From Niveispirillum lacus (GTDB lineage: Bacteria; Pseudomonadota; Alphaproteobacteria; Azospirillales; Azospirillaceae), in the NCBI RefSeq assembly GCF_002251795.1, contig NZ_NOXU01000032.1, positions 1-64,000 on the forward strand: DNA of 64,000 nt, given 5' to 3'. Of this stretch, positions 1 through 64,000 are shown piece by piece. Below the pieces are notes generated by a model, which did no database searches, was not told the DNA's origin, and saw only the letters and a program-made list of their open reading frames with translations. Each line of letters starts with the position of its first letter. Position 1 is the stretch's first letter. The position numbers and the translations under genes are program-made.

Positions 1-449
1 CTGATTATAAAGGAGAGTCGCACTTCAAAATAGAATCCACCGGCCGACACCGAAAAGAGCGGTAATATATGTTATGGAAACTATGTTCAATCGAACGCAG
101 CGGTGCTTTGTGTAGTGAAATTACCGAATGCTGGACGGGAATCTCCTGCTGTGCGTGGGGTGTTGTTGCGGCGGTCCTGCGCGGTAACATGTCCGGTAAA
201 TCCGCTAAATGCCTGGTATTTTGTCCACCAGGCGGTGGCTTGCCCATGAGAGAACCGCATATCAGCCCCTCTTGTTAGCGGTGTCAGGTGAGGGTAATTT
301 CTGCTTTTACCGCACCGCAATGTCATTATACTGCAATGCACAAGAACATGGTTTCCGGCATCGACCAGGACCTTTTAAAGGGAGCGAACGTACAAGGCCC
401 GAAATGTCGGTGGCATCCCGCCCCCGCTTCCAGCTTTGTGAGTATCGCT
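1..449. other. Left-edge region without a recognisable gene
   Basis: I see no convincing coding sequence in this stretch. Short open frames overlap on both strands, but none has a good ribosome binding site together with a recognisable protein. The right part should carry the promoter of the small exported protein that starts at 450. No tRNA-like cloverleaf, direct repeat or insertion-sequence end was noticed. Confidence 0.5.
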
Positions 450-833
450 ATGAAAAAGCTCTATTCCGCTCTGATCCTGTCCGCCCTGGCCCTGCTGGCT
501 GCGGGACAGTCACAGGCAGCGCATCCCGCTCTCAAGCGCATTTGTGGCGCGGCCCCCGTCGTTCCGGAACTGATTTCCGGTAAGACGGCGACCGAAGCGT
601 CCATGATCCAGGTTGCCGGCTCCGTCCGCGGCTTTGCGGATCAGTCGCTGGCCTATCTGTCCTGCCTGGACAGCCAGCCCGCCTCGACCTCCTACATGGC
701 GCAACCGTCCTTCCGCGCCCAATTGTCGGCCTATCGTGATCAGGTCGCTGACCGGCTGGAAGCGACTGTCGACGCCTACAATGCCGAACTGCGCAACTTC
801 AAGGCGCAGCAGGCCCAGGTCGCCCAGAAGTAA
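450..833 (+). CDS. Small exported protein of unknown function
   Basis: A 127-residue protein. It opens with a Lys-Lys n-region, a hydrophobic stretch (about residues 5-18) and an AQA-like site near residue 23 (SQAAHP), so it is probably cleaved and periplasmic. The mature part has two cysteines (about residues 32 and 72) that could form a disulfide, and ends in an Ala/Gln-rich helical segment. The frame stays open upstream to 288, but the ATG at 450 is chosen because the signal peptide begins there. A strong terminator follows, so it looks monocistronic. I do not recognise the family. Confidence 0.6.
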   Translation: MKKLYSALILSALALLAAGQSQAAHPALKRICGAAPVVPELISGKTATEASMIQVAGSVRGFADQSLAYLSCLDSQPASTSYMAQPSFRAQLSAYRDQVADRLEATVDAYNAELRNFKAQQAQVAQK

Positions 834-860
834 GGACCGGTATTGACCGCTGGTCCTGAC

Positions 861-895
861 AAGAGGGCGGGGAATAACACCCGCCCTCTTTTTTG
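861..895 (+). terminator. Intrinsic terminator after the small exported protein
   Basis: An 11-bp perfect stem (861-871 with 880-890) with an 8-nt loop, followed by six T in a row. It ends the plus-strand gene just upstream and lies between two convergent genes, so it may also act on the minus-strand esterase transcript. Confidence 0.85.
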
Positions 896-901
896 CGCGG
901 C

Positions 902-1864
902 CTACACCGATAACAAAAACCGCAGCGGCACCGCCACGCGCTTGCGCCATGCTACCTCATTGTGCGGTTCGCCCTCATAGAGGGTTGTGACCCAGTCCTT
1001 ACCCCGCACATAGCCAAGCGTCGGCATAAAGCCATCCACCTTGGCCTGAAAAGGTGGATAGAAACTGTCAAGTTCGGCATTGCCCAGATCGAAGTATAAA
1101 CGGTGGCGGCCAGCACGCGGCAGTGTTGCGTTCACCCAAGCGATAAAACTGTCCGCAATCGCGATCATGCGCGGATCATTGTTTTTGATCCAGTCGAACC
1201 TGGTGACACAAGGCCAATGGGTAGAGATACAGCCCGCGCCGCCAAACACGTCAGGATAGCGGATTAAGGTGTAGAGCGAGATCAGCCCGCCCATGCTGGA
1301 CCCCATAATCAGCGTATCCGCGGGCCCCGTCCGGGTCCGATAGGTGGCATCGATAAAGGGTTTCAACTCCCTGACCAGGAAATCACCATAGCCATCCGAC
1401 AGCGCCGGGCCGCCGCCGCCCTGTTCATAAGCGGCGCGGATATCTGCGGGCACCTGTTCATAGGGTTTTTGCGGCAGATATTCGCGGCTGCGCGACCGGG
1501 TGTTCCAGACGCCCACCACAATCGCGGGCTTTGCCGCCCCCTCGCCTATCAGGTGCACCATCGCCTCATCCACGCCCCATTCGCCGAACGGGGTGGAGGC
1601 CGGGTCAAACAGATTTTGGCCATCATGCATGTACAGAACACTGAAGTGTGCGGTCCCGCCCTCGTATCCCGGCGGCAGCCAGACATCCACACGGCGCGGC
1701 GCGGCCAGGGCGCTGGGAAAAAGGTCATAGCGCCACAGACGGCCCGCCGAAACCGGCACCGGAACGGGTTCCGGCACAAGCCGACCGGCAGCCATGACCG
1801 GCAGCGGCAGAATGGGCAGGGACAAAGCAGCCAGCAAGGCGCGGCGACGCGGGCAGAACATCAT
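902..1864 (-). CDS. Exported alpha/beta-hydrolase esterase (enterochelin-esterase-like)
   Basis: A 320-residue protein with an Arg-rich N-terminus and a hydrophobic signal segment (about residues 8-26), so probably periplasmic. The body fits the putative esterase D / Fes-like alpha/beta-hydrolase family: YMHDGQNLF after the early strands, the nucleophile elbow GSSMGG with its central Ser, and a late EPHNE His. Members hydrolyse esters including acetylated sugars and siderophores. It is divergent from the GH13 alpha-glucosidase and shares its promoter region with the CG-centred palindromes at 1931-1974, so joint regulation and a role in deacylating sugar substrates is a reasonable inference, not shown. 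The exact substrate cannot be read from the sequence. Confidence 0.75.
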   Translation of the reverse strand: MMFCPRRRALLAALSLPILPLPVMAAGRLVPEPVPVPVSAGRLWRYDLFPSALAAPRRVDVWLPPGYEGGTAHFSVLYMHDGQNLFDPASTPFGEWGVDEAMVHLIGEGAAKPAIVVGVWNTRSRSREYLPQKPYEQVPADIRAAYEQGGGGPALSDGYGDFLVRELKPFIDATYRTRTGPADTLIMGSSMGGLISLYTLIRYPDVFGGAGCISTHWPCVTRFDWIKNNDPRMIAIADSFIAWVNATLPRAGRHRLYFDLGNAELDSFYPPFQAKVDGFMPTLGYVRGKDWVTTLYEGEPHNEVAWRKRVAVPLRFLLSV

Positions 1865-1930
1865 GGCGGACCTCCCAGAACCTTATGATTGAGCCCAGGA
1901 TCACCGCTTTGCGGACCACGCCAACCGTAA

Positions 1931-1974
1931 ATACGTATGCGTCGCAGCGCAGCATGAAGGCGCATACGTATGCG
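1931..1974. promoter_or_regulatory. Paired CG-centred palindromes, candidate LacI-type operators
   Basis: A perfect 14-bp palindrome CGCATACGTATGCG lies at 1961-1974. Its ATACGTATGCG part is repeated exactly at 1931-1941, 33 bp away, about three helical turns. Even-spaced palindromes with a central CG are typical LacI-family operators. The pair sits between the minus-strand esterase (start 1864) and the plus-strand alpha-glucosidase (start 2050), so it could control both. No LacI gene lies next to it; the only one in the window is at 23.4-24.5 kb, and its proposed operator is different. Confidence 0.55.
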
Positions 1975-2049
1975 GCCCATACCCGTTCGGCGCGCCCGAT
2001 TTTACGATGGGCGCCAGATAACAAGACTACAGTGTCCGGGGGGAACCTG

Positions 2050-3699
2050 ATGATGAGTGTGTCGGCAAACGCGGTTCGGGCCGAAGGAACGGCCGGGCCA
2101 GACCAGGGCGTCGTTCGCCCCTGGTGGCAGGGTGCCGTCATCTATCAGGTCTATCCACGCAGCTTCGCCGACAGCAATGGCGACGGGATCGGTGATCTAA
2201 AGGGGTTGCTGGCCCATTTGGACCATGTTGCCGATCTGGGGGCGGATGCGATCTGGATCTCGCCCTTCTTTAAGTCACCTATGGATGATTTCGGATACGA
2301 TATTTCTGATCATTGCGATATCGATCCAATTTTTGGGACGATGGCCGACTGTGATGCAGTGATCGCCCGGGCCCATGATCTGGGCCTGAAAATCATCATT
2401 GACCAAGTCTATTCCCACACCTCCATCCAGCATCGCTGGTTCCAGGAAAGCCGGCAGAACCGGACCAATGCCAAGGCCGACTGGTATGTCTGGCACGATG
2501 CCCGGCCCGACGGCACCCCGCCCAATAATTGGCAATCGGTGTTCGGGGGGCCGGCCTGGACCTGGGATGCCCGTCGGCGGCAATATTACATGCATAATTT
2601 CCTGTCCAGTCAGCCGGACCTGAATCTGCATAATCCCGATGTGCAGGAAGCCATCAAGGGTGTGGCGCGGTTCTGGATGGATCGCGGCGTGGATGGGTTG
2701 CGGGTCGATGCTGCCAACTTTTTCATGCATGACCGCCTGCTGCGCGACAATCCGGTCAACAAGGAAGCGACCGCGCCGAAGCGGCCCTATGAATTCCAGC
2801 AGCAGATCCACAACATCTCCCAACCAGAAAACCTTGAATTTATTGAGGATCTGCGGGCAGTGCTGGATAGCTACCCGGACCGTTTCATGGTGGCGGAAAT
2901 GGGCGAAGCGCCGTTTGACATGGTGGCCGACTATACGTTGCCCGGCAAACGCTGCCATTCCGCCTATAACTTTTCCTTTCTCTATCACAAGCAACTGGAT
3001 GCCGGTGTACCGCGCCGGATCATTGGTGGCTGGAACCAGGCCTCGGGGGGGGCGTGGCCGTCCTGGACCTTCTCCAACCATGATGCACCGCGTGCGGTCA
3101 CCCGCTGGGGCGGCGACATGCCGCCGCCGGAACTGGCCCGCTGTCTGAACACTTTGCTGGTCAGCCTGCCGGGTTCTGTTTTCCTCTATTATGGCGAAGA
3201 ATTGGGCCTGCCGCAGGCAAGAGTGGCGTTTGAGGATCTGGTCGATCCGGAGGCCATCGCCAACTGGCCGCACACCCTGGGCCGGGATGGCGCACGCACG
3301 CCCATGCCCTGGGTCAAGGATGCCCCCCATGCTGGGTTTTCAACTGGGCGGCCCTGGCTGCCGGTTGATCCCCGCCATCTGCCGCTGGCTGTCGATGTCC
3401 AGGCCCAGGACCCGGCCAGCACCCTGTCCGTCACCCGCCGGCTGTTGGCCCGCCGCCGCTCCGAGCCGGCCCTGCGTTGGGGTGAGATCCGCTTCCGTCC
3501 ACCCGCAGACCCCGTGCTGGCTTTTGAGCGTATCCATGACGCCGGTGACCTGTTGGTGGTGGTGAACCTTGCCGGCACCAGTGCGCCCCATGGCCTGATT
3601 GATGCCGCCAACTGGATCATGGTGGAAAGCGTCAATGGTGCCACGTTGTCAGCCCCGGACCTGCCCGCCTATGGGGCCTTGATCGCACGGCGCGGCTGA
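2050..3699 (+). CDS. GH13 alpha-glucosidase
   Basis: A 549-residue glycoside hydrolase family 13 enzyme that hydrolyses terminal alpha-glucosidic bonds of maltose/sucrose-like oligosaccharides. Visible family regions: YQVYPRSF near the N-terminus, the QVYSHTS strand, GLRVDAAN with the nucleophile Asp, VAEMGE with the acid/base Glu, and FSNHDAPR with the third catalytic Asp. The C-terminal beta domain is complete. The open frame extends to 1885, but that segment covers the palindromic operators and has no signal peptide, so the ATG pair at 2050/2053 is taken as the start. No signal peptide is seen, so it is cytoplasmic. It is convergent with ribD. Confidence 0.88.
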   Translation: MMSVSANAVRAEGTAGPDQGVVRPWWQGAVIYQVYPRSFADSNGDGIGDLKGLLAHLDHVADLGADAIWISPFFKSPMDDFGYDISDHCDIDPIFGTMADCDAVIARAHDLGLKIIIDQVYSHTSIQHRWFQESRQNRTNAKADWYVWHDARPDGTPPNNWQSVFGGPAWTWDARRRQYYMHNFLSSQPDLNLHNPDVQEAIKGVARFWMDRGVDGLRVDAANFFMHDRLLRDNPVNKEATAPKRPYEFQQQIHNISQPENLEFIEDLRAVLDSYPDRFMVAEMGEAPFDMVADYTLPGKRCHSAYNFSFLYHKQLDAGVPRRIIGGWNQASGGAWPSWTFSNHDAPRAVTRWGGDMPPPELARCLNTLLVSLPGSVFLYYGEELGLPQARVAFEDLVDPEAIANWPHTLGRDGARTPMPWVKDAPHAGFSTGRPWLPVDPRHLPLAVDVQAQDPASTLSVTRRLLARRRSEPALRWGEIRFRPPADPVLAFERIHDAGDLLVVVNLAGTSAPHGLIDAANWIMVESVNGATLSAPDLPAYGALIARRG

Positions 3700-3745
3700 T
3701 CAGCAGCGGCGAACGCGGATTATCCGACGTCAGATGGCCGTCCGT

Positions 3746-4855
3746 CTAGCGCAGGATCTGGTGGCTGTTCAGCACATCCCCGGCCGGCGACAGGCGTAAC
3801 GCCTGCGCCAGCAGGTCGACATCCAGGTGACCGACCGCCGGCAACCCGTCTCCCCCGATCAGCAGCGGGGCCCGGAACCATTCCACCTGATCCACCACAC
3901 CTGCTTTTAAAAAGGCGGTGGCCACGGTGGGGCCACCTTCCACCAGAAGACGGGTGATGCCTTGCCCAGCCAGGGCCGTCAACGCGCCCTGAACTGGCAA
4001 TCGTCCGTCCTTATCCGCGTCAACCCGCAGAACACGCACCGCAGCAGCGTCCAGTGCCGCCGCCTTGGCGGAATCCGCCCCTGTCAGCGTGACCACCCAG
4101 GTGGGGGCGATGGTGGCGGCGCCCCGTACCAATTTGGCCGTGAGCGGCAGGCGTAAATGGCTGTCCAGCACAACACGGACCGGGTTCGCCCCCGCCAGAC
4201 CCGGCAGGCGACAGGTCAGTTCCGGATCATCGGCCAGGGCCGTGCCGATCCCGATCAGGATGGCATCATGATGGGCGCGCAGGAGATGACCGCGCGCCCG
4301 GCTATCGGGGCCGGTGATCCATTGGCTGTGCCCGGTCGCGGTCGCAACCCGGCCATCCAGACTGGTCGCCAATTTCAGGGTGACGCCCGGCCGACCTTTG
4401 AGAATGCGGCTGAAGAACCCGGCATTGACGGCCATGGCATCCATGGCACACAGGCCAACATCGACCTGAATGCCCGCTTCCCGCAAACGTCGGATACCGC
4501 CCCCCGAAACGCGCGGGTCCGGGTCCTCACAGGCCACGACAATACGGGCAACACCAGCCGCGATCAGGGCTTCTGAACAAGGCGGTGTCTTGCCATGATG
4601 GTTACAGGGTTCCAGGCTGACATAGACCGTGGCGCCGCGCGCCGCCTCACCCGCCTGGGCCAGGGCCTGCGGCTCGCCATGCGGACGGCCACCGGGGGCG
4701 GTAACACCCCGCCCCAGCACCACACCATCCTTGACAAGGATACAACCGACCGACGGGTTGGGCCAGACACGCCCCAGATGACGCCGGGCCAGCCGTAATG
4801 CCGCCTGCATATGGGCGTGATCATCCGCCGTGAAAACGGGATCGGCATCGGTCAC
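3746..4855 (-). CDS. ribD: Riboflavin biosynthesis deaminase/reductase RibD
   Basis: Bifunctional enzyme for two early riboflavin steps: an N-terminal zinc deaminase and a C-terminal NADPH reductase. Counted from the chosen start, the deaminase zinc site is H59-G-E61 (HGE) with C84 and C93 (PCNHHGKTPPC). The reductase part carries KLATSLDGR and LLVEGGPTV. A GTG at 4855 is chosen because AGGGGAGG sits about 6 nt upstream; a TTG at 4873 that overlaps the nrdR stop is possible. It is the last gene of rpiB-glyA-nrdR-ribD. Usual partners ribE and ribBA/ribH do not follow here; the next gene is the convergent alpha-glucosidase. Confidence 0.92.
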   Translation of the reverse strand: MTDADPVFTADDHAHMQAALRLARRHLGRVWPNPSVGCILVKDGVVLGRGVTAPGGRPHGEPQALAQAGEAARGATVYVSLEPCNHHGKTPPCSEALIAAGVARIVVACEDPDPRVSGGGIRRLREAGIQVDVGLCAMDAMAVNAGFFSRILKGRPGVTLKLATSLDGRVATATGHSQWITGPDSRARGHLLRAHHDAILIGIGTALADDPELTCRLPGLAGANPVRVVLDSHLRLPLTAKLVRGAATIAPTWVVTLTGADSAKAAALDAAAVRVLRVDADKDGRLPVQGALTALAGQGITRLLVEGGPTVATAFLKAGVVDQVEWFRAPLLIGGDGLPAVGHLDVDLLAQALRLSPAGDVLNSHQILR

Positions 4856-4869
4856 GCCATGGCCTCCCC

Positions 4870-5331
4870 TCAATCATTGTCCTCGGGGCGCAGCTTTTCA
4901 ACGAATTCGTTGAAATCCGCCGCCTCGCGGAAATCACGATAGACAGAGGCATAACGGATGTAGGCCACCTTATCGATCCCGGCCAACTGGTTCATCACCA
5001 TCTCGCCGATCTGGGTGGAGGGGATTTCGGTTTCCCCGCTGCTTTCCAGTTGCCGCACGATGGAATTGACCACCCGATCGACCCGGTCAGCATCCACCGG
5101 CCGCTTGCGCAGCGAGATGCGCATGGACCGCAACAGTTTCTCCCGGTCGAACGGTTCTTTCTGACCGGAGGATTTCACCACATAGAGTTCACGCAACTGC
5201 ACCCGTTCAAAGGTGGTGAAGCGGGCGCCGCAGGCCGGACAGAAACGGCGGCGGCGGATGGCGGACCCATCATCGGTGGGACGGCTATCCTTCACCTGGG
5301 TATCGTCATTCCCGCAGAACGGGCAGCGCAT
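4870..5331 (-). CDS. nrdR: Ribonucleotide reductase regulator NrdR
   Basis: A 153-residue repressor of ribonucleotide reductase genes. The N-terminal zinc ribbon has C3, C6, C31 and C34, followed by an Arg-rich strand, then an ATP-cone domain that senses ATP/dATP ([13 protein letters not shown] onwards). Length and architecture are standard. It lies between glyA and ribD as in many alphaproteobacteria, directly before ribD. A TGA stop at 4870-4872 lies just upstream of the ribD ribosome binding site, so the two are probably translated from one message. Confidence 0.95.
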
Positions 5332-5367
5332 GAAACCCCTCCGTAGTTGTTATGGTTGCCTGAACGG

Positions 5368-5402
5368 AAAACCCGGTCCCGGCATGGGGCCGAAACCGGG
5401 CT
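5368..5402 (-). terminator. Probable terminator between glyA and nrdR
   Basis: On the minus strand CCCGGT (from 5400) pairs with ACCGGG (to 5372), with partly paired bases between and four T after the stem. Its position 3' of glyA suggests partial termination before nrdR-ribD. The stem is short, so read-through is likely. Confidence 0.5.
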
Positions 5403-5409
5403 TTGTCAA

Positions 5410-6690
5410 TCACAGCGTCGGGTAGATGGGGAAGCGACGGCACAGTTCCTGGACCCGTGCGCGCACCCGGTCCTCGGCGGCTGCATTGTCACCATTGCTG
5501 ACCGCGAGCGCGTCCAGCACCTCCACAATCATGTCGCCGACCTGCGCAAACTCGGCGGTGCCGAAGCCGCGCGTGGTGGCCGCCGGGGTGCCCAGGCGCA
5601 CGCCCGAGGTCACGAACGGCTTTTCCGGATCGAACGGCACGCCGTTCTTGTTGCAGGTCATGCCGGCGCTTTCCAGCGCATGCTCGGCGGCCTTGCCCGT
5701 CAGCTTCTTCGGACGCAGATCGACCAGAACGATATGGCTGTCGGTGCCGCCCGACACGATGTCCAGGCCGCCCGCGATCAGGCGTTCGGCCAGCACCTTG
5801 GCGTTGGCGACGACATTGGCGGCATAGGTCTTGAACTCCGGACGCAGCGCCTCGCCAAAGGCCACGGCCTTGGCGGCGATCACATGCATCAGCGGGCCGC
5901 CCTGCAGGCCGGGGAAAACGGCGGAATTGAACTTCTTGCCCAGATCGACGTCATTGGACAGGATCATGCCGCCTCGAGGACCGCGCAGGGTCTTGTGCGT
6001 CGTGGTGGTGACGACATGGGCGTGCGGCAGCGGCGAGGGATAAACACCGGCGGCAACCAGACCCGCATAATGGGCCATGTCGACCATCAGATAAGCGCCA
6101 ATCTCATCCGCGATCCGGCGGAACCGGGCGAAATCAATCTGGCGGGGATAGGCGGAACCGCCAGCGATGATCAGCTTGGGCTTATGCTCGCGCGCCTTGG
6201 CCTCCACATCATCATAATCAATCAGGTTGGTGTCGCGGGTCACGCCATAGGACACGACCTTGAACCACTTGCCCGACTGGTTGGCGGGGGCGCCATGGGT
6301 CAGGTGACCGCCGGCGGCGAGGTCCATGCCCATAAACGTGTCGCCCGGTTGCAACAGCGCCAAGAACACAGCCTGATTGGCCTGGGCGCCCGAATGCGGC
6401 TGGACATTGGCATATTCACAGCCAAACAGTTTCTTGGCGCGTTCGATGGCCAGCGTCTCGGCAATGTCGACATATTCGCAGCCGCCGTAATAGCGCTTAC
6501 CCGAATAACCTTCGGCATATTTGTTGGTCAGGACGGAACCCTGGGCCTCCAGCACAGCTTTGGAGACGATGTTTTCCGAGGCGATCAGTTCGATCTGCTC
6601 TTGCTGCCGGCCAAGCTCCTGGCGCAGGGACGCATAGAGATCGGGATCGGCATCAGACAGATTATCGGTAAAGAAACCCTGGATGCTCAT
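5410..6690 (-). CDS. glyA: Serine hydroxymethyltransferase
   Basis: A 426-residue PLP enzyme that interconverts serine and glycine while charging tetrahydrofolate with a one-carbon unit. The PLP lysine is K233 in [14 protein letters not shown], and the substrate-binding IASEN and [13 protein letters not shown] segments are intact. Length is that of the bacterial family. It follows rpiB on the same strand and precedes nrdR, separated from nrdR by a weak hairpin. Confidence 0.97.
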
Positions 6691-6780
6691 GTTCGTCTGG
6701 TCCTCTGGTACTGCTGGTCAGGCATTTCGTTGATCATGCGCTTCACGCTTCAAATGCGAGCATTCGAGGCGACCGCATTT

Positions 6781-7215
6781 TCAGCCCAACATTGCGACAC
6801 GGCGGGCATGACGGCCGCCTTCGAATTCCGTGGTGAAGAAGCTGGCGACACAATCCTTGGCCACCTCCACACCGATGGTGCGCGCGCCCAGGCACAGCAC
6901 ATTGGCATCGTTATGCAGGCGGGTCAGTCGCGCCTCCGTCGGTGTATGGCAGAGGGCCGCACGCACATGGCGATGGCGATTGGCGGCGATGGAGATGCCG
7001 ATGCCGGTGCCGCAGATCAGCACACCAGCGGTTGCCCGACCCTGCGCGAGGGCTGCTGCAACCGCATCAGCGAAGCTGGGGTAATCCACCGATTCCGGCC
7101 CGTTTGTACCAAGGTCGATCACCGTATGACCGGCGGCGCGAAGCTGTTCCGACAGCACGGCCTTCAATTCCGGACTGGCATGGTCGCCGGCGATGGCGAT
7201 GGTCTGAACACCCAT
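6781..7215 (-). CDS. rpiB: Ribose-5-phosphate isomerase B
   Basis: A 144-residue isomerase of ribose-5-phosphate and ribulose-5-phosphate in the pentose phosphate pathway. It shows the early GDHAS motif, the active-site Cys in CGTGIGIS (C68 from the chosen start) and NVLCLGART. The ATG at 7215 fits the family N-terminus (IAIAGDHAS); the upstream ATG at 7248 would add eleven residues without homology. First gene of the rpiB-glyA-nrdR-ribD block. Confidence 0.93.
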   Translation of the reverse strand: MGVQTIAIAGDHASPELKAVLSEQLRAAGHTVIDLGTNGPESVDYPSFADAVAAALAQGRATAGVLICGTGIGISIAANRHRHVRAALCHTPTEARLTRLHNDANVLCLGARTIGVEVAKDCVASFFTTEFEGGRHARRVAMLG

Positions 7216-7757
7216 GTTTCCACCCTCTCCGGGCTTGGCACCCGGCACCCTTGGACGATGCAGGCAACCCTATCAATAGGGGGTCACCAACGCGCCCGAC
7301 CCTAGCAGAAGTGTTGGCGCCGCACCAGTTCCCGCCCCCGGCACGAAAGCAGCCCCGCCTTGCCGGTGACGCGCGCCTGACCGCCCCGACAGCCCACCGA
7401 TCAGGCTACAAGTAGAAATAGTTGAAACAAAGGGCTGGCAAATCAATATATACCAGCTTACCTTGTTGTCGGCGCCACTTCCTTCGGCATCACAGACACA
7501 AAAGACTGTCGGTTGGAAACAGATTGCCCGTAACCGGCATAGGAGGAAAGTGGGTTTCCGGCCTATTCCATTCGCCAGACTGGCAGGCACAGGCCTGAAT
7601 TGCGACATTTTGAACCGCAATTTCTGTAACAATTGAGACGATTTTTCTCTTTTACGTAAAAATTGACGCCAAGCGGCGGCTTCGATGTTGACAGGGTTTC
7701 CAGCCCATGCGAAGCACGCGACCGCATTCAGCCAACCGTTTGGGAAAACGACGCACA
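7216..7757. other. 540-bp intergenic region upstream of the MucR-like gene
   Basis: The right half is AT-richer than its surroundings, as expected for MucR-family autoregulatory DNA. A 7-bp perfect inverted repeat AATTGCG/CGCAATT (7598-7604 and 7616-7622) is followed by T-rich tracts and AAAATTGACG. A TTGACA lies at 7688-7693 without a good -10 element. An open frame covers much of the minus strand (7273-7758), but it has no family features and is not called. Confidence 0.5.
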
Positions 7758-8195
7758 ATGGACTATCAGGAGAATGGCGCCGAGCCAGGCGAATTGCTGC
7801 GTATGACCGCAGAAATCGTTTCAGCCTTTGTGGGACAGAACACGCTGCCGATGCAGCAAGTGCCTGACCTGATCAATACCGTCTATCTGACCCTGACCGG
7901 GCTGCAGGGCGCCCCGGTTGCCGCCCCGGTAGAGCCGGCCCGCCCGGCCGTTCCGATCAAGAAGTCAGTGACCCCGGAATATATTGTCTGCCTGGAAGAT
8001 GGGAAAAAGCTGAAGATGCTGAAGCGGCACCTTCGGTCGACCTATGATATGACACCCGACGAATACCGCGCCAAATGGGGCCTGCCGCCCGATTATCCGA
8101 TGGTAGCCCCCAATTACGCGGCGCAGCGGTCGGAATTTGCCAAGAAGATTGGCCTGGGTCGGGGCGACACTCGCTCTGCCAACCGCCGCGGCTGA
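7758..8195 (+). CDS. MucR/Ros-family transcriptional regulator
   Basis: A 145-residue DNA-binding regulator of the Ros/MucR type, which controls exopolysaccharide, motility and cell-cycle genes in alphaproteobacteria by binding AT-rich DNA. The N-terminal half is the usual oligomerising helix region. The C-terminal domain reads VCLEDGKKLKMLKRHL, then MTPDEYRAKWGLPPDYPMV and APNYAAQRS. In Ros the zinc ligands are C-x2-C and H-x4-H. Here the second Cys is D81 and the last His is Y96, leaving C78 and H91. Zinc-poor versions are known in Mesorhizobium, so zinc-independent folding is inferred. The ATG at 7758 is chosen over upstream codons on family length. Confidence 0.88.
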   Translation: MDYQENGAEPGELLRMTAEIVSAFVGQNTLPMQQVPDLINTVYLTLTGLQGAPVAAPVEPARPAVPIKKSVTPEYIVCLEDGKKLKMLKRHLRSTYDMTPDEYRAKWGLPPDYPMVAPNYAAQRSEFAKKIGLGRGDTRSANRRG

Positions 8196-8246
8196 ACCGG
8201 TCTTGGGCCCGCAGAGGACCGGGGAACGGCGTCGCCCAACCCCGGC

Positions 8247-8444
8247 CTATGGGCCTGCCTTACGCAGCACATAATTCAGCTTGGCCAGGGCGTTACGCGC
8301 CAAGACGGTTTTCCCGGCGCTGGCCGGACCCTGGATGATCACTTCAGTGTTGGTCATCGGGTCAATAGCGCTGACCCGCACGATATTGCCAACGGGCTGA
8401 AACTCGATCAGCACATCTTTTTCGTTCAAGGGCGGCCGTGGCAT
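8247..8444 (-). CDS. Small conserved hypothetical protein
   Basis: A 65-residue protein with the pattern VLIEFQPVGNIVRVSAIDP...TEV and a C-terminal ARNALAKLNYVLRK. It resembles a short conserved alphaproteobacterial family (I believe DUF6898, from memory). It is probably a two-stranded sheet followed by a helix, with no signal peptide. It lies 15 nt downstream of the MarR gene on the same strand, so the two may be co-transcribed. Function unknown. Confidence 0.65.
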   Translation of the reverse strand: MPRPPLNEKDVLIEFQPVGNIVRVSAIDPMTNTEVIIQGPASAGKTVLARNALAKLNYVLRKAGP

Positions 8445-8459
8445 AGCCCCGCCCCCGGA

Positions 8460-8945
8460 TCAGGGTGACCCTGACGGCACATAGGCGCCGTAGGACAGCG
8501 ACGAAGTCCAGAATCGCTCCAGCGTCCGCATCGTGTCATTGGCCCGGCTCAATTCTTCGGCGGACAGGCCCGACTTATCCAGCGACTCCACCTGGCGCGC
8601 AAACAGCTCGGAGATGCGATCGCGCAGCCGCAGGCCCTTCTCCGACAGAAGTACCCGCACCGAACGCCGGTCATGCGTGGAACGTTCCTGGGTCAGGTAA
8701 CCGTTCTCATGCATCTTTTTCACATTGTAAGACACGTTCGAGCCGAGGTAATAACCCCGCGCGGTCAGTTCACCGACCGTCAACTCATCATCGCCGATAT
8801 TGTAAAGGATTAAGCTCTGGACGTTATTGATGTCCTGCATGCCGAGACGATCGAGTTCGATCTTCAGAACTTCAAGGAAATGGCGGTGCAGCCGCTCGAT
8901 AAGCAGAATGCTGTCATAATAGGGTTGACGCAAGGCCATCTCCAT
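8460..8945 (-). CDS. MarR-family regulator, LdtR-like
   Basis: A 161-residue winged-helix regulator. The segment INNVQSLILYNIGDDELTVG followed by RGYYLGSNVSYN is characteristic of the LdtR group known from Liberibacter and other Rhizobiales, where it controls L,D-transpeptidase and stress genes. The wing is HDRRSVRVLLSEKG. No L,D-transpeptidase gene lies next to it here, so the target is open. The start could be 8945 or the second ATG at 8939. It is upstream of and probably coupled to the 65-residue gene. Confidence 0.85.
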   Translation of the reverse strand: MEMALRQPYYDSILLIERLHRHFLEVLKIELDRLGMQDINNVQSLILYNIGDDELTVGELTARGYYLGSNVSYNVKKMHENGYLTQERSTHDRRSVRVLLSEKGLRLRDRISELFARQVESLDKSGLSAEELSRANDTMRTLERFWTSSLSYGAYVPSGSP

Positions 8946-9099
8946 CCGTCCTGGACCACCGAACGCGTGTAATTAAGCGTCTTTAATGACCGCCTTTTAT
9001 CACGATCGTGGGTATTTCCTAGACAAAAACCATACTCCCATTGGGTCGCAGGGCGGTAATTTCTGAAAATTCCACAGCCGGACGGGTGCAGCGACAGCG

Positions 9100-9630
9100 T
9101 CAGGCCGGACGGCGGGCGCCCAACTTGGCGCGCGCCATGTTCAGGGAAATGGACAGTGCCTGGCCGATCTGGCCACCGTCACCCTTGATGTCATCACGGA
9201 CCAGCACATGCATGGCATCAATATGCAGGCCGACGACCTGGAGCTGCGCCACGCTGGGATTGGGTAGCGGTACCAGAAAATGGTTCAATGAATTGGCAAA
9301 ATCAGACAAGAGATCATAACCGAAGGTCTTGCCCAAAGTCATGATGCCGTCACTGATCTTGATCACGCGCTTCAGGTGCGCAGGACGGTTTTCAGCATCC
9401 GTCATCGCACGGCGGTAGGCCTCCTGGAGGTCTGTAAGGTCGACCCGGGTCTGGGCGATATGGGCATCCGACATTCGCGCGACATGGGTACCGGCACGCG
9501 CCAAGGCCGCCGGGTCGATCATGCCCGGCTTGCCATCGGCGGACCCGCCCACCTTTTCACGCAGCTTGTTCGGCCGCTTGATGATTTCCACGCCCGACAC
9601 ACGGGACTCCGGCTTGTGATTGTCGTTCAT
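9100..9630 (-). CDS. Conserved protein coupled to a receiver protein
   Basis: A 176-residue, mostly helical soluble protein with no signal peptide or membrane segment. The N-terminal third is charged and low in structure; the rest (KRVIKISDGIMTLGKTFGYD, then SDFANSLNHFL) looks like a compact helical domain. It overlaps the receiver-domain gene by ATGA (9627-9630), so the two are translationally coupled, which argues for a joint role in signalling. The helix bundle could be an HPt-like or receiver-partner fold, but no conserved phospho-accepting His in an HPt motif is evident. Family unknown to me. Confidence 0.65.
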   Translation of the reverse strand: MNDNHKPESRVSGVEIIKRPNKLREKVGGSADGKPGMIDPAALARAGTHVARMSDAHIAQTRVDLTDLQEAYRRAMTDAENRPAHLKRVIKISDGIMTLGKTFGYDLLSDFANSLNHFLVPLPNPSVAQLQVVGLHIDAMHVLVRDDIKGDGGQIGQALSISLNMARAKLGARRPA

Positions 9631-10304
9631 GCGCTTGCTGCCCGCCGCGCCTCGGCAACTTCCGACAGCTCGGCGCTCCCGTCAACAATTTCCACGGGAT
9701 TCTCGTCTGAAACGCTTTGGCTGTCGATAACCATATGCGTGCCCTCGTCAACGACGCGTACATCTTCCGGGCTCATCAAGCGGCGATCACTGCCCTCATA
9801 GGGCAGAACCTGCCGACGACGGTCCGGGCCGAAATAATTCGGGGCACGGACAAAGGCACGCGGCTTGTCGATGATGGCCAGCAGCCGGCTCGCCACATTG
9901 ATGACCGACATGGGCTTGGCCAGATATTCGGTAACACCGGTGTCACGGGCCAGACGCACAGCCGCCTCATCCGCTTCGCCGCTCATCATCACGACAGGCA
10001 GAAACCGCACCTTGTCGCTTTCATGTTCCCGGACCCATTTCAGCAGGCCGATGCCATCCATTGGTTCCATCAGATGATCGGCGAAGATGATGTCGACATC
10101 ACGCCCGGCGGTGCTGTCCATCTGCGCCGAGACGTCCAGGATGGCCATGGCTTCCTCACCATTTTCGGCCTGCAGCACCTTGCCGATGCCCAGGGCCTTC
10201 AGGATGGTGACCATGATCGAGCGCACAAACCGGTTATCGTCCGCCACCATCACGGACAACCCATCAAACCGGTAAAATTTTCCGCTGGAAGGTTGTTTTG
10301 ACAT
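9627..10304 (-). CDS. CheY-like receiver-domain response regulator
   Basis: A 225-residue protein with one N-terminal receiver domain (about residues 15-140): acidic pair D22/D23, phospho-acceptor D76, S108 in VVMMSGE and K130 in EYLAKP, so it should be phosphorylatable. After the receiver comes a short FGPDRRR...GSDRR basic motif common in alphaproteobacterial stand-alone receivers, then an acidic tail with no DNA-binding domain. It probably acts by protein contact, likely with the coupled downstream gene. No histidine kinase is adjacent. Confidence 0.82.
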   Translation of the reverse strand: MSKQPSSGKFYRFDGLSVMVADDNRFVRSIMVTILKALGIGKVLQAENGEEAMAILDVSAQMDSTAGRDVDIIFADHLMEPMDGIGLLKWVREHESDKVRFLPVVMMSGEADEAAVRLARDTGVTEYLAKPMSVINVASRLLAIIDKPRAFVRAPNYFGPDRRRQVLPYEGSDRRLMSPEDVRVVDEGTHMVIDSQSVSDENPVEIVDGSAELSEVAEARRAASA

Positions 10305-10604
10305 CAGCTCGGCATGACTGGGCGGGGCGGGCGGGTGGAAACCTGCTCATCACAGCTATCGCCATCCCTTAGCCGAAATCAAGCGCAGATCACCTCACCC
10401 AAAGCATAAGCAGGTCCGTTTCCGTCGTTGCTGCATGAAAATCTGTTGATATTTATATGCTGTTAACTTGATGTTCCAGCCAAGCGGAACGACACTAGCC
10501 CTTGCCCTGTCGACAATAACCGTGGGTGCGTCGGGTGACCAACGAAGTCGTTAACCCTGCACCGGACTGTTGCTGTAGTCGCTCTGTAAATCGGATTGTT
10601 TGCC
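10305..10604. other. 300-bp divergent promoter region
   Basis: It separates the minus-strand receiver gene from the plus-strand methyltransferase and must hold both promoters. AT-rich DNA at about 10440-10475 and a short GTTCC...GGAAC repeat near 10474-10491 are the only structures I see. No gene. Confidence 0.45.
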
Positions 10605-11417
10605 ATGGATGAAGCCCGACGCTGGACGGAAAGCGCAGATGCTTGGCAGCACTGGGCAGAGGGGATGGCCAGCCCGGCCGACCGGATCAACGGCCCCTTG
10701 TTGGACCTTGCCGGCGCCACCCCCGGTCAGGCGGTTCTGGACCTGGCCGCCGGTGTCGGCGAGCCATCCATCAGCCAGGCCGACCGGTTGCGCGGGAACG
10801 GTCTGGTGGTGGCCAGTGATCTGGTGCCGGCCATGGTGAACGGTCTGTCGCGCCGGGCCGGCGCGCACCCTTCCCCCCCACTGCCAGTGGCGGCTGACAT
10901 GCAGGCCCTGCCCTTTGCCAGTGGCAGTTTCGACATTGTTCTTTGTCGGTTCGGCCTGATGTTCGTGCCCGATACGCAGGCAGCGCTGCGGGAAATGCGG
11001 CGTGTCCTGCGTCCCGGCGGTGCAGCGGTCCTCGCCGTCTGGGGGCCACGGTTGGCGAACAGCCTTTTTGATCGTTTGGGACGGCGCCTGACGACAGATT
11101 ATGGCCCGGCGGCAGAGCGGTTGCTGGCGCCCCTGTTCCGATTTGCAGAGCCGACAGACCTTGTGGCCCAGGCGGAACTGTCAGGATTCCCCCTGGTCAG
11201 TTCGCAGAATCTCGTCCTTGCCCTTTCGGCACGGGCTGACCATGCCTTCTGGCAACCAACATTGGAGATGGCCTTCAGCCCCCTGGTGGCCAGCTTGACA
11301 CCAGCGCAGCGGGCGGGGCTGGAGGACCGGATCGCCGCCGACTTTGCGGCCGAAACAGATGCACAGGATCGGATTGCGCTGGCGATGTCGGTGCATCTCC
11401 TGCGCCTGGAAACATGA
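10605..11417 (+). CDS. Class I SAM-dependent methyltransferase
   Basis: A 270-residue Rossmann methyltransferase. Motif I is VLDLAAGVGEPS, followed by the acidic end of strand 2 (VVASDLVPAMV), motif IV region FDIVLCRFGLMFV and the post-motif EMRRVLRPGGAAVLAVWG. This is the UbiE/COQ5-like small-molecule group, substrate unknown. The ATG at 10605 is preferred to a TTG at 10596. A PadR regulator follows about 90 bp downstream on the same strand. Confidence 0.82.
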   Translation: MDEARRWTESADAWQHWAEGMASPADRINGPLLDLAGATPGQAVLDLAAGVGEPSISQADRLRGNGLVVASDLVPAMVNGLSRRAGAHPSPPLPVAADMQALPFASGSFDIVLCRFGLMFVPDTQAALREMRRVLRPGGAAVLAVWGPRLANSLFDRLGRRLTTDYGPAAERLLAPLFRFAEPTDLVAQAELSGFPLVSSQNLVLALSARADHAFWQPTLEMAFSPLVASLTPAQRAGLEDRIAADFAAETDAQDRIALAMSVHLLRLET

Positions 11418-11505
11418 TTAACGGATCGTTATATATCGTACCGATGCATCACTTGACTATGCCACGGCAATCTCTATCGTGCCGGAATTGTCAGACAGGT
11501 GTGTG

Positions 11506-12048
11506 ATGATTGACGTTAAGACCTTGTGCCTGGGTGTGTTGAGCCGGGGCGATGCCTCCGGTTATGAAATCCGTAAGGAATTCGAGGAAGGCCCGCTCAG
11601 CCATTTCAGTGATGCCGGTTTCGGTTCCATCTATCCGTCTTTGAAGCGACTGCTGGATGATGGGCAGATCACCATGCTTCCCCATAATGGCGATGGCCGT
11701 CCGGACAAGAAGCTCTACCGTATCACCCCATCCGGCCGGCACGCGCTGTATCAGGCTTTGATCAAGCCGCCGTCCGCCGACAAGTTGCGGTCGGACTTGA
11801 TGTTTATCCTGAGCTTCGGCCATCTGCTGCCGCCGCGCCATCTGGACCGGATTATCGGCGATCGCATCAGCGATTACCGGCACCTGATTGCGACCCTGGA
11901 GGTGGAGGGCAGCACGGCCCACCGGACACCCGGTGAACGATTCGTCGAGGGCATGGGTCTGGCCCTCTATCGTGCGGTTGCGACCTATCTGGAAGAACAC
12001 CGGCACGAACTGGTGGCCGCCGCCCTGATGGAAAGCCAGGTCGCTTAA
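11506..12048 (+). CDS. PadR-family transcriptional regulator
   Basis: A 180-residue regulator. The N-terminal winged helix shows the PadR pattern LCLGVLSRGDASGYEIRKEF, then FGSIYPSLKRLLDDG and KLYRITPSGRHAL; the C-terminal half is the dimerising helical domain. PadR proteins usually repress efflux or detoxification genes. No transporter is adjacent, so the target may be the upstream methyltransferase, itself, or distant. The ATG at 11506 starts with the expected helix; a GTG at 11479 would add nine residues. The upstream spacer (11418-11505) contains the short palindrome ATCG-TAC-CGAT. Confidence 0.85.
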   Translation: MIDVKTLCLGVLSRGDASGYEIRKEFEEGPLSHFSDAGFGSIYPSLKRLLDDGQITMLPHNGDGRPDKKLYRITPSGRHALYQALIKPPSADKLRSDLMFILSFGHLLPPRHLDRIIGDRISDYRHLIATLEVEGSTAHRTPGERFVEGMGLALYRAVATYLEEHRHELVAAALMESQVA

Positions 12049-12071
12049 CGCATGTGACTGAGGCGCGGCGA

Positions 12072-12314
12072 TCAGCGGATGACTGTGCAGGTCCGGTTAC
12101 GGCACTGGACCAGCACAAACGCGTCTTTTGGCGTTGCACAACTGACCTTGTACAGGGTTTCCGGCATTCGGCCGGTAACCTGTTTCATCACTTCCAGCTT
12201 GGTCGGTTTGCAGTTGAATGATTGCGCCGCCTCTTTCACTTCCGCCTGCTGTGCCCTGGCAGGGGGCAGGGACAGCAGAACAAGGACCATTCCCAAGGCC
12301 AAACCGGCTTTCAT
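12072..12314 (-). CDS. Small exported cysteine-containing protein
   Basis: An 80-residue protein with a clear signal peptide (hydrophobic residues 3-16, cleavage near ARAQQA). The short mature part has four cysteines (about residues 35, 59, 71 and 76) that may form two disulfides in the periplasm. Its ATG overlaps the stop of the upstream gene by ATGA, so the two are coupled. No known family recognised. Confidence 0.6.
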   Translation of the reverse strand: MKAGLALGMVLVLLSLPPARAQQAEVKEAAQSFNCKPTKLEVMKQVTGRMPETLYKVSCATPKDAFVLVQCRNRTCTVIR

Positions 12315-12712
12315 GGCTTCTTGCGCTGGGTGAAGGCCGCTGCCAGCGCCTTCAGATTGTCGGCCTGTTCATGGCTGTCCGGTGCCGGGGGGGCCGCCCC
12401 CCCACCCGTTCCCATCCGGGAAATAATGGCGTCCAGCATTTGCGGTGACAGTTTTTTCGGGCCTGTGCTGGGTCGGGCGGCGCGTACCACCCCCTGGCCC
12501 GGTGCCGGCGTGGCGGTCGTGATCGCACCCCCGCGCGCCACCCGGTCAACGGCGCTGCCCGCGATGGCTTTCAGGAAGGGTTTGCACAACCCGCGCAGCA
12601 ATTGCTCGTCATCCAGTGCCCAGGCGATCAGCACCCGCTGCGCCTGGCTGCGGCTGCCCTGTGCGGCCTTCAACGCCTCACGGATCTTGAGCGTGACATA
12701 GGTGTCGCTCAT
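12311..12712 (-). CDS. Conserved hypothetical protein, helical
   Basis: A 133-residue protein. The N-terminal half (YVTLKIREALKAAQGSRSQA) looks like a helical bundle with predicted nucleic-acid-neutral charge; the C-terminal half is Pro/Gly/Ala-rich and variable. There is no signal peptide. The ATG at 12712 is chosen because the upstream codons (to 12772) look non-coding. It is coupled by ATGA overlap to the small exported protein. I cannot assign a function. Confidence 0.6.
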   Translation of the reverse strand: MSDTYVTLKIREALKAAQGSRSQAQRVLIAWALDDEQLLRGLCKPFLKAIAGSAVDRVARGGAITTATPAPGQGVVRAARPSTGPKKLSPQMLDAIISRMGTGGGAAPPAPDSHEQADNLKALAAAFTQRKKP

Positions 12713-12778
12713 GGCCCGGCCCTCCGATGGATCAAGGCGCATAGAGTAGCGAAGCCATGGCCCGCACCCCAAGCAAAA

Positions 12779-13693
12779 TCACAAAGCGGCCTTTACCTCT
12801 TCCGCGTACGGCATGGCGGTGCCCGTGCCAATGCGGGTGCAGGCAATGGACGCTGCCACATTGGCGTAGCGCAAGGCCGTGGGCAAGTCGTCGCCGGCAG
12901 CCAGCCGCGCAGACAGGCTGCCAACAAAACAATCCCCGGCGCCCGTGGTGTCAACCGCCACCACCTTGCGTCCCGGCACCAGCGTTTGCGCCGCCGCCGT
13001 GACAGCCAGCGCCCCACGCACCCCGAGCGTGGCTATCACTGTCTGATCCGGACGGCGCAGCAGGCGCCGTGCCGCCGCGGCAATTTCCGGCACAGGGGCA
13101 TCGCCGGCCAGCGCCGTACCGGCGAAATGGCCCAACTCCGTCTCATTGACCACCAGGATGTCGGTATCGGACCACAGGCTGTCGGGCGCATCGTCCAACG
13201 CCGGCGCCGCGTTCAGCAGGGTGCGCGCACCGGCGGCGCGGGCCCGGGCGAACAGAGCGGCGATGGTGGCCCGTGGTACTTCAAACTGACTGATCAGCAG
13301 ATCACCGGGGCCAATTGCCAGCCCGTCCGCGTCCGTCGGGACAATCTGTTTGTTAGCGGCCGGGATGACCACAATGCGGTTCTCCGCCGTCGCATCCACC
13401 AGGATCAGGGCCGATCCTGTCGCCTCATCCGCCGACCGGCCCACATGGCTGGCCTCAATCCCCTTTTCGGCGAAGAAAGACAGGATGCGGTCACCGAACA
13501 GATCGCGGCCCACCTTGCCGACAAAGCGGACGGGCACCCCCTGCTGTACCGCCGCCACAGCCTGGTTCAAGCCCTTGCCACCGGGCATCAGTTGCACTGT
13601 TTCCCCATTCACGGTTTCACCCGCCCTGGGTGCCCGCTGCATGGTGGAAAGAATGTCGTAGTTGATGCTGCCGATGACGATGACCTGGGCCAT
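12779..13693 (-). CDS. rbsK: Ribokinase
   Basis: A 304-residue PfkB-family sugar kinase that phosphorylates ribose at O5. It shows IGSINYD at the N-terminus, the substrate motif MPGGKGLNQAVA and the catalytic GAGDCFVGS with D254. It is the gene just upstream of the unknown pair at 12.1-12.7 kb and downstream of the AraD1 gene on the same strand. The ABC importer divergent from that AraD1 gene could bring in its pentose, but ribose is not certain; other PfkB substrates are possible. Confidence 0.85.
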   Translation of the reverse strand: MAQVIVIGSINYDILSTMQRAPRAGETVNGETVQLMPGGKGLNQAVAAVQQGVPVRFVGKVGRDLFGDRILSFFAEKGIEASHVGRSADEATGSALILVDATAENRIVVIPAANKQIVPTDADGLAIGPGDLLISQFEVPRATIAALFARARAAGARTLLNAAPALDDAPDSLWSDTDILVVNETELGHFAGTALAGDAPVPEIAAAARRLLRRPDQTVIATLGVRGALAVTAAAQTLVPGRKVVAVDTTGAGDCFVGSLSARLAAGDDLPTALRYANVAASIACTRIGTGTAMPYAEEVKAAL

Positions 13694-13801
13694 GGGGCTT
13701 TCCCTCTCATTGGAAAGCCATTCCTAGACCGTCACAAGGTTTTTGTCACGGATCGGGTCCGTATCCCCGCCGTGATGCGGGCGATGCACCGCGATGGCGC
13801 G

Positions 13802-14797
13802 TTACAGGCCCTTTATCATCACCGGCCTGGATGGCGCCTGGATCAGGCGATTGCGCAGCGGCAGGCCGAAGGGGGCTGCCGCTACCTCGAACACATCGCC
13901 GGGAAGGGTCTGGAACCCATCACTGAAAGACAGGGTGGCCGTGCCGAAATAATGCACATGCGCGTCGCCGGGCCGGCGGAACCCATCATATTTGAAATGA
14001 TGATATTCCAGGTTCGACAGCGCGTGTGACATGTTGGCCTCCCCAGACAGGAAGGGTTTTTCCCAGACAATCTTGCCTTCGCGCAGAATACGGGTGGTCC
14101 CCCGGATATCGGCGGGCAGGTCGCCCAGCAGCAGTTCCGGCCCGATGGCACAGACGCGCAGCTTGGAATGGGCCAGATAGAGATAGTTCTGACGTTCGGT
14201 CACATGGTCCGAAAACTCGTTGCCCAGCGCATAGCCAAGCCGGAACACCGTTCCATCACGGCCCACAATGTAAAGACCGGCGATCTCCGGCTCCTCCCCG
14301 CCATCCAGCGCAAAGAAGGGGGAGACAAGATCCCCATCGGGCCGCGCCAGGATGGCGCCATCGCCCTTGTAGAACCATTCCGGCTGCACGCCGACCTGCC
14401 CCGGTGCTGGCTTGCCGCCCTCCAGCCCCAGGCGAAACATACGCATGGAATCGGTTTGTTTGGCGGGGTCGGCCAGATCACGGTGCATCTTGTCCCGGCC
14501 TTCCGCCGAGCCCAGATGCGTCAGGCCCGTGCCCGCCACCAGCAGATGGGCATCGTCCGGATGGTCCAGCGGCGGCAAGACCCGCCCTTCCGCCAACGCC
14601 GCGGCGAGATCGACCGTTTCCCCCGTGGCCTGCGCCTGTGCCTGAGACAGCAGGTTGCGGCCCGCCGCGATGGCTTGTTGCGCCAATTCATAGGTCGTGG
14701 CAGTGCCCATCAGACGCCGGGCCAGCGCATCATCCTGCCGCAGAGCCACGGCCCGTCTGCCGTGTGTGTCAAGATACTGGGTCAGACGCCATGCCAT
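13802..14797 (-). CDS. AraD1/GguC-type FAH-superfamily protein
   Basis: A 331-residue fumarylacetoacetate-hydrolase-superfamily protein matching the AraD1/GguC group that accompanies sugar ABC importers in Agrobacterium and Azospirillum relatives. It is thought to act on 2-keto-3-deoxy sugar acids in oxidative arabinose/galactose routes. The FAH core appears as LYIVGRDGTVFRLGYALGNE and YLYLAHSKLR. AGGAG lies about 9 nt before the ATG at 14797; upstream codons to 14911 are not family-like. It is divergent from the importer, with an operator-like site between them. The exact reaction is uncertain. Confidence 0.82.
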   Translation of the reverse strand: MAWRLTQYLDTHGRRAVALRQDDALARRLMGTATTYELAQQAIAAGRNLLSQAQAQATGETVDLAAALAEGRVLPPLDHPDDAHLLVAGTGLTHLGSAEGRDKMHRDLADPAKQTDSMRMFRLGLEGGKPAPGQVGVQPEWFYKGDGAILARPDGDLVSPFFALDGGEEPEIAGLYIVGRDGTVFRLGYALGNEFSDHVTERQNYLYLAHSKLRVCAIGPELLLGDLPADIRGTTRILREGKIVWEKPFLSGEANMSHALSNLEYHHFKYDGFRRPGDAHVHYFGTATLSFSDGFQTLPGDVFEVAAAPFGLPLRNRLIQAPSRPVMIKGL

Positions 14798-14883
14798 GGG
14801 CTTCACTCCTGAGGGATGGTTATACTCTGTTCCCTGGGTCCTGCCGCCGCCGCCAGGGTCGGGCATTTGGCGCTGGACGTGGT

Positions 14884-14901
14884 GATATAATAATACTAAT
14901 C
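14884..14901. promoter_or_regulatory. Candidate GntR (FadR-type) operator
   Basis: On the minus strand TAGTATTATTA (14888-14898) fits the FadR-subfamily pattern TNGTNNNACNA with one mismatch. It lies between the divergent AraD1 gene and the sugar importer operon, whose last gene is a GntR/FCD regulator. A perfect version of the pattern occurs at 21362-21372. Confidence 0.4.
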
Positions 14902-14984
14902 CTTTTTCCAAGCATGATTTGGCGGGGCAGCCTCAACAGAAAGGCAGCGACCTGGCCCAGGGACGGAAAACGACAGAGGGTGCG

Positions 14985-15980
14985 ATGAAAGCTTTGGCGA
15001 AATACGGCGCTGTAGCCCTGATGATGGCTGCCATGGCCGGTTGCGGCGACAAGGGCGGGACAGACAAGGCGACAAAGGCCAATGAGGCGGCCGCTGCAAT
15101 GACCATCGGCTTCTCCCAGATCGGGTCGGAATCCGGCTGGCGTGCAGCCGAAACCAAGCTGGCCAAGTTGGAAGCCGAAAAGCGCGGCATCAATCTGAAG
15201 GTCTCCGACGCGCAGCAGCAGCAGGCCAACCAGATCAAAGCCATCCGGTCCTTCATCGCCCAGGGTGTGGATGCCATCCTGTTGGCCCCCGTCATCTCGT
15301 CCGGCTGGGATGAGGTGCTGGGCGAGGCCAAGGCCGCGAATATCCCTGTCGTCCTGCTGGACCGGCAGATTGATACCGCCGACCCCAGCCTGTACCTGTC
15401 CGCCGTGACCTCCGATACGGTGGAGGAAGGCCGCGTTGCGGGTCGCTGGCTGGTGGAAAAACTGGCGGGCCGGGATTGCCGCGTTGTCGAAATCCAGGGC
15501 ACCATCGGCGCCTCGCTGGTGGCCAACCGCAAGAAGGGCTTTGAGGAGGGCATTTCCAGCGCTGGCAATGTGCAGATCGTCCGCACCCAGTCCGGCGAAT
15601 TCACCCGCGCCAAAGGCAAGGAGGTCATGGAGGGCTTCATCAAGGCCGAGGCGCCGGGCAGCATCTGCGCCGTCTACGCCCATAATGACGATATGATGAT
15701 TGGCGCCATCCAGGCGATGAAGGAAGCCGGCCTGAAGCCGGGCAGCGAGATTCTCGCCGTCTCCATTGATGCCGTTCCTGATATCTTTAAAGCCATGGCC
15801 GATGGCGATGCCAATGCGACCGTCGAACTGACGCCCGATATGGCCAGCCGTGCCTATGACCTGCTGGCCGCCTACAACAAGGACGGAACAGTGCCGCCGA
15901 AATGGGTGCAGACACCGTCTACCCTGTACCTGCCCGACACGGCAGCAGCGGAGTATGAACGCCGCAAGGATCTCTACTGA
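14985..15980 (+). CDS. Sugar ABC transporter substrate-binding lipoprotein (YtfQ/AraU type)
   Basis: A 331-residue periplasmic binding protein of the ribose/galactofuranose (Peripla_BP_4) class. A lipobox ending at C20 (AMAGC) makes it a lipoprotein. The body has IGFSQIGSESGWR, IRSFIAQGVDAILLAP, VVLLDRQI and YAHNDDMMIGAIQAM, the pattern of YtfQ and of the arabinose-binding AraU. GAGGG precedes the ATG at 14985. It is first in a four-gene importer operon plus GntR. The neighbouring arabinose/galactose 1-dehydrogenase and mutarotase suggest L-arabinose or D-galactose as ligand. Confidence 0.88.
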   Translation: MKALAKYGAVALMMAAMAGCGDKGGTDKATKANEAAAAMTIGFSQIGSESGWRAAETKLAKLEAEKRGINLKVSDAQQQQANQIKAIRSFIAQGVDAILLAPVISSGWDEVLGEAKAANIPVVLLDRQIDTADPSLYLSAVTSDTVEEGRVAGRWLVEKLAGRDCRVVEIQGTIGASLVANRKKGFEEGISSAGNVQIVRTQSGEFTRAKGKEVMEGFIKAEAPGSICAVYAHNDDMMIGAIQAMKEAGLKPGSEILAVSIDAVPDIFKAMADGDANATVELTPDMASRAYDLLAAYNKDGTVPPKWVQTPSTLYLPDTAAAEYERRKDLY

Positions 15981-17512
15981 TGGGAGATCTGGCGGCGACG
16001 CTGCTGTCCGCCCACGGGCTGACGCGCACCTATCCCGGTGTGCGGGCCCTGGACGGGGTGGACCTGACCCTGCGCGCCGGCGAAATCCATGCGCTGCTGG
16101 GGGAGAACGGGGCCGGCAAATCGACCCTGATCAACCTTCTCACCGGCGCGCAACCGGTCGAGGCCGGGTCCATCCATCTGGACGGGCGGGAGGTGCGGCC
16201 CAAAAGCCCGGCGGAGGCGGCAGCCAACGGCATCGTCGCCGTCTATCAGGAGATCACCCTGCTGCCCAACCTGTCGGTGGCGGAGAATATCTATCTGGGC
16301 CGGGAGCCGACGCGATTCGGTCTGGTCGACCGGGCACGCATGCGACGGGAGGCGGCTTTATTGCTGGCGCGCTTCGGCCTGTCGATCGACCCGGCACAGC
16401 CGCTGTCGGCCTTCTCTACCGCCGTGCAGCAATTGATCGCCATTGCCCGCGCCGTCGATATGTCCGCCCGTGTCCTGATCCTGGATGAACCGACGGCCAG
16501 CCTGGACAGTGCGGAGGTGGCGGTGCTGTTTCGCCTGATGCGCGAATTGGCGGCCTCGGGCATGGCCGTGCTGTTTGTCACTCATTTCCTGGATCAGGTC
16601 TATGAGGTGACCGACCGGATCACCGTCCTGCGGGGTGGGAAGCTGGTGGGTGAACGCCGCACGGCGGCGCTGCCCCGGCTCGATCTGGTCGCCATGATGC
16701 TGGGCAAGCTGCCCAGTGGCGACAGCCATTTGCAGCGGCATGCCGCGCGCGAACCGGGCGCGCCGTTCGTGACCGTGAACGGCCTGGGCAAACAACATCT
16801 GGTGGCGCCATTCAACGCGGAGATACGGCAGGGCGAAGTGCTGGGCGTCGCCGGCCTGCTGGGATCGGGTCGCACAGAAACGGCGCTGCTGCTGTTTGGC
16901 GCGGAACGGGCCGATGCGGGTGAGATCATTGTCGATGGCAGACCGGTCACGCTGAAGGGCCCGCGCGATGCCATCCGCTTAGGATTTGGCTTTTGCCCGG
17001 AAGACCGCAAACTGGATGGGATCGTGCCCGACCTGTCCATCGCTGAGAATATCGTGCTGGCGCTGCAGGCGCGCCTGGGCTGGATGAAGCGGTTGCCGCC
17101 GGCCCGCCAACGGGAACTGGCCGACACCTATATCAAGCTGCTGAATATCCGCACGCCAGACGCGGAAAAGCCAATCCAGCTTCTGTCCGGCGGCAATCAG
17201 CAGAAGGCGCTGCTGGCCCGCTGGCTGGCCACCCAGCCGCGCCTGCTGATCCTCGACGAACCGACACGCGGCATTGATGTTGGCGCGCATGCGGAGATTA
17301 TCCTGTTGCTGGAAAAGCTGCGGGACGAGGGCATGGCGCTCTATGTCATCTCGTCCGAGGTGGAGGAGGTCGCCGCCTATGCCGACCGGGTCATGGTGAT
17401 GCGTGAACGCCGACAGGCCGGCATGCTGGCGGGCGACGATGTCACCCCGTCCGCCATCATCGACGCCATCGTGATGCCGGGGGCTGTGCCGCCGTCGGGA
17501 CGGGCGGCATGA
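15980..17512 (+). CDS. Sugar ABC transporter ATPase, two nucleotide-binding domains (YtfR/AraV type)
   Basis: A 510-residue double ATPase typical of ribose/galactose-class importers. Domain 1 has Walker A GENGAGKST and Walker B VLILDEPTASLDS. Domain 2 has a degenerate Walker A region (GLLGSGRTE), signature LSGGNQQK and LLILDEPTRGIDVGA, the standard asymmetry of the class. The first-domain signature (LSAFSTAVQQ) also departs from LSGG, again usual for YtfR-like proteins. The start overlaps the binding-protein stop (TGATG), so translation is coupled. Confidence 0.93.
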   Translation: MGDLAATLLSAHGLTRTYPGVRALDGVDLTLRAGEIHALLGENGAGKSTLINLLTGAQPVEAGSIHLDGREVRPKSPAEAAANGIVAVYQEITLLPNLSVAENIYLGREPTRFGLVDRARMRREAALLLARFGLSIDPAQPLSAFSTAVQQLIAIARAVDMSARVLILDEPTASLDSAEVAVLFRLMRELAASGMAVLFVTHFLDQVYEVTDRITVLRGGKLVGERRTAALPRLDLVAMMLGKLPSGDSHLQRHAAREPGAPFVTVNGLGKQHLVAPFNAEIRQGEVLGVAGLLGSGRTETALLLFGAERADAGEIIVDGRPVTLKGPRDAIRLGFGFCPEDRKLDGIVPDLSIAENIVLALQARLGWMKRLPPARQRELADTYIKLLNIRTPDAEKPIQLLSGGNQQKALLARWLATQPRLLILDEPTRGIDVGAHAEIILLLEKLRDEGMALYVISSEVEEVAAYADRVMVMRERRQAGMLAGDDVTPSAIIDAIVMPGAVPPSGRAA

Positions 17513-18507
17513 GCGGCTGGTTCATGGCGGCCCGGTCGCGGCTGATCCTGCTGGCCCTGGTCCTGCTGGCCAATGTCGCTGTAGCGCCGGGGTTTCTGGA
17601 GCTGCGGCTGGTGGAGGGGCGGCTGTTCGGCGGCATCATCGACATCCTGAACCGGGGTGCGCCGGTGATTCTCCTGGCCATTGGCATGGCACCCGTTATC
17701 GCCACCCGCGGCATTGACCTGTCGGTGGGGGCCATCATGGCCATTGCCGGGGCGGTTGCTGCCGCCAGTGTCAATGCGGGCCATGCCTGGCCTGTCGCGG
17801 TGCTGGCGGCCTTGGGCACTGGTTTGGTCTGTGGCCTGTGGAATGGTGTCCTGGTCACGATCTTCCGCCTGCAGCCCATCGTCGCCACCCTGATCTTGAT
17901 GGTGGCGGGGCGCGGCATCGCACAGATGATCACAGAAGGCCGCGTCCTGACCTTCACCGATGACGGCCTGGCGGGTGTCAGTTCGGCGACGCTGCTGGGT
18001 CTGCCCCTGCCCGTCCTGATCGCACTGGCCGCCGCCATGATCACCGGCCTGCTGGTCCGCGCCACCGCCCTGGGATTGTTCATCGAGGCGGTGGGGACCA
18101 GTCCCCGTGCGGCCCGGCTGGCCGGTGTGCCGGCCCCTGGCATCCTGATCGGCGTCTATGTCTGGTCGGGGCTGATGGCGGCCCTGGCCGGGCTGATCGC
18201 CGCCGCTGACATCCGGGGGGCCGATGCCAATAATGCCGGCCTGTGGCTGGAACTGGATGCCATCCTGGCCGTCGTTATCGGCGGGACCAGCCTTTATGGC
18301 GGGCGGTTCAGCATCAGCCTGTCGGTGCTGGGTGCGGTTATTCTGCAAGGTATGCGGACCTGCATCCTGCGCGCCGGTCTGCCCCCGGAATTGAACCTGC
18401 TGCTGATGGCGCTGGTCATCGCCCTGGTGCTGGTGGTGCAGTCCCCCGCCTGTCAGCCGGCCATCGCGCGCCTGACCACGCGGCTGAGAAGAAGGGGCGC
18501 GGCATGA
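17509..18507 (+). CDS. Sugar ABC transporter permease (YtfT/AraW type)
   Basis: A 332-residue inner-membrane permease with about eight to nine hydrophobic segments. It carries the class hallmark IATRGIDLSVGAIMAIAGAVAA after the second segment and the cytoplasmic coupling loop near AVGTSPRAARLAGV. It overlaps the ATPase gene by ATGA and the next permease similarly. Two different permeases, as here, are typical of the YtfT/YjfF and AraW/AraZ systems, not of GguAB. Confidence 0.92.
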   Translation: MSGWFMAARSRLILLALVLLANVAVAPGFLELRLVEGRLFGGIIDILNRGAPVILLAIGMAPVIATRGIDLSVGAIMAIAGAVAAASVNAGHAWPVAVLAALGTGLVCGLWNGVLVTIFRLQPIVATLILMVAGRGIAQMITEGRVLTFTDDGLAGVSSATLLGLPLPVLIALAAAMITGLLVRATALGLFIEAVGTSPRAARLAGVPAPGILIGVYVWSGLMAALAGLIAAADIRGADANNAGLWLELDAILAVVIGGTSLYGGRFSISLSVLGAVILQGMRTCILRAGLPPELNLLLMALVIALVLVVQSPACQPAIARLTTRLRRRGAA

Positions 18508-19481
18508 TGCGCGTCAATGCCCGCACCCTGCCCTTCCTGGCTACGCTGGGTGTCTTCATCCTGCTCTATGCCCTGTGCGCGCTACAGTATCCAGCGATGC
18601 TGAGCAGCCGGGTCATCGCCAATCTGCTGACGGACAATGCCTTTCTGGGCGTGCTGGCGGTCGGTATGACCTTTGTCATCCTGTCGGGCGGTATCGACCT
18701 GTCCGTGGGGGCTGTGATGGGCTTCACCACCGTGGCGCTGGCGGTGATGATTGAGGGGGCGGGACTGCATCCGCTGGTCTCCTTCACCATCATGCTGGTA
18801 GGGGGTGCCCTGTTCGGCTGTGGAATCGGGGCGGCCATCCACTGGCTGAAGGCCCCGCCTTTCATCGTAACCTTGACCGCCATGTTCCTGGCGCGCGGGG
18901 CTGCGCTGCTGCTGTCAACCGACAGTATCCCCGTGCGCCATGAATTCTATCAGACCCTGTCCGGCCTTTCGCTGACCCTACCCGGCGGCGGGCGGCTGGG
19001 CCTGATCGCGCTTCTGATGCTGCTGGCCTTTGTGGCGGGCGGGGTGCTGCTGCATTTCACACGGGCGGGGCTGAAAGTCTATGCGCTGGGGGGCAATGCC
19101 CGCTTTGCCGGCCTGATGGGCATCGACACGGCCCGCACCACCATCCTGGTCTATGGCGTGTCCAGCACAATGGCGGCCCTGGCTGGCATCATTTTCTCGC
19201 TTTACACCCGGTCCGGCTATGCCCTGACGGGGGTGGGCGTAGAACTGGACGCCATCGCGGCGGTGGTGATTGGCGGCACTTTGCTGTCCGGCGGGGTGGG
19301 TGGCATGGCGGGATCGTTGATCGGCGTGCTGATCCAGGGGCTGATCCTGACCTGGATCACCTTTGATGGCAGCCTGTCCTCTTGGTGGACGAAGATTGCC
19401 ATTGGCATGCTTTTGTTCATATTTATCGGACTGCAACGCCTGATCCTGCAATTTTCCGCTCCCACCAGGCGCACGGGGTAG
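18504..19481 (+). CDS. Sugar ABC transporter permease (YjfF/AraZ type)
   Basis: A 325-residue second permease of the importer. It shows FVILSGGIDLSVGAVMGFTT and the coupling loop KVYALGGNARFAGLMGIDTA. The ATG at 18504 (or 18507) overlaps the end of the preceding permease; the longer open frame upstream lies inside that gene and is not used. The GntR gene starts 4 nt after its stop. Confidence 0.92.
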   Translation: MMRVNARTLPFLATLGVFILLYALCALQYPAMLSSRVIANLLTDNAFLGVLAVGMTFVILSGGIDLSVGAVMGFTTVALAVMIEGAGLHPLVSFTIMLVGGALFGCGIGAAIHWLKAPPFIVTLTAMFLARGAALLLSTDSIPVRHEFYQTLSGLSLTLPGGGRLGLIALLMLLAFVAGGVLLHFTRAGLKVYALGGNARFAGLMGIDTARTTILVYGVSSTMAALAGIIFSLYTRSGYALTGVGVELDAIAAVVIGGTLLSGGVGGMAGSLIGVLIQGLILTWITFDGSLSSWWTKIAIGMLLFIFIGLQRLILQFSAPTRRTG

Positions 19482-19484
19482 AAT

Positions 19485-20192
19485 ATGTCCATAGCCCGCT
19501 GGGCCGCCGACCGTCCGCTGTCGAACCATGAACAGATCGTCCGCACCCTGGGGCTGGAGATTCTGACCGGGGTATATGTGCCCGGCGCTAACCTGCCGCC
19601 GGAGCCGGCCCTGTTGTCGCGCTTCGGCATTTCCCGCACCGCCCTGCGCGAGGTGTTGAAGACCCTATCGGCCAAGGGGCTGTTGATTTCCAAGACGCGG
19701 GTGGGAACCCGTGTTCAGGACCCGATGCATTGGAACTATTTCGATGCCGATGTTCTGGCCTGGAAGGTCAGCCAGGGGCTGGATGAAACCCTGCGGCGGC
19801 ATCTGGTCGAGGTCCGTACCGCCCTCGAACCGCAGGGAGCCGCCCTGGCAGCGCAGCGCCGCACGGCCGCCGATCTGGCTGAACTGCGCCGGTGCATCGC
19901 CGCCATGACGGACCCTGGCCATGATCAGCGCAGCTTTGCCCAGGCCGATCTGGATTTCCATGTGGCGGTAGGCACCGCGTCGGGCAACCCGATGATGCGG
20001 TCCTTCGCTGCGGTGATCGAGGTGGCGCTGCTGGCCTCCTTCTCCCTCACATCACCCATCGACAGTCCGGCCCTGCAGGCACAGGTCGTGGCCGCCCACG
20101 CCGCCATCGTTGACGCCATTGAGGCGCGCAACGCGGCGGCCGCAGCAGAGGCCATGCGGGCCGTCATCCAGTCGGGATTCGACCGGGCTTAA
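19485..20192 (+). CDS. GntR-family regulator with FCD domain
   Basis: A 235-residue FadR-subfamily regulator. The N-terminal winged helix reads GVYVPGANLPPEPALLSRFGI then SRTALREVLKTLSAKGLL. The C-terminal all-helical FCD domain has the acidic/His pattern (DLDFHVAVGTASGN, VVAAHAAIVDAI) that binds a metal and a small acid or sugar-acid effector. It is the last gene of the importer operon and probably regulates it. TNGTNNNACNA-like sites at 14888-14898 and 21362-21372, and a variant at 21310-21320, are candidate targets. Confidence 0.9.
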   Translation: MSIARWAADRPLSNHEQIVRTLGLEILTGVYVPGANLPPEPALLSRFGISRTALREVLKTLSAKGLLISKTRVGTRVQDPMHWNYFDADVLAWKVSQGLDETLRRHLVEVRTALEPQGAALAAQRRTAADLAELRRCIAAMTDPGHDQRSFAQADLDFHVAVGTASGNPMMRSFAAVIEVALLASFSLTSPIDSPALQAQVVAAHAAIVDAIEARNAAAAAEAMRAVIQSGFDRA

Positions 20193-20295
20193 CCCCATTA
20201 TGATACCAGCGGCCTGAAATCCTGACCTTTGGTGACGCTTTCAGGCTCCTTAACGCCGGTGCCAGCATCCGCCGGCTTGGCGAGGCCGCATGGGC

Positions 20296-20319
20296 GGTAC
20301 GGCGGGTCGCCGCCGTACC
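20296..20319. terminator. Perfect hairpin between convergent genes
   Basis: A 10-bp perfect stem (20296-20305 with 20310-20319) with a 4-nt loop lies between the GntR gene and the convergent sugar dehydrogenase. No U-tract follows on either strand, so it is either a weak bidirectional terminator or an RNA 3'-end stabiliser. Confidence 0.5.
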
Positions 20320-20346
20320 AACGGTCATAACTGATGGTCGGTGGTA

Positions 20347-21273
20347 TTACTCGACAAAATCCTCTACCCGCACCCACCGGCCCAGCATATAGGCATCGGC
20401 CACGATGCGCAGCGGCGCCAGATCGGCATCCACACGGCGCTCGGCTACCAGACGCGCGAACAGGGCGTAGAGATGAGTGTATTCCTGTTCCTTCTGTTCG
20501 ATCTGGGCCACGCCATCAATGCTCATCACCGCGCCGCCGCGCGACAGGGTCAGGGTGCCCTGATCGGTTTCGATGATGATGTCCCAGGTCTGCGGTCCCG
20601 TCTGACGCCAGTCGAACTCCGCCGTCACAGCCAGACCCTGATGATCATGCATCTCCAGCGTCGCGGCGATCGGTGCCTGTCGGTTGGCCGGCACCTCCAG
20701 CGTCGCCTTGTCCACGATCAGGGCGTTGGGCAGCAGATGGGTGATGATCGACAGGGCATTGATGCCCGGATCAAACACGCCCAGCCCCCCCGGTGCCCAG
20801 ATCCATTCCTGTCCGGGATGCCAGTGACGCACATCCTCTTTCCAGCAGACATGCACGCGCAGCAGCTTCTTGCCCAAAAGCCATGACCGCGCCGGTTCCA
20901 CTGCTGGCGCGTAGCGCGAATGCCAAGTGGCCAGAAGCGCCAGCCCCTTGGCGCGTGCCAGGTCAATCAGGTCATAAACTTCGGTCAGGGTTGCCCCCGG
21001 CGGCTTTTCCAGCATCACATGTTTGCCAGCCTCCAGCGCCTGCCGGGCCAAGGCGTGGCGGGCCTGTGGCGGGGTGCACAGGCTGATGGCATCGACATCA
21101 CCGGCACCTGCCAGCAGCGCCGTCAGATTGGGAAAAGTCGGCACCCCATCGACATGCCCCTGCCGGCTGGCCACGGCGGCCAGCCTGTAGTCAGGATTGG
21201 CAGCAATGACGGGAAGATGCTGGTCGCGGGCGATCTTGCCGATACCAACCAGACCGATCCGGATGCAGGACAT
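20347..21273 (-). CDS. L-arabinose / D-galactose 1-dehydrogenase (Gfo/Idh/MocA family)
   Basis: A 308-residue NAD(P)-dependent sugar dehydrogenase. The Rossmann start is IGLVGIGKIARDQHLP, the catalytic lysine motif is MLEKPPGA, and the substrate segment is RHWHPGQEWIWAPGG then GVFDPGINAL. As I recall it, this closely matches Azospirillum brasilense L-arabinose 1-dehydrogenase, which also oxidises D-galactose. It starts the non-phosphorylating route to L-arabonate or D-galactonate. It is divergent from galactose mutarotase, which supplies its beta-anomer or relatives. The lactonase and sugar-acid dehydratase of this route are not in the window. Confidence 0.85.
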   Translation of the reverse strand: MSCIRIGLVGIGKIARDQHLPVIAANPDYRLAAVASRQGHVDGVPTFPNLTALLAGAGDVDAISLCTPPQARHALARQALEAGKHVMLEKPPGATLTEVYDLIDLARAKGLALLATWHSRYAPAVEPARSWLLGKKLLRVHVCWKEDVRHWHPGQEWIWAPGGLGVFDPGINALSIITHLLPNALIVDKATLEVPANRQAPIAATLEMHDHQGLAVTAEFDWRQTGPQTWDIIIETDQGTLTLSRGGAVMSIDGVAQIEQKEQEYTHLYALFARLVAERRVDADLAPLRIVADAYMLGRWVRVEDFVE

Positions 21274-21309
21274 AGGCGTTCCTCAATGGGCCGACACAGG
21301 GATTGCCTG

Positions 21310-21372
21310 AATAGACTATTTTATATGATAAATCCAGCAAAGAGCAGGCGGCCCACTTGAATAGTCTTACTA
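21310..21372. promoter_or_regulatory. Two candidate GntR operators in a divergent promoter
   Basis: AATAGACTATT (21310-21320) is palindromic with a one-base centre. GAATAGTCTTACTATTTC contains the perfect FadR-type TAGTCTTACTA (21362-21372) with AATAGT/ACTATT arms. They lie 50 bp apart between the sugar dehydrogenase and galactose mutarotase genes and are candidates for the GntR/FCD regulator at 19.5-20.2 kb. Confidence 0.5.
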
Positions 21373-21414
21373 TTTCAGCCTAAAAAGGCGCTCCCTTCCA
21401 GTCCGAGGTCGACC

Positions 21415-22500
21415 ATGCCCATGATGCCCCCCGCCCCTGCCCTTGCTGGTCGTGGGCTTTTCGGCACCTTGCCGGACGGCACGCCGGTGGAGTGGGTGAC
21501 ATTGGTCAACCGGCGGGGGGCGGCCGCCCGTCTTATCGGACTGGGCGCCAGTCTGCAGGCGCTGTGGATGCCAGACCGGGAGGGGAGGCTGGCCGATATT
21601 GTGCTGGGTCATGATGACCTGGCGACCTATCTGGCCAACCGCACCTTTCTGGGTGCCATTGTCGGGCGCTATGCCAACCGCCTTGCCGGCGGACGCTTCG
21701 CGCTGGATGAAAAATCCTACCAGACGCCTTGCAATGACGGCCCGAACTGTCTGCATGGGGGGGTGAAGGGTCTCGACCTTGTGCCCTGGACCCTGTTCAG
21801 CCACAGCCCCAACGACGCTGTCTTCACCTATCAGAGCCCGGATGGCGAGGAAGGTTTTCCGGGTACGGTAGATATTACCGCGCGATACCACCTGGACGAG
21901 GATAACATCCTGACGGTGGAGATAACGGCCACGACGGACGCCCCGACGGTCATCAACCTCACCAACCACGCCTATTTCAACCTGGGCAGCGCCGGTGCCG
22001 GCGGCGACATACTGGACCATGAATTGACCCTGGCGGCAGCCCATTACACACCGGTGGATGGCACTCTGATCCCGACCGGCGAGGTGCGGGATGTGACGGG
22101 CAGCCCGTTTGATTTCCGCACCCCACACAGGATCGGCGCCCGCATCCGTGACGCGGGTGAGCCGCAACTGCTGCTGGCACGTGGTTATGACCATAATTTT
22201 GTGCTGGATGCCGGCGGCGGACGGGAACCAGCCTTTGCCGCCAGAGTGGTCGATCCGTTCTCCGGCCGCACCCTGGACCTGTTCACCACGGAACCGGGGC
22301 TGCAATTTTATTCCGGCAACTTTCTGCCCGGCAATCTGCCCGGCAAGGGCGGCCGGCTGTACCGACAGTCCGACGCCCTGTGCCTGGAACCGCAGAAATT
22401 CCCCGACAGCCCCAATCAACCGTCTTTTCCCTCCGCCCGACTGGAGCCGGGGCAGGTTTACCGCCACGTCTCCAGCTATCGGTTCGGCATTGCCGACTGA
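21415..22500 (+). CDS. galM: Aldose 1-epimerase (galactose mutarotase)
   Basis: A 361-residue mutarotase that interconverts alpha and beta anomers of galactose, arabinose and related sugars. Family marks: NRTFLGAIVGRYANRL, the HGG segment, the catalytic His in NLTNHAYFNLG and the catalytic Glu in FTTEPGLQFYSGN. There is no signal peptide, so it is cytoplasmic. It is paired divergently with the sugar 1-dehydrogenase, fitting anomer supply to that enzyme. Confidence 0.93.
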   Translation: MPMMPPAPALAGRGLFGTLPDGTPVEWVTLVNRRGAAARLIGLGASLQALWMPDREGRLADIVLGHDDLATYLANRTFLGAIVGRYANRLAGGRFALDEKSYQTPCNDGPNCLHGGVKGLDLVPWTLFSHSPNDAVFTYQSPDGEEGFPGTVDITARYHLDEDNILTVEITATTDAPTVINLTNHAYFNLGSAGAGGDILDHELTLAAAHYTPVDGTLIPTGEVRDVTGSPFDFRTPHRIGARIRDAGEPQLLLARGYDHNFVLDAGGGREPAFAARVVDPFSGRTLDLFTTEPGLQFYSGNFLPGNLPGKGGRLYRQSDALCLEPQKFPDSPNQPSFPSARLEPGQVYRHVSSYRFGIAD

Positions 22501-22502
22501 GT

Positions 22503-23303
22503 TCAGCGCGGCTGCGCCTGCACCGTGCGGACGGTGATTGCGCCACCCGGCGCAAAGGTTACGGTGGAGGACTGGCCCAGCGCAATGTCATGAATGCCGG
22601 TCACCGCACCGGTGGTGATAAGCGTGCCCGCCGGCAGGGCGATGCCACGTGAACGGCAATGAGCCAGCAGGAAGGCCACCGCCTGTACCGGGGTGCCTGG
22701 AATGCTGGCAAAGTTGCCGGTGCCGACGACAGCACCATCGATCCGCGTTTCCACGGTCAGGCTCTGCGGAGCGGCATCCTGCCAGCCGGTCAGTGCCGGC
22801 CCCACAATCAAACCCGCATTATTGCCGAAATCGCTGACCACCACGGTCGGGCCCAGTTTATTGATCGTGGCCAGCGGGCTGCCGGCCAGTTCGATGCCGG
22901 CATGGATGGACCCGATCAGGCCCCGTGCCTCTGCCTCATCCGACGGTCCTTCGGCAGGCATGTCAGCGCCCAGCTTGACCACAAATTCCCCTTCCACAGC
23001 AGCAAAACCGCCGGGAATGATGGGCAGGTCGATGATCTGGCCTTCGCTGTATTCCCAGACATTGCCGTCAAACACCGGACCGGCCAGCCGTACCGCCCCC
23101 AGCGGTTCCCGCAGGGCGGGGGGCACCATGCCGATCTTCCACCCGCGAACCGGCGTCGGCCAAAGCGACCGCGCAACATCCTGGATTTCGTAGGACGTGG
23201 TCAGTTTGTCGGGAATGGTGCCGGGATAATCCGGCAGGGATGTACCGGCCCGGCGGGCGGCAACAAAACGCTGGGCGATTTCCTGGGCGGTGGACACCGT
23301 CAT
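22503..23303 (-). CDS. 2-keto-4-pentenoate hydratase / FAH-family protein
   Basis: A 266-residue member of the MhpD/hydratase branch of the FAH superfamily. Visible are GWKIGM, the metal ligands around VEGEFVVKLG and LIGSIHAGIELAGS, and FLLAHCRSRGIALPAGTLITTG. These enzymes hydrate or decarboxylate 2-keto acids. Here the nearby hexuronate genes and the LacI-type operator just upstream (23346-23359) suggest a sugar-acid-derived substrate instead of an aromatic one. It converges on galM with only 2 nt between stops. Confidence 0.78.
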   Translation of the reverse strand: MTVSTAQEIAQRFVAARRAGTSLPDYPGTIPDKLTTSYEIQDVARSLWPTPVRGWKIGMVPPALREPLGAVRLAGPVFDGNVWEYSEGQIIDLPIIPGGFAAVEGEFVVKLGADMPAEGPSDEAEARGLIGSIHAGIELAGSPLATINKLGPTVVVSDFGNNAGLIVGPALTGWQDAAPQSLTVETRIDGAVVGTGNFASIPGTPVQAVAFLLAHCRSRGIALPAGTLITTGAVTGIHDIALGQSSTVTFAPGGAITVRTVQAQPR

Positions 23304-23345
23304 AACTCCTGCACTGTGCGGTAGGAACCAGACCCCATCTTAAGG

Positions 23346-23359
23346 TGACACCGGTTTCC
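23346..23359. promoter_or_regulatory. ACCGGT operator copy upstream of the hydratase
   Basis: TGACACCGGTTTCC, one half matching the TGACACCGGTGNCA consensus perfectly. It lies about 43 bp upstream of the hydratase start at 23303 and downstream of the LacI gene. Confidence 0.5.
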
Positions 23360-23400
23360 ATACAAGGATGATGACGTGAAGGGCCCAGCGTCCGGCCATT

Positions 23401-24495
23401 TTATCGCGCCGGCCCGCTGCTTTCCCGCACCACCAGATGCGGCTGGAAAATGGTTTCGCGCAGTTTGGCATCGGGCTGGGCGATCCGCTGGATCAGCTTT
23501 TCAGCCGCGGTCCGACCCATATCGCGGACCGGGGATCGCACTGTTGACAGGGCTGGGCACATACGCAGGGCCAACTGGCTATCGTCGAAGCCGACAACGG
23601 TCAGGTCACGGGGGATGACAATCCCCTTTTGAAAGGCGATGCGGTAGACGCCCGCGGCCATTTCATCATTGCAGGCAAAAATGGCCGTCGGCGGATTCTT
23701 CATCGAAAGGAGTTTTTCGGCACATTCCTGGCCGCTTTCAAAAGTATAAGCACCTTGGGCGCACAGGTCGGGGTCCAGGCCCAACCCGTGCCGTGCCAGT
23801 CCGTCGGCAAAGCCCCGTCGGCGTTCCTGGGCTGATTTATATTGCGGGGTACCGGCGATGAAGCCGATGCGGCGATGGCCCAGTTCGACCAGATGATCGG
23901 CCACTTCCGCGGCCCCCTTGTAATCCTCATAGACAACCAGATGGGCGGCCACATCCAGCGGCACACAGGCCACACGGATGAAGCGGCAACCAATCTCCGT
24001 CAGCATGGCGGCCAATGCCTCATCTTCCGACAGGGGTGGCAACAGGATGACGCCATCCAGTTTCTGGCGTTCAACGAATTGCCGCATCTCCTTCATATAG
24101 GTGGGGCTGGTGCGGATGCAGGGATGCACCACCAGCTCAAACCCGTTTTTGCGGCAGGCCTCCAGAATGCCAGCCTGGACATTGACCACGTACTGGCTGT
24201 TGGGATTGTCATAAATGATGCCCAACAGAAACGATCGCTGTGACGCCAGACCCCGTGCCTGCGGATCGGGTTCATAGCCGATATCGTCGATGACCTTGGC
24301 GATTTTCTGTCGGGTTTCTTCATTGACCAGTGGCGACTGGTTGATCACCCGCGACACCGTCTTTTTGGATACCTCCGCCAGTCGTGCCACATCATTGATC
24401 GTCGGACGGCGTTTCAGATCCCAGACATAGGTCTTGGGCGGTTCCACAATCACGGGGATTTCACTGTCGGGCTGGGTGGCGCGGGCGCGGGGCAT
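23401..24495 (-). CDS. LacI-family transcriptional regulator, probable hexuronate regulator
   Basis: A 364-residue regulator. After an unusual N-terminal extension of about 30 residues comes the LacI helix-turn-helix PTINDVARLAEVSKKTVSRV with hinge YEPDPQARGLASQRS, then a periplasmic-binding-protein-like effector domain (GIIYDNPNSQYV, IGFIAGTPQYKSAQERRRG, FACNDEMAAGV, VVGFDDSQLA). The ATG at 24495 is chosen; the frame extends further upstream without homology. It sits between hydratase and KDPG aldolase genes. A palindromic ACCGGT site lies upstream (24659-24674), suggesting autoregulation, and related sites precede neighbouring catabolic genes. The effector is probably KDG or a hexuronate, by inference. 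Confidence 0.87.
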   Translation of the reverse strand: MPRARATQPDSEIPVIVEPPKTYVWDLKRRPTINDVARLAEVSKKTVSRVINQSPLVNEETRQKIAKVIDDIGYEPDPQARGLASQRSFLLGIIYDNPNSQYVVNVQAGILEACRKNGFELVVHPCIRTSPTYMKEMRQFVERQKLDGVILLPPLSEDEALAAMLTEIGCRFIRVACVPLDVAAHLVVYEDYKGAAEVADHLVELGHRRIGFIAGTPQYKSAQERRRGFADGLARHGLGLDPDLCAQGAYTFESGQECAEKLLSMKNPPTAIFACNDEMAAGVYRIAFQKGIVIPRDLTVVGFDDSQLALRMCPALSTVRSPVRDMGRTAAEKLIQRIAQPDAKLRETIFQPHLVVRESSGPAR

Positions 24496-24658
24496 GGAGG
24501 CTGCTGTCCCATTCTTATGCGTTATCGGCGGCGCGGTGGGCGACGATTGTCCTGTGGGTGGACAATGATCACTGTACTGCACTGTGCGTTGCGCAGGCGC
24601 AACCCCAAAACCGCAATGAGAGGCCATCCGGTACCGATGCGTCTACGCACCCCCAAAA

Positions 24659-24674
24659 GGTAACCGGTGACAGG
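24659..24674. promoter_or_regulatory. ACCGGT operator copy upstream of the LacI gene
   Basis: GGTAACCGGTGACAGG, with ACCGGT at 24663-24668. The reverse strand reads TGTCACCGGTTACC, matching the consensus in one arm and most of the other. It lies about 165 bp upstream of the LacI start, so autoregulation is plausible. Confidence 0.5.
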
Positions 24675-24720
24675 ATAACAGTAAAGCCGGCATGTATAGA
24701 CGGCCAGCAGCAGCACCCAA

Positions 24721-24747
24721 CCGGGGGCCATCATGAATGGCCCCCGG
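24721..24747 (-). terminator. Hairpin after KDPG aldolase gene
   Basis: An 11-bp perfect stem (24721-24731 with 24737-24747) and 5-nt loop, 10 nt beyond the eda stop on the minus strand. No U-tract follows, so termination would be weak or factor-assisted. Confidence 0.55.
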
Positions 24748-24757
24748 AAGCGAAAGT

Positions 24758-25393
24758 TCAGGCGCGGGCAAAAGCCGCCGCTGCACGGGCATTTTCTGTG
24801 ATGCCCGTCCAGTCACCATTGGCGATCTGTTTGGGGGTTGCGATCCAGGACCCGCCAACACCCACGACATTCTTCAACGCCAGATAGGATTCAACCTTGT
24901 CGCGGCCGATGCCGCCCGTGGGGCAGAACCGGGCATGCGGCAAGGGCCCGGACAGGGCAGCGATGGTGGCAGCACCGCCATACTGCTCCGCCGGGAACAG
25001 CTTCAGCACCTCAAACCCGTCATCCAACCGCTCCAGCACTTCGCTGGGCGTTGCCACACCGGGGATCACGGGTACACCGCAAGATTTCAGTGGGGCCACC
25101 AGCGCGCGGGTTGTGGCCGGGGTGACGATGAAGTCGGACCCCGCCGACATGGCGGCATCAAGATCGGCGGGCTTCAAAATGGTGCCAGCGCCGACGATCA
25201 GGGAGGGCACGGCCCGCTTCATGGCGGTAATCGAATCCAGGGCGGCCGGTGTGCGCAACGTCACCTCCACCACGCAGAGCCCCCCCTGTTTCAATGCCAC
25301 GGCCAGGGGGGCTGCGTCTTCCACCCGGTCGATGGTCAGGACGGGAATGACGGGGGAGCTTTTCAGCAGGGTGGTGAAAGCCTGGATATTCAA
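24758..25393 (-). CDS. eda: KDPG aldolase
   Basis: A 211-residue class I aldolase that splits 2-keto-3-deoxy-6-phosphogluconate into pyruvate and glyceraldehyde-3-phosphate. The catalytic E43 (VVEVTLRT), R47 and Schiff-base K131 (VLKLFPAEQYGG) are present, as is CPTGGI. Together with kdgK at 28.7 kb it completes the lower hexuronate pathway. It lies downstream of the TonB receptor gene on the same strand with a 183-bp gap containing a hairpin. Confidence 0.94.
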   Translation of the reverse strand: MNIQAFTTLLKSSPVIPVLTIDRVEDAAPLAVALKQGGLCVVEVTLRTPAALDSITAMKRAVPSLIVGAGTILKPADLDAAMSAGSDFIVTPATTRALVAPLKSCGVPVIPGVATPSEVLERLDDGFEVLKLFPAEQYGGAATIAALSGPLPHARFCPTGGIGRDKVESYLALKNVVGVGGSWIATPKQIANGDWTGITENARAAAAFARA

Positions 25394-25538
25394 GATCGGG
25401 CTCCAATCAACAGGAAAACGGCCCCGCCTGTACCGGGGGGGCCGTCATGAGTTCGGAACAGGAGAGGAAGGCAATAGCGAACCCGGCAGTCCACTGCCAC
25501 CGGTTTCCACGCCGGGCCGCATTGCGGCCCTGGGGGGG

Positions 25539-25567
25539 CTTCCCCCAGCCCGAGGGGCCGGGGGAAG
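25539..25567 (-). terminator. GC-rich hairpin after the TonB receptor gene
   Basis: GCTTCCCCC (25539-25547) pairs with GGGGGAAGC (25559-25567) just beyond the receptor stop at 25577. No U-run follows. It is likely a processing or partial termination point between receptor and eda. Confidence 0.45.
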
Positions 25568-25576
25568 CAGAAATCA

Positions 25577-28408
25577 TCAGTATTTGTAACGCGCACCGAG
25601 GAAGAACTGACGACCCGTATGTTCATAGGTCTCCAGGTTCTTACGATCGCTGGTGCCAACCCAGCGCTCATCGAACTGGTCGGTCAGGTTGATCGCTTCG
25701 AACGACACCGTGATCTGTTCCGTCACTTCATAGCTGGCCGAGAAGTCCAGGTTGAAGGTTGAGGATTTGCCACGGATGTCGTTGCCATTGCCCGGCGCGA
25801 TCTGTGTCAGGTAACCATCACGGAAGGAACCGGAGATACGGGCCGAGAACGCGTCATCCTCATAATACAGGGTGGCATTGTAGGATTTCGGTGACAGGCC
25901 AACCAGCGGCTCTGTGACAGTCCGGCCAGCGACGATATAGTCGATGTCAGATGTCACGTAGGTGAAGTTCACGATGCCGCCGAAATTGTCGAACGGGGCC
26001 GGCAGGAAGGTGAACGGCTTTTGCAGGCTGACCTCGAAACCCTTCAGCGGGCCGCCCTCGGTGTTGGCCGCACGGGTTACCGTGAAAACAGTATCCAGCG
26101 TGTTGGTGCCCGTCAGCGAGGAGGCCGGCAGGCCCGTGTCCCGGAACGGGATCGTCTCGGAGATGTTCTGGATGTAGGTCTTGATGTCCTTGTAGAACAG
26201 ACCGACTGTGAACAGCGTTTCACGTTCCGGATACCATTCAAAGGACAGATCGACCGTGTTCGCCTTGATCGGCTCCAAGAACGGGTTGCCGATGTTCAGC
26301 GTAGCGGCCGTGTTGTTGATTGCACCACCCGGCGTCAGTTGCGGCAGGTCGGGACGCGCCATCACCTTGGCTGCACCAAAGCGCACGAGAATATCGTCTA
26401 CCGGTTCCAGCGTCAGGTTCAAGGCCGGCAGGGTATTGTCATATTCCCGTTCGATCGTCGCCAGTGTGGTGCCGACATAACCGGTGGAGGACAGCTTGGT
26501 CTTCACCTGGCGCACGCCGATATTGCCGCGCAGCGGCATATCGCCGACTTCCGTGCTGAAATCAGCCTGGATGTAAGCGCTCAGGCTTTCTTCGCGTGCC
26601 GAGCGATTGGCGCCGAACTGATTGGAGCGATCCAGACGGAAATCGCCAAACTGGTTGACGCAGTCGCAATAGATGCCCAGCAAATCCGCAAACTTGTTGA
26701 TGCTGGGCACAACCCAAGTGGTCGGCGTGCCTTCAGGCATTCCGAGATTGCGACCAAAGCCGGTCAACAACTCCGAGACACTGGCAATCGTGGTGCCAGC
26801 CGGCAGCGGTACGCCTGCTTCTGTCAAATTGGCCGTGCTGAACGGGTCACGCGTGACAAACCGGCGCTCTTCCACCGTATTAAAATCATAGGTCTTCTGG
26901 ACAAGACCGGCCTTCAGCGTCACCCAATCCTGGGCATCCCATTCGACATCGCCCCGGAAGGTACGGAACTCATTGTCCGTCTGGTTGGGACGCATGCGGA
27001 TCAGCGACGGATCACCCAACACCGGGCCACCCGCCACGGCGCGGGTCGAGGGGCTGAACACATAATTCGCCGGATTGGTGACATCGAACCCGTAATTGAA
27101 CGAGGGCAGGTTCATATTGCGGGAGAAATCATAGACGTAGCCGTCGCTGTCATACCGTTCCAGCGACAACGTGGTCTGGATGGGATTCTTCTGCTTCGAC
27201 GTGGACCAGCCGGCCACACCCTTGAACCGCAGGGTCTCGGAGAAATCCTGATTCAACCCAACAGAATATTGCAGGAAGTCGGTTTCAAGCTCGTCGTAGC
27301 GCTGTTCGGTGCGCACATCGACATCATCGAAGGTGCCGGCAATCAGGTTGCCCTTCGCGTCATACTGGGCCTGGCGAACATTGGTAAAACCATTACCGCC
27401 CGACGCCGCATTGCGGCTGAAGGAGATGATTTCCAGATACTCTTCCTTGCGCGTACCCTGCAGGTTGGCATAGAGCAGGTCCAGGTCGATCCGCGTATTC
27501 TCAAAAGGCTGGAACTGTACAGCCGTCGTCACACCCAGCCTTTCCTGGTCATAATCCAGGCGGCCATAGCGGGGGATACGCGGGTGCCAGGCATTGTTTT
27601 CCGGCAGGGCAGCATTGGCGGCCGAGTTCAGCGCACCGCCGCCTTCAAACCGACCGGCAGAGTTGCCGGCGACAGCCGGATTTTCCCAACGGCCCGTGGA
27701 CGAACCCTCTTCCAGGCGGTTGGTCTTGGCATAGGCGACCGATGCCAAGACGCCGATCTTGCCATCGGCAAACGTGTCACCGACCAGCAGCGTGCCGCGC
27801 GGATCCTTGGACTTCGACAGGTCATTGTAGCCAACCTGTCCACCAGCCGCGAAGACAAACTTGTTGTAATCGAAGGGGCGGGCCGTCTGCAGATCGACGG
27901 TGGCGCCCAGGGAACCTTCTTCGGTCTGTGCGGACGTGGACTTGCGAACGGTCAGGCTGTTGAACAGTTCGGAGGCGAAAATCTGGAAGTCGAAACCGCG
28001 GCCGCGATTGGCGCCGCCCGACCCGTCCTTACCGCCCGTCGTTGCCAGCGCTTCCAGGCCATTCAGGCGGACACGCGTGAAGGTCGAGGACAGACCGCGC
28101 ACGGTAATCGACCGGCCTTCACCACCATCGCGATCGATGGAGACGCCGGGGATACGCTGCAACGATTCGGCCAGGTTCAGGTCCGGGAAGTCGGCGATGT
28201 CCTCGGCATTGATGACATCGACAATGTCATTTTCATTTCGCTTCTGATTGATGGCGCTGGCCAGCGAGCCACGGAAGCCCGTGACGACGATTTCTTCCAA
28301 GGCTTCCTGAGCCTGGACACCGGCCGGAACGAGGCCGGCGAGCAGCACCAGAGCGGAGGCGCCGGCGAGGCGGCGGCGAATGCAGGTCGTACCCGCGAAG
28401 TTCATCAT
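25577..28408 (-). CDS. TonB-dependent outer-membrane receptor for oligosaccharides
   Basis: A 943-residue TonB-dependent receptor of the Xanthomonas/Caulobacter carbohydrate type. It has a signal peptide (hydrophobic residues about 12-32, cleavage near VQAQEA), a TonB box EEIVVTGF, a plug with INAEDIADFPDLNLAESLQ, and a long beta-barrel ending in an aromatic residue (ARYKY). Such receptors import glycan fragments. Its divergent neighbour kdgK, the eda gene downstream and the shared ACCGGT operators point to pectic oligosaccharides as ligand, by inference. An ATG at 28405 is an equal start option. Confidence 0.9.
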   Translation of the reverse strand: MMNFAGTTCIRRRLAGASALVLLAGLVPAGVQAQEALEEIVVTGFRGSLASAINQKRNENDIVDVINAEDIADFPDLNLAESLQRIPGVSIDRDGGEGRSITVRGLSSTFTRVRLNGLEALATTGGKDGSGGANRGRGFDFQIFASELFNSLTVRKSTSAQTEEGSLGATVDLQTARPFDYNKFVFAAGGQVGYNDLSKSKDPRGTLLVGDTFADGKIGVLASVAYAKTNRLEEGSSTGRWENPAVAGNSAGRFEGGGALNSAANAALPENNAWHPRIPRYGRLDYDQERLGVTTAVQFQPFENTRIDLDLLYANLQGTRKEEYLEIISFSRNAASGGNGFTNVRQAQYDAKGNLIAGTFDDVDVRTEQRYDELETDFLQYSVGLNQDFSETLRFKGVAGWSTSKQKNPIQTTLSLERYDSDGYVYDFSRNMNLPSFNYGFDVTNPANYVFSPSTRAVAGGPVLGDPSLIRMRPNQTDNEFRTFRGDVEWDAQDWVTLKAGLVQKTYDFNTVEERRFVTRDPFSTANLTEAGVPLPAGTTIASVSELLTGFGRNLGMPEGTPTTWVVPSINKFADLLGIYCDCVNQFGDFRLDRSNQFGANRSAREESLSAYIQADFSTEVGDMPLRGNIGVRQVKTKLSSTGYVGTTLATIEREYDNTLPALNLTLEPVDDILVRFGAAKVMARPDLPQLTPGGAINNTAATLNIGNPFLEPIKANTVDLSFEWYPERETLFTVGLFYKDIKTYIQNISETIPFRDTGLPASSLTGTNTLDTVFTVTRAANTEGGPLKGFEVSLQKPFTFLPAPFDNFGGIVNFTYVTSDIDYIVAGRTVTEPLVGLSPKSYNATLYYEDDAFSARISGSFRDGYLTQIAPGNGNDIRGKSSTFNLDFSASYEVTEQITVSFEAINLTDQFDERWVGTSDRKNLETYEHTGRQFFLGARYKY

Positions 28409-28502
28409 TGCTTCCTTCCCCTACGGATTTATCGTTCTCGCCACACTGACCTCACCTGTTGCCGAAACGACAAGTAAGGGGTTGGACCAACGATTTAAGT
28501 CT

Positions 28503-28579
28503 TTATACCGGTCGCCGGAGCCGCTAGGCGTTGACACCGGTGACAGGCCTATTAATGATCTGATCTGACACCGGTGGCA
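28503..28579. promoter_or_regulatory. Three ACCGGT operator copies and a kdgK promoter
   Basis: Three copies lie in the divergent kdgK/TonB receptor region: 28503-28516 (weak, TTATACCGGTCGCC), 28532-28545 (TGACACCGGTGACA) and 28566-28579 (TGACACCGGTGGCA). On the plus strand TTGACA at 28531-28536 and AATGAT at 28554-28559 are 17 bp apart, a good sigma-70-like promoter for kdgK. One operator overlaps the -35 and the next lies just after the -10, the layout of direct repression. Confidence 0.65.
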
Positions 28580-28671
28580 ATACGTTTTTGCACTGAGATA
28601 TCCAAGTTCGCCACAGGATGTGGCACAAATCCCGCAGTAGGTGGGTTTGCAAGGCGGAAGGGAGAGACCCG

Positions 28672-29691
28672 ATGACCGGGCGTATCGTGTGTTTCGGTGA
28701 ATTGCTGATGCGGCTGACCGCGCCGGGGCGGGAACTTTTGCTGCAAAGCCCGCGCCTGGATGTCACCTTTGGGGGAGCGGAAGCGAATGTTGCCGTCTCC
28801 CTGGCGCGATTCGGCTGGGACGCAGCGGTTGTCTCCACCCTGCCCGACCAGGGGATCGGTGAGGCCTGCCGTGGCGAACTGCGCCGTCATGGCATTGACA
28901 CGCGCGGCATTCAGATGCGGCATGGCCGTATGGGCCTTTATTTCCTGACTGTTGGTGCCATGCAGCGCCCCTCGGAGATCATCTATGACCGGGCCGGGTC
29001 GGCCTTTGCCGTGACAGAGGCCGGTGCCTATGACTGGCCCACCCTTCTGCACGGTGCGGGCTGGCTGCATGTCGGTGGCATCACGCCCGCCGTCAGCGCA
29101 GAGGCGGAAAAGGCCGTGGTGGCAGCGGCGGAGGCCGCGAAGGCCGCTGGGGTCAAGGTCTCCTTCGACTGTAACTATCGCGCCAAGCTGTGGGCTGACC
29201 GGGGCGGCGACGCGCCAGCGGTGTTTGCCAAGCTGGCATCCTGTGCCGATCTGATGTTCGGCAATGAACGTGACATTGCGCTGATCCTTGGGGCGGATTT
29301 CCACGCCATCCCGCTTTCCGAACGGTTTCTGGCGGCGGCGGAACTGGCATTCAAGACCTGGCCAGGGCTGAAATGGCTGGCTTCCACCATTCGCAGCCAT
29401 CATGACGTTGACCATCAGGAACTGACGGGCCGCGTGGCTGCCCGTGACCACCGGGTGCATTATTCGCGCACCTACAAGCTGAACGGCATTGTCGACCGGA
29501 TCGGCGGCGGCGATGCCTTTGCCGCCGGTCTGATCCATGAGCTGGAGAAGGGCTGGGCAGCCGACCAGGCCATCAATTTTGCGGCTGCCGCCGCCGCGCT
29601 GAAGCATTCAGTGCAAGGAGATGCCAATCTGGTGTCAGTGGCCGATGTCATGAGCCTGGTGAATGAGGAAGGGCTGGATGTGAAGCGGTGA
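28672..29691 (+). CDS. kdgK: 2-keto-3-deoxygluconate kinase
   Basis: A 339-residue PfkB-family kinase that makes 2-keto-3-deoxy-6-phosphogluconate. It shows VCFGELLMRLTAPG and FGGAEANVAVSLARFG at the N-terminus, FDCNYRAKLW in the middle and GGGDAFAAG with catalytic D281. GGAAGGGAGAG precedes the ATG at 28672. It feeds Eda (24.8 kb). Its promoter carries the ACCGGT operators, so induction by hexuronates through the LacI regulator is the working idea. Confidence 0.92.
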   Translation: MTGRIVCFGELLMRLTAPGRELLLQSPRLDVTFGGAEANVAVSLARFGWDAAVVSTLPDQGIGEACRGELRRHGIDTRGIQMRHGRMGLYFLTVGAMQRPSEIIYDRAGSAFAVTEAGAYDWPTLLHGAGWLHVGGITPAVSAEAEKAVVAAAEAAKAAGVKVSFDCNYRAKLWADRGGDAPAVFAKLASCADLMFGNERDIALILGADFHAIPLSERFLAAAELAFKTWPGLKWLASTIRSHHDVDHQELTGRVAARDHRVHYSRTYKLNGIVDRIGGGDAFAAGLIHELEKGWAADQAINFAAAAAALKHSVQGDANLVSVADVMSLVNEEGLDVKR

Positions 29692-29830
29692 GGGCCTTGC
29701 CCTCACCCCCTTTCCTTTGAACCCCAAGCCATGCGCGCCGCGCAGTCTTGCCCCGGCGCGGCCCCCGGATGGCTAAACAGTCCGTACGCAACTATATTAC
29801 GCCCATCGAAAACAACGATGGAGACACATC

Positions 29831-29926
29831 ATGCGGTACTTTTTCCTGCTTCCTATGCTGCGGCTCGGTGCTTTTTCCCGTTATGCCGCTTCGGTTGAGC
29901 AGTACCCGGCCAACCGCCGTGATTGA
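29831..29926 (+). CDS. Candidate 31-residue leader peptide
   Basis: A 31-codon ORF with GGAG 7 nt upstream of its ATG. The peptide begins MRYFFLLPMLRLGAFSRYAA and ends ANRRD, rich in Phe/Leu/Tyr and Arg. It overlaps the leader hairpin GCGGC...GCCGC, so ribosome position would change the RNA fold. I suggest it senses a polyamine, arginine or ornithine through ribosome stalling. It could be a chance ORF. Confidence 0.45.
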   Translation: MRYFFLLPMLRLGAFSRYAASVEQYPANRRD

Positions 29927-30025
29927 GGCGGAAAGGCCTGCTTCTTTTAGCAGTTCCCATTTTTATCTCTGACCAAAAATCATCAGCCGGCCCCCGTTTT
30001 TGGACCGGCATGGTTGTCAGGACAG

Positions 30026-30057
30026 CGCCCCGGCGGGTACCCTCGCCGGGGCGTTTT
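30026..30057 (+). terminator. Intrinsic terminator in the agmatine deiminase leader
   Basis: A 10-bp perfect stem (30026-30035 with 30044-30053) with an 8-nt loop and four T. It lies only 36 nt before the agmatine deiminase start, so it either ends the kdgK transcript or works as an attenuator for the downstream gene. Confidence 0.8.
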
Positions 30058-30093
30058 CATGTCTGGCCCGTTTCTGAACCCAAGGATCGCATC

Positions 30094-31107
30094 ATGACCA
30101 CTCCCGCCGCCGAAGGCTTTTACATGCCCGCCGAATGGGCGCCGCATGCACGCTGCTGGATGGCATGGCCGGTTCGGGAAGAGACGTTCCCCAATGGCCT
30201 GCCGGCTGCCCGTGCCGCCTATGCCGAGGTTGCCAAGGCTATCGCGCAGTTTGAGCCGGTGACCATGCTGTGCCCCGACGGCGCATCGGCCGATGTCTCC
30301 CTGGCCTGCGGGCCGGGCGTATCGGTGCTGCCCGTCCCCTGTTCCGACAGTTGGCTGCGCGATAATGCGCCCAGCTTCGTGGTTAACGGCAAGGGGGATG
30401 TAGCCGGCGTTCACTGGGGCTTCAACGCCTGGGGCCGCAACTATGACGACTTCCAGTTGGATACGCAGGTCGGGCAGCTGATTTTAGAGCATCAGGGGCT
30501 GAAGCGCTTTGCGGCCCCCCTGGTCATGGAAGGCGGGTCGTTCCATGTCGATGGTGAGGGCACCCTGCTGACGACCGAGGAATGCCTGCTAAATCCCAAC
30601 CGCAACCCGCTTCTGTCGCGGGCAGAGATCGAGGCGCACCTGTCAGCCCATCTGGGTGTTCGGCAGTTCATCTGGCTGAACAAAGGGTATGAACAGGACG
30701 AAACCGATGGCCATATCGACGAGATCGCGGCTTTCGTAAAGCCCGGCGTGGTTTTGACCATGGACACAGATGACAGGTCCGACCCGAACCATCCCGTGTT
30801 TCAGGACAATATCGCCCGATTGAAGGCGGCACGCGACGCGGCAGGCCGGTCACTGGAGGTTGTCACCCTGCGCACACCGGCACGACAGGAACAGCATGGT
30901 GTGCGCCTGACCCTGTCCTACACCAATTTTTACATGGCCAATGGCGGCATCGTCATGCCCCTGTTCGACGACCCGATGGATGCGGAAGCCATCAGCCTGT
31001 TCGGCAAGCTGTTCCCCGACCGCCGCATCATCCCCGTCCCGGCCTTGGACATTGTGCGTGGTGGCGGTGGCATCCACTGTATCACACAGCAGCAGCCATT
31101 GGGGTGA
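30094..31107 (+). CDS. aguA: Agmatine deiminase
   Basis: A 337-residue agmatine iminohydrolase of the peptidyl-arginine-deiminase-like family, converting agmatine to N-carbamoylputrescine on the way to putrescine. It has MPAEWAPHARCWMAWP, the DSWLRDNAP motif, GGSFHVDGEGTLLTTEECLL, DGHIDEIAAF and the catalytic C329 in GGGIHCITQQQP. The ATG at 30094 fits the family start. It has no functional link to the surrounding sugar genes; the next gene converges with its stop directly abutting. No carbamoylputrescine amidase is adjacent. Confidence 0.92.
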   Translation: MTTPAAEGFYMPAEWAPHARCWMAWPVREETFPNGLPAARAAYAEVAKAIAQFEPVTMLCPDGASADVSLACGPGVSVLPVPCSDSWLRDNAPSFVVNGKGDVAGVHWGFNAWGRNYDDFQLDTQVGQLILEHQGLKRFAAPLVMEGGSFHVDGEGTLLTTEECLLNPNRNPLLSRAEIEAHLSAHLGVRQFIWLNKGYEQDETDGHIDEIAAFVKPGVVLTMDTDDRSDPNHPVFQDNIARLKAARDAAGRSLEVVTLRTPARQEQHGVRLTLSYTNFYMANGGIVMPLFDDPMDAEAISLFGKLFPDRRIIPVPALDIVRGGGGIHCITQQQPLG

Positions 31108-31980
31108 TCATCCCTTAACAGAGCCTGATGTGATCCCCTCGACAAAGTATCTCTGCGCCAGGAAAAAGACGATCAGCGAGGGCAGGAGTGCAATCGTGGA
31201 CATGGCCAGGACCTGGTTCCAGGCCGTGGCCTCCGTGACGTCGATGGCCATTTTCAGGGCCAGCGCCACCGGATATTTGCCGACCGAGGACAGGTAAATC
31301 AACGGGTACAGGAAGTCGTTCAAGCTCCACATGAATTGGAACAGGGCGATGGAAATGATGGCGGGCATGATCACGGGCACCACCACATGCCAAAGCACCT
31401 GCAGCGAATTGCAGCCGTCGATCACCGCCGCCTCTTCCATGTCAGGCGGAATGCCGCGCAGGAACTGCACCACCATAAAGACGAAGAACCCATCGGTGGC
31501 AAAGGCGCAGGGGATATAGAGCGGCAGATAGGTGTCCAGCCAGCCCAATTCCCGGAACATCAGATATTGCGGGATCAGCAGCACGCTTTTCGGCAAGAGG
31601 ATGGTGGCCACCATCAGCGCAAACCAAAGCTGTTTACCCGGCATGCGGAACCGCGCAAACCCGTAAGCCACCAGCACCGACGACACGACTGTCAGGACCA
31701 CCTTGGGAATAATGAACATAAAACTGTTCAGCAGATAGGTTGCAAAACTATACTCTGTGCCCGTGCGCCAGCCCTTCACCACCCCGTCCAGCGTCGGGTC
31801 CTTTGGCCACAGATTGACCGATCCAAAAATCTCATGGTTCGGCTTAAAGCTGGCGGCCACCATCCAGAATAGCGGGTAGAGCATGATCAGCCCCACCCCG
31901 ATCAATACACCATAGCGGATCAACGCATTGACGCGGCCCATCCAGGCGGCATCGCGGCGGGCTGTCCCGATCAGGTTCAT
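31108..31980 (-). CDS. Carbohydrate ABC transporter permease (MalG/TogN type)
   Basis: A 290-residue CUT1-class inner-membrane permease with six hydrophobic segments and the EAA coupling motif (EEAAVIDGCNSLQVLWHVVVP). Last gene of a three-gene minus-strand operon (ATPase, permease, permease). It overlaps the preceding permease gene by ATGA. Together with the neighbouring hexuronate genes this resembles TogMNA oligogalacturonide importers. The gene for the binding protein is not here. Confidence 0.9.
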   Translation of the reverse strand: MNLIGTARRDAAWMGRVNALIRYGVLIGVGLIMLYPLFWMVAASFKPNHEIFGSVNLWPKDPTLDGVVKGWRTGTEYSFATYLLNSFMFIIPKVVLTVVSSVLVAYGFARFRMPGKQLWFALMVATILLPKSVLLIPQYLMFRELGWLDTYLPLYIPCAFATDGFFVFMVVQFLRGIPPDMEEAAVIDGCNSLQVLWHVVVPVIMPAIISIALFQFMWSLNDFLYPLIYLSSVGKYPVALALKMAIDVTEATAWNQVLAMSTIALLPSLIVFFLAQRYFVEGITSGSVKG

Positions 31981-32939
31981 TCCTCGTCCTCCCGTTCATT
32001 GCCGTAGAAGACCCAATATTTGGCGGAGGCAAAGGCAATGATGGTGAAGATGGCGATGATCAGGAACAGAACCCAGGACAAGGCCGCCGCATAACCGACA
32101 TTGAAATATTTGAACGCCTCTTCATAGATCATCAGCGGCAGCAGATAGGTGGATTTCAACGGGCCACCGCCGGTGATGATGTAGGGGCCATTAAACTCCT
32201 GAAACGCCTGGACAATCTGCATGATGAAATTAAAGAAAATCACCGGCGTCAGCAGCGGCAGTGTGATGGTGAAAAAGATCCGGGCCTTGCCGGCCCCGTC
32301 AATGGTCGCCGCTTCATAAAGGTCGGTCGGTATGTTCTGCAGGCCGGCCAGGAACACCACCATGGCCGATCCGAATTGCCAAAGCCGCAGCAGCACGATG
32401 GTGAACAGGGCATAGGCCGGTTCGCCCAGCCAGTTCAACGGTTCCCCACCGGCCCAGACCAAAGCCTGGTTGATCAGCCCGTCCCCGGCAAACACATAGC
32501 GCCACAGGACGGCAATGGCGACCGATCCTCCCAGGATCGAAGGCACATAGTAGGCGGTGCGGAAGAAGCTGATGCCCCGCAGCTTAAAATTCAGCACGAA
32601 GGCAATGAACAGGGCGAAGGCCAGCTTCAATGGCACCGTGACGAACACATAAAGGAAGGTCACGCCCAGGGAGCCGTGGAACGTGTCATCCCCCATCATA
32701 TGCAGATAATTGCCAAGGCCCAGAAAGCGCGCCTGCTGCACCGGGTCCTGCAGTTGATAGTCCGAAAAGGACAGAAGGAAGGAGGACAGGAAGGGAAACA
32801 GGGTGAAGGTCGCCAAACCGATCAGGAACGGCGCAATATAGAGATAGCCGGAAACGCGGTTGTCATACATGGGCCCGCCCGCCATGGCGCTGGCTCTGAC
32901 CTGATCGGCCTTCCCAGCGATGGCCGGGAGAGCGGTCAT
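31977..32939 (-). CDS. Carbohydrate ABC transporter permease (MalF/TogM type)
   Basis: A 320-residue CUT1-class permease. After a short hydrophilic N-terminus come six hydrophobic segments, starting YLYIAPFLIGLATFTLFPF, and the EAA motif (LYEAATIDGAGKARIFFTITLP). It sits between the ATPase gene, 37 nt upstream, and the second permease, overlapping by 4 nt. Confidence 0.9.
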   Translation of the reverse strand: MTALPAIAGKADQVRASAMAGGPMYDNRVSGYLYIAPFLIGLATFTLFPFLSSFLLSFSDYQLQDPVQQARFLGLGNYLHMMGDDTFHGSLGVTFLYVFVTVPLKLAFALFIAFVLNFKLRGISFFRTAYYVPSILGGSVAIAVLWRYVFAGDGLINQALVWAGGEPLNWLGEPAYALFTIVLLRLWQFGSAMVVFLAGLQNIPTDLYEAATIDGAGKARIFFTITLPLLTPVIFFNFIMQIVQAFQEFNGPYIITGGGPLKSTYLLPLMIYEEAFKYFNVGYAAALSWVLFLIIAIFTIIAFASAKYWVFYGNEREDEE

Positions 32940-32976
32940 TGAGGTCGGGTTTGTCTACCATCATCTCGCCTCTCCC

Positions 32977-34116
32977 TCACGCCGCTACAGCCGCACGCGA
33001 CCCCGGCTCACCCACCGCCCTGCCCTGGGCGTCGAACAGGTGGCATTGCGCCAGCCGGACACCGACGCGCAGCCCGGTGCCGATACGCAGGGCTATGTCT
33101 CCCGACATTTTCACCACCAGCACACCATCGGACAAAGAGGGCATGCGCAGATGGGCCAGGGTTTCACCGCCCAGCCTTTCAACAAGATCAATGACGGAAT
33201 CGAATTCCACCGCCTGGTCATCGCCTGCATCCACACCAGGCCCCACACGGAAATGTTCGGGACGGATACCGACCGTGACCTTGGCCCCCGGCCGTACGTC
33301 GGCATTATGGCGGGGCAGGCGCAGCGTGGCGCCGTTGAGACGGACGCTGACACTGTCCGCCTCCGCCCCGTCGACAAGGCCATCCATAAAATTCATGCGG
33401 GGAGAGCCGATAAAGCCCGCCACGAAAAGGTTCGCAGGGTGGCGATACAGTTCGATCGGGGCCCCGATCTGTTCGACGCGCCCGGCATTCAGCACCACGA
33501 TACGGGTGGCCAGCGTCATTGCCTCCACCTGATCATGGGTCACATAGATCATGGTGGCCCCCAGCTTGGCATGCAGGCGGGCGATTTCCACCCGCATCTG
33601 ACCGCGCAGTGCCGCATCCAGGTTGGACAGGGGTTCGTCAAACAGGAACACTTCCGGCTCGCGCACAATGCAGCGGCCGATGGCGACCCGCTGCCGCTGC
33701 CCCCCGGAAAGGGCGCGGGGTTTACGGTCCAGCAGCGGGGTCAGTTGCAGGATCTCCGCCGCCCTGGCCACCTTCTCCTTGATCAGATTCTTGGGCAGCC
33801 CGGCGATTTTCAGGCCGAAACCCATATTCTCCGCGACGCTCATATGCGGGTAGAGCGCATAGGACTGGAACACCATGGCGATGCCGCGTTCGGAGGGATG
33901 AACCAGGGTGACATCACGGTCACCAATCATGATCGACCCGCCCGTCGGCAGTTCCAGGCCTGACACGAGGCGCAGCAAGGTGGATTTGCCACAGCCGGAG
34001 GGCCCGACAAAAACAGTCAGTTCCCCCGGCGCGATCTCCAGATCCACCCCCTTGATCACATCGACCGCGCCGAAGCTTTTCATCACCCCGTGCAGTTGCA
34101 CCCGCCCCTTGGCCAC
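32977..34116 (-). CDS. Carbohydrate ABC transporter ATPase (MalK/UgpC/TogA type)
   Basis: A 379-residue ATPase with Walker A GPSGCGKST, Q-loop FQSYALYPH, signature LSGGQRQRVA, Walker B VFLFDEPLSNLD and the H-loop THDQ, plus a C-terminal TOBE/MalK-type regulatory domain (about residues 240-370). First gene of the importer operon. It is divergent from altronate dehydratase, with ACCGGT operators between, supporting a role in pectic oligosaccharide or hexuronate import. Confidence 0.92.
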   Translation of the reverse strand: MAKGRVQLHGVMKSFGAVDVIKGVDLEIAPGELTVFVGPSGCGKSTLLRLVSGLELPTGGSIMIGDRDVTLVHPSERGIAMVFQSYALYPHMSVAENMGFGLKIAGLPKNLIKEKVARAAEILQLTPLLDRKPRALSGGQRQRVAIGRCIVREPEVFLFDEPLSNLDAALRGQMRVEIARLHAKLGATMIYVTHDQVEAMTLATRIVVLNAGRVEQIGAPIELYRHPANLFVAGFIGSPRMNFMDGLVDGAEADSVSVRLNGATLRLPRHNADVRPGAKVTVGIRPEHFRVGPGVDAGDDQAVEFDSVIDLVERLGGETLAHLRMPSLSDGVLVVKMSGDIALRIGTGLRVGVRLAQCHLFDAQGRAVGEPGSRAAVAA

Positions 34117-34130
34117 GCCGCCTCCCCTGC

Positions 34131-34217
34131 TTTTACCGGTGGTCGCCCCTTCGGCGGATGCCGGTCTTTACCCTCACCTGTGCTCTTGATCTATCTGGTA
34201 ACCGGTGTCAGGTTCAA
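34131..34217. promoter_or_regulatory. ACCGGT operators and transporter promoter
   Basis: GGTAACCGGTGTCA (34197-34210) and the weaker TTTTACCGGTGGTC (34131-34144) lie between the ABC ATPase gene (minus) and altronate dehydratase (plus). On the minus strand TTGAAC (34212-34217) and ATAGAT (34189-34194) are 17 bp apart, a plausible promoter for the transporter operon with the stronger operator inside the spacer. Confidence 0.55.
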
Positions 34218-34281
34218 TCATCCCATCGCGGGCCGTACCGGAAAAATCCCGACTGTCCGCATGCCCAAGGATGACGCCAAG

Positions 34282-35814
34282 ATGAGTTGTGTGCAACCAC
34301 CCGCACCGTTGCATGACGCGCTTCCGCCCGCCCATATTGTTGACCCGGCGGATAATGTGGCTGTGGCCGTCACCGCACTGCCCGCCGGCACCTATGTTGA
34401 CCTGGGCACACACAGCGTCACCCTGTTGTCCGATGTTCCGCGCGGGCACAAGTTTGCGCTGCATGCCCTGAAAGCCGGTGAGGCTGTGCGTAAATATGGC
34501 TGGCCGATCGGTGTTGCCACCGCCGCCATCGATGCCGGTGCCCATGTTCACAGCCATAATCTGGCGACCGGCCTGTCCGGCACGCTGAGCTATCAGTACG
34601 CCCCGACGGGCACGGATGCCACCTGGGCCGCCATGCCCCGAACCGAACAGACCTTTATGGGTTATCCCCGCGCGGATGGCCGCGTCGGCACCCGCAACGA
34701 GATCTGGATCCTGTGTACGGTGGGCTGTGTTGGCCGCACGGCCGAACGCATCGCCACGCTGGCCAGCCAGCGCTTTGCCGGCAAAGTGGACGGGGTTGTG
34801 GCTTTCCCGCATCCGTTCGGCTGCTCGCAGTTGGGCGATGATCTGGCCCACACCAAATCCATCATCGCGGCCCTGGCCCAGCATCCCAACGCCGGCGGCG
34901 TGCTGCTGCTGGGCCTGGGATGCGAAAGCAACCAGTTGGACAAGCTGCTGCGCGATGCGCCTGGCATCGACCGGTCACGTCTGCGCGCCTTTACGGCCCA
35001 AACCAGCAGTGATGAGGTGGAGGACGGGATCAATGCCGTCGCCGAACTGGTGGCGATTGCCGCGGGCGACAAACGTGTGCCCTGCCCGGCATCCGATCTG
35101 GTCCTTGGCCTGAAATGCGGCGGGTCGGACGGGTTCAGCGGCCTGACCGCCAACCCCCTGGTGGGCCGTATGGCCGACCGGGTGACGGCGGCGGGCGGCA
35201 GCGCCATCCTGACCGAGATTCCGGAAATTTTCGGGGCCGAGGAACTTCTGATGTGCCGGGCCGTTGATCAGACGGTATTTGACGGTGTGGTCAATGTCGT
35301 CAACGGCTTCAAGCAGTATTTCCTGGACCATCACCAGCCGGTTTATGAGAATCCCTCCCCCGGCAATATTGCCGGCGGCATCACGACGCTGGAGGAAAAG
35401 TCGTTGGGTGCCGTGCAGAAGGGTGGCCGCAGCCCCCTCTGTGATGTCATCGACTATGGCCAGATACACCGCGTGAAGGGGCTGACGCTGCTGGAAGCGC
35501 CGGGCAATGACGGTGTCTCCTCCACCGCGTTGACGGCGGCGGGCGCCACGGTGATCCTGTTCACCACGGGGCGCGGCACACCACTAGGGTTCCCCGCCCC
35601 GACCCTGAAGATCGCGTCCAACAGCGCACTGGCCCGGCAGAAACCCAACTGGATTGATTTCGATGCGGGTCTGGCGCTGACCAATGCCGGGTTGGATGGG
35701 GCGGCGGATGCGATGTGGTCTCTGATCCTGGAAACCGCATCGGGCAAGGAAACCCGCGCGGAGAAGAACGGCCAGCGTGAGATTGCGATTTGGAAGAACG
35801 GAGTGACCCTGTGA
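34282..35814 (+). CDS. uxaA: Altronate dehydratase
   Basis: A 510-residue UxaA-family enzyme that dehydrates D-altronate to 2-keto-3-deoxygluconate in galacturonate catabolism. It combines the N-terminal SAF domain (about residues 20-100, RGHKFALHALKAGEAVRKYG) with the large C-terminal domain (MGYPRADGRVGTRNEIWI, HPFGCSQLGDD, LKCGGSDGFSGLTANP, ENPSPGNIAGGITT). AAGGA lies about 9 nt before the ATG at 34282; an ATG at 34261 is the alternative. It is coupled to the reductase gene by TGATG. Confidence 0.93.
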   Translation: MSCVQPPAPLHDALPPAHIVDPADNVAVAVTALPAGTYVDLGTHSVTLLSDVPRGHKFALHALKAGEAVRKYGWPIGVATAAIDAGAHVHSHNLATGLSGTLSYQYAPTGTDATWAAMPRTEQTFMGYPRADGRVGTRNEIWILCTVGCVGRTAERIATLASQRFAGKVDGVVAFPHPFGCSQLGDDLAHTKSIIAALAQHPNAGGVLLLGLGCESNQLDKLLRDAPGIDRSRLRAFTAQTSSDEVEDGINAVAELVAIAAGDKRVPCPASDLVLGLKCGGSDGFSGLTANPLVGRMADRVTAAGGSAILTEIPEIFGAEELLMCRAVDQTVFDGVVNVVNGFKQYFLDHHQPVYENPSPGNIAGGITTLEEKSLGAVQKGGRSPLCDVIDYGQIHRVKGLTLLEAPGNDGVSSTALTAAGATVILFTTGRGTPLGFPAPTLKIASNSALARQKPNWIDFDAGLALTNAGLDGAADAMWSLILETASGKETRAEKNGQREIAIWKNGVTL

Positions 35815-37265
35815 TGCCGACCCTGTCGATCACCAATCTGCCCCTGCTGCGCGCCGATGTGGCCCGTCCTGCCTATGACCGCGATGCAGCCGGTATCGGC
35901 GTGGTCCATTTCGGCCCTGGCGCCTTCTTCCGCGCGCATCAGGCGTTCTTCTTTGACGAAGCGCTGGCCAAGGGTGGCAATTGGGCCATCTGTGCCGCCG
36001 CCCTGCGCAGCACGGAGGTGCGCGATGCCCTGCGGCCCCAGGATAATCTCTATATCCTGGCTGAATTGGAGCGGGAGACGCGCTATCGGGTGATCGGGTC
36101 AATCAAGGAGACACTGGCCGGTCCCGGTGACCGCGCAGCCCTGCTGGACCGACTGGCCAACCCCGATACCGTCATCGTCACCATGACGGTGACGGAGAAA
36201 GGGTACTGCCTGAAGGGTGACGGGTCGCTGGATTTCGATCATGCTGATATCGCCCATGACGTGGCCAATCCGCTGCACCCGGTCAGCCTGATCGGCCATC
36301 TGGTGGAAGGGTTGCGCCGCCGGTTCAAGGCGGGGACGGCCCCGTTTACCGTCATTTCCTGCGACAACCTTGTCGATAACGGCCATAAGCTGGGTCGTGC
36401 GGTTGCCGCATTGGCAGAACGGCAGGATGCAGGCCTGGCCGCCTGGGTTCGTGAACATGTCGCCTTTCCCCGCACCATGGTGGACAGCATCACACCCGCT
36501 ACGGATGATGCGCTGCGTGTCCGTGTGGCCAGCGAGGCCGGCCTGTCCGACAATTGGCCAATCCAGCGCGAACGGTTCACGCAGTGGGTGATCGAGGACA
36601 AGTTCTGCAATATCCGCCCGGATTTTGCGTCCATCGGCGTGACACTGACCACAGATGTCAGTGCCTATGACAGGGCCAAGCTGCGCCTGCTGAACGGTCC
36701 GCACTCCACCCTGGCCTATCTGGGCAGCCTGGCCGGATATGAGACGGTAGCAGAGGCAATGGCGGATGCCGATCTGGCTGGATTCGTCCGCCGCCTCATG
36801 CTGGAGGATATCCGTCCCACCTTGAACCAAGAGGCCGGCATTGATTACCCGGCCTATATTGACGCGATCCTGGCTCGGTTTGCCAATCCCGGTATCCGCC
36901 ACCTTCTGTCCCAGATCGCCTGGGACGGGTCAGCCAAGCTGCCTTTCCGGCTGTTCGGCACCATCCGTGAACGGTTGGCAGCCGGGGCACCGGTCGATCA
37001 TCTGGCCTTGCCGGTTGCCGCCTGGATGCGCTTTGTGCGCGCCAAGGCGGCCGATGGGACCAAACTGACTGATCCCCTGGCCGAGGCATTGCTGACCATT
37101 GGGCGCGCCTGCACCAATGATGCACATCGTGATGTGTCAGGTTTCTTCACCCTGGACCAGGTTTTCCCGCCCGCCCTAACCGGTGATGCCGCCTTCCGTG
37201 CGGCGCTGGAGCGGGCCTATGCCCTGCTGGGCGGTGGGGTGAAGGCGGCGTTACAGGGCATCTGA
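35814..37265 (+). CDS. Hexuronate reductase, mannitol-dehydrogenase family (UxuB/UxaB role)
   Basis: A 483-residue NAD-dependent polyol dehydrogenase. N-terminal Rossmann part: GVVHFGPGAFFRAHQAFF, MTVTEKGYC, SCDNLVDNG; C-terminal helical domain with KLRLLNGPHSTLAYLGSLAG. Sequence is nearer to E. coli UxuB (fructuronate reductase) than UxaB, but its coupling to altronate dehydratase implies it delivers altronate from tagaturonate, or serves both. The uronate isomerase UxaC, needed first, is not in the window. Symbol left blank because the substrate is uncertain. Confidence 0.85.
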   Translation: MPTLSITNLPLLRADVARPAYDRDAAGIGVVHFGPGAFFRAHQAFFFDEALAKGGNWAICAAALRSTEVRDALRPQDNLYILAELERETRYRVIGSIKETLAGPGDRAALLDRLANPDTVIVTMTVTEKGYCLKGDGSLDFDHADIAHDVANPLHPVSLIGHLVEGLRRRFKAGTAPFTVISCDNLVDNGHKLGRAVAALAERQDAGLAAWVREHVAFPRTMVDSITPATDDALRVRVASEAGLSDNWPIQRERFTQWVIEDKFCNIRPDFASIGVTLTTDVSAYDRAKLRLLNGPHSTLAYLGSLAGYETVAEAMADADLAGFVRRLMLEDIRPTLNQEAGIDYPAYIDAILARFANPGIRHLLSQIAWDGSAKLPFRLFGTIRERLAAGAPVDHLALPVAAWMRFVRAKAADGTKLTDPLAEALLTIGRACTNDAHRDVSGFFTLDQVFPPALTGDAAFRAALERAYALLGGGVKAALQGI

Positions 37266-37291
37266 GCCCGGTTCTCGGCCCAATACCAAGA

Positions 37292-37320
37292 AGGCCGGCG
37301 GATCGCCCCGCCGGCCTCTT
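37292..37320 (+). terminator. Terminator of the uxaA operon
   Basis: A 10-bp perfect stem (37292-37301 with 37308-37317) with a 6-nt loop and a pyrimidine-rich CTTCTCT tail. It lies between the convergent reductase and dksA genes and may serve both. Confidence 0.7.
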
Positions 37321-37342
37321 CTCTGGACGATCAGACAAACGA

Positions 37343-37774
37343 TCAATCGTCGCGGTGGGTGCGCTCCATCCGCTCATGCCGTTCCTGGGCTTCCAGGCTC
37401 AGCGTAGCGATGGGCCGCGCTTCCAGTCGGCGGACGCCGATCGGCTCCCCCGTCTCCTCGCAATAGCCGTACTCACCATCATGGATGCGCTGAAGCGCGG
37501 CATCAATTTTGGAGATCAGCTTGCGTTCGCGGTCACGCGTGCGCAGTTCCAGCGCCCGGTCTGTCTCAAGCGTGGCGCGGTCGGCAATGTCGGGTTCCTG
37601 CAGCCCGCCATCCTCATGCAGGCTGTTCAGTGTCTCGCTGCTTTCGCGCAACAGCTCCGTACGCCAGAGCAGCAGCTTTTGCCGGAAAAAGGCCCGCATC
37701 AGCGGGTTCATATATTCCTCGTCTTCCGACGGGCGGTAATCGGCGGGAAGCAGAGGCAACGTATTAGACGACAT
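37343..37774 (-). CDS. dksA: DksA-family RNA polymerase-binding regulator
   Basis: A 143-residue DksA/TraR protein that binds RNA polymerase through its secondary channel and works with ppGpp. The coiled-coil (about residues 30-105, with the DRATLETDRALELR tip region) is followed by EYGYCEETGEPIGVRRLEARP. Only one Cys of the usual four-Cys zinc finger remains, so it is a zinc-independent type, common in alphaproteobacteria. The ATG at 37774 is chosen on length. It lies next to fliX, a known arrangement with flagellar genes. Confidence 0.9.
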   Translation of the reverse strand: MSSNTLPLLPADYRPSEDEEYMNPLMRAFFRQKLLLWRTELLRESSETLNSLHEDGGLQEPDIADRATLETDRALELRTRDRERKLISKIDAALQRIHDGEYGYCEETGEPIGVRRLEARPIATLSLEAQERHERMERTHRDD

Positions 37775-37946
37775 CTGGCTGGTCCGATCATGGGCCTCGA
37801 AACGGCGCGGAGTATAGGGAGACAAGGCCCGGCCCGCAACAGCCGAGCAGCATGTTCCGAAAATCTCTAATGCGCTGAAACGAAACAATTTCCCGGAAAA
37901 CCGACCCAGGCCGCCATCCAACCGTATGCCGGTGATGGCCTCAACC

Positions 37947-38366
37947 TCACGCCTGCGGCGTCAGCTTCGCGATCTCCACCTGCGCCCGCAGGTCAATCTC
38001 GTCCAGAACCTGTTGCAAGGCCGGATCGTCCAGTTCCCCGATGCGATTCTGCAAAATCCGGCTCAATTCGTGCAGCTTTTCCAGCGGAATTGTGCCTAAC
38101 AGCAGGCCAAGACGGATTTCGTCCAGACGGTCGAGAATATCCTCGCCCCGAGCCTGCGCCTTACGCTTCTTGCCGGACAGGGCGTCATCCACCTCTTGCA
38201 ACGCAAACAGGGGATTGATACCGGACAGGCCCTGCGGACCGGACGACCGGGAGACGCCATCATCCTCATCGCCGCCCTGGATGTGACGCGCAAACTCGCC
38301 GCCAGCGCTGCGCGTGGCTTTTTTCACCTGGCCGGGACGGGTGGAGGAAGGACCCTCGATCTTCAT
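37947..38366 (-). CDS. fliX: Flagellar assembly regulator FliX
   Basis: A 139-residue FliX protein, which in Caulobacter couples early flagellar assembly to FlbD-dependent transcription of later genes. The conserved C-terminal part reads LDRLDEIRLGLLLGTIPLEK and DPALQQVLDEIDLRAQVEIAK. It is divergent from flgI as in other alphaproteobacteria. The N-terminal third is variable. Confidence 0.9.
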   Translation of the reverse strand: MKIEGPSSTRPGQVKKATRSAGGEFARHIQGGDEDDGVSRSSGPQGLSGINPLFALQEVDDALSGKKRKAQARGEDILDRLDEIRLGLLLGTIPLEKLHELSRILQNRIGELDDPALQQVLDEIDLRAQVEIAKLTPQA

Positions 38367-38568
38367 GGCGCGGACGGTTGCTTTCGCTGGGTCGATCAGA
38401 CGGCGGTTCCGATACCAGATATATAGGATGGATACGCCGATTTAACTATAGGTATCACCCGTGGCCGCTTCCGTCCTAGGGCATTTTTTGCCTCCTTACC
38501 CGTCCGGGACCGGTCCACAACCCGGCAGCCCTTGACCATCGGCCCGCAAAGGCGCGCAATCCCTGTGT

Positions 38569-38584
38569 TGGCATGGTTCTCGCT
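38569..38584 (+). promoter_or_regulatory. Candidate sigma-54 promoter upstream of flgI
   Basis: TGGCATGGTTCTCGCT resembles the -24/-12 consensus TGGCAC-N5-TTGC with two mismatches, GG and GC spaced ten bases. It lies about 70 bp before the flgI start, fitting class III flagellar control. Confidence 0.4.
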
Positions 38585-38655
38585 TTGGACCGGCCAGGAT
38601 AAAGGGACACAACCGTCCCCAACCGACGGCAAGCGATAGAATCGGAAGCACCGCC

Positions 38656-39798
38656 ATGGCGACGCGCACCACCCCCACCAAGACCCGGATCGGCCAAGTA
38701 CTGGCAGCCATCCTGACGGCCCTGACGCTCATGGCGCCCGACATGGCGCAGGCGCAAAGCCGAATCAAGGATATCGCCGATGTTGAGGGCGTGCGCGACA
38801 ATATGCTGATCGGCTACGGCCTTGTTGTCGGGCTGAACGGCACCGGTGACACGATCAACAATTCGCCCTTCACCGAGCAGAGCCTGATCGGCATGCTGGA
38901 ACGCCTTGGCGTCAATGTCCGCGGCGATACAATCCGGACCAAGAACGTGGCCGCCGTGATGGTGACCGCCACCTTGCCGCCCTTCACATCCCAGGGCTCA
39001 CGCATCGATATCAGCGTTGCCGCCATGGCCGACGCCAAGAACCTGCAGGGCGGTACCCTTCTGGTGACCCCGCTTCTGGGTGCTGATGGTGAGGTGTACG
39101 CCGTGGCCCAGGGGGCCGTCGCCATCTCCGGGTTCAGCGCCCAAGGTGCCGGTGCTTCCATCACCCGCGGGGTGCCAACCAGCGGCCGCATTGCCGGTGG
39201 TGCCATCGTGGAGCGGGAAATTGATTTTGCCCTGTCCGACCTGCCCTATCTGCGCCTGTCGCTGCGCAATCCGGATTTCACCACGGCCGTCCGTGTGGCC
39301 ACAGCCATCAATCAACTGGTGGGACCGCAAACCGCCAAAGCCATCGACCCGACCAGTGTCATGATCAATGTTCCGGCGCAGCGCCAGGCCGATCTGGTCG
39401 GTTTCCTGGGGGAGGTGGAGCAGCTGCGCGTCCAGCCCGATCAGGTGGCGCGGGTGGTCATTGATGAGGCGTCGGGTGTCATTGTGATGGGCGAGAATGT
39501 GCGCATCTCCACTGTCGCCATCGCCCAGGGCAACCTGACCATCAAGATCACCGAAACGCCGCAGGTTTCACAGCCCGCACCGTTCAGCCAGGGTGGCCAG
39601 ACGACGGTCGTGCCGCGTACCGATATCCAGGTCGATGATGGCGCCGACAAGAAACTGGCTGTGATGCCGTCCGGCGTGTCGCTTCAAGAACTGGTCAACA
39701 ACCTGAATGCACTGGGTGTTGGGCCCCGTGATATGATCTCGATCCTGCAGTCCATCAAGGCGGCTGGCGCCCTCCAGGCTGAGATCGAGGTGATGTGA
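38656..39798 (+). CDS. flgI: Flagellar P-ring protein FlgI
   Basis: A 380-residue periplasmic ring protein around the flagellar rod in the peptidoglycan. A signal peptide (cleavage near AQAQS, about residue 35) precedes the hallmark RIKDIADVEGVRDNMLIGYG and VGLNGTGDT. The end LVNNLNALGVGPRDMISILQ is typical. Normal length. First gene of flgI-flgJ-flgN-like, with a stop-start overlap to the next gene. Confidence 0.96.
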   Translation: MATRTTPTKTRIGQVLAAILTALTLMAPDMAQAQSRIKDIADVEGVRDNMLIGYGLVVGLNGTGDTINNSPFTEQSLIGMLERLGVNVRGDTIRTKNVAAVMVTATLPPFTSQGSRIDISVAAMADAKNLQGGTLLVTPLLGADGEVYAVAQGAVAISGFSAQGAGASITRGVPTSGRIAGGAIVEREIDFALSDLPYLRLSLRNPDFTTAVRVATAINQLVGPQTAKAIDPTSVMINVPAQRQADLVGFLGEVEQLRVQPDQVARVVIDEASGVIVMGENVRISTVAIAQGNLTIKITETPQVSQPAPFSQGGQTTVVPRTDIQVDDGADKKLAVMPSGVSLQELVNNLNALGVGPRDMISILQSIKAAGALQAEIEVM

Positions 39799-40157
39799 TG
39801 TCCGACAGCATGAAACTCTCCACCCCCGGCTTCGACCCCCAAGCCCTGGCGCAAAGCGGCGGCCTTAACCGCGCCACCGGCCAGGGCCCTAAGCCCGCCG
39901 GCAAGGATGTCGACAAGGCCGCCCAGGAATTTGAAGCCGTGTTCCTGTCCCAGATGCTGGCCCAGATGTGGCAGGGCGTGGAAGCGGACGGCACCTTTGG
40001 CGGCGGCGAGGCGGAAAACACCTGGCGCGGCATGATGGTCGAAGAATATGGCAAGCAGATCGCCAAGGCCGGTGGCCTGGGCATCTCTGACCAGGTCAAG
40101 GCGGAAATGATCCGCATGCAGGAACAAGAACAAGGCACAAAGAAAGGGCTGAAATGA
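39798..40157 (+). CDS. flgJ: Rod-binding protein, FlgJ N-terminal domain only
   Basis: A 119-residue protein equal to the N-terminal rod-scaffold half of FlgJ: AAQEFEAVFLSQMLAQMWQG and TWRGMMVEEYGKQIAKAGGLG. The C-terminal muramidase domain of enteric FlgJ is absent, as in many alphaproteobacteria, where a separate lytic enzyme does that job. The ATG at 39798 overlaps the flgI stop. Confidence 0.9.
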   Translation: MSDSMKLSTPGFDPQALAQSGGLNRATGQGPKPAGKDVDKAAQEFEAVFLSQMLAQMWQGVEADGTFGGGEAENTWRGMMVEEYGKQIAKAGGLGISDQVKAEMIRMQEQEQGTKKGLK

Positions 40158-40597
40158 CAGCAAACACACGCGCGGACGCGCTGATCGACGCAATGCGACG
40201 GCTGACCGATCTCTTCCAACTGGAGAACGATGCCATCCGCAAGCGCAATGTCCCGGCCCTGAACGCCATTGCCGACAAGAAGCCCCTTCTGGTCCGCACC
40301 TATGAAGATTGTGTGCGATCGGTGAAGGCCGACACGGAGACGCTGCAGCTGATGGACGGTGACGCCAAGACAAGACTGAAACAGGCGTCAGACGATTTCA
40401 TCACCGCCACCCTGGAACATGCCCGCCTGGTGCGCGCAGCGACCCAGGTCACCCAATCCACCATCAATACCCTGGTCAACGCCATCAACAAGGCGCGGGC
40501 CGACGACGGCATGTATACGCGGCGCGGCGGCATGGTCATGCCCGCAGCCTATACCCGCAAGGCCGCCCCCTCGATGGCCTATAACAAGTCGTTCTGA
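40154..40597 (+). CDS. FlgN-like flagellar chaperone
   Basis: A 147-residue helical protein of the FlgN type, expected to chaperone hook-associated proteins FlgK/FlgL. The long helical core (RLTDLFQLENDAIRKRNVPA through NTLVNAINKARADDG) matches the family fold; sequence identity is low, as usual. It overlaps flgJ by ATGA. The C-terminal tail ends TRKAAPSMAYNKSF. Confidence 0.75.
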   Translation: MTANTRADALIDAMRRLTDLFQLENDAIRKRNVPALNAIADKKPLLVRTYEDCVRSVKADTETLQLMDGDAKTRLKQASDDFITATLEHARLVRAATQVTQSTINTLVNAINKARADDGMYTRRGGMVMPAAYTRKAAPSMAYNKSF

Positions 40598-40780
40598 CAC
40601 AGCGTTCAATGACTATTGTCCTATGTTGACGGCAACCGTTGGGTTTGCCGTGACGCCTGACCCTTGCCTGGTGCGGATGTGAAAGGCCCACCCGGCAGCC
40701 CTTGCCCAGGAACCGGCAGGTTCTGCCGCCCGGCAGGCAAGGTTGATCCGCCAAACCCGGCAGATCTGCCCGTTATGTGC

Positions 40781-40796
40781 TGGCACAATAGGTGCA
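40781..40796 (+). promoter_or_regulatory. Candidate sigma-54 promoter upstream of fliK
   Basis: TGGCAC-AATAG-GTGCA matches the sigma-54 consensus TGGCAC-N5-TTGCA except for one base, with GG and GC ten bases apart. It lies 35 bp before the fliK ATG. Confidence 0.65.
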
Positions 40797-40830
40797 TGGT
40801 CCCAACCGACTAAGCGCAGGAACCAAAGCC

Positions 40831-43470
40831 ATGGATGTCTCAACCCTCTTCGCCGCGCCCAACACCGCCGCTTCAACGGCGGCTCTTTCCCTCGGTGCGC
40901 TGGCCGGGAACGGTGGCAATGCCACTGCGACCGGTGACGGTCTGGAGGGGTTGGACAGCTTCAACCAGTTGCTGGGTAACTTCCTCTCCCTCACTGGCGG
41001 GGAACTGATGGCTGCCGCCACGCAAGGCGAGCCTGGCCCTGTAATGGTGGGTGATGGCACAGCCATCGGACTGACCGTACCCCCTGGCACGGCAACGGTG
41101 CCGGGCAGCGGCCAGGTGGGCGGCATGGGCATGCTGGCGGGATTTGGCGCTGGCGGCATGGTTACCAAGGGCGCGGAAAGCCGCTGGGCCCAGTCCGGTC
41201 TCAACCTGTTGGCAGGTGGCGGACTGGCGGGGCAGGAACTCAACCCGGAGGTTCTGGAATTTCTGAACGACCTGTCCAGCGTCATTGCCACGGATGGTGG
41301 ACTGTCCGATCTGGTCACGGATGCGGGCGCAGTGGCGGATGGTATGCCGGTGCCAAGCGGCAAGGGCGACAGCGAAACCGCTGCAACCGAAACCCTGATT
41401 GTTCTGCAAGGCGACACCGCTCCCCTGGCAGCGGCGCCCGCCCTGCCGGCGACGGCGTCCCCGCAGGTCATCCCATTGACCCCGGCAGCCCAGATATCGG
41501 CGATGAGGCCCGGCACCGGCGTGATGCCCCTCACGACAGAGGGCACGGGCTTGCAGGCCTTGCCCACCATTCCGGAGCCAGACGATCGTGCAATCCCGGT
41601 CCCGCCCCCGGTTATCCCCCGTCTGATGGATGCGGGCACGCAAACAGCCCTCTCCGTCACGGCCAAGCCGGCATCGGTGATGGTCGTCCCGCCTGCCCCC
41701 GCACCGGCCGCCCCGGTGACTGACGATGCTGTCCCATCCGCGACCACGCCCTTGGTGAATGACGAGGGGGCAACGGTTTCCCTTACGACAGCCTCCGCCT
41801 CGACCCGGGGGCTGACGGATGTGACAGCGGCAGCAGCTTCAGCGCCGGCGTCGGCACCGGCTTTGACGTCGCCATCGGTGACAATGGCAGAGAAGGCGGC
41901 TGCGGCACCCTCTGCGCCGACACCGGCAACAGGCACCGTCACTGCCGCTCCTGGGGCTGATGATCGCCCCGGTGCCCTGATGATCGCGAGCGAGCTGGCC
42001 ATCACAGCCAGCGACAATGATGGGCCAGTAATGGCGCCAGCCCCGGCGGCCCCCCCCCTGCCCGCCCGGATGCAGCCTGTCGAGCCCGTCGTACCACAAA
42101 CGGCGGCACAGCTTGCCATGACGGCACCGGCGACAGCGCCCACCGTCACATCGGCTGAGCTTAAACCGAGCGCAACGGTTCCTGTCTCTGACCCTGCCGC
42201 TGCCAGAACTCCCGCCCCAACCGCCGCTGACCCCGATGGCCATGCCCAACCACACGCCGCCCTGCGTGCTGACCAGATCCGCGTGACCGCAACGGCCGGC
42301 GACAGTGCGGCACCGGCCCCACAAGCCACACAAGTCACTGACGGGATGGCTGTGAAAGTGTCAGCGTCGACCGTTCCGGTTGCACAACAAGCGGTGAAAA
42401 ACGCCAAAGCCCCGCCCGTGTCCCCGCCCCTTGCGCTGACGCCAACAGGTGTGGAACCGGCCCCGGTGGTGGAAGGTCTGGACCAGGGTGAACCGGTAAC
42501 CGCAGAGGCCCCGGCCCTGACGGACGCAGCCACCCAACCGGCCATACGTACCCCCCTGACCGCCGCGAAACCAGCGCCGGCGCCCACCCAGGCCAAGCCA
42601 GCAGCCACCCCGTCCCAGACGGTGGTGACCGAGGATGCAGCGACCCCCGTCAACGCTGACACGGACAATGTGACCAACCAGCAAATGCTGGCGCCCAAGC
42701 ATGTGAACAACGAGGCGCAGTCGGACACGCAGGCCGAGATGACCGGCCCGGCACAAACTGCCGGGCAGAATACGACCGCCAGTCGCCCTGACACATCCGC
42801 ACCGACCGTCAATGGCGAGCGGGAGGATAATCTTTTGAGCCGTGCCGTCACCAGTGCCGGCAAGTCATCGGATGCCGGCAGCAATAGCGGTCAGGACGCA
42901 GCCAATGGTGGTGGCGGCACCTTGTCCACCGCCGACCCGGCCGATACCCTGACGGGGACACTGGCCGGTGGTGAGGCGGGCAAGACACAAGGGACTGATT
43001 TTGCACAGTCCCTGCGCCAGACCTCCACACCACACCGCCCCAATGCCTATATGCCGCCAACTCATCAGATGGCGATGCAGGTGCAGCGCGCTGTTCAAGA
43101 AGGCAATGAACGGCTTTCCATCCGCCTCAATCCCCTGGAACTGGGACGCATTGACGTTCAGTTGGAAATCGGTAGCGAAGGCAAGCTGCGCGCCAAGGTG
43201 ATGGTGGAGAATCCGCAGACGCTGGAGATGCTGCAAAAGGATGCCAAAACGCTGGAGAAGGCGTTGCAGGATGCCGGTCTGCAGACCGACCAGAACAGTT
43301 TGAGCTTCTCCTTGCAGGATAGTGGCGATCAGGCCCAGCATCGTCAGGATCAGCGTGATCAGGCCGATTATGGCACAGCCTTTGCTTCTACTGAGGATGA
43401 ACAGGAGGACCCGGCAATTCTCGCCCAGACCCAGATCTTGGAACTGGGCCGGGTCGATGTCCGGGTCTGA
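40831..43470 (+). CDS. fliK: Flagellar hook-length control protein FliK
   Basis: An 879-residue FliK, longer than the usual 400-600. The long middle (about residues 190-740) is Ala/Pro/Thr-rich and low-complexity, as expected for the ruler part. The conserved C-terminal domain (about residues 745-840) has LSIRLNPLELGRIDVQLEIG and LRAKVMVENPQTLEML, which contacts FlhB to switch export specificity. The ATG at 40831 is chosen over an upstream in-frame start. A long reverse-strand open frame over this gene is a codon-bias shadow. flgD follows after 30 nt. Confidence 0.9.
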   Translation: MDVSTLFAAPNTAASTAALSLGALAGNGGNATATGDGLEGLDSFNQLLGNFLSLTGGELMAAATQGEPGPVMVGDGTAIGLTVPPGTATVPGSGQVGGMGMLAGFGAGGMVTKGAESRWAQSGLNLLAGGGLAGQELNPEVLEFLNDLSSVIATDGGLSDLVTDAGAVADGMPVPSGKGDSETAATETLIVLQGDTAPLAAAPALPATASPQVIPLTPAAQISAMRPGTGVMPLTTEGTGLQALPTIPEPDDRAIPVPPPVIPRLMDAGTQTALSVTAKPASVMVVPPAPAPAAPVTDDAVPSATTPLVNDEGATVSLTTASASTRGLTDVTAAAASAPASAPALTSPSVTMAEKAAAAPSAPTPATGTVTAAPGADDRPGALMIASELAITASDNDGPVMAPAPAAPPLPARMQPVEPVVPQTAAQLAMTAPATAPTVTSAELKPSATVPVSDPAAARTPAPTAADPDGHAQPHAALRADQIRVTATAGDSAAPAPQATQVTDGMAVKVSASTVPVAQQAVKNAKAPPVSPPLALTPTGVEPAPVVEGLDQGEPVTAEAPALTDAATQPAIRTPLTAAKPAPAPTQAKPAATPSQTVVTEDAATPVNADTDNVTNQQMLAPKHVNNEAQSDTQAEMTGPAQTAGQNTTASRPDTSAPTVNGEREDNLLSRAVTSAGKSSDAGSNSGQDAANGGGGTLSTADPADTLTGTLAGGEAGKTQGTDFAQSLRQTSTPHRPNAYMPPTHQMAMQVQRAVQEGNERLSIRLNPLELGRIDVQLEIGSEGKLRAKVMVENPQTLEMLQKDAKTLEKALQDAGLQTDQNSLSFSLQDSGDQAQHRQDQRDQADYGTAFASTEDEQEDPAILAQTQILELGRVDVRV

Positions 43471-43500
43471 CAAGAGACCCCGATTGGGAAGGAATGAGCC

Positions 43501-44178
43501 ATGTCTATCTCCGGCCTCACCGGTTCGACGGGCACCGCCAGCAACAGTACCACTACGACCGCCCCCAAATCCGCCTTGGGTGATCTGTCGAACAATTACG
43601 AGACCTTTTTGACGCTGTTGACCTCACAGCTTCAAAACCAGGACCCGTTGCAGCCGACCGATACGGCCGAGTTCACCAAACAGCTCGTGCAATATTCGCA
43701 GGTGGAACAGTCGATCAAGACGAACCAGAAGCTGGACGATGTGATCAGCGCCATCAACAATGGCCAGCCCAACCAGGCTTTGGGTTACATCGGCAAGACT
43801 GTGGAAATTCAGTCGAACGGTATCGCGCTGCAGAATGGTTCGGCCTATCTGACAGTGTCCACTGACCGGCCCGCCGCCGAGGCCATGTTCGAGATCACTG
43901 ATGCCAAAACCGGCAAAGTGGTCCGCACGATGCCGCTCAGCAAATTTGCTGGTACCCAGGATGTGAATTGGGATGGGCTGGACCAGAACGGCAACAAGCT
44001 GCCGGATGGTACCTACAAAGGTGTGGCAAAAGTAACCGGTTCGGATGGCAAGGAAATCAACGCACAGGTGATGAGCTTCGGCCGTGTCACGGGCGTGGAT
44101 CTGACGGCTGAAGAGCCCTACCTGATGCTGGGCAACCTGCCGATCACCATGACCAATGTGCTGTCCATCAGGAATTGA
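43501..44178 (+). CDS. flgD: Flagellar hook-assembly cap protein FlgD
   Basis: A 225-residue FlgD, the scaffold that caps the growing hook. The N-terminal export/polymerisation region YETFLTLLTSQLQNQDPLQP followed by EFTKQLVQYSQVEQ is diagnostic; the C-terminal part has the tudor/FnIII-like fold with WDGLDQNGNKLPDGTY. It follows fliK in the same transcription unit. Normal length. Confidence 0.95.
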   Translation: MSISGLTGSTGTASNSTTTTAPKSALGDLSNNYETFLTLLTSQLQNQDPLQPTDTAEFTKQLVQYSQVEQSIKTNQKLDDVISAINNGQPNQALGYIGKTVEIQSNGIALQNGSAYLTVSTDRPAAEAMFEITDAKTGKVVRTMPLSKFAGTQDVNWDGLDQNGNKLPDGTYKGVAKVTGSDGKEINAQVMSFGRVTGVDLTAEEPYLMLGNLPITMTNVLSIRN

Positions 44179-44287
44179 TGCCGTTGGTTGCGGTCGTTTC
44201 ACCACAGGATTTATACGGAACTTCACGTTTTTTTAAGGGCCGGGCGGTAACGCTAAGGGCATATACCGGACCAGAGGCGCCCTTATC

Positions 44288-44602
44288 ATGAAATCGCTCA
44301 ACACCGCCGCCACGTCCCGCCTGCGGGCCGAAACGGAAGCCGATGCAGTCGGTGTCTCCACGGGCAGCGTGAAGCTGACACTGGACGATCTGCCGCCGCC
44401 GGAAACCCGGCGCTGGGTCATGCGGCGCAAGGCGGAAGTGGTGGCAGGCGTTCGCGCGGGCCTGCTGACCGCTGAACAGGCCTGTCTGCGGTACGACCTG
44501 TCGATGGAAGAATTCCTGTCCTGGCAGGGCATGATCGACCGCCACGGTGTACAGGCGCTGCGTGTCACCCGCCTGCAGGATTATCGCCGCCGCGAGGATT
44601 GA
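44288..44602 (+). CDS. sciP: CtrA inhibitor SciP
   Basis: A 104-residue protein of the SciP (DUF1153) family, which in Caulobacter binds CtrA and blocks its action at promoters. The diagnostic stretch is LTLDDLPPPETRRWVMRRKA, then LLTAEQACLRYDLSMEEFLSW and RVTRLQDYRRR. Adjacent flagellar genes fit its known role in timing flagellar transcription. It converges with the unknown gene at 44.6-45.8 kb, 17 nt apart. Confidence 0.92.
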   Translation: MKSLNTAATSRLRAETEADAVGVSTGSVKLTLDDLPPPETRRWVMRRKAEVVAGVRAGLLTAEQACLRYDLSMEEFLSWQGMIDRHGVQALRVTRLQDYRRRED

Positions 44603-44619
44603 GCACCGCTATCTCCATC

Positions 44620-45825
44620 TCAGCGCAAATTATCCGCGACACTGTGCAACCCCTGCGCCCGCAGCATCTCCTGACGCTGGCGCAGGCGTCGGCGTTCGAC
44701 CGACTGATGGGTGCGCTCCCCACCCAGGATGGTGCCATCTTCCCCGGTCAGTGACAGGACCAGTTCGTCCAGCAGGGCGCCATCCTGTTCCGGGGCGCGC
44801 TGGTCCAGCGGCCGGTCCGTATTGATCTCCCGCAGCAACCGGTCGGCCAAAGCCGCCTGCGTCTGGGGCAAATGGCCCTGTTGGATCAAGGTTGCGATAA
44901 TCCGCATCGTCGGGTTGACGATTTTGTCGGCCACTCCCTTGCGGCACAAGATGACCGATCCCATCACTTTCAATGCCGTACCCAGATTGGGTTGCGGGGC
45001 GAACAATTCCTGCACAACCTCGGCAAAGATCATCGTATCCGCCAGGATGGCATCGACATGGCGAACCAGACCGGACTCGACATTTTCCTGTGCCAGCCGT
45101 GCCAGAATATCCACCTTGGCCAGCAATGAGCGAAATTCAAACAACCAGACGCTGATCAGCGAGTTCAGCACATAATCATGCTCCCCCAACCCAACCTTCT
45201 GCTGGATCAGGGTCGACAGTTCACCCAGATTCTGACCCCTGAATTCGGGGTAGTTACCCCGTTCGGCGGCAAAGGTGCGGGCCTTCTGCTGGCATTGGGT
45301 CAGCAGCCCATCCAACAGCGTCATCCGTTCCTTCACCGGCACATTCAACGCCGCCGCCTGTGCCGCCCCGATGCGGTGCATGCCGGCATTCACCAGACCC
45401 TGTGCGTCCTGTAACTTCCGGATATGGCTGAAACTGTGCAGCAGCTCGGTGGTGCAGATATTGCTGCGCTGCATATAGTCGCGCATCACCTGCCCGATGG
45501 TGCGCCGTGCATCGGCGGTATACAGATCATCCACCACTTTGCAGACCGCCAGATCGCCGACAGGGGTGGAAACGACGATCGGTTTTGCCTTGGGCGGGGT
45601 GGCGGTCGCTTCATAGACCACCATTTCCGATGTGGCGGCGTTGGAGAGCATGCGGTGACGGACGACCTTGACCTGCGTGGTCTTGTTCAACCGCAGAAGA
45701 AGCTGCGCCTCATTGATCGCTTCCTTCTCCTCGTCACACAGGACATGCAATTGCCAGCGGTCGTCCTTTTTCAGGAAGACCTCAAAGGTCTTCTTCTTGT
45801 TCCAGAAGCTGACCCCAAAAATCAT
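44620..45825 (-). CDS. Conserved protein of unknown function, 401 residues
   Basis: A soluble, mainly helical protein with no signal peptide or membrane segment. The N-terminus (FWNKKKTFEVFLKKDDRWQL) looks like a small beta-rich domain, followed by a long helical region (about residues 100-340). I recognise no catalytic motif. It is the last gene after der on the minus strand, 76 nt downstream. The intervening spacer forms a hairpin whose 3' arm is part of its ribosome binding region (45835-45870), suggesting translational control. Function unknown. Confidence 0.7.
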   Translation of the reverse strand: MIFGVSFWNKKKTFEVFLKKDDRWQLHVLCDEEKEAINEAQLLLRLNKTTQVKVVRHRMLSNAATSEMVVYEATATPPKAKPIVVSTPVGDLAVCKVVDDLYTADARRTIGQVMRDYMQRSNICTTELLHSFSHIRKLQDAQGLVNAGMHRIGAAQAAALNVPVKERMTLLDGLLTQCQQKARTFAAERGNYPEFRGQNLGELSTLIQQKVGLGEHDYVLNSLISVWLFEFRSLLAKVDILARLAQENVESGLVRHVDAILADTMIFAEVVQELFAPQPNLGTALKVMGSVILCRKGVADKIVNPTMRIIATLIQQGHLPQTQAALADRLLREINTDRPLDQRAPEQDGALLDELVLSLTGEDGTILGGERTHQSVERRRLRQRQEMLRAQGLHSVADNLR

Positions 45826-45834
45826 GCCCCTAAC

Positions 45835-45870
45835 CCCCTATCCACTTAGTCTTAGTCTAATGGATAGGGG
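45835..45870 (-). promoter_or_regulatory. Hairpin covering the ribosome binding site of the 401-residue gene
   Basis: A perfect 10-bp inverted repeat (45835-45844 and 45861-45870) with a 16-nt loop; the loop contains CTTAGT twice. On the minus-strand mRNA the 3' arm TGGATAGGGG leads into GTTAGGGG and then the ATG at 45825, so Shine-Dalgarno-like purines are wholly or partly paired. No U-tract follows, arguing for a translation switch rather than termination of der. Confidence 0.55.
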
Positions 45871-45901
45871 CGGTTTGGCAATGACGCAGTTGCCTGGACG
45901 C

Positions 45902-47308
45902 TCAATCGAAGGGATTCGTGCTGCCCTTGCGCAACAGCAACCGGATCGGCACGCCTGGCAGATCCAGATGTTCGCGCATGCCGTTCACCAGATAACGTGA
46001 ATAATGCTCCGGCAGGTCCACGGGCTTGCTGACGAAAAGGGCAAAGGTCGGCGGACGGCTTTTCACCTGGGTCATGTAGCGGATCTTCAGGCGCCGTCCA
46101 TCGACCAGCGGCGGCGGATGGCTTTCCGTCATCGCCGACAGCCAGCGATTAAGCGCCGCTGTCGGGATACGCCGGTTCCAGACCCCGTAGGTGGTGACGA
46201 CCGCGTCCAGCAGATCGGTCAGTTTCTGTCCCTTCAGTGCCGAGATGGCGACGGTGGGAATGCCCTTGACCTGTGGCAACGAGGTCTGAAGACGGTCGGC
46301 CATCCGACGCAGGGCGGCATTCTTATCCTCCACCGCGTCCCACTTGTTCAGGGCGATGACCAGGGCTCGCCCCTCCTCGACCACCAGGCGGGCGATGGTC
46401 AGGTCCTGCTTGTCCAGAATCCCGTCGGCGTCCAGGACCAGGACCACGACATGCGCCATACGGATGACACGCAATGTATCCTGATTGGCCATCTTCTCCA
46501 GCTTGGCCTCGACCCGTGCCCGCTTGCGCAGGCCGGCCGTATCAACCAGGCGGATCGGTCGGCCCTTCCACTCCCACTCCACGGCGATGGCATCACGGGT
46601 CATCCCGGCTTCCGGACCGGTCAGCACCCGTTCTTCCTGCACCAGCGCGTTCAGAAGCGTGGACTTGCCGACATTGGGCCGCCCGACAATGGCTAATTGC
46701 AGGGCCTTGGGTTCATCCTCATCGGCGACGTCGCCTTCTTCCCGGATCTCGGCTTCGGCGGCTTCCGCGTCGAACGCCTCTTCCTCCTCCGGTTCATCCT
46801 TTGGCATGAAAGGCTCCAGAGCCGTGACCAGATCGGCCATGCCCTCGCCATGTTCAGCCGATAGCGGCACCGGTTCCCCGAGGCCAAGCTCGTATGCCTC
46901 AATCAGGCCGGGCCGGCCCGCCACCCCTTCGCATTTGTTGGCGACCAGGATGGTGGGTTTTCCCGCCCTGCGCAGCCACGTGGCGAAATGCTTGTCCATG
47001 GCCGTGACACCGGCACGCGCGTCGATCAGGAACAGGGCGACGTCAGCCCGTTCCACCGCCCGTTCCGTCTGGCGGCGCATACGCGACTCCAGACTGTCAT
47101 CGAAGACGTCTTCCAAGCCGGCCGTGTCGACCACGGTGAATTCCAAGCCCCCGACGCGGCCGTCGGCAGCGCGCCAGTCGCGCGTTACGCCGGGCTGGTC
47201 GTCAACCAGGGCGATCTTCTTACCGACCAGCCGGTTGAACAGGGTGGACTTGCCGACATTCGGTCGCCCGATAATGGCAACCGTCAGTCGGTGCGTGGCC
47301 TTGATCAC
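45902..47308 (-). CDS. der: Ribosome biogenesis GTPase Der (EngA)
   Basis: A 468-residue GTPase with two tandem G domains, each with GRPNVGKST (near residues 15 and 213), DTAG switch regions and NKCEG / NKWD specificity motifs. A KH-like C-terminal domain ([14 protein letters not shown] onward) follows. An acidic insert ([20 protein letters not shown]) lies between the G domains, longer than in E. coli. It functions in 50S subunit maturation. Gene order yfgM-like, bamB, der matches the conserved E. coli arrangement. Confidence 0.97.
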
Positions 47309-47320
47309 TGAAAACTCCGT

Positions 47321-48715
47321 TTACCGATAGGCGACCAGGTCGCCGTCTTCTGTCAAAAGATACAGGGTTTCGCCGGCCACAACAGGGGCCTGGAGGGTAG
47401 CCGCAGGCAGTTCGGTGGTCTTGATCACCTTGCCGTCGGTGACCGAGAGTTCCAGCAACTCGCCCTGATTATTGGTCAGCAGCAGGCGGCCACCAGCGAC
47501 AATCGGACCGGTCCAGAGCACCGGATCTTCCTTGTCCTCCGGGTCTTCCCATTGCTGCAACTGACTGATCCAGCGGACACGGCCATCCCGGCGGGTCAGG
47601 GCCACCACCTGGCTGTCATTGGTGGTCACAAACACCCAGTCGCCGATGACGGCAGGTGTGGTGATGCCGCCGACATCCTGTTCCCAGACACGTTGTCCCG
47701 ACCGGATATCCACGGCTGCCATGCGGCCGGAATGGCTGATGGCATAAGCCACGCCATCGGCGATGACCGGAAGGCCACGGATATCGGCCAAGCCCGTCAG
47801 GTTTTCCCCCCGACGGACCGCCGCCAAGCTGTCCTGCCAGGACTGCCGGCCGTTTTCGACACGCAGGGCAAACAGTTCGCCCGATGAATAGGGCACAATC
47901 GCCGTATCGCCCTCAACAGCCGGAGCCGAGCCCCCCAGCAGGGCCGCCGGCTCCAGAAAGCCGGTATGGTACCATTGCAAGGCGCCGTTCTCGGCCGACA
48001 GGGTAATCATCTGGTTATCGACGGTCGAGACGAAGACGCGATTGTCCAGCACTGTGGGGGCGGAACGAATCGGACCGGCGATACGGCGGCGCCAGATCAC
48101 ATTGCCGCTGTCATAATCCAGTGCCACCGCCTCGCCAAAACCATTGGTGGCGTAGATACGGTTTTCATGAACGGCAACACCGCCACCAAAGGCCTCGCCA
48201 TCCTGGTTTTCGCGCAGGATGTTGCGGGTCCAGATGCGCTTGCCGGTCCTGGCATCGAATGCATGCAGGTCGTAATCGGTATCCAGGACAAACAGCCGGC
48301 CGCCGGCAACGACCGGGCCGGCCAGCAGACGCGCACTGCTGCTGGAACCAGAGACAGACGTGCTCCAGGCCCTGCTGAGATTGTTGCCCAATGCCACATG
48401 GCCCGGATTGTGGGCCGGGTTGCCGCCGGCCTGGGCCCAATCGGCATTGACGGTTGCCGCCGGCAGCGTCACCTCGGCAGCGCTGACCTGCGGGTCCACT
48501 TCCAACTGCTGTTGCAGCTGCAGCACGGAGATGCGGTTGCCGCCCAGCTTGGGCCCGTCCTCCTCACCGGAGAACCAGTCCGTGATGCCGCAACCCGACA
48601 GCAGCAGGCTGGCCAGCAGCGGCGCCGCCATGCGGGCGGCCAAACGATAGCGGGTCCGGGTCGGCGCGATGCCGGGGCGGGTGAGCGCGGCGGCGGAACG
48701 GGTGGTATCGACCAT
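47321..48715 (-). CDS. bamB: Outer-membrane assembly lipoprotein BamB
   Basis: A 464-residue beta-propeller lipoprotein of the BAM complex that inserts outer-membrane proteins. The lipobox LLLSGC places the lipidated Cys at residue 42; the mature protein has eight PQQ-like repeats (for example LFVLDTDYDLHAFDARTGKR and VFVTTNDSQVVALTRRDGR). The ATG at 48715 gives a long basic n-region; a start at 48631 would give a very short signal peptide. It is 19 nt downstream of the TPR gene and 12 nt upstream of der. Confidence 0.94.
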   Translation of the reverse strand: MVDTTRSAAALTRPGIAPTRTRYRLAARMAAPLLASLLLSGCGITDWFSGEEDGPKLGGNRISVLQLQQQLEVDPQVSAAEVTLPAATVNADWAQAGGNPAHNPGHVALGNNLSRAWSTSVSGSSSSARLLAGPVVAGGRLFVLDTDYDLHAFDARTGKRIWTRNILRENQDGEAFGGGVAVHENRIYATNGFGEAVALDYDSGNVIWRRRIAGPIRSAPTVLDNRVFVSTVDNQMITLSAENGALQWYHTGFLEPAALLGGSAPAVEGDTAIVPYSSGELFALRVENGRQSWQDSLAAVRRGENLTGLADIRGLPVIADGVAYAISHSGRMAAVDIRSGQRVWEQDVGGITTPAVIGDWVFVTTNDSQVVALTRRDGRVRWISQLQQWEDPEDKEDPVLWTGPIVAGGRLLLTNNQGELLELSVTDGKVIKTTELPAATLQAPVVAGETLYLLTEDGDLVAYR

Positions 48716-48734
48716 CTTATGCTTGATCCCGGAC

Positions 48735-49403
48735 TTATTTCGTCGCCGCAAAAAGCGCGGCAAGCTCGGTGGCACGGGCGCGCAGCGCCTGCGGGGCAGT
48801 GCTGTCTTCCGACAGTTCTTTGAACAGGGCGGCCGCCGCGGCATGATCGCCAGCACGCACAGCCAGAAGGCCTGACGCCTCGGTAGCCGAGGCCTTCCAG
48901 GCGTTGCCTTGCTTCAAGAGCGGCGTCAGACGGGCGCGCAAGGCGGCGGCATCACCGGTATCGAGCTGCAACTGCACCGACATCAAGGTGGCCAGATCGC
49001 GCAGCATCCCATCGGCGCTGGCCGTTCCTGCCACCTGATCATACAGTTTCACAGCCTCGTCCCGCTGCCCGTCGCGGGCACGCAGACCCGCCTCATACAG
49101 GCGAGCCACATCGGCATGCCCCGCCCCCAATGTGGCGCTGGCCGCCGACAGTGCGTCGGCAGCCGCCTTCGTGTCGGGCGGGGTGTTCTCATCGACCGGG
49201 CGCAGCTTGGACAGCGCCGCGGAGAGAACGGCGGTCCGTTCTTCCATGCGGGTGGTCTGCCAGTGCTTCCAGCCGACATTGCCGGCTGTGGCCGCAACCA
49301 CCAGGACGGCAGCCCCGATAACCAGACCGCCATACCGCTTCCAGAACTTCATGATCTGGTCGCGGCGCAGATCCTCGTCAACTTCGCGAAAGATATCGGA
49401 CAT
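48735..49403 (-). CDS. YfgM-like membrane-anchored TPR protein
   Basis: A 222-residue protein with an N-terminal cytoplasmic segment (FREVDEDLRRDQIMKFWKRYG), one transmembrane helix (about residues 26-45) and a periplasmic helical TPR-like domain. This is the YfgM/TPR_21 family, a chaperone partner of the SecYEG translocon. Its position before bamB and der is the same as in E. coli. First gene of that operon. Confidence 0.88.
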   Translation of the reverse strand: MSDIFREVDEDLRRDQIMKFWKRYGGLVIGAAVLVVAATAGNVGWKHWQTTRMEERTAVLSAALSKLRPVDENTPPDTKAAADALSAASATLGAGHADVARLYEAGLRARDGQRDEAVKLYDQVAGTASADGMLRDLATLMSVQLQLDTGDAAALRARLTPLLKQGNAWKASATEASGLLAVRAGDHAAAAALFKELSEDSTAPQALRARATELAALFAATK

Positions 49404-49573
49404 GCATCACCCTCGGCCGCTTGCCGAACCGAATAAATAAAGGGCGGCGATAGCAGACGCCCCGTTCCGGGTCAAGGCGGCTGCCCCCGCGGTTCCCCCC
49501 TTGCACGCCCGGACGGGGCAGAACAAGCGGTACGACAGCCAATACAATACGCTGCTTTCTGGCAATTGCGGGG

Positions 49574-49605
49574 CAAAAAGCAAAGGGGCGGCATCACGCC
49601 GCCCC
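49574..49605 (-). terminator. Intrinsic terminator of the first LuxR gene
   Basis: An 8-bp perfect stem (49585-49592 with 49598-49605), 5-nt loop, followed on the minus strand by TTTGCTTTTT. It lies 38 nt beyond the LuxR stop. Confidence 0.85.
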
Positions 49606-49642
49606 GGAAACTGGTCGCCGCAACAAGATGGCAGGCGATTGA

Positions 49643-50320
49643 TCAAGCCTCCGTCGGCACCCGCTGAGCCAGGATCGGAAGGTCCAGCCAGTCTGCCGCC
49701 ACCATGGCCTGCGTGCGGTTGCGCACACCTAATGCCTTGAAAATGGCGGTGATATGGATTTTGACGGTGCCGACTGTCAGGTCCAGCGTGTCGGCGATTT
49801 CCTGATTGTTGCGGCCGGAGCGGATCATGGAGAGGATTTCGCGCTGGCGCGGGGTGAGTTGTTTGCCCGCATCCTCCCGGAAAAAGCCGGCGGGAACCGG
49901 GCCTGCAACGGTCATCAGCGGCTCTCCCCCTGGCCGCATCGCGACCACGGGCGGCACAAACACGCCACCATCCCGCACCACGTCCAGCGCGTTGGGCAAT
50001 TCTTCACCCACGTCCCCACGGCGAACATAGGCCCGTGCCCCTTCACCCAGGGCCGCACGCATCCGTTCCGGATCATTCCCGCCCACGGCGATCAACGGCA
50101 CCTGCGGGCAGCGCTGCACAAATTCCTTGATGGCACCACGAACGGCCATCGTGGTGGAGACCATGCCAACCAGCGTGAGTTGTGGATTACGCTCTGCCAG
50201 ACGGGCCAATGCCGACAGGTCGGCAACCTCATCCACCGGTTCGACCAGCCCGGCACGGCGGGCAACCTGCCGGACGCGGGTGACAAAGGCGGCTTCATGA
50301 TCGATCAGTATCAGACGCAT
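49643..50320 (-). CDS. LuxR-type regulator with degenerate receiver
   Basis: A 225-residue NarL/FixJ-like protein. The N-terminal half has a receiver fold but lacks the key residues: only one acidic residue (D7) remains at the Mg site, the phospho-acceptor strand reads LTLVGMVS with no Asp, and the conserved Lys is replaced in AYVRRGD. The C-terminal HTH (about residues 154-205) is intact: LTPRQREILSMIRSG, NNQEIADTLDLTVGTVKIHI. It probably works without phosphorylation. It is close to a second LuxR gene of the same orientation, 578 bp upstream. Confidence 0.85.
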   Translation of the reverse strand: MRLILIDHEAAFVTRVRQVARRAGLVEPVDEVADLSALARLAERNPQLTLVGMVSTTMAVRGAIKEFVQRCPQVPLIAVGGNDPERMRAALGEGARAYVRRGDVGEELPNALDVVRDGGVFVPPVVAMRPGGEPLMTVAGPVPAGFFREDAGKQLTPRQREILSMIRSGRNNQEIADTLDLTVGTVKIHITAIFKALGVRNRTQAMVAADWLDLPILAQRVPTEA

Positions 50321-50898
50321 TGTTCACGGCCTCTACGCTGTTCCCGCAACCTGCCATGGATGCTGGGCAACGGATTTTCCCTACTATACATGAGCTTTTG
50401 GCTTCCTACAATTTTATGCAGCAACCGCAATTAAAATCGCCCGATGCCGGGAAATCCCCGTTGCCAGACCGGTATGGTCAAACCTTCCAGCCATCAATCC
50501 ATCGCACCACTTATATGGTGTGTTGAATCATGGCACCTGGACAGGCCACCATCACTGATCAGCCAAGCATTTAAGTCGATCTTTCAAAGCGTTGCGCATA
50601 AGCCAATAGTTTCCAGTGGGATTTTAGGAAACTATTAACGAAAACCTATGCAACTCACGTTGATACTCAACTTATATCAAAAATCCAAAAATGTAATACC
50701 GATGTAACGCACTATCCCCCAGGATAGGGCCGGCACAGCCCGCAAAGGTCCCTATAAGAACCGGTTGCCGACGGCCAGGCGCCAGCAAAACATACTGCTA
50801 TATGCTGTCGCGGCAAAATTGCGCTTGTCATATGCAGAAACAAAAATGCCGCCACCCGGCATCCTTGGGCAGCGGCATTGATGGCGATCTGTGACGGA
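50321..50898. other. AT-rich, repeat-bearing intergenic region between two LuxR genes
   Basis: Clearly AT-richer than its neighbours and without a credible gene. A perfect 10-bp inverted repeat AATAGTTTCC/GGAAACTATT (50605-50614, 50627-50636) lies in the middle. TTGATA/TATCAA (50660-50665, 50675-50680) and CTATCC/GGATAG (about 50712-50727) follow. The left part must carry the promoter of the first LuxR gene. Confidence 0.6.
50841..50880 (-). terminator. Intrinsic terminator of the second LuxR gene
   Basis: AATGCCGC (50845-50852) pairs with GCGGCATT (50872-50879); on the minus strand the stem ends in TTTTTG. It lies 20 nt beyond the stop at 50899. Confidence 0.8.
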
Positions 50899-51600
50899 TC
50901 AGGCCGTGGCGACGCCAATGGTGGCAGGCCCATCGCTGTTGGCCGCCTGGGTCACCTCCGCCTGACCGAGTCCATTATTCATGGCCCAGATGGCTGCCTG
51001 TGTCCGATTGACCGCATTGATCTTGCGCAGAAGGCTTTTCAGATGGACCTTCACCGTCGCTTCCGTGATGCCAAGGCTGCTGGCAATGATCTTGTTGCTG
51101 TCGCCATCAATCAGGCAGCGCAGTATCTGCGTCTCCCGCTGCGACAGGCCCTTGCGCAGGGCGGTGATCTCCGTCGCGGGCTGTGGTTGCACTTGGCCAG
51201 ACAAGAGCAGTTCCGCCAGGTGGGTGGGGAACACTTTTTCACCCATCATCACCAGCCGCAATGACTGCGCCAGGGCATCGGCCGACATATCCTTCATCAG
51301 ATAGCCCGATATTCCAGCCTCCAACGCCTGGGTCAGGCGCCGTGCATCCAGACTGCCGGTCAAAATCACCAAAGGTGTGTCTGGCCGCTGCTGTCGCAAG
51401 GGGCCGATACGTGTCAGGGCCGTTGCATCCTCGCCCGGATCAACCAGCACCAAATCCGCCTGGACCGCCGGTTCGCCGATGGCTTCGTCCACACTGGCAA
51501 ACTCCGCCGTCACCTGGAACGATACGTCCAGCAGCAGGCGGCTCAGCCCTTCCCGGAACAGTTTGTTCGCATCAATCAGCATGACGGTCTGTGTGCTCAT
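50899..51600 (-). CDS. LuxR/NarL-type response regulator
   Basis: A 233-residue two-domain regulator. The receiver keeps D10, the phospho-acceptor D54 (LVLVDPGED), T in VILTGS and K in GYLMKD, so it can probably be phosphorylated, although only one acidic residue remains at the Mg pocket (IDANK). The HTH reads LSQRETQILRCLIDGDSNKI and ITEATVKVHLKSLLRKI. No kinase gene is adjacent. It is similar in layout to the LuxR gene downstream, suggesting an old duplication or a regulatory pair. Confidence 0.87.
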   Translation of the reverse strand: MSTQTVMLIDANKLFREGLSRLLLDVSFQVTAEFASVDEAIGEPAVQADLVLVDPGEDATALTRIGPLRQQRPDTPLVILTGSLDARRLTQALEAGISGYLMKDMSADALAQSLRLVMMGEKVFPTHLAELLLSGQVQPQPATEITALRKGLSQRETQILRCLIDGDSNKIIASSLGITEATVKVHLKSLLRKINAVNRTQAAIWAMNNGLGQAEVTQAANSDGPATIGVATA

Positions 51601-52121
51601 AGCATTACTCCCTACCCGGCCAGTGGTGGGACGACCGGTCCAGGTCGGGGGTCGTCAAACACCGGCATTGCAATCTGTAAAGAGTTTAGCCCTCCCCATT
51701 CGCGTTCAACACCCCTCAAACGCCGTACCCTATGAATACTTTCGGCGTATGACAGTAAAAATACCATGAAATTGCCCCAATTGAGCCGGACCCTTGCCGC
51801 ATACGTTTCAATCATTAGCGATTATGGCAGGCATGGGTCTGTGTCATGGTTACTGACCGCTTCGGAATTATCTATCGATATTAGATCGAATATCATCTTA
51901 ATTCTGAAGCATCAGACAGAAACTGCTGCTGCAGCCATTGCCAGCGCCCCCTTCCGAAATGTTCCACCCACCGCGAGCGCAGGAAGGAACAACAACGCTG
52001 CGCCATGCGCGGATCACATGGCGTAATGTGCGTTCACGCATGAGGCGTGCTGCATTGCAGCATGGCAATATCCAGCCATCCCTGTGGATGAATGGTAATT
52101 CATATTCATTTGGAAGGGTTT

Positions 52122-52334
52122 ATGATGAACCCAGATCAATATGGCCGGAAGGTTGGCCTTTGCTCACCCGGCCGTCAGACTGTCCACCGGTGGCAAACAA
52201 ACAGAAACAGCCCCATACGGGGCTGTCTTTGTACTTGCTATCGGCCCTTATTCGAGCCATATTTTGCATCGCAGCACGTTGTGCTGCTTGCCCTTATCGG
52301 GCGTTTCCTCCCTAAACTCAGGCCGCTCATGTAG
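52122..52334 (+). CDS. Candidate 70-residue ORF in the hairpin array
   Basis: An ORF opening ATGATG with GGAAGGG 4-5 nt upstream; the product starts MMNPDQYGRKVGLCSPGRQT. It is basic and Cys-containing with a hydrophobic stretch near the C-terminus, and its stop lies inside a terminator hairpin. It has no family I know, and hairpins run through its coding part, so this may be a structured RNA instead. Confidence 0.2.
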   Translation: MMNPDQYGRKVGLCSPGRQTVHRWQTNRNSPIRGCLCTCYRPLFEPYFASQHVVLLALIGRFLPKLRPLM

Positions 52335-52348
52335 CGGCCTTTCTTTTT
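52207..52348 (+). repeat. Four consecutive hairpins ending in a terminator
   Basis: Perfect stems: 8 bp ACAGCCCC (52207-52214 with 52219-52226), 6 bp GCAGCA (52271-52276 with 52282-52287), 4 bp GCCC (52290-52293 with 52299-52302) and 8 bp with its flanking A/T pair, AGGCCGCT (52320-52327 with 52333-52340). The last is followed by TTTCTTTTT, a plus-strand intrinsic terminator. No annotated plus-strand gene precedes it, so an unannotated transcript is implied. Confidence 0.6.
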
Positions 52349-52365
52349 GCCTGCTGCATGAGCCC

Positions 52366-52435
52366 GGGGCGCATCGCTTGAAACAAGTGCAACGCTCCGG
52401 CCTGGGTGACGACTATTTGTTTCAAATCGCGCCCT
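52366..52435. repeat. Long imperfect inverted repeat with TTGAAACAA arms
   Basis: GGGCGC-ATCGC-TTGAAACAA on the left is mirrored by TTGTTTCAA-ATC-GCGCCC on the right (about 52367-52386 and 52416-52434), with some 30 nt between. It lies between the plus-strand terminator and the end of the MerR gene. No transposase is near it. Confidence 0.5.
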
Positions 52436-52529
52436 GGGTCAAGCCATTTTCTGTTGAAGGCTTAAAAATCTCTTAATTTTTGCCTATCGCACCGATAGCG
52501 TCCGCCGATGGGTCGGTCTGTTAGCGTTA

Positions 52530-52916
52530 TCACTGCGCCAAGCCTTCGAGAATCGGGCAATGCGGTCGCTCATCCCCATGGCAGCGGTCCGCCAGATCCG
52601 TCAGGCTTTTGCGCATGGCCTGCAGTTCGGTGATCTTTCGGTCCAAGGTGGCGATGTGATCCAACGCCAGCTTCTTGACCTCGCAGGAGGATCGCGCCCG
52701 GTCGCCCCACAGGCGCAGCAGCGCATCAATATCCTCCAGCGCAAAGCCCAGATCGCGGGCATGGCGGATAAAACGCAGGGCGTGGATATCGGCATCGCTA
52801 TAGACCCGGTAGCCGGCAATGGTGCGCAACGCCGGTTTGATCAGGCCGATGCTTTCATAATGCCGGATCATCTTGGCCGACACGCCCGACGCTGCCGCCG
52901 CCTCTCCGATATTCAT
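52530..52916 (-). CDS. Cu(I)-responsive MerR regulator (CueR/HmrR type)
   Basis: A 128-residue MerR regulator. The HTH starts MNIGEAAAASGVSAKMIRHY and the wing includes GYRVYSDADIHALRFIRHAR. The metal loop has C112 and C120 (CHGDERPHC) and S77, the pattern of E. coli CueR, so it should sense Cu(I), Ag(I) or Au(I). No copper ATPase, oxidase or chaperone gene is nearby. The ATG at 52916 is preferred; a GGGGAGAG lies just upstream. Confidence 0.88.
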   Translation of the reverse strand: MNIGEAAAASGVSAKMIRHYESIGLIKPALRTIAGYRVYSDADIHALRFIRHARDLGFALEDIDALLRLWGDRARSSCEVKKLALDHIATLDRKITELQAMRKSLTDLADRCHGDERPHCPILEGLAQ

Positions 52917-52954
52917 CATTCTCTCCCCTGCGGGTGTAGACCCCAGCATGGCGT

Positions 52955-52990
52955 AAAAAAAACCCCGTCGCCATCAGGCGCCGGGGTTTG
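52955..52990 (-). terminator. Strong minus-strand terminator upstream of the MerR gene
   Basis: Bases 52960-52972 pair with 52977-52989 with a single mismatch, and the minus-strand transcript then continues into eight T (52962-52955). Since the nearest minus-strand gene starts downstream of it, it must end an unannotated minus-strand transcript. Confidence 0.8.
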
Positions 52991-53090
52991 AAGGTGGGAA
53001 CTTCTGGGAGGGAAACAACAGAAGATGTTGCTGACCGTTCTTTTAGGCGACAGGAGTTATGGAATGGTTAATCGCGGTGATATTTTGCGC
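52955..53090 (-). ncRNA. Candidate small RNA with CCCUCC loop
   Basis: On the minus strand, upstream of the MerR gene, a hairpin CTTCTG / CAGAAG (53024-53001) exposes TTGTTTCCCTCC in its loop. Then comes a strong terminator hairpin (52960-52989, 12 pairs with one mismatch, ATCA loop) followed by eight T. CCUCC-type loops that resemble an anti-Shine-Dalgarno are a known feature of alphaproteobacterial trans-acting small RNAs. The 5' end is not fixed; a TTGCAG...AATATC promoter-like pair lies near 53084-53110. Confidence 0.5.
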
Positions 53091-53202
53091 ATCTCTGCAC
53101 TGCAACACCACAGGGTCGGCCAGGCCTACCCTTGATCCTTCCCCCCTGCCCCTGTGATGCGCTATCACCCACGCCCTGGTTTCTTCTTCCAAGGCCTGTC
53201 GC

Positions 53203-55569
53203 ATGCTGTCTATCGCCCACAAAATTGCCGCCGAACTGTCCGTCCGTCCTGCCCAGGTGGAGGCGGCGGTAGGCTTGCTGGATGAGGGGGCGACCGTTCC
53301 GTTCATCGCGCGCTACCGCAAGGAAGTAACAGGCGGCCTGGACGATACGCAGTTGCGCAATCTGGAAGAACGGCTGCGCTATCTGCGGGAGATGGAGGAG
53401 CGACGGGCCACCATCCTGGCCAGCATCCATGAGCAGGGCAAGATGACGCCCGAACTGGCCAAGCAGATCAGTGAGGCCGACACCAAGACCCGGCTGGAAG
53501 ACCTTTACCTTCCCTATCGCCCCAAGCGCCGGACCAAGGCGATGATCGCGCGGGAGGCCGGGCTGGAGCCGCTGGCCGACCGTCTGCTCTCCACCCCGAC
53601 CCTGTCGCCGGAATCGGAAGCCGCCGGCTTTGTCAGTGCTGACAAGGGTGTCGCCGATGTGAAAGCCGCCCTGGAGGGGGCGCGCGCGATTCTGGTTGAA
53701 CGGATGGGCGAGGATGCGACCCTGGTCGGTCGCCTGCGTGACTTCGCCCAGTCCCAGGGCCGCATCGTGTCGGCACTGGTCGATGGCAAGGCGGAGGAAG
53801 GGGCCAAGTTCAGCGACTATTTCGATTTCAGCGAGCCGCTGACCAAAATGCCCTCCCACCGCGCCCTGGCCCTGTTCCGGGGCCGGGCCGCGGGTGTTCT
53901 GGACCTGAAACTGGCGGTCGGTGACGATCCCGTTCCCGGTTCGGCCCATCCGGCGGAAGGGCTGATCGCCGCCGCCTTTGGCATTCAGGACCGGGGTCGG
54001 CCCGCCGACCGCTGGCTGGCCGAATGTTGCCGCTGGGCATGGAAGACGAAGATTTCGCTGCATATCGAACTGGATCTGATGAATGTCCTGCGCGAGAAGG
54101 CGGAGGATGAGGCGATCACGGTATTCGGGCGCAATCTCAAGGACCTGCTGCTGGCCCCGCCCGCCGGACAGCGGGCGACCCTGGGCCTGGACCCCGGCAT
54201 CCGCACGGGCGTGAAGGTGGCCGTGGTCGATGCCACCGGCAAGCTGCTGGACACCACCACCGTTTACCCGCATGAGCCGCGCAAGGATTGGCAGGGCTCG
54301 CTGGCCACCCTGGCCGTGCTGGTCAAGCGTCACAATGTTGACCTGATCGCCATCGGCAATGGCACCGCCAGCCGGGAGACGGACAAGCTGGCCGCCGACC
54401 TGATCGCCCTGCTGCCCGACCACCGCATCACCAAGGTCATGGTGTCGGAGGCGGGCGCCTCGGTCTATTCCGCGTCGGAAGTGGCGGCCCTGGAATTCCC
54501 CAAGCTGGACGTGTCCTTGCGTGGCGCTGTCTCCATCGCGCGGCGCCTGCAGGACCCGCTAGCCGAACTGGTGAAGATCGACCCGAAGTCGATCGGTGTC
54601 GGCCAGTATCAGCATGATGTCAGCCCCGCGAAGCTGTCCCGTGCGCTGGATGCGGTGGTCGAGGATTGCGTGAATGGCGTCGGCGTGGATTTGAACACGG
54701 CCTCGGTGCCGCTGCTGGCCCGCGTGTCCGGCCTGTCGGAAAATGTGGCCAAGAATGTCATCGCGTTTCGCGATGAAAAGGGCGCCTTCCGAAGCCGCCG
54801 GCAATTGCTGGACGTGCCGCGTCTGGGGCCGAAGGCCTTTGAACAGGCCGCCGGCTTCCTGCGCATCCGTGATGGGGAGAACCCGCTGGACGGTTCCTCG
54901 GTCCATCCGGAAGCCTATCCGGTTGTCGAACGCATCCTGAAAAAGACCGGCCGCCCGCTCGCCAAGCTGATCGGCGATGTCGGCTTCCTGCAATCACTCG
55001 ACCCCGCCGATTTCACGGATGAGAAGTTCGGCATTCCCACCGTCACCGATATCCTGAAAGAGCTGGAAAAACCCGGCCGCGACCCGCGCCCGGAATTCAA
55101 GACCGCTCAATTCAAGGACGGTGTGGAGGAGCTGAAGGATTTGCAGCTTGGCATGGTGCTGGAAGGGGTGGTGACCAACGTCACCGCCTTCGGGGCCTTT
55201 GTCGATGTTGGCGTGCATCAGGATGGGCTGGTCCATATCAGCCAATTGTCCCATACCTTCGTAAAGGACCCGCACAGCGTCGTGAAGGCCGGCGACATTG
55301 TGAAGGTCAAGGTCCTGGAGGTGGACCTGAAGCGCAAGCGCGTGGCCCTGACCATGAAGCTGGACGAACGCCCCGCCCCGGCCCGGCCCGCCGCCCCGGG
55401 TCCTGATCGGCGCGATGACCGCCGCGGTCCGCCGCCGGCCCGGCCGCAGCAAGGGCAGCAGCGTCCGCCGCAGCAGAACAACAATCCGCCACCCAAAAAG
55501 CCGGCTCCGGTGGAAGATAACGCCTTTGCAGCGGCATTTGCGGCGGCCAAGGCGAAGGGCAAGCGGTAA
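53203..55569 (+). CDS. tex: Transcription accessory protein Tex
   Basis: A 788-residue Tex/YhgF protein, an RNA- and RNA-polymerase-associated factor. Domains in order: N-terminal helical region ([20 protein letters not shown]), YqgF/RNase-H-like core ([18 protein letters not shown]), helix-hairpin-helix repeats ([16 protein letters not shown]) and an S1 RNA-binding domain (about residues 645-715, [20 protein letters not shown]). The tail is Pro/Gln/Asn-rich. It stands alone, ended by a bidirectional terminator. Confidence 0.96.
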
Positions 55570-55662
55570 TCCACTGCCCCGCTTGGCCCCGCCCCGCAAC
55601 CGGGCAGGCCCGACGCGGCGGTTATCATAAATCTGGGCCGACAGGTCGTTGCACCGTAAATG

Positions 55663-55695
55663 AAAAAGGCCGGCCCAAACGGACCGGCCTTTTTT
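55663..55695. terminator. Bidirectional intrinsic terminator
   Basis: An 11-bp perfect stem (55663-55673 with 55684-55694), 10-nt loop and runs of A on the left and T on the right, between tex and the convergent SDR gene. It can serve both strands. Confidence 0.9.
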
Positions 55696-55711
55696 ACGTC
55701 GCACAAGTCGA

Positions 55712-56461
55712 TCAGTAGGTCGTGCGGCCACCGGAAATGTCGAAGGTCGACGCGGTGGTGAAGCTGCATTCGGCACTGGCCATCCAACTGATCATGGCCG
55801 CCACCTCATGCACCTCGCCCAGACGCCCGGCGGGGATCTTGGACAGCATGTAATCGACCTGGCTCTGCGGCAACTGGTCCAGAATCGGGCTTTTGAAGGT
55901 GGCCGGCGTCAGGGCGTTGACGCGGATGCCGGTCTTGGCCAGTTCCTTGCCCAGCGACTTGGTAAAGCCGATGACACCGGCCTTGGAAGCCGAATAGGCA
56001 GAGGCGTTGGGATTGCCTTCTTTACCGGCCACCGAGGAGACATTGACGATCCGGCCATAATCGTTCTTCAGCATGTGCGGGATAACCGCGCGGCAGCAAT
56101 AGAACAGGCCGTTCAGGTTGATGTCGATGACCCGGCGCCAGCTATCCAGCGGGAAATCCTGCACCGGGACGGTCGCCCCGGTGATACCCGCACTGGCCAC
56201 CAGCACGTCCAACCGGCCCAGCTTCTGGGCCACCGCATCCGCGGCTGCATGCACGGCCTCGGCGTCGGTCACGTCCAGTGCCACCGCATCCACGGCACCG
56301 GTTGCGGCTTTGGCCTCGGCCAGCGCATCGGCATTCATATCCCAGAGGACGACCTTCGCCCCCTCCTGGGTCAGGCGGGCGGCCACTTCCCGGCCCACAC
56401 CCGACGCGCCGCCGGTAACGATGGCGACCTGCCCCTTGAAACGGTCGGCATAGACACTCAT
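55712..56461 (-). CDS. SDR, probable 2-keto-3-deoxy-L-rhamnonate 4-dehydrogenase
   Basis: A 249-residue classical short-chain dehydrogenase: GGASGVGR cofactor site, NVSSVAG with the catalytic Ser, YSASK with Tyr and Lys, and the C-terminal FDISGGRTTY. Its coupling by ATGA to a FAH-type hydrolase, and the L-rhamnonate dehydratase upstream, match the LRA5 step of the non-phosphorylating L-rhamnose pathway known in Sphingomonas. That assignment rests on context; the longer frame upstream lies in the hydrolase gene. Confidence 0.8.
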   Translation of the reverse strand: MSVYADRFKGQVAIVTGGASGVGREVAARLTQEGAKVVLWDMNADALAEAKAATGAVDAVALDVTDAEAVHAAADAVAQKLGRLDVLVASAGITGATVPVQDFPLDSWRRVIDINLNGLFYCCRAVIPHMLKNDYGRIVNVSSVAGKEGNPNASAYSASKAGVIGFTKSLGKELAKTGIRVNALTPATFKSPILDQLPQSQVDYMLSKIPAGRLGEVHEVAAMISWMASAECSFTTASTFDISGGRTTY

Positions 56462-57321
56462 GCCACACCTTCCTGGGTCCAAGCGACGACATCCTGGCGC
56501 TGTTCGCCCAGCTTCTCGATGCCCAGGCGAATGACATCGCCGGCCTTCAGATATTTCGGCTCCGGCTTCTGGCCCAGCCCTACACCCGGCGGGGTGCCGG
56601 TGGTGATCAGGTCGCCCGGTTCCAGCGTGATGAATTGGCTGATATAGGCAACCAACTGACGGCAGGTGAAGATCATGGTCTTGCTGCTGCCATTCTGATA
56701 GCGGTGGCCATTGACCTCCAGCCACATGGACAGGTTCTGGGGATCACCCACCTCGTCAGAGGTCACGACCCAGGGGCCGACGGGGCCAAACGTGTCGCAG
56801 CCCTTGCCCTTGTCCCAGGTGCCACCGCGTTCGATCTGAAAGGCGCGTTCGGACACGTCATTGATCAGGACATAACCGGCCACATGGTCCAGCGCGTTCT
56901 CTTCACTGACATAGCGGGCGCGGCTGCCGATGACGATGCCCAACTCCACTTCCCAGTCGGTCTTTTCCGATCCTTTGGGGATCATCACCGGGTCATTGGG
57001 GCCGGTGAGACAGGAGATGGCCTTGGTGAACAGCACCGGTTCTGTCGGGATGGGCAGGTTGCTCTCCGCCGCATGGTCAGCGAAGTTCAGACCGACGGCG
57101 ATGAATTTGCGCACGCCATTGATGGGCACGCCATAGCGCGGGGACCCTTCCACCGCGGGCAGGCTGGCCGGGTCGATGGAAGCAATCTTGGCCAGCCCGG
57201 CGGGCGACAGCACGTCCGGGGTAATGTCGGACACGATGCCGGACAGGTCGCGGATGGTGCCGGTGGCGTCCATCAAGCCCGGCTTTTCCTGGCCCTTGGG
57301 GCCGTAACGCAGCAGCTTCAT
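56458..57321 (-). CDS. FAH-family 2,4-diketo-3-deoxy-L-rhamnonate hydrolase
   Basis: A 287-residue fumarylacetoacetate-hydrolase-family enzyme. The metal-binding core is EKTDWEVELGIVIGSRARYV with the usual acidic ligands, after FIAVGLNFADHAAES, and ends LITTGTPPGVGLGQKPEPKY. In the L-rhamnose (and L-fucose) diketo-hydrolase pathway this family splits the diketo acid into pyruvate and L-lactate. Neighbours point to rhamnonate. It overlaps the SDR gene and follows rhmD by 33 nt. Confidence 0.83.
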   Translation of the reverse strand: MKLLRYGPKGQEKPGLMDATGTIRDLSGIVSDITPDVLSPAGLAKIASIDPASLPAVEGSPRYGVPINGVRKFIAVGLNFADHAAESNLPIPTEPVLFTKAISCLTGPNDPVMIPKGSEKTDWEVELGIVIGSRARYVSEENALDHVAGYVLINDVSERAFQIERGGTWDKGKGCDTFGPVGPWVVTSDEVGDPQNLSMWLEVNGHRYQNGSSKTMIFTCRQLVAYISQFITLEPGDLITTGTPPGVGLGQKPEPKYLKAGDVIRLGIEKLGEQRQDVVAWTQEGVA

Positions 57322-57354
57322 GATATGTGGCTTTCGTGATCGGAAATGATTGGA

Positions 57355-58542
57355 TTATTTGCCCTGCCCGACATAAGGCCGGTGCAGATTGACCTCACGG
57401 TTCAGTTCCACGCCAAAGCCGGGCTTGTCGGACAGTTTCAGCTTGCCATTGACGGGTACTGGCTCACCCAGAAGCTGGGGATGGAACATCGGCAGGACCT
57501 TGTCGGCCTTGGGTGCCATCATCAGGAATTCCGCGAACGGGCTGTTATGGCGGGTGATGACGAAATGATACGAGTACACGGACGACCCGTGCGGGATCAC
57601 CATGATGCCGCGGCTGTCGGCCATGTTGGCGATTTTGGTCAGTTCGGTGACGCCGCCGCACCAGCCCACATCCGGCTGGATGATGTCGCAGCACTCCATT
57701 TCCATCAGCATGCGGAAGCCCCAGCGGGTGGCCTCATGCTCGCCCGTCGTCACCAGCATGCCGGTGGGGGCCTTTTTCTTCAGTTCGGCATAGCCCCAAT
57801 AATCGTCGGGCGACAGCGCCTCTTCGATCCATTTCAGGCCATATTCATGCGCCTTGTGCGCCAGCTTGGTGGCGTAGTTCAGGTCGAGTGCCATCCAGCA
57901 ATCGAACATCAGCCAGAAATCCTCACCCACCCGCTCGCGCATGGTGGCCAGTTCCTCGATATTCTTACGCAGGCCCTCTTCACCCTCGGCCGGGCCGTGA
58001 TGCAGGGGCATCTTGCCGCCGATGAAGCCCATTTGCTTGGCCAGATCGGGCCTGGCACCGGTGGCATAGAAGGTCAGTTCATCGCGGACGGCACCGCCCA
58101 GCAGGTGATAGACCGGCTCCTGGCGCAGTTTGCCCAGCAGATCCCACAGGGCCAGATCGACGCCGGAAATGGCGTTCACCACCAGACCTTTGCGGCCATA
58201 ATACTGCGATCCGAAATACATCTGGTCCCAGATCTTCTCCACCTCCACCGGCGAACGGCCGATCAGGAAGCGGGCGAAATGCTTTTCCACCAGATAACAG
58301 GCCGGCTCCCCGCCCGTGGTCACCGCGAATCCGATGGTGCCGTCCGCCGCCTCAATCTCCACCACCAGCGTGCCCAGCACATTGATGCCGAAACTTTGCC
58401 GGCTCTGGCGATATTCCGGGTAACGGGACATGGGGGTGGCGATATGATCATCGATCCAGTGGCCGTCACCCTGGTCATGGTAATCGGCACCACCGCCGCG
58501 CACCACATAGGCGCGGACATCGCGGATAAGGGGGAAGGCCAT
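57355..58542 (-). CDS. rhmD: L-rhamnonate dehydratase
   Basis: A 395-residue enolase-superfamily acid-sugar dehydratase that turns L-rhamnonate into 2-keto-3-deoxy-L-rhamnonate. It closely resembles E. coli Rhm[77 protein letters not shown] and [11 protein letters not shown] with the catalytic His; metal ligands lie in FDCW, EEAL and TGEH. The ATG at 58542 has GGGAGTG about 10 nt upstream; 58569 is an alternative. Confidence 0.93.
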
Positions 58543-58606
58543 GGTGTTTTCACACTCCCTGAAGGGCATGCGTGCGCGGCAAGTCGTCTACGCATGTTCT
58601 TAATTG

Positions 58607-58632
58607 TGGGATACAGTTTTATAAAATGGGAC
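58607..58632. promoter_or_regulatory. TGGGA direct repeat in the rhamnose divergent promoter
   Basis: TGGGAT (58607-58612) and TGGGAC (58627-58632) are spaced 20 bp, two helical turns. AAAATGGGA also appears (minus strand) in the IclR gene's own upstream region near 60403-60413. They are candidate half-sites for the IclR regulator. Confidence 0.35.
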
Positions 58633-58652
58633 AACAACTGTCAATGCGGTCC

Positions 58653-58666
58653 TGATACCGGTCACC
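58653..58666. promoter_or_regulatory. ACCGGT operator copy in the rhamnose divergent promoter
   Basis: TGATACCGGTCACC, close to the TGACACCGGTGNCA consensus seen in the hexuronate region, between rhmD (minus) and L-rhamnose dehydrogenase (plus). It would link rhamnose genes to the LacI regulon 34 kb away. Confidence 0.4.
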
Positions 58667-58747
58667 ATCTTCCATGGGGGGATCAGGCTTGCGTCTGATT
58701 TTGATTTATGAGACATCATTCCGCAATATGAGATTTGGAGGAAAGCC

Positions 58748-59512
58748 ATGCGTTTGCTAGAGGGCAAGACCGTTCTGATCACTGGCGCATCGCGCGGGAT
58801 CGGTGCCGCCGTGGCCGTGGAATGCGCCCGGCACGGTGCCAATGTCGCCATCAACTATGCCGCTTCCCCGGCAGCGGCCGAGGATGTGGTGGCCCAGATC
58901 GCCGCCCTGGGTCAGAAAGCCATTGCCGTGAAAGGCGACGTAGCCGATCCGTCAGCCGCCCAGGACTTTGTGAAGGCCGCGGTGGCGGCCTTTGGCGGTG
59001 TCGATGTCTTCGTCTCCAATGCCGGCATCTGCCCGTTCCATTCCTTCCTGGACATGCCGGTTGAGGTCGTGGACCGCACGATCAAGGTGAACCTGAACGG
59101 TGCCTATTACATGACACAGGCCGCCGCCAACCAGATGAAGGACCAGGGCCGTGGCGGGGCGATCATCGCCATTTCGTCAATCTCCGCGCTGGTCGGCGGT
59201 GGCATGCAGACGCATTACACCCCCACGAAGGCCGGCGTGCATTCGCTGATGCAAAGCTGCGCCATCGCCCTTGGCCCCTATGGTATTCGGTGCAACTCTG
59301 TGCTGCCGGGCACCATTTTGACCGATATCAACAAGGATGACCTGGCAGATGTCGCCAAGCGGACCTACATGGAAGGCCGCATCCCCCTGGGCCGCCTGGG
59401 CCAGCCAGAGGATATGGGCGGACCGGTGGTGTTCCTGGCGTCCGACCTTGCCCGTTATGTCACCGGCGCCGCGCTGCTGGTCGATGGCGGTGCGTTTGTG
59501 AATTTGCAATGA
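58748..59512 (+). CDS. L-rhamnose 1-dehydrogenase (SDR)
   Basis: A 254-residue short-chain dehydrogenase: TGASRGIGA cofactor motif, NAGICPFHSFLDMP, ISSISALVGG, YTPTK catalytic pair and LLVDGGAFVNLQ at the C-terminus. I recognise the pattern of L-rhamnose 1-dehydrogenase (LRA1), which oxidises L-rhamnose to L-rhamnono-1,4-lactone. GGAGG precedes the ATG. Divergent from rhmD. The lactonase (LRA2) expected between the two steps is not in the window. Confidence 0.82.
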   Translation: MRLLEGKTVLITGASRGIGAAVAVECARHGANVAINYAASPAAAEDVVAQIAALGQKAIAVKGDVADPSAAQDFVKAAVAAFGGVDVFVSNAGICPFHSFLDMPVEVVDRTIKVNLNGAYYMTQAAANQMKDQGRGGAIIAISSISALVGGGMQTHYTPTKAGVHSLMQSCAIALGPYGIRCNSVLPGTILTDINKDDLADVAKRTYMEGRIPLGRLGQPEDMGGPVVFLASDLARYVTGAALLVDGGAFVNLQ

Positions 59513-59572
59513 CAATCACAGGCCGGGGAGGTGCGATCACCTTCCCGGCGCCGCCCCGATGGTCATCTGTGA

Positions 59573-60367
59573 TCAACGCCGCGCCGTGGCATCGTTCCAT
59601 CCCATGCCCTTGCTGATGGCGCGGGCCGTGTCCTTGACGGTGGCGATCAGTTCCTGCATGCGATCATCGCTCATATATTGCGCAGCGCTGGACAGGCTGA
59701 TGGCAGCAATGATCTTGCCGCTGGCCCCCCGGATCGGGGCGGCAACACAGCGGATGCGGTCCTCATTCTCTTCAAGGTCGAAGGCGTAGCCGCCCTTGGC
59801 ATAATTGCGCATCCGTTCATGCCAGACGGGCCATTCAGACTCGCTGTAGCGCTTCTGATGAAACGAGCGCCAACGCCCCTCACCCTCGTCCAGGATCAGC
59901 GCCTTGCCCAGGCCGGTGGACGCAATCGGATGGCGCTCCCCCACGCGTGAGCCGATTTCAATGCGTCGACGGCCGGGGATCTTATCCAGATACAGCGCTT
60001 CATCACCATCCAGTACGCCCAGATGCACCGTATCCTCGGTCGCAGCGGCCAGATCTTCGATATGCGGGCGGGCGACACGCGGAATATCCATCTGCTGCTG
60101 CGCCAGATAGCCCAGTTCAAGCAGTTTCGGCCCCAACTGATACCCCTCGCGCGGGGTCAGAATCAGGAAATCGCGTTCGACAAGGGCCGCAGCAAGCCGG
60201 TGAGTCGTGCTGCGCGTCAGGTCAAGTCGTTGCGCCAGCTTGGCCAGATTGATTGGTCCATCCGCCACCGCCTCCAGCACATCCAAGCCCCGCAACAACG
60301 TCTGGCTGCCGCTTGGAGTGGTTTTAGGGGCTGATTCTTCATCATGGTCGACGATTGCGCTGCACAT
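59573..60367 (-). CDS. IclR-family regulator, probable rhamnose regulator
   Basis: A 264-residue IclR protein. The N-terminal winged helix reads LLRGLDVLEAVADGPINLAK with LDLTRSTTHRLAAALVERDF; the C-terminal effector domain contains IPGRRRIEIGSRVGERHPIA and RCVAAPIRGASGKIIAAISL. It converges with the rhamnose dehydrogenase gene and probably controls the rhamnose genes; candidate TGGGA half-sites are shared. The ATG at 60367 is chosen over a TTG at 60376. Confidence 0.88.
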   Translation of the reverse strand: MCSAIVDHDEESAPKTTPSGSQTLLRGLDVLEAVADGPINLAKLAQRLDLTRSTTHRLAAALVERDFLILTPREGYQLGPKLLELGYLAQQQMDIPRVARPHIEDLAAATEDTVHLGVLDGDEALYLDKIPGRRRIEIGSRVGERHPIASTGLGKALILDEGEGRWRSFHQKRYSESEWPVWHERMRNYAKGGYAFDLEENEDRIRCVAAPIRGASGKIIAAISLSSAAQYMSDDRMQELIATVKDTARAISKGMGWNDATARR

Positions 60368-60482
60368 CTGCTTCAATCACTTTCTCAATTTACGGAACAT
60401 AATCCCATTTTTTAACAAAAAATGCAAGATTGGGCGTCGGGAAGTCACGAATTTTCGGGGCGTAAACGCCAAACATTCCCGC

Positions 60483-61781
60483 TCAGGGCTTGGTCAGCTC
60501 CACTGCATAGACATGCACATCACCATGCATGTTGGCGCGGAACACTATCCATTTCCCGTCAGGTGTGAAGGTGATGTTCGGTTCCAGTCGATAATCATGG
60601 TCCTGCATATTGACCAGTTTTTCCGCGCGCAGCACGCCTGGACGGATCAGATCATCGGCATTGGGGGCATGGATGCCTGCCACATCGGGGATATTTTCGG
60701 GCCGGAACAGATAGATCCATTTTCCGTCCTTGGCCTTGGCCACCATCTCTGCATCGCCGCCATCGCCCGCAAACAGGGTGCCGTCGCGCGAGACATTGAA
60801 ATGCACCGACCATTCATCACGGGTCAGGTGATACCAGGTGCGCTTGCCCGTCGCGATCTCATAGCCGGCCAGCCAGAAATCCTCGCCGCGCGGGGTTTGC
60901 AGGTCGTACCAGATGGTCTTGCCATCGGCGCTGAAAAATTCATGGCCTGCGATTTCCATGTTCATGGTGCGGGTATGGATCTTGGTCAGGCCCGTCCCGT
61001 CGGCCCGGATGGTCCAGATACGGTCGACCCGGTGCCACGGCCCCTCATGACAAAACATGATCAGGGTGGGATCGGTGGGGGAGAATTGCAGATGGTTCAG
61101 CCAGTCTGTCGCCTTGTGGACCGTGCGCTGCTGACCGGTTTTCAGGTCGATGGTGAACATCTCCATCGGCACCCGCGCCTCCAACCGCTGATAAAGCCGC
61201 ACCTCCTTGGCGTCGGCATAGGTCATGGGTTTGCCATCGGGGCCGATATATTCGTAGTGATTGTCAAAACGGGTGTGCTTCGGGTCAGGGGCTCCAGGCT
61301 GCAGCTCAAACTTGCTTTCGGCCAGCACGCCCAGCAGCAGGGTTTCGTCGGCATTGATCGACCCGATCTGCCCCTTTGTCACCTGGGCGACCTTTGCCAC
61401 CGTGCCCGTGGCGGGATCGGCGGCGAAGACTTCCACCCCCTCCCCTTCCGCCAGTTGGGGTTTACGGGTGAAAAACACGCGGCCCGACTTCGGACCTGTG
61501 AACAGCAGGTTCAGGTCGGCACCGGCCACCAGCCGCTTCTGCACGCGGGTGGCAAGGTCGATCATGTCGATGCCGCCCGGATTGGTGACGATGAGGGTCT
61601 TGCCATCGGGCGTATAGCCATTCTGATGGAAATAGAGGCTGCGCGTCCCCGGCTCCGTCGACAGGCGGATGATGCGGTGGCCGGTATCCTTGTCCACCCA
61701 TTCGCGTGGCGGTTCCGCCGCCGCTACTGACAGGCCCGCCAGCAGGGTCGCGACCAGAAGCCCCAGGCGCTTGATCATCAT
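60483..61781 (-). CDS. ogl: Exported oligogalacturonate lyase (PL22)
   Basis: A 432-residue polysaccharide lyase family 22 enzyme that cleaves di- and oligogalacturonides. It has a signal peptide (residues 1-22, cleavage near VAAAEP), so it acts in the periplasm, unlike the cytoplasmic enterobacterial version. Beta-propeller repeats are visible, with the family stretch NHLQFSPTDPTLIMFCHEGP followed by HRVDRIW, then EIAGHEFFSADGKTIWYD. It is last in the GH43-like/GH28/ogl operon, overlapping GH28 by ATGA. Confidence 0.9.
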   Translation of the reverse strand: MMIKRLGLLVATLLAGLSVAAAEPPREWVDKDTGHRIIRLSTEPGTRSLYFHQNGYTPDGKTLIVTNPGGIDMIDLATRVQKRLVAGADLNLLFTGPKSGRVFFTRKPQLAEGEGVEVFAADPATGTVAKVAQVTKGQIGSINADETLLLGVLAESKFELQPGAPDPKHTRFDNHYEYIGPDGKPMTYADAKEVRLYQRLEARVPMEMFTIDLKTGQQRTVHKATDWLNHLQFSPTDPTLIMFCHEGPWHRVDRIWTIRADGTGLTKIHTRTMNMEIAGHEFFSADGKTIWYDLQTPRGEDFWLAGYEIATGKRTWYHLTRDEWSVHFNVSRDGTLFAGDGGDAEMVAKAKDGKWIYLFRPENIPDVAGIHAPNADDLIRPGVLRAEKLVNMQDHDYRLEPNITFTPDGKWIVFRANMHGDVHVYAVELTKP

Positions 61782-63283
61782 GGCACTACCTCCCCCGTCA
61801 GGCCGCGCACATCCTGGCAGACCAGGGGCAGGGTCATGGCATTGTTCCGTAAACGGATATCCTGAAAATGAGCCCCCGCCACATCATGCAGCCACAGGGC
61901 CGGGCGGCCATCGGGCTGGGCGGTAGAGAGGGTGGCGCCGGCGATCGTCACATCCGCCGCATGGCGCATGAACAGGCCCCAGGCCGGCATCGGGCCGAAC
62001 ATGCTGGGCTCTGGATAGGCATCGGGCTTTTCCGGTACAGGCCCATCCAGCGCGGGCCGGCCGCCGCGATAGGTGATGTCGATCTCGGACAGGACCACGT
62101 CACGCACTGGATAGCCCGCCTGCCCCGCGATGATGCTGGCAAAGCGGGGATCAACATCGGTCGCCCGCAACCGTTCGATGCGCACACCCCGGATGCCGCC
62201 GGGCGGCGTCCCATCGGGTGCTCGCAGGCGGGCACCGGCATAGATGAACAAGGCGGCCGTTGTGATCTCCCGCATGGTGATGTCGCTGATGCGGACGTCG
62301 GTCAGCATCCCACCATCGACGGTTTCCAGCGCCAAACCACGCGACCGCTCGAAGGTGCAGCGTGTGATCTCTATATCGTGAAAGCCGCCATTGCTTTCGG
62401 TGCCCAACTTGATGCGGCCTGTCATGCCATCCTGATCGGGGGCCTTGTCCTGGGTACGACGGAAACGCCCATCCAGCATGCTGCCGGGATCAAAGCCGCT
62501 GACATGACAATCATGGATGCGCACATGCGCCGTCACCCTTGCTTCGCCCAGGGCCAGGGAGGATTTCAGGACGATGGCATCATCGTTGGGCGTGTTGATG
62601 CGACAATGGCTTACCATGCAATGGCGCACACAATCCAGGTCCAGCCCATCGCGCTGCGTATCAATACGCAGGCGGTTGATGGTCAGGTGATCCACGCCCG
62701 TCGCCAACACCGCAAAATGCCCACCCCTGGCGATGGTGACGTCGCGGAGGGTCACATGGGTGCAGTGTTTCAGGGCGATGGCCTTGTTGCCCTGGCCCTG
62801 CATCGCCGCTTCTTCCGGGTCCTCGGCGGCCAGTTCAGCCGCACTCATCCCCGCCATGCTTTCCGGGAAATAGCCTTTCCGCTTGGCCCATTTCGCCCCT
62901 GGCCCCTTACTGGTCAGGCCATGGCCGTCGATCAGTCCGGGGCCGGTGATGGCGATGTCGGTCAGGCCATCGCCCCAGATCAGGCTGTTGTGCCAATGGG
63001 AATGGCCGAAATCCTGATAGAGATCGTGGGGGTTAGGCTCCGGCGGATCATAGGCACCCATAGGCCCCGGCACCGCCGCGCGGATCACGGCGCCTGCATC
63101 CAGATGCAGGCGGACATGCGATGCCAGCCGCACGGAGAAGCACAGCCACACCCCTGCCGGCACCCGCACCGCCCCACCACCTGCGGCGGCAGCGGCCTGG
63201 ATGGCGCGGTTGATGGCCGGGCTGTCGATGGTCACGCCATCGCCCACGGCCCCATGGTCGCGGATATCGATCCACGTGGTCAT
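61778..63283 (-). CDS. GH28 polygalacturonase-like glycosidase
   Basis: A 501-residue right-handed beta-helix enzyme of glycoside hydrolase family 28, which hydrolyses galacturonan or rhamnogalacturonan. It opens WIDIRDHGAVGDGVTIDSPA; catalytic-region motifs are RDGLDLDCV, NTPNDDAIVLKSS with the paired Asp, and GRIKLGTESNGG (RIK). No signal peptide is seen from the ATG at 63283, so it is probably cytoplasmic and acts on imported oligomers. Start and stop overlap its neighbours by ATGA. Confidence 0.88.
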   Translation of the reverse strand: MTTWIDIRDHGAVGDGVTIDSPAINRAIQAAAAAGGGAVRVPAGVWLCFSVRLASHVRLHLDAGAVIRAAVPGPMGAYDPPEPNPHDLYQDFGHSHWHNSLIWGDGLTDIAITGPGLIDGHGLTSKGPGAKWAKRKGYFPESMAGMSAAELAAEDPEEAAMQGQGNKAIALKHCTHVTLRDVTIARGGHFAVLATGVDHLTINRLRIDTQRDGLDLDCVRHCMVSHCRINTPNDDAIVLKSSLALGEARVTAHVRIHDCHVSGFDPGSMLDGRFRRTQDKAPDQDGMTGRIKLGTESNGGFHDIEITRCTFERSRGLALETVDGGMLTDVRISDITMREITTAALFIYAGARLRAPDGTPPGGIRGVRIERLRATDVDPRFASIIAGQAGYPVRDVVLSEIDITYRGGRPALDGPVPEKPDAYPEPSMFGPMPAWGLFMRHAADVTIAGATLSTAQPDGRPALWLHDVAGAHFQDIRLRNNAMTLPLVCQDVRGLTGEVVP

Positions 63284-64000
63284 GGTGGCAGCAGCCTGAC
63301 ATCCACCGGCTGTTCCCGGTCGGCCGTCAACCAGCCATCCTTGAAGCCCAGTTCGGCCACCTGAATGACCGACCGGCGCTGCCATGTCGGGTCGCTGGCT
63401 GCCTCCGGCTCCCCACCTTGCTGCACAAAATAGAACAGGAAGGCACGGTCGCCGCTGACCACCACATCGGCATGCCCGCCCTTGGCCCGGTCGGTCAGGG
63501 CGCGGCCCGGCTGCTTCAGCAGGTTGTAGGGCTGATGCTCCCAGGTGGTCAGATCCTTGGAACGATAGACGCCCAACCCGTCCCAGGCATCCAGGATCAG
63601 CCAGTACCAACCCTGCCATTCAATGATCTGTGGGCCTTCGCCGCGCGTTTTCACGGCCACGCCACCATGGGTCCAGGTCTTCAGATCCTGGCTGTCGGCA
63701 TAATGGGTGGAGGAACCGTCACGTTCATCCTTGTACCAAAGCCGCCAGCCACCACCCGGCAGCGGATGCACCGCTGCGTCAATGACCCGGTCCGACCCCA
63801 GATCAACCTTGCCGGCAAAATCCCAGACTTTCAGGTCGCGGCTGGTCAGATGCACAATTTCGCGCGATGCGTTCCAATCCTTGAACACCCCCGGCACGAT
63901 CGTCAGGAACATATGCCACTGGCCGCCGATATATTCGACATTCGGCGCCCAATAGGTGATGCCCTCCCCGCTGCCATAGCGGATATCGGCCGTGCCGTCA
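63280..64000 (-). CDS. GH43-like beta-propeller glycosidase, cut by the window edge
   Basis: The frame is open to the right edge, so the N-terminus lies outside; only the C-terminal 239 residues are seen. Near the edge it reads EGITYWAPNVEYIGGQWHMF, the strand pattern of five-bladed propeller hydrolases such as GH43, and further on VIDAAVHPLPGGGWRLWYKD and SKDLTTWEHQPYN. The ATG at 63912 is internal, not the start. With GH28 and PL22 downstream, an arabinan- or galactan-side-chain role is likely. Exact family uncertain. Confidence 0.7.
   Translation of the reverse strand, partial: DGTADIRYGSGEGITYWAPNVEYIGGQWHMFLTIVPGVFKDWNASREIVHLTSRDLKVWDFAGKVDLGSDRVIDAAVHPLPGGGWRLWYKDERDGSSTHYADSQDLKTWTHGGVAVKTRGEGPQIIEWQGWYWLILDAWDGLGVYRSKDLTTWEHQPYNLLKQPGRALTDRAKGGHADVVVSGDRAFLFYFVQQGGEPEAASDPTWQRRSVIQVAELGFKDGWLTADREQPVDVRLLPP

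Follow-up and report, generated by a model that had tools for sequence, protein, structure and literature searches.

A conserved M-X9-RLG leader peptide upstream of the agmatine deiminase family gene aguA in Azospirillaceae

In pyrBI-type and amino-acid attenuators, the formation of a terminator hairpin depends on where the ribosome stands on a leader open reading frame (ORF), and such systems read the supply of nucleotides or of aminoacyl-tRNA, often via runs of codons. In alphaproteobacteria, a putrescine-making gene has a leader of its own, the Rfam speF leader (RF00518). Salmonella carries a short ORF, orf34, before speF; the passages cited from the paper on it (PMC6386406) call its Arg codons at positions 12–13 rare, report pausing there without arginine, and describe a hairpin immediately after the stop codon that is blocked by a ribosome at the stop. 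According to them, regulation persists in orf34 versions that carry frequent Arg codons; codon rarity therefore does not appear essential there, and the Arg residues seem to weigh more. For a DUF1127 gene of Sinorhizobium meliloti, according to the abstract of a further study (PMC12218461), translation of an upstream ORF governs the premature termination of transcription ahead of the following gene.

Here, we describe a leader ORF in a window of 64,000 nucleotides from Niveispirillum lacus (NZ_NOXU01000032.1, positions 1 to 64,000), for which a first-pass annotation made from the letters had proposed a classical attenuation layout before an agmatine deiminase gene. The features of the locus, in order, are the following:

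29770..29798, + strand: P1, leader promoter-like element, TGGCTA (29770–29775), 17 nt, TATATT (29793–29798)
29803..29821, + strand: 5' UTR hairpin CCATCG..CGATGG, overlapping the Shine–Dalgarno (SD) motif; −7.9 kcal/mol, z −5.8
29831–29926, + strand: leader peptide ORF, 31 codons, ATG start, RLG as residues 11–13
29908..29949, + strand: T1, hairpin with the leader stop TGA (29924–29926) in its loop, followed by a U-rich tract
29986..30009, + strand: H3, hairpin GCCGG..CCGGC just 5' of the P2 −35; −12 kcal/mol
30014..30043, + strand: P2, aguA promoter-like element, TTGTCA (30014–30019), 18 nt, TACCCT (30038–30043)
30025..30057, + strand: T2, GC-rich hairpin plus TTTT, overlapping P2; −28.3 kcal/mol
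30094..31107, + strand: aguA, agmatine deiminase family

The leader peptide reads MRYFFLLPMLRLGAFSRYAASVEQYPANRRD, and its ORF is preceded by an SD motif, GGAG, at 29820–29823. The downstream gene had been taken for an agmatine deiminase. Its family is clear (PF04371, 407.4 bits), but against the agmatine deiminase equivalog TIGR03380 the protein reaches 371.2 bits, just below the cut-off of 381.8, so its substrate is likely and not certain. Relatives of aguA occur in 81/82 genomes of the family Azospirillaceae at E ≤ 1e-60.

We built a profile from 15 leader peptides and searched the family genomes, scoring at most 97 candidates in each. As raw genome counts, uncorrected for shared ancestry, profile matches were found in 58/82 genomes at E ≤ 3.2e-5, with a single match in each. 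Every one of the 58 is located within 0.9 kb upstream of aguA and on its strand, and there are none elsewhere at that E-value. A rule devised after the first peptides were known, namely an M-X9-RLG ORF of 25–50 aa no more than 1 kb upstream of aguA, picked out 59/81 genomes (the same 58 plus G098; the upstream region of G103 spanned 892 nt), and 0/81 both on the reverse strand and in the 1 kb downstream. The small ORF with a good ribosome binding site that the first-pass annotation had pointed out is thereby confirmed, and the conservation before aguA that it proposed to look for in relatives is present: the amino-acid sequence is conserved, and the peptide goes together with aguA. By genus, the leader accompanies aguA in 11/11 genomes of g1, the genus of the window, 40/44 of g12 (Azospirillum), 5/5 of g8, and 1/1 each of g3, g10 and g13. 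The remaining 22 of the 81 aguA-bearing genomes lack it, among them all 18 of seven other genera.

A set of named loci gave the leader in 23/79: Niveispirillum, Oleisolibacter, Aerophototrophica, strain AAP38, and Azospirillum including A. brasilense and A. lipoferum. Those that lack it, 56 named loci, include four Nitrospirillum, Azospirillum sp. B4 and TSO22-1, A. halopraeferens and all those named Pseudomonas; for 3/79 (L158, L187 and L219) the sequence covered less than 1 kb upstream. In a sample of 385 genomes of the class, where at most 20 candidates per genome were scored and weak cases may be missed, 10 matched the profile at E ≤ 0.01, five of them family members. The best of the five non-family matches (G106, E 7.1e-5), which we inspected, sits in a gene context that is unrelated by eye, and the sample held no convincing leader outside the family. 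Within the genomes sampled, the leader is seen only in Azospirillaceae.

The leader occurs once in the genome of N. lacus, where a search found no further copies (next best match E 0.077). It is unannotated in bacteria related to Azospirillum, with the polyamine gene aguA close downstream, and four out of four plasmid records with a leader match list no gene there, in a gene table that is incomplete. The gene upstream of the leader is a pfkB-family sugar kinase in the window; in Azospirillum sp. B510 an unannotated leader lies between polyamine ABC transporter genes (ATPase, then permease) and aguA. The upstream gene thus differs while the leader stays with aguA, a link that outlasts the change. 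The titles and abstracts searched, a set outside which most subscription journals lie, hold no description of the leader.

Several side observations concern the surroundings. G002 (C22:353374-354280; also L154, Azospirillum sp. RU38E) carries a gene that by eye is GNAT-like acetyltransferase between leader/T2 and aguA, and has the P2/T2 element twice, the second copy before aguA. A dispersed repeat, CCCTCAAACGCCGGGCGG (at most one mismatch), is found in 8–21 copies in each of six genomes, with eight copies in N. lacus, and its reversed pattern in none of the same six; in G003 a copy separates the leader from aguA (C210:1459-1476), and in G005 another follows shortly after aguA (C76:10254-10271). 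An inverted repeat, CATGCGC-GCC-GCGCA, at 29730–29744 of the window, 5' of P1, has by eye comparable spaced palindromes in several relatives and is a possible regulator site. Far from the locus, 52283–52355 matches the suhB/mmgR small RNA family RF00519 with 55.1 bits (gathering score 41).

Conservation of the peptide is concentrated at its start, residues 1–13 being far better conserved than the tail. R11, L12 and G13 are present in all 58 profile matches, on which invariance was counted, the profile favoring RLG and not demanding it, whereas the ORF rule itself requires it. In 56 distinct ORFs, R11 is written with six different codons (CGT 21, CGG 11, AGG 11, AGA 10, CGA 2, CGC 1), and the target of selection is therefore the amino acid. 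The length given for this gene type is 30–45 codons; RLG stands at a constant distance from the start codon and 17 to 32 codons come after it, a combination of fixed motif and variable tail that points to the nascent chain or the codons rather than to a folded protein. The tail holds 2–8 Arg, with RR in 58/59, perhaps partly because it encodes a GC-rich hairpin arm.

The choice of codons around the motif is skewed as well. CGC stands at R11 in 1/56 ORFs, compared with 166/239 of the Arg codons after codon 13 (Fisher p 1e-22, ancestry uncorrected), and in aguA of the same groups it accounts for 59–73% of Arg codons. Mean usage of the chosen codons at positions 10–14 is 0.316 of expectation, while the lowest of 315 sliding windows in aguA reaches 0.698. 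Elsewhere in the leader the ratio is 0.70 (codons 2–5), 0.76 (6–9), 0.65 (15–18), 0.65 (19–22), 0.80 (23–26) and 0.93 (27–30), codons 19–22 thus also being low (usage 0.333 against 0.51 expected). GC content is 0.51 in codons 4–16 and 0.69 in the tail, and this lower GC near the start may account for part of the codon rarity.

Promoter-like elements recur on both sides of the ORF. Chosen after the sequences had been seen, the P1 −35/−10 pattern, with the −10 starting 38–39 nt before the leader start, was found in 43/56 distinct upstream sequences and 33/1120 shuffles. The P2 pattern (TTG[CT]CA-N16-19-TANNNT, within 300 nt of aguA), picked in the same way, was found in 73/81 genomes, 65 of these matches having an 18-nt spacer, against 4/1620 shuffles and 0/81 in each of two controls. 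It is present in 58/59 leader-bearing and 15/22 leaderless genomes, and is retained by 8/11 of the leaderless aguA genomes G071, G074, G085, G088 and genus g2 (Nitrospirillum in named records). As a separate observation, in several of these an ABC-permease-like coding sequence reaches, by eye, close to aguA. A simple consensus scan of 29600–30200 reported no promoter and called neither T1 nor T2 a terminator. Judged from sequence, then, the gene type is defined by a conserved N-terminus with RLG at residues 11–13, non-preferred codons at 10–14, the link to aguA and the recurrent elements P1 and P2.

The structured leader with hairpins that had been proposed is supported, since the 302-nt leader folds better than 100/100 shuffles (z −3.75), and the individual hairpins differ in what relatives say of them. 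That of the 5' UTR is, by eye, lost as a hairpin in many relatives. T1, which the first-pass annotation had not singled out, has a predicted hairpin at 29908–29938 of −18 kcal/mol, equalled by 6/200 shuffles; in an alignment of 11 sequences from group A, 92.9% of cells are paired and two pairs are changed on both sides, but covariation is weak, with 31/500 shuffles reaching the score and one pair open in 6/11. H3 is equalled by 5/200 shuffles, and in groups A and B the predictions put hairpins with different arms at this position, a purely descriptive comparison. T2 is the strongest: 0/200 shuffles are as stable, and in 15 sequences 98.7% of cells are paired (two unpaired), with two pairs changed on both sides and a covariation score reached by 0/500 shuffles. 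The four one-sided changes in T2 are without exception C-to-T substitutions of the first arm; they give G-U pairs and so fit an RNA of this strand.

T2, whose last T lies 36 nt before the aguA ATG (30094), is the strong terminator that had been claimed at this place. Its hairpin and TTTT stand, but it coincides with P2 and is missing from the output of the consensus scan. In the window the P2 −10 sits in the loop of T2 drawn as a 10-pair stem; in the 13-pair minimum-energy fold it occupies the loop and extends two bases into the second arm. T2 is therefore also a probable start region of aguA transcription, which probably begins at T2/P2. The first-pass annotation had held that transcription starting downstream of the terminator would speak against attenuation; the candidate start overlaps the terminator, and the objection partly applies.

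Beyond the window, terminator-like hairpins are unevenly distributed. They were found in 19/19 leaders of the Niveispirillum type and g8 (groups A and B), G012 having only a weak one, past P2, and in 7/40 leaders of g12; the 33 others retain the peptide, so leader conservation extends beyond any one terminator. Overall, 26/59 leaders have such structures, hardly a higher share than the 69/177 of shuffles, and we rejected intrinsic terminators as a family-wide feature of the leader. An excess of C over G between the leader stop and P2, considered as a hint of Rho, is slight in all three groups and not decisive. The leader stop codon falls inside a scored hairpin in 50/52 leaders and 38.75% of 5200 shuffles, but the aguA stop codons do so in 42/81, and as these score as well we downgraded the stop-codon hairpin as evidence; its presence over the leader stop is suggestive only.

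The resemblance to Salmonella orf34/speF appears to be one of layout and not of sequence, and no kinship was found. Judging by the passages cited above, both are short ORFs that precede a gene of the putrescine pathway and use uncommon Arg codons near codon 12, at 11 here and at 12–13 there, and both have a hairpin at the end of the leader, over the stop codon here and just past it there. The likeness to a stalling peptide that had been suggested thus holds for the avoidance of the common codon at an Arg near the position of the two in the speF leader, but not for the sequence: SpeFL/orf34 is a DUF2618 peptide (PF10940) with an HIRRT core, whereas 0/15 leader peptides scanned match any Pfam model at E ≤ 1. 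The downstream gene is aguA and not the ornithine decarboxylase gene speF. For speF, just one start site, 516 nt upstream, has been reported, whereas here a promoter-like element lies between leader and gene.

The Rfam speF leader, which the annotation had recommended as a search model, brought nothing: RF00518 has no match in the window at gathering, in 29300–30300 at E ≤ 5, or in the N. lacus genome, and as a positive control the model itself finds 3/76 genomes of the class. For the leader, other Rfam families gave no match at gathering either, the best sub-threshold one, Spot 42 (23.8 bits, cut-off 80), being taken as chance. The S. meliloti DUF1127 case (PMC12218461) is likewise an alphaproteobacterial leader ORF ahead of a gene; its abstract names C-rich codons at the start of the upstream ORF and mentions no amino-acid motif. 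Unlike pyrBI-type and amino-acid attenuators, the aguA leader is most strongly constrained at a single RLG in a fixed place. It shares with attenuators a leader ORF with a putative promoter (P1) and SD motif of its own before the gene. Transcription of the gene from the leader promoter alone is a further attenuator trait, against which P2 appears to speak.

The leader looks like a translation-based sensor, and the reading that we favor, tentatively and at somewhat less than an even chance, is that P1 separately drives a leader-peptide gene acting in cis, the position of the ribosome governing whether the P1 transcript ends or reads through into aguA. According to arginine or polyamine status, the ribosome would hesitate at Arg11 or while the tunnel holds the M-X9-RLG chain. 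Where it stands on the RNA would then decide whether the stop-codon hairpin forms and ends the P1 transcript; the terminating structure would be T1 in Niveispirillum, and might be other structures or Rho in Azospirillum. Otherwise, RNA polymerase would continue into aguA, adding to the output of P2. Pausing, switching, the ligand and the direction of control are steps that we infer. Against control by P1 readthrough, P2 would permit expression of aguA without the leader, and a T2 of −28 kcal/mol seems too stable for a switch. That M-X9-RLG might be a new short arrest peptide we consider unlikely; here a 13-residue chain would fill the upper tunnel, and agmatine, arginine or putrescine as co-ligand would, together with the uncommon Arg11 codon, stop the ribosome at codons 11–14, setting the fate of the P1 transcript through the P2-inside-T2 element into aguA.

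We rank P1 readthrough above three other explanations. The leader could be an independent small gene, whose P1 mRNA, for a trans-acting peptide or a dual-function small RNA, ends at T1/T2 while aguA, a mere neighbor, depends on P2 alone. The wide occurrence of P2, the strength and RNA-level covariation of T2, and the intervening gene and doubled P2/T2 element of G002 all agree with it. We nevertheless judge it rather improbable, as the profile matches keep without exception to the upstream side of aguA, the first 13 residues are far more conserved than the tail, and codon choice is constrained as well as sequence.

The simple attenuator of the first-pass annotation, with P1 as single promoter, T2 as the switch and aguA made only when T2 is overcome, has much the lower probability. 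The ORF, SD motif, hairpins and terminator do come in the classical order, and the pairs of T2 are conserved. But P2 overlaps T2, the test used detects no terminator-like structure in most g12 leaders, and no antiterminator competing with T2 stood out by eye; as aguA appears to have a promoter of its own, simple on/off attenuation is improbable. Last comes transcriptional interference, in which P1 transcription arriving at P2 would dislodge or block polymerase there, at a frequency set by leader translation and T1, so that the leader represses aguA. P2 does overlap the end of the P1 unit, and T1/T2-type hairpins precede or coincide with P2 in groups A and B, but interference is not known as the main role of a peptide leader, and we hold this reading to be about as improbable as the simple attenuator.

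The M-X9-RLG leader seems to be a new peptide family within a known kind of control, and its promoter-in-terminator layout seems unusual. As a peptide of the agmatine route that would be unrelated to the known speF leader peptide of Salmonella, and yet has an uncommon Arg codon at almost the same position, the leader of Azospirillum and its relatives may be a case of convergent design. Since its invariant amino acids go together with the avoidance of common codons, the idea of pausing is directly testable.
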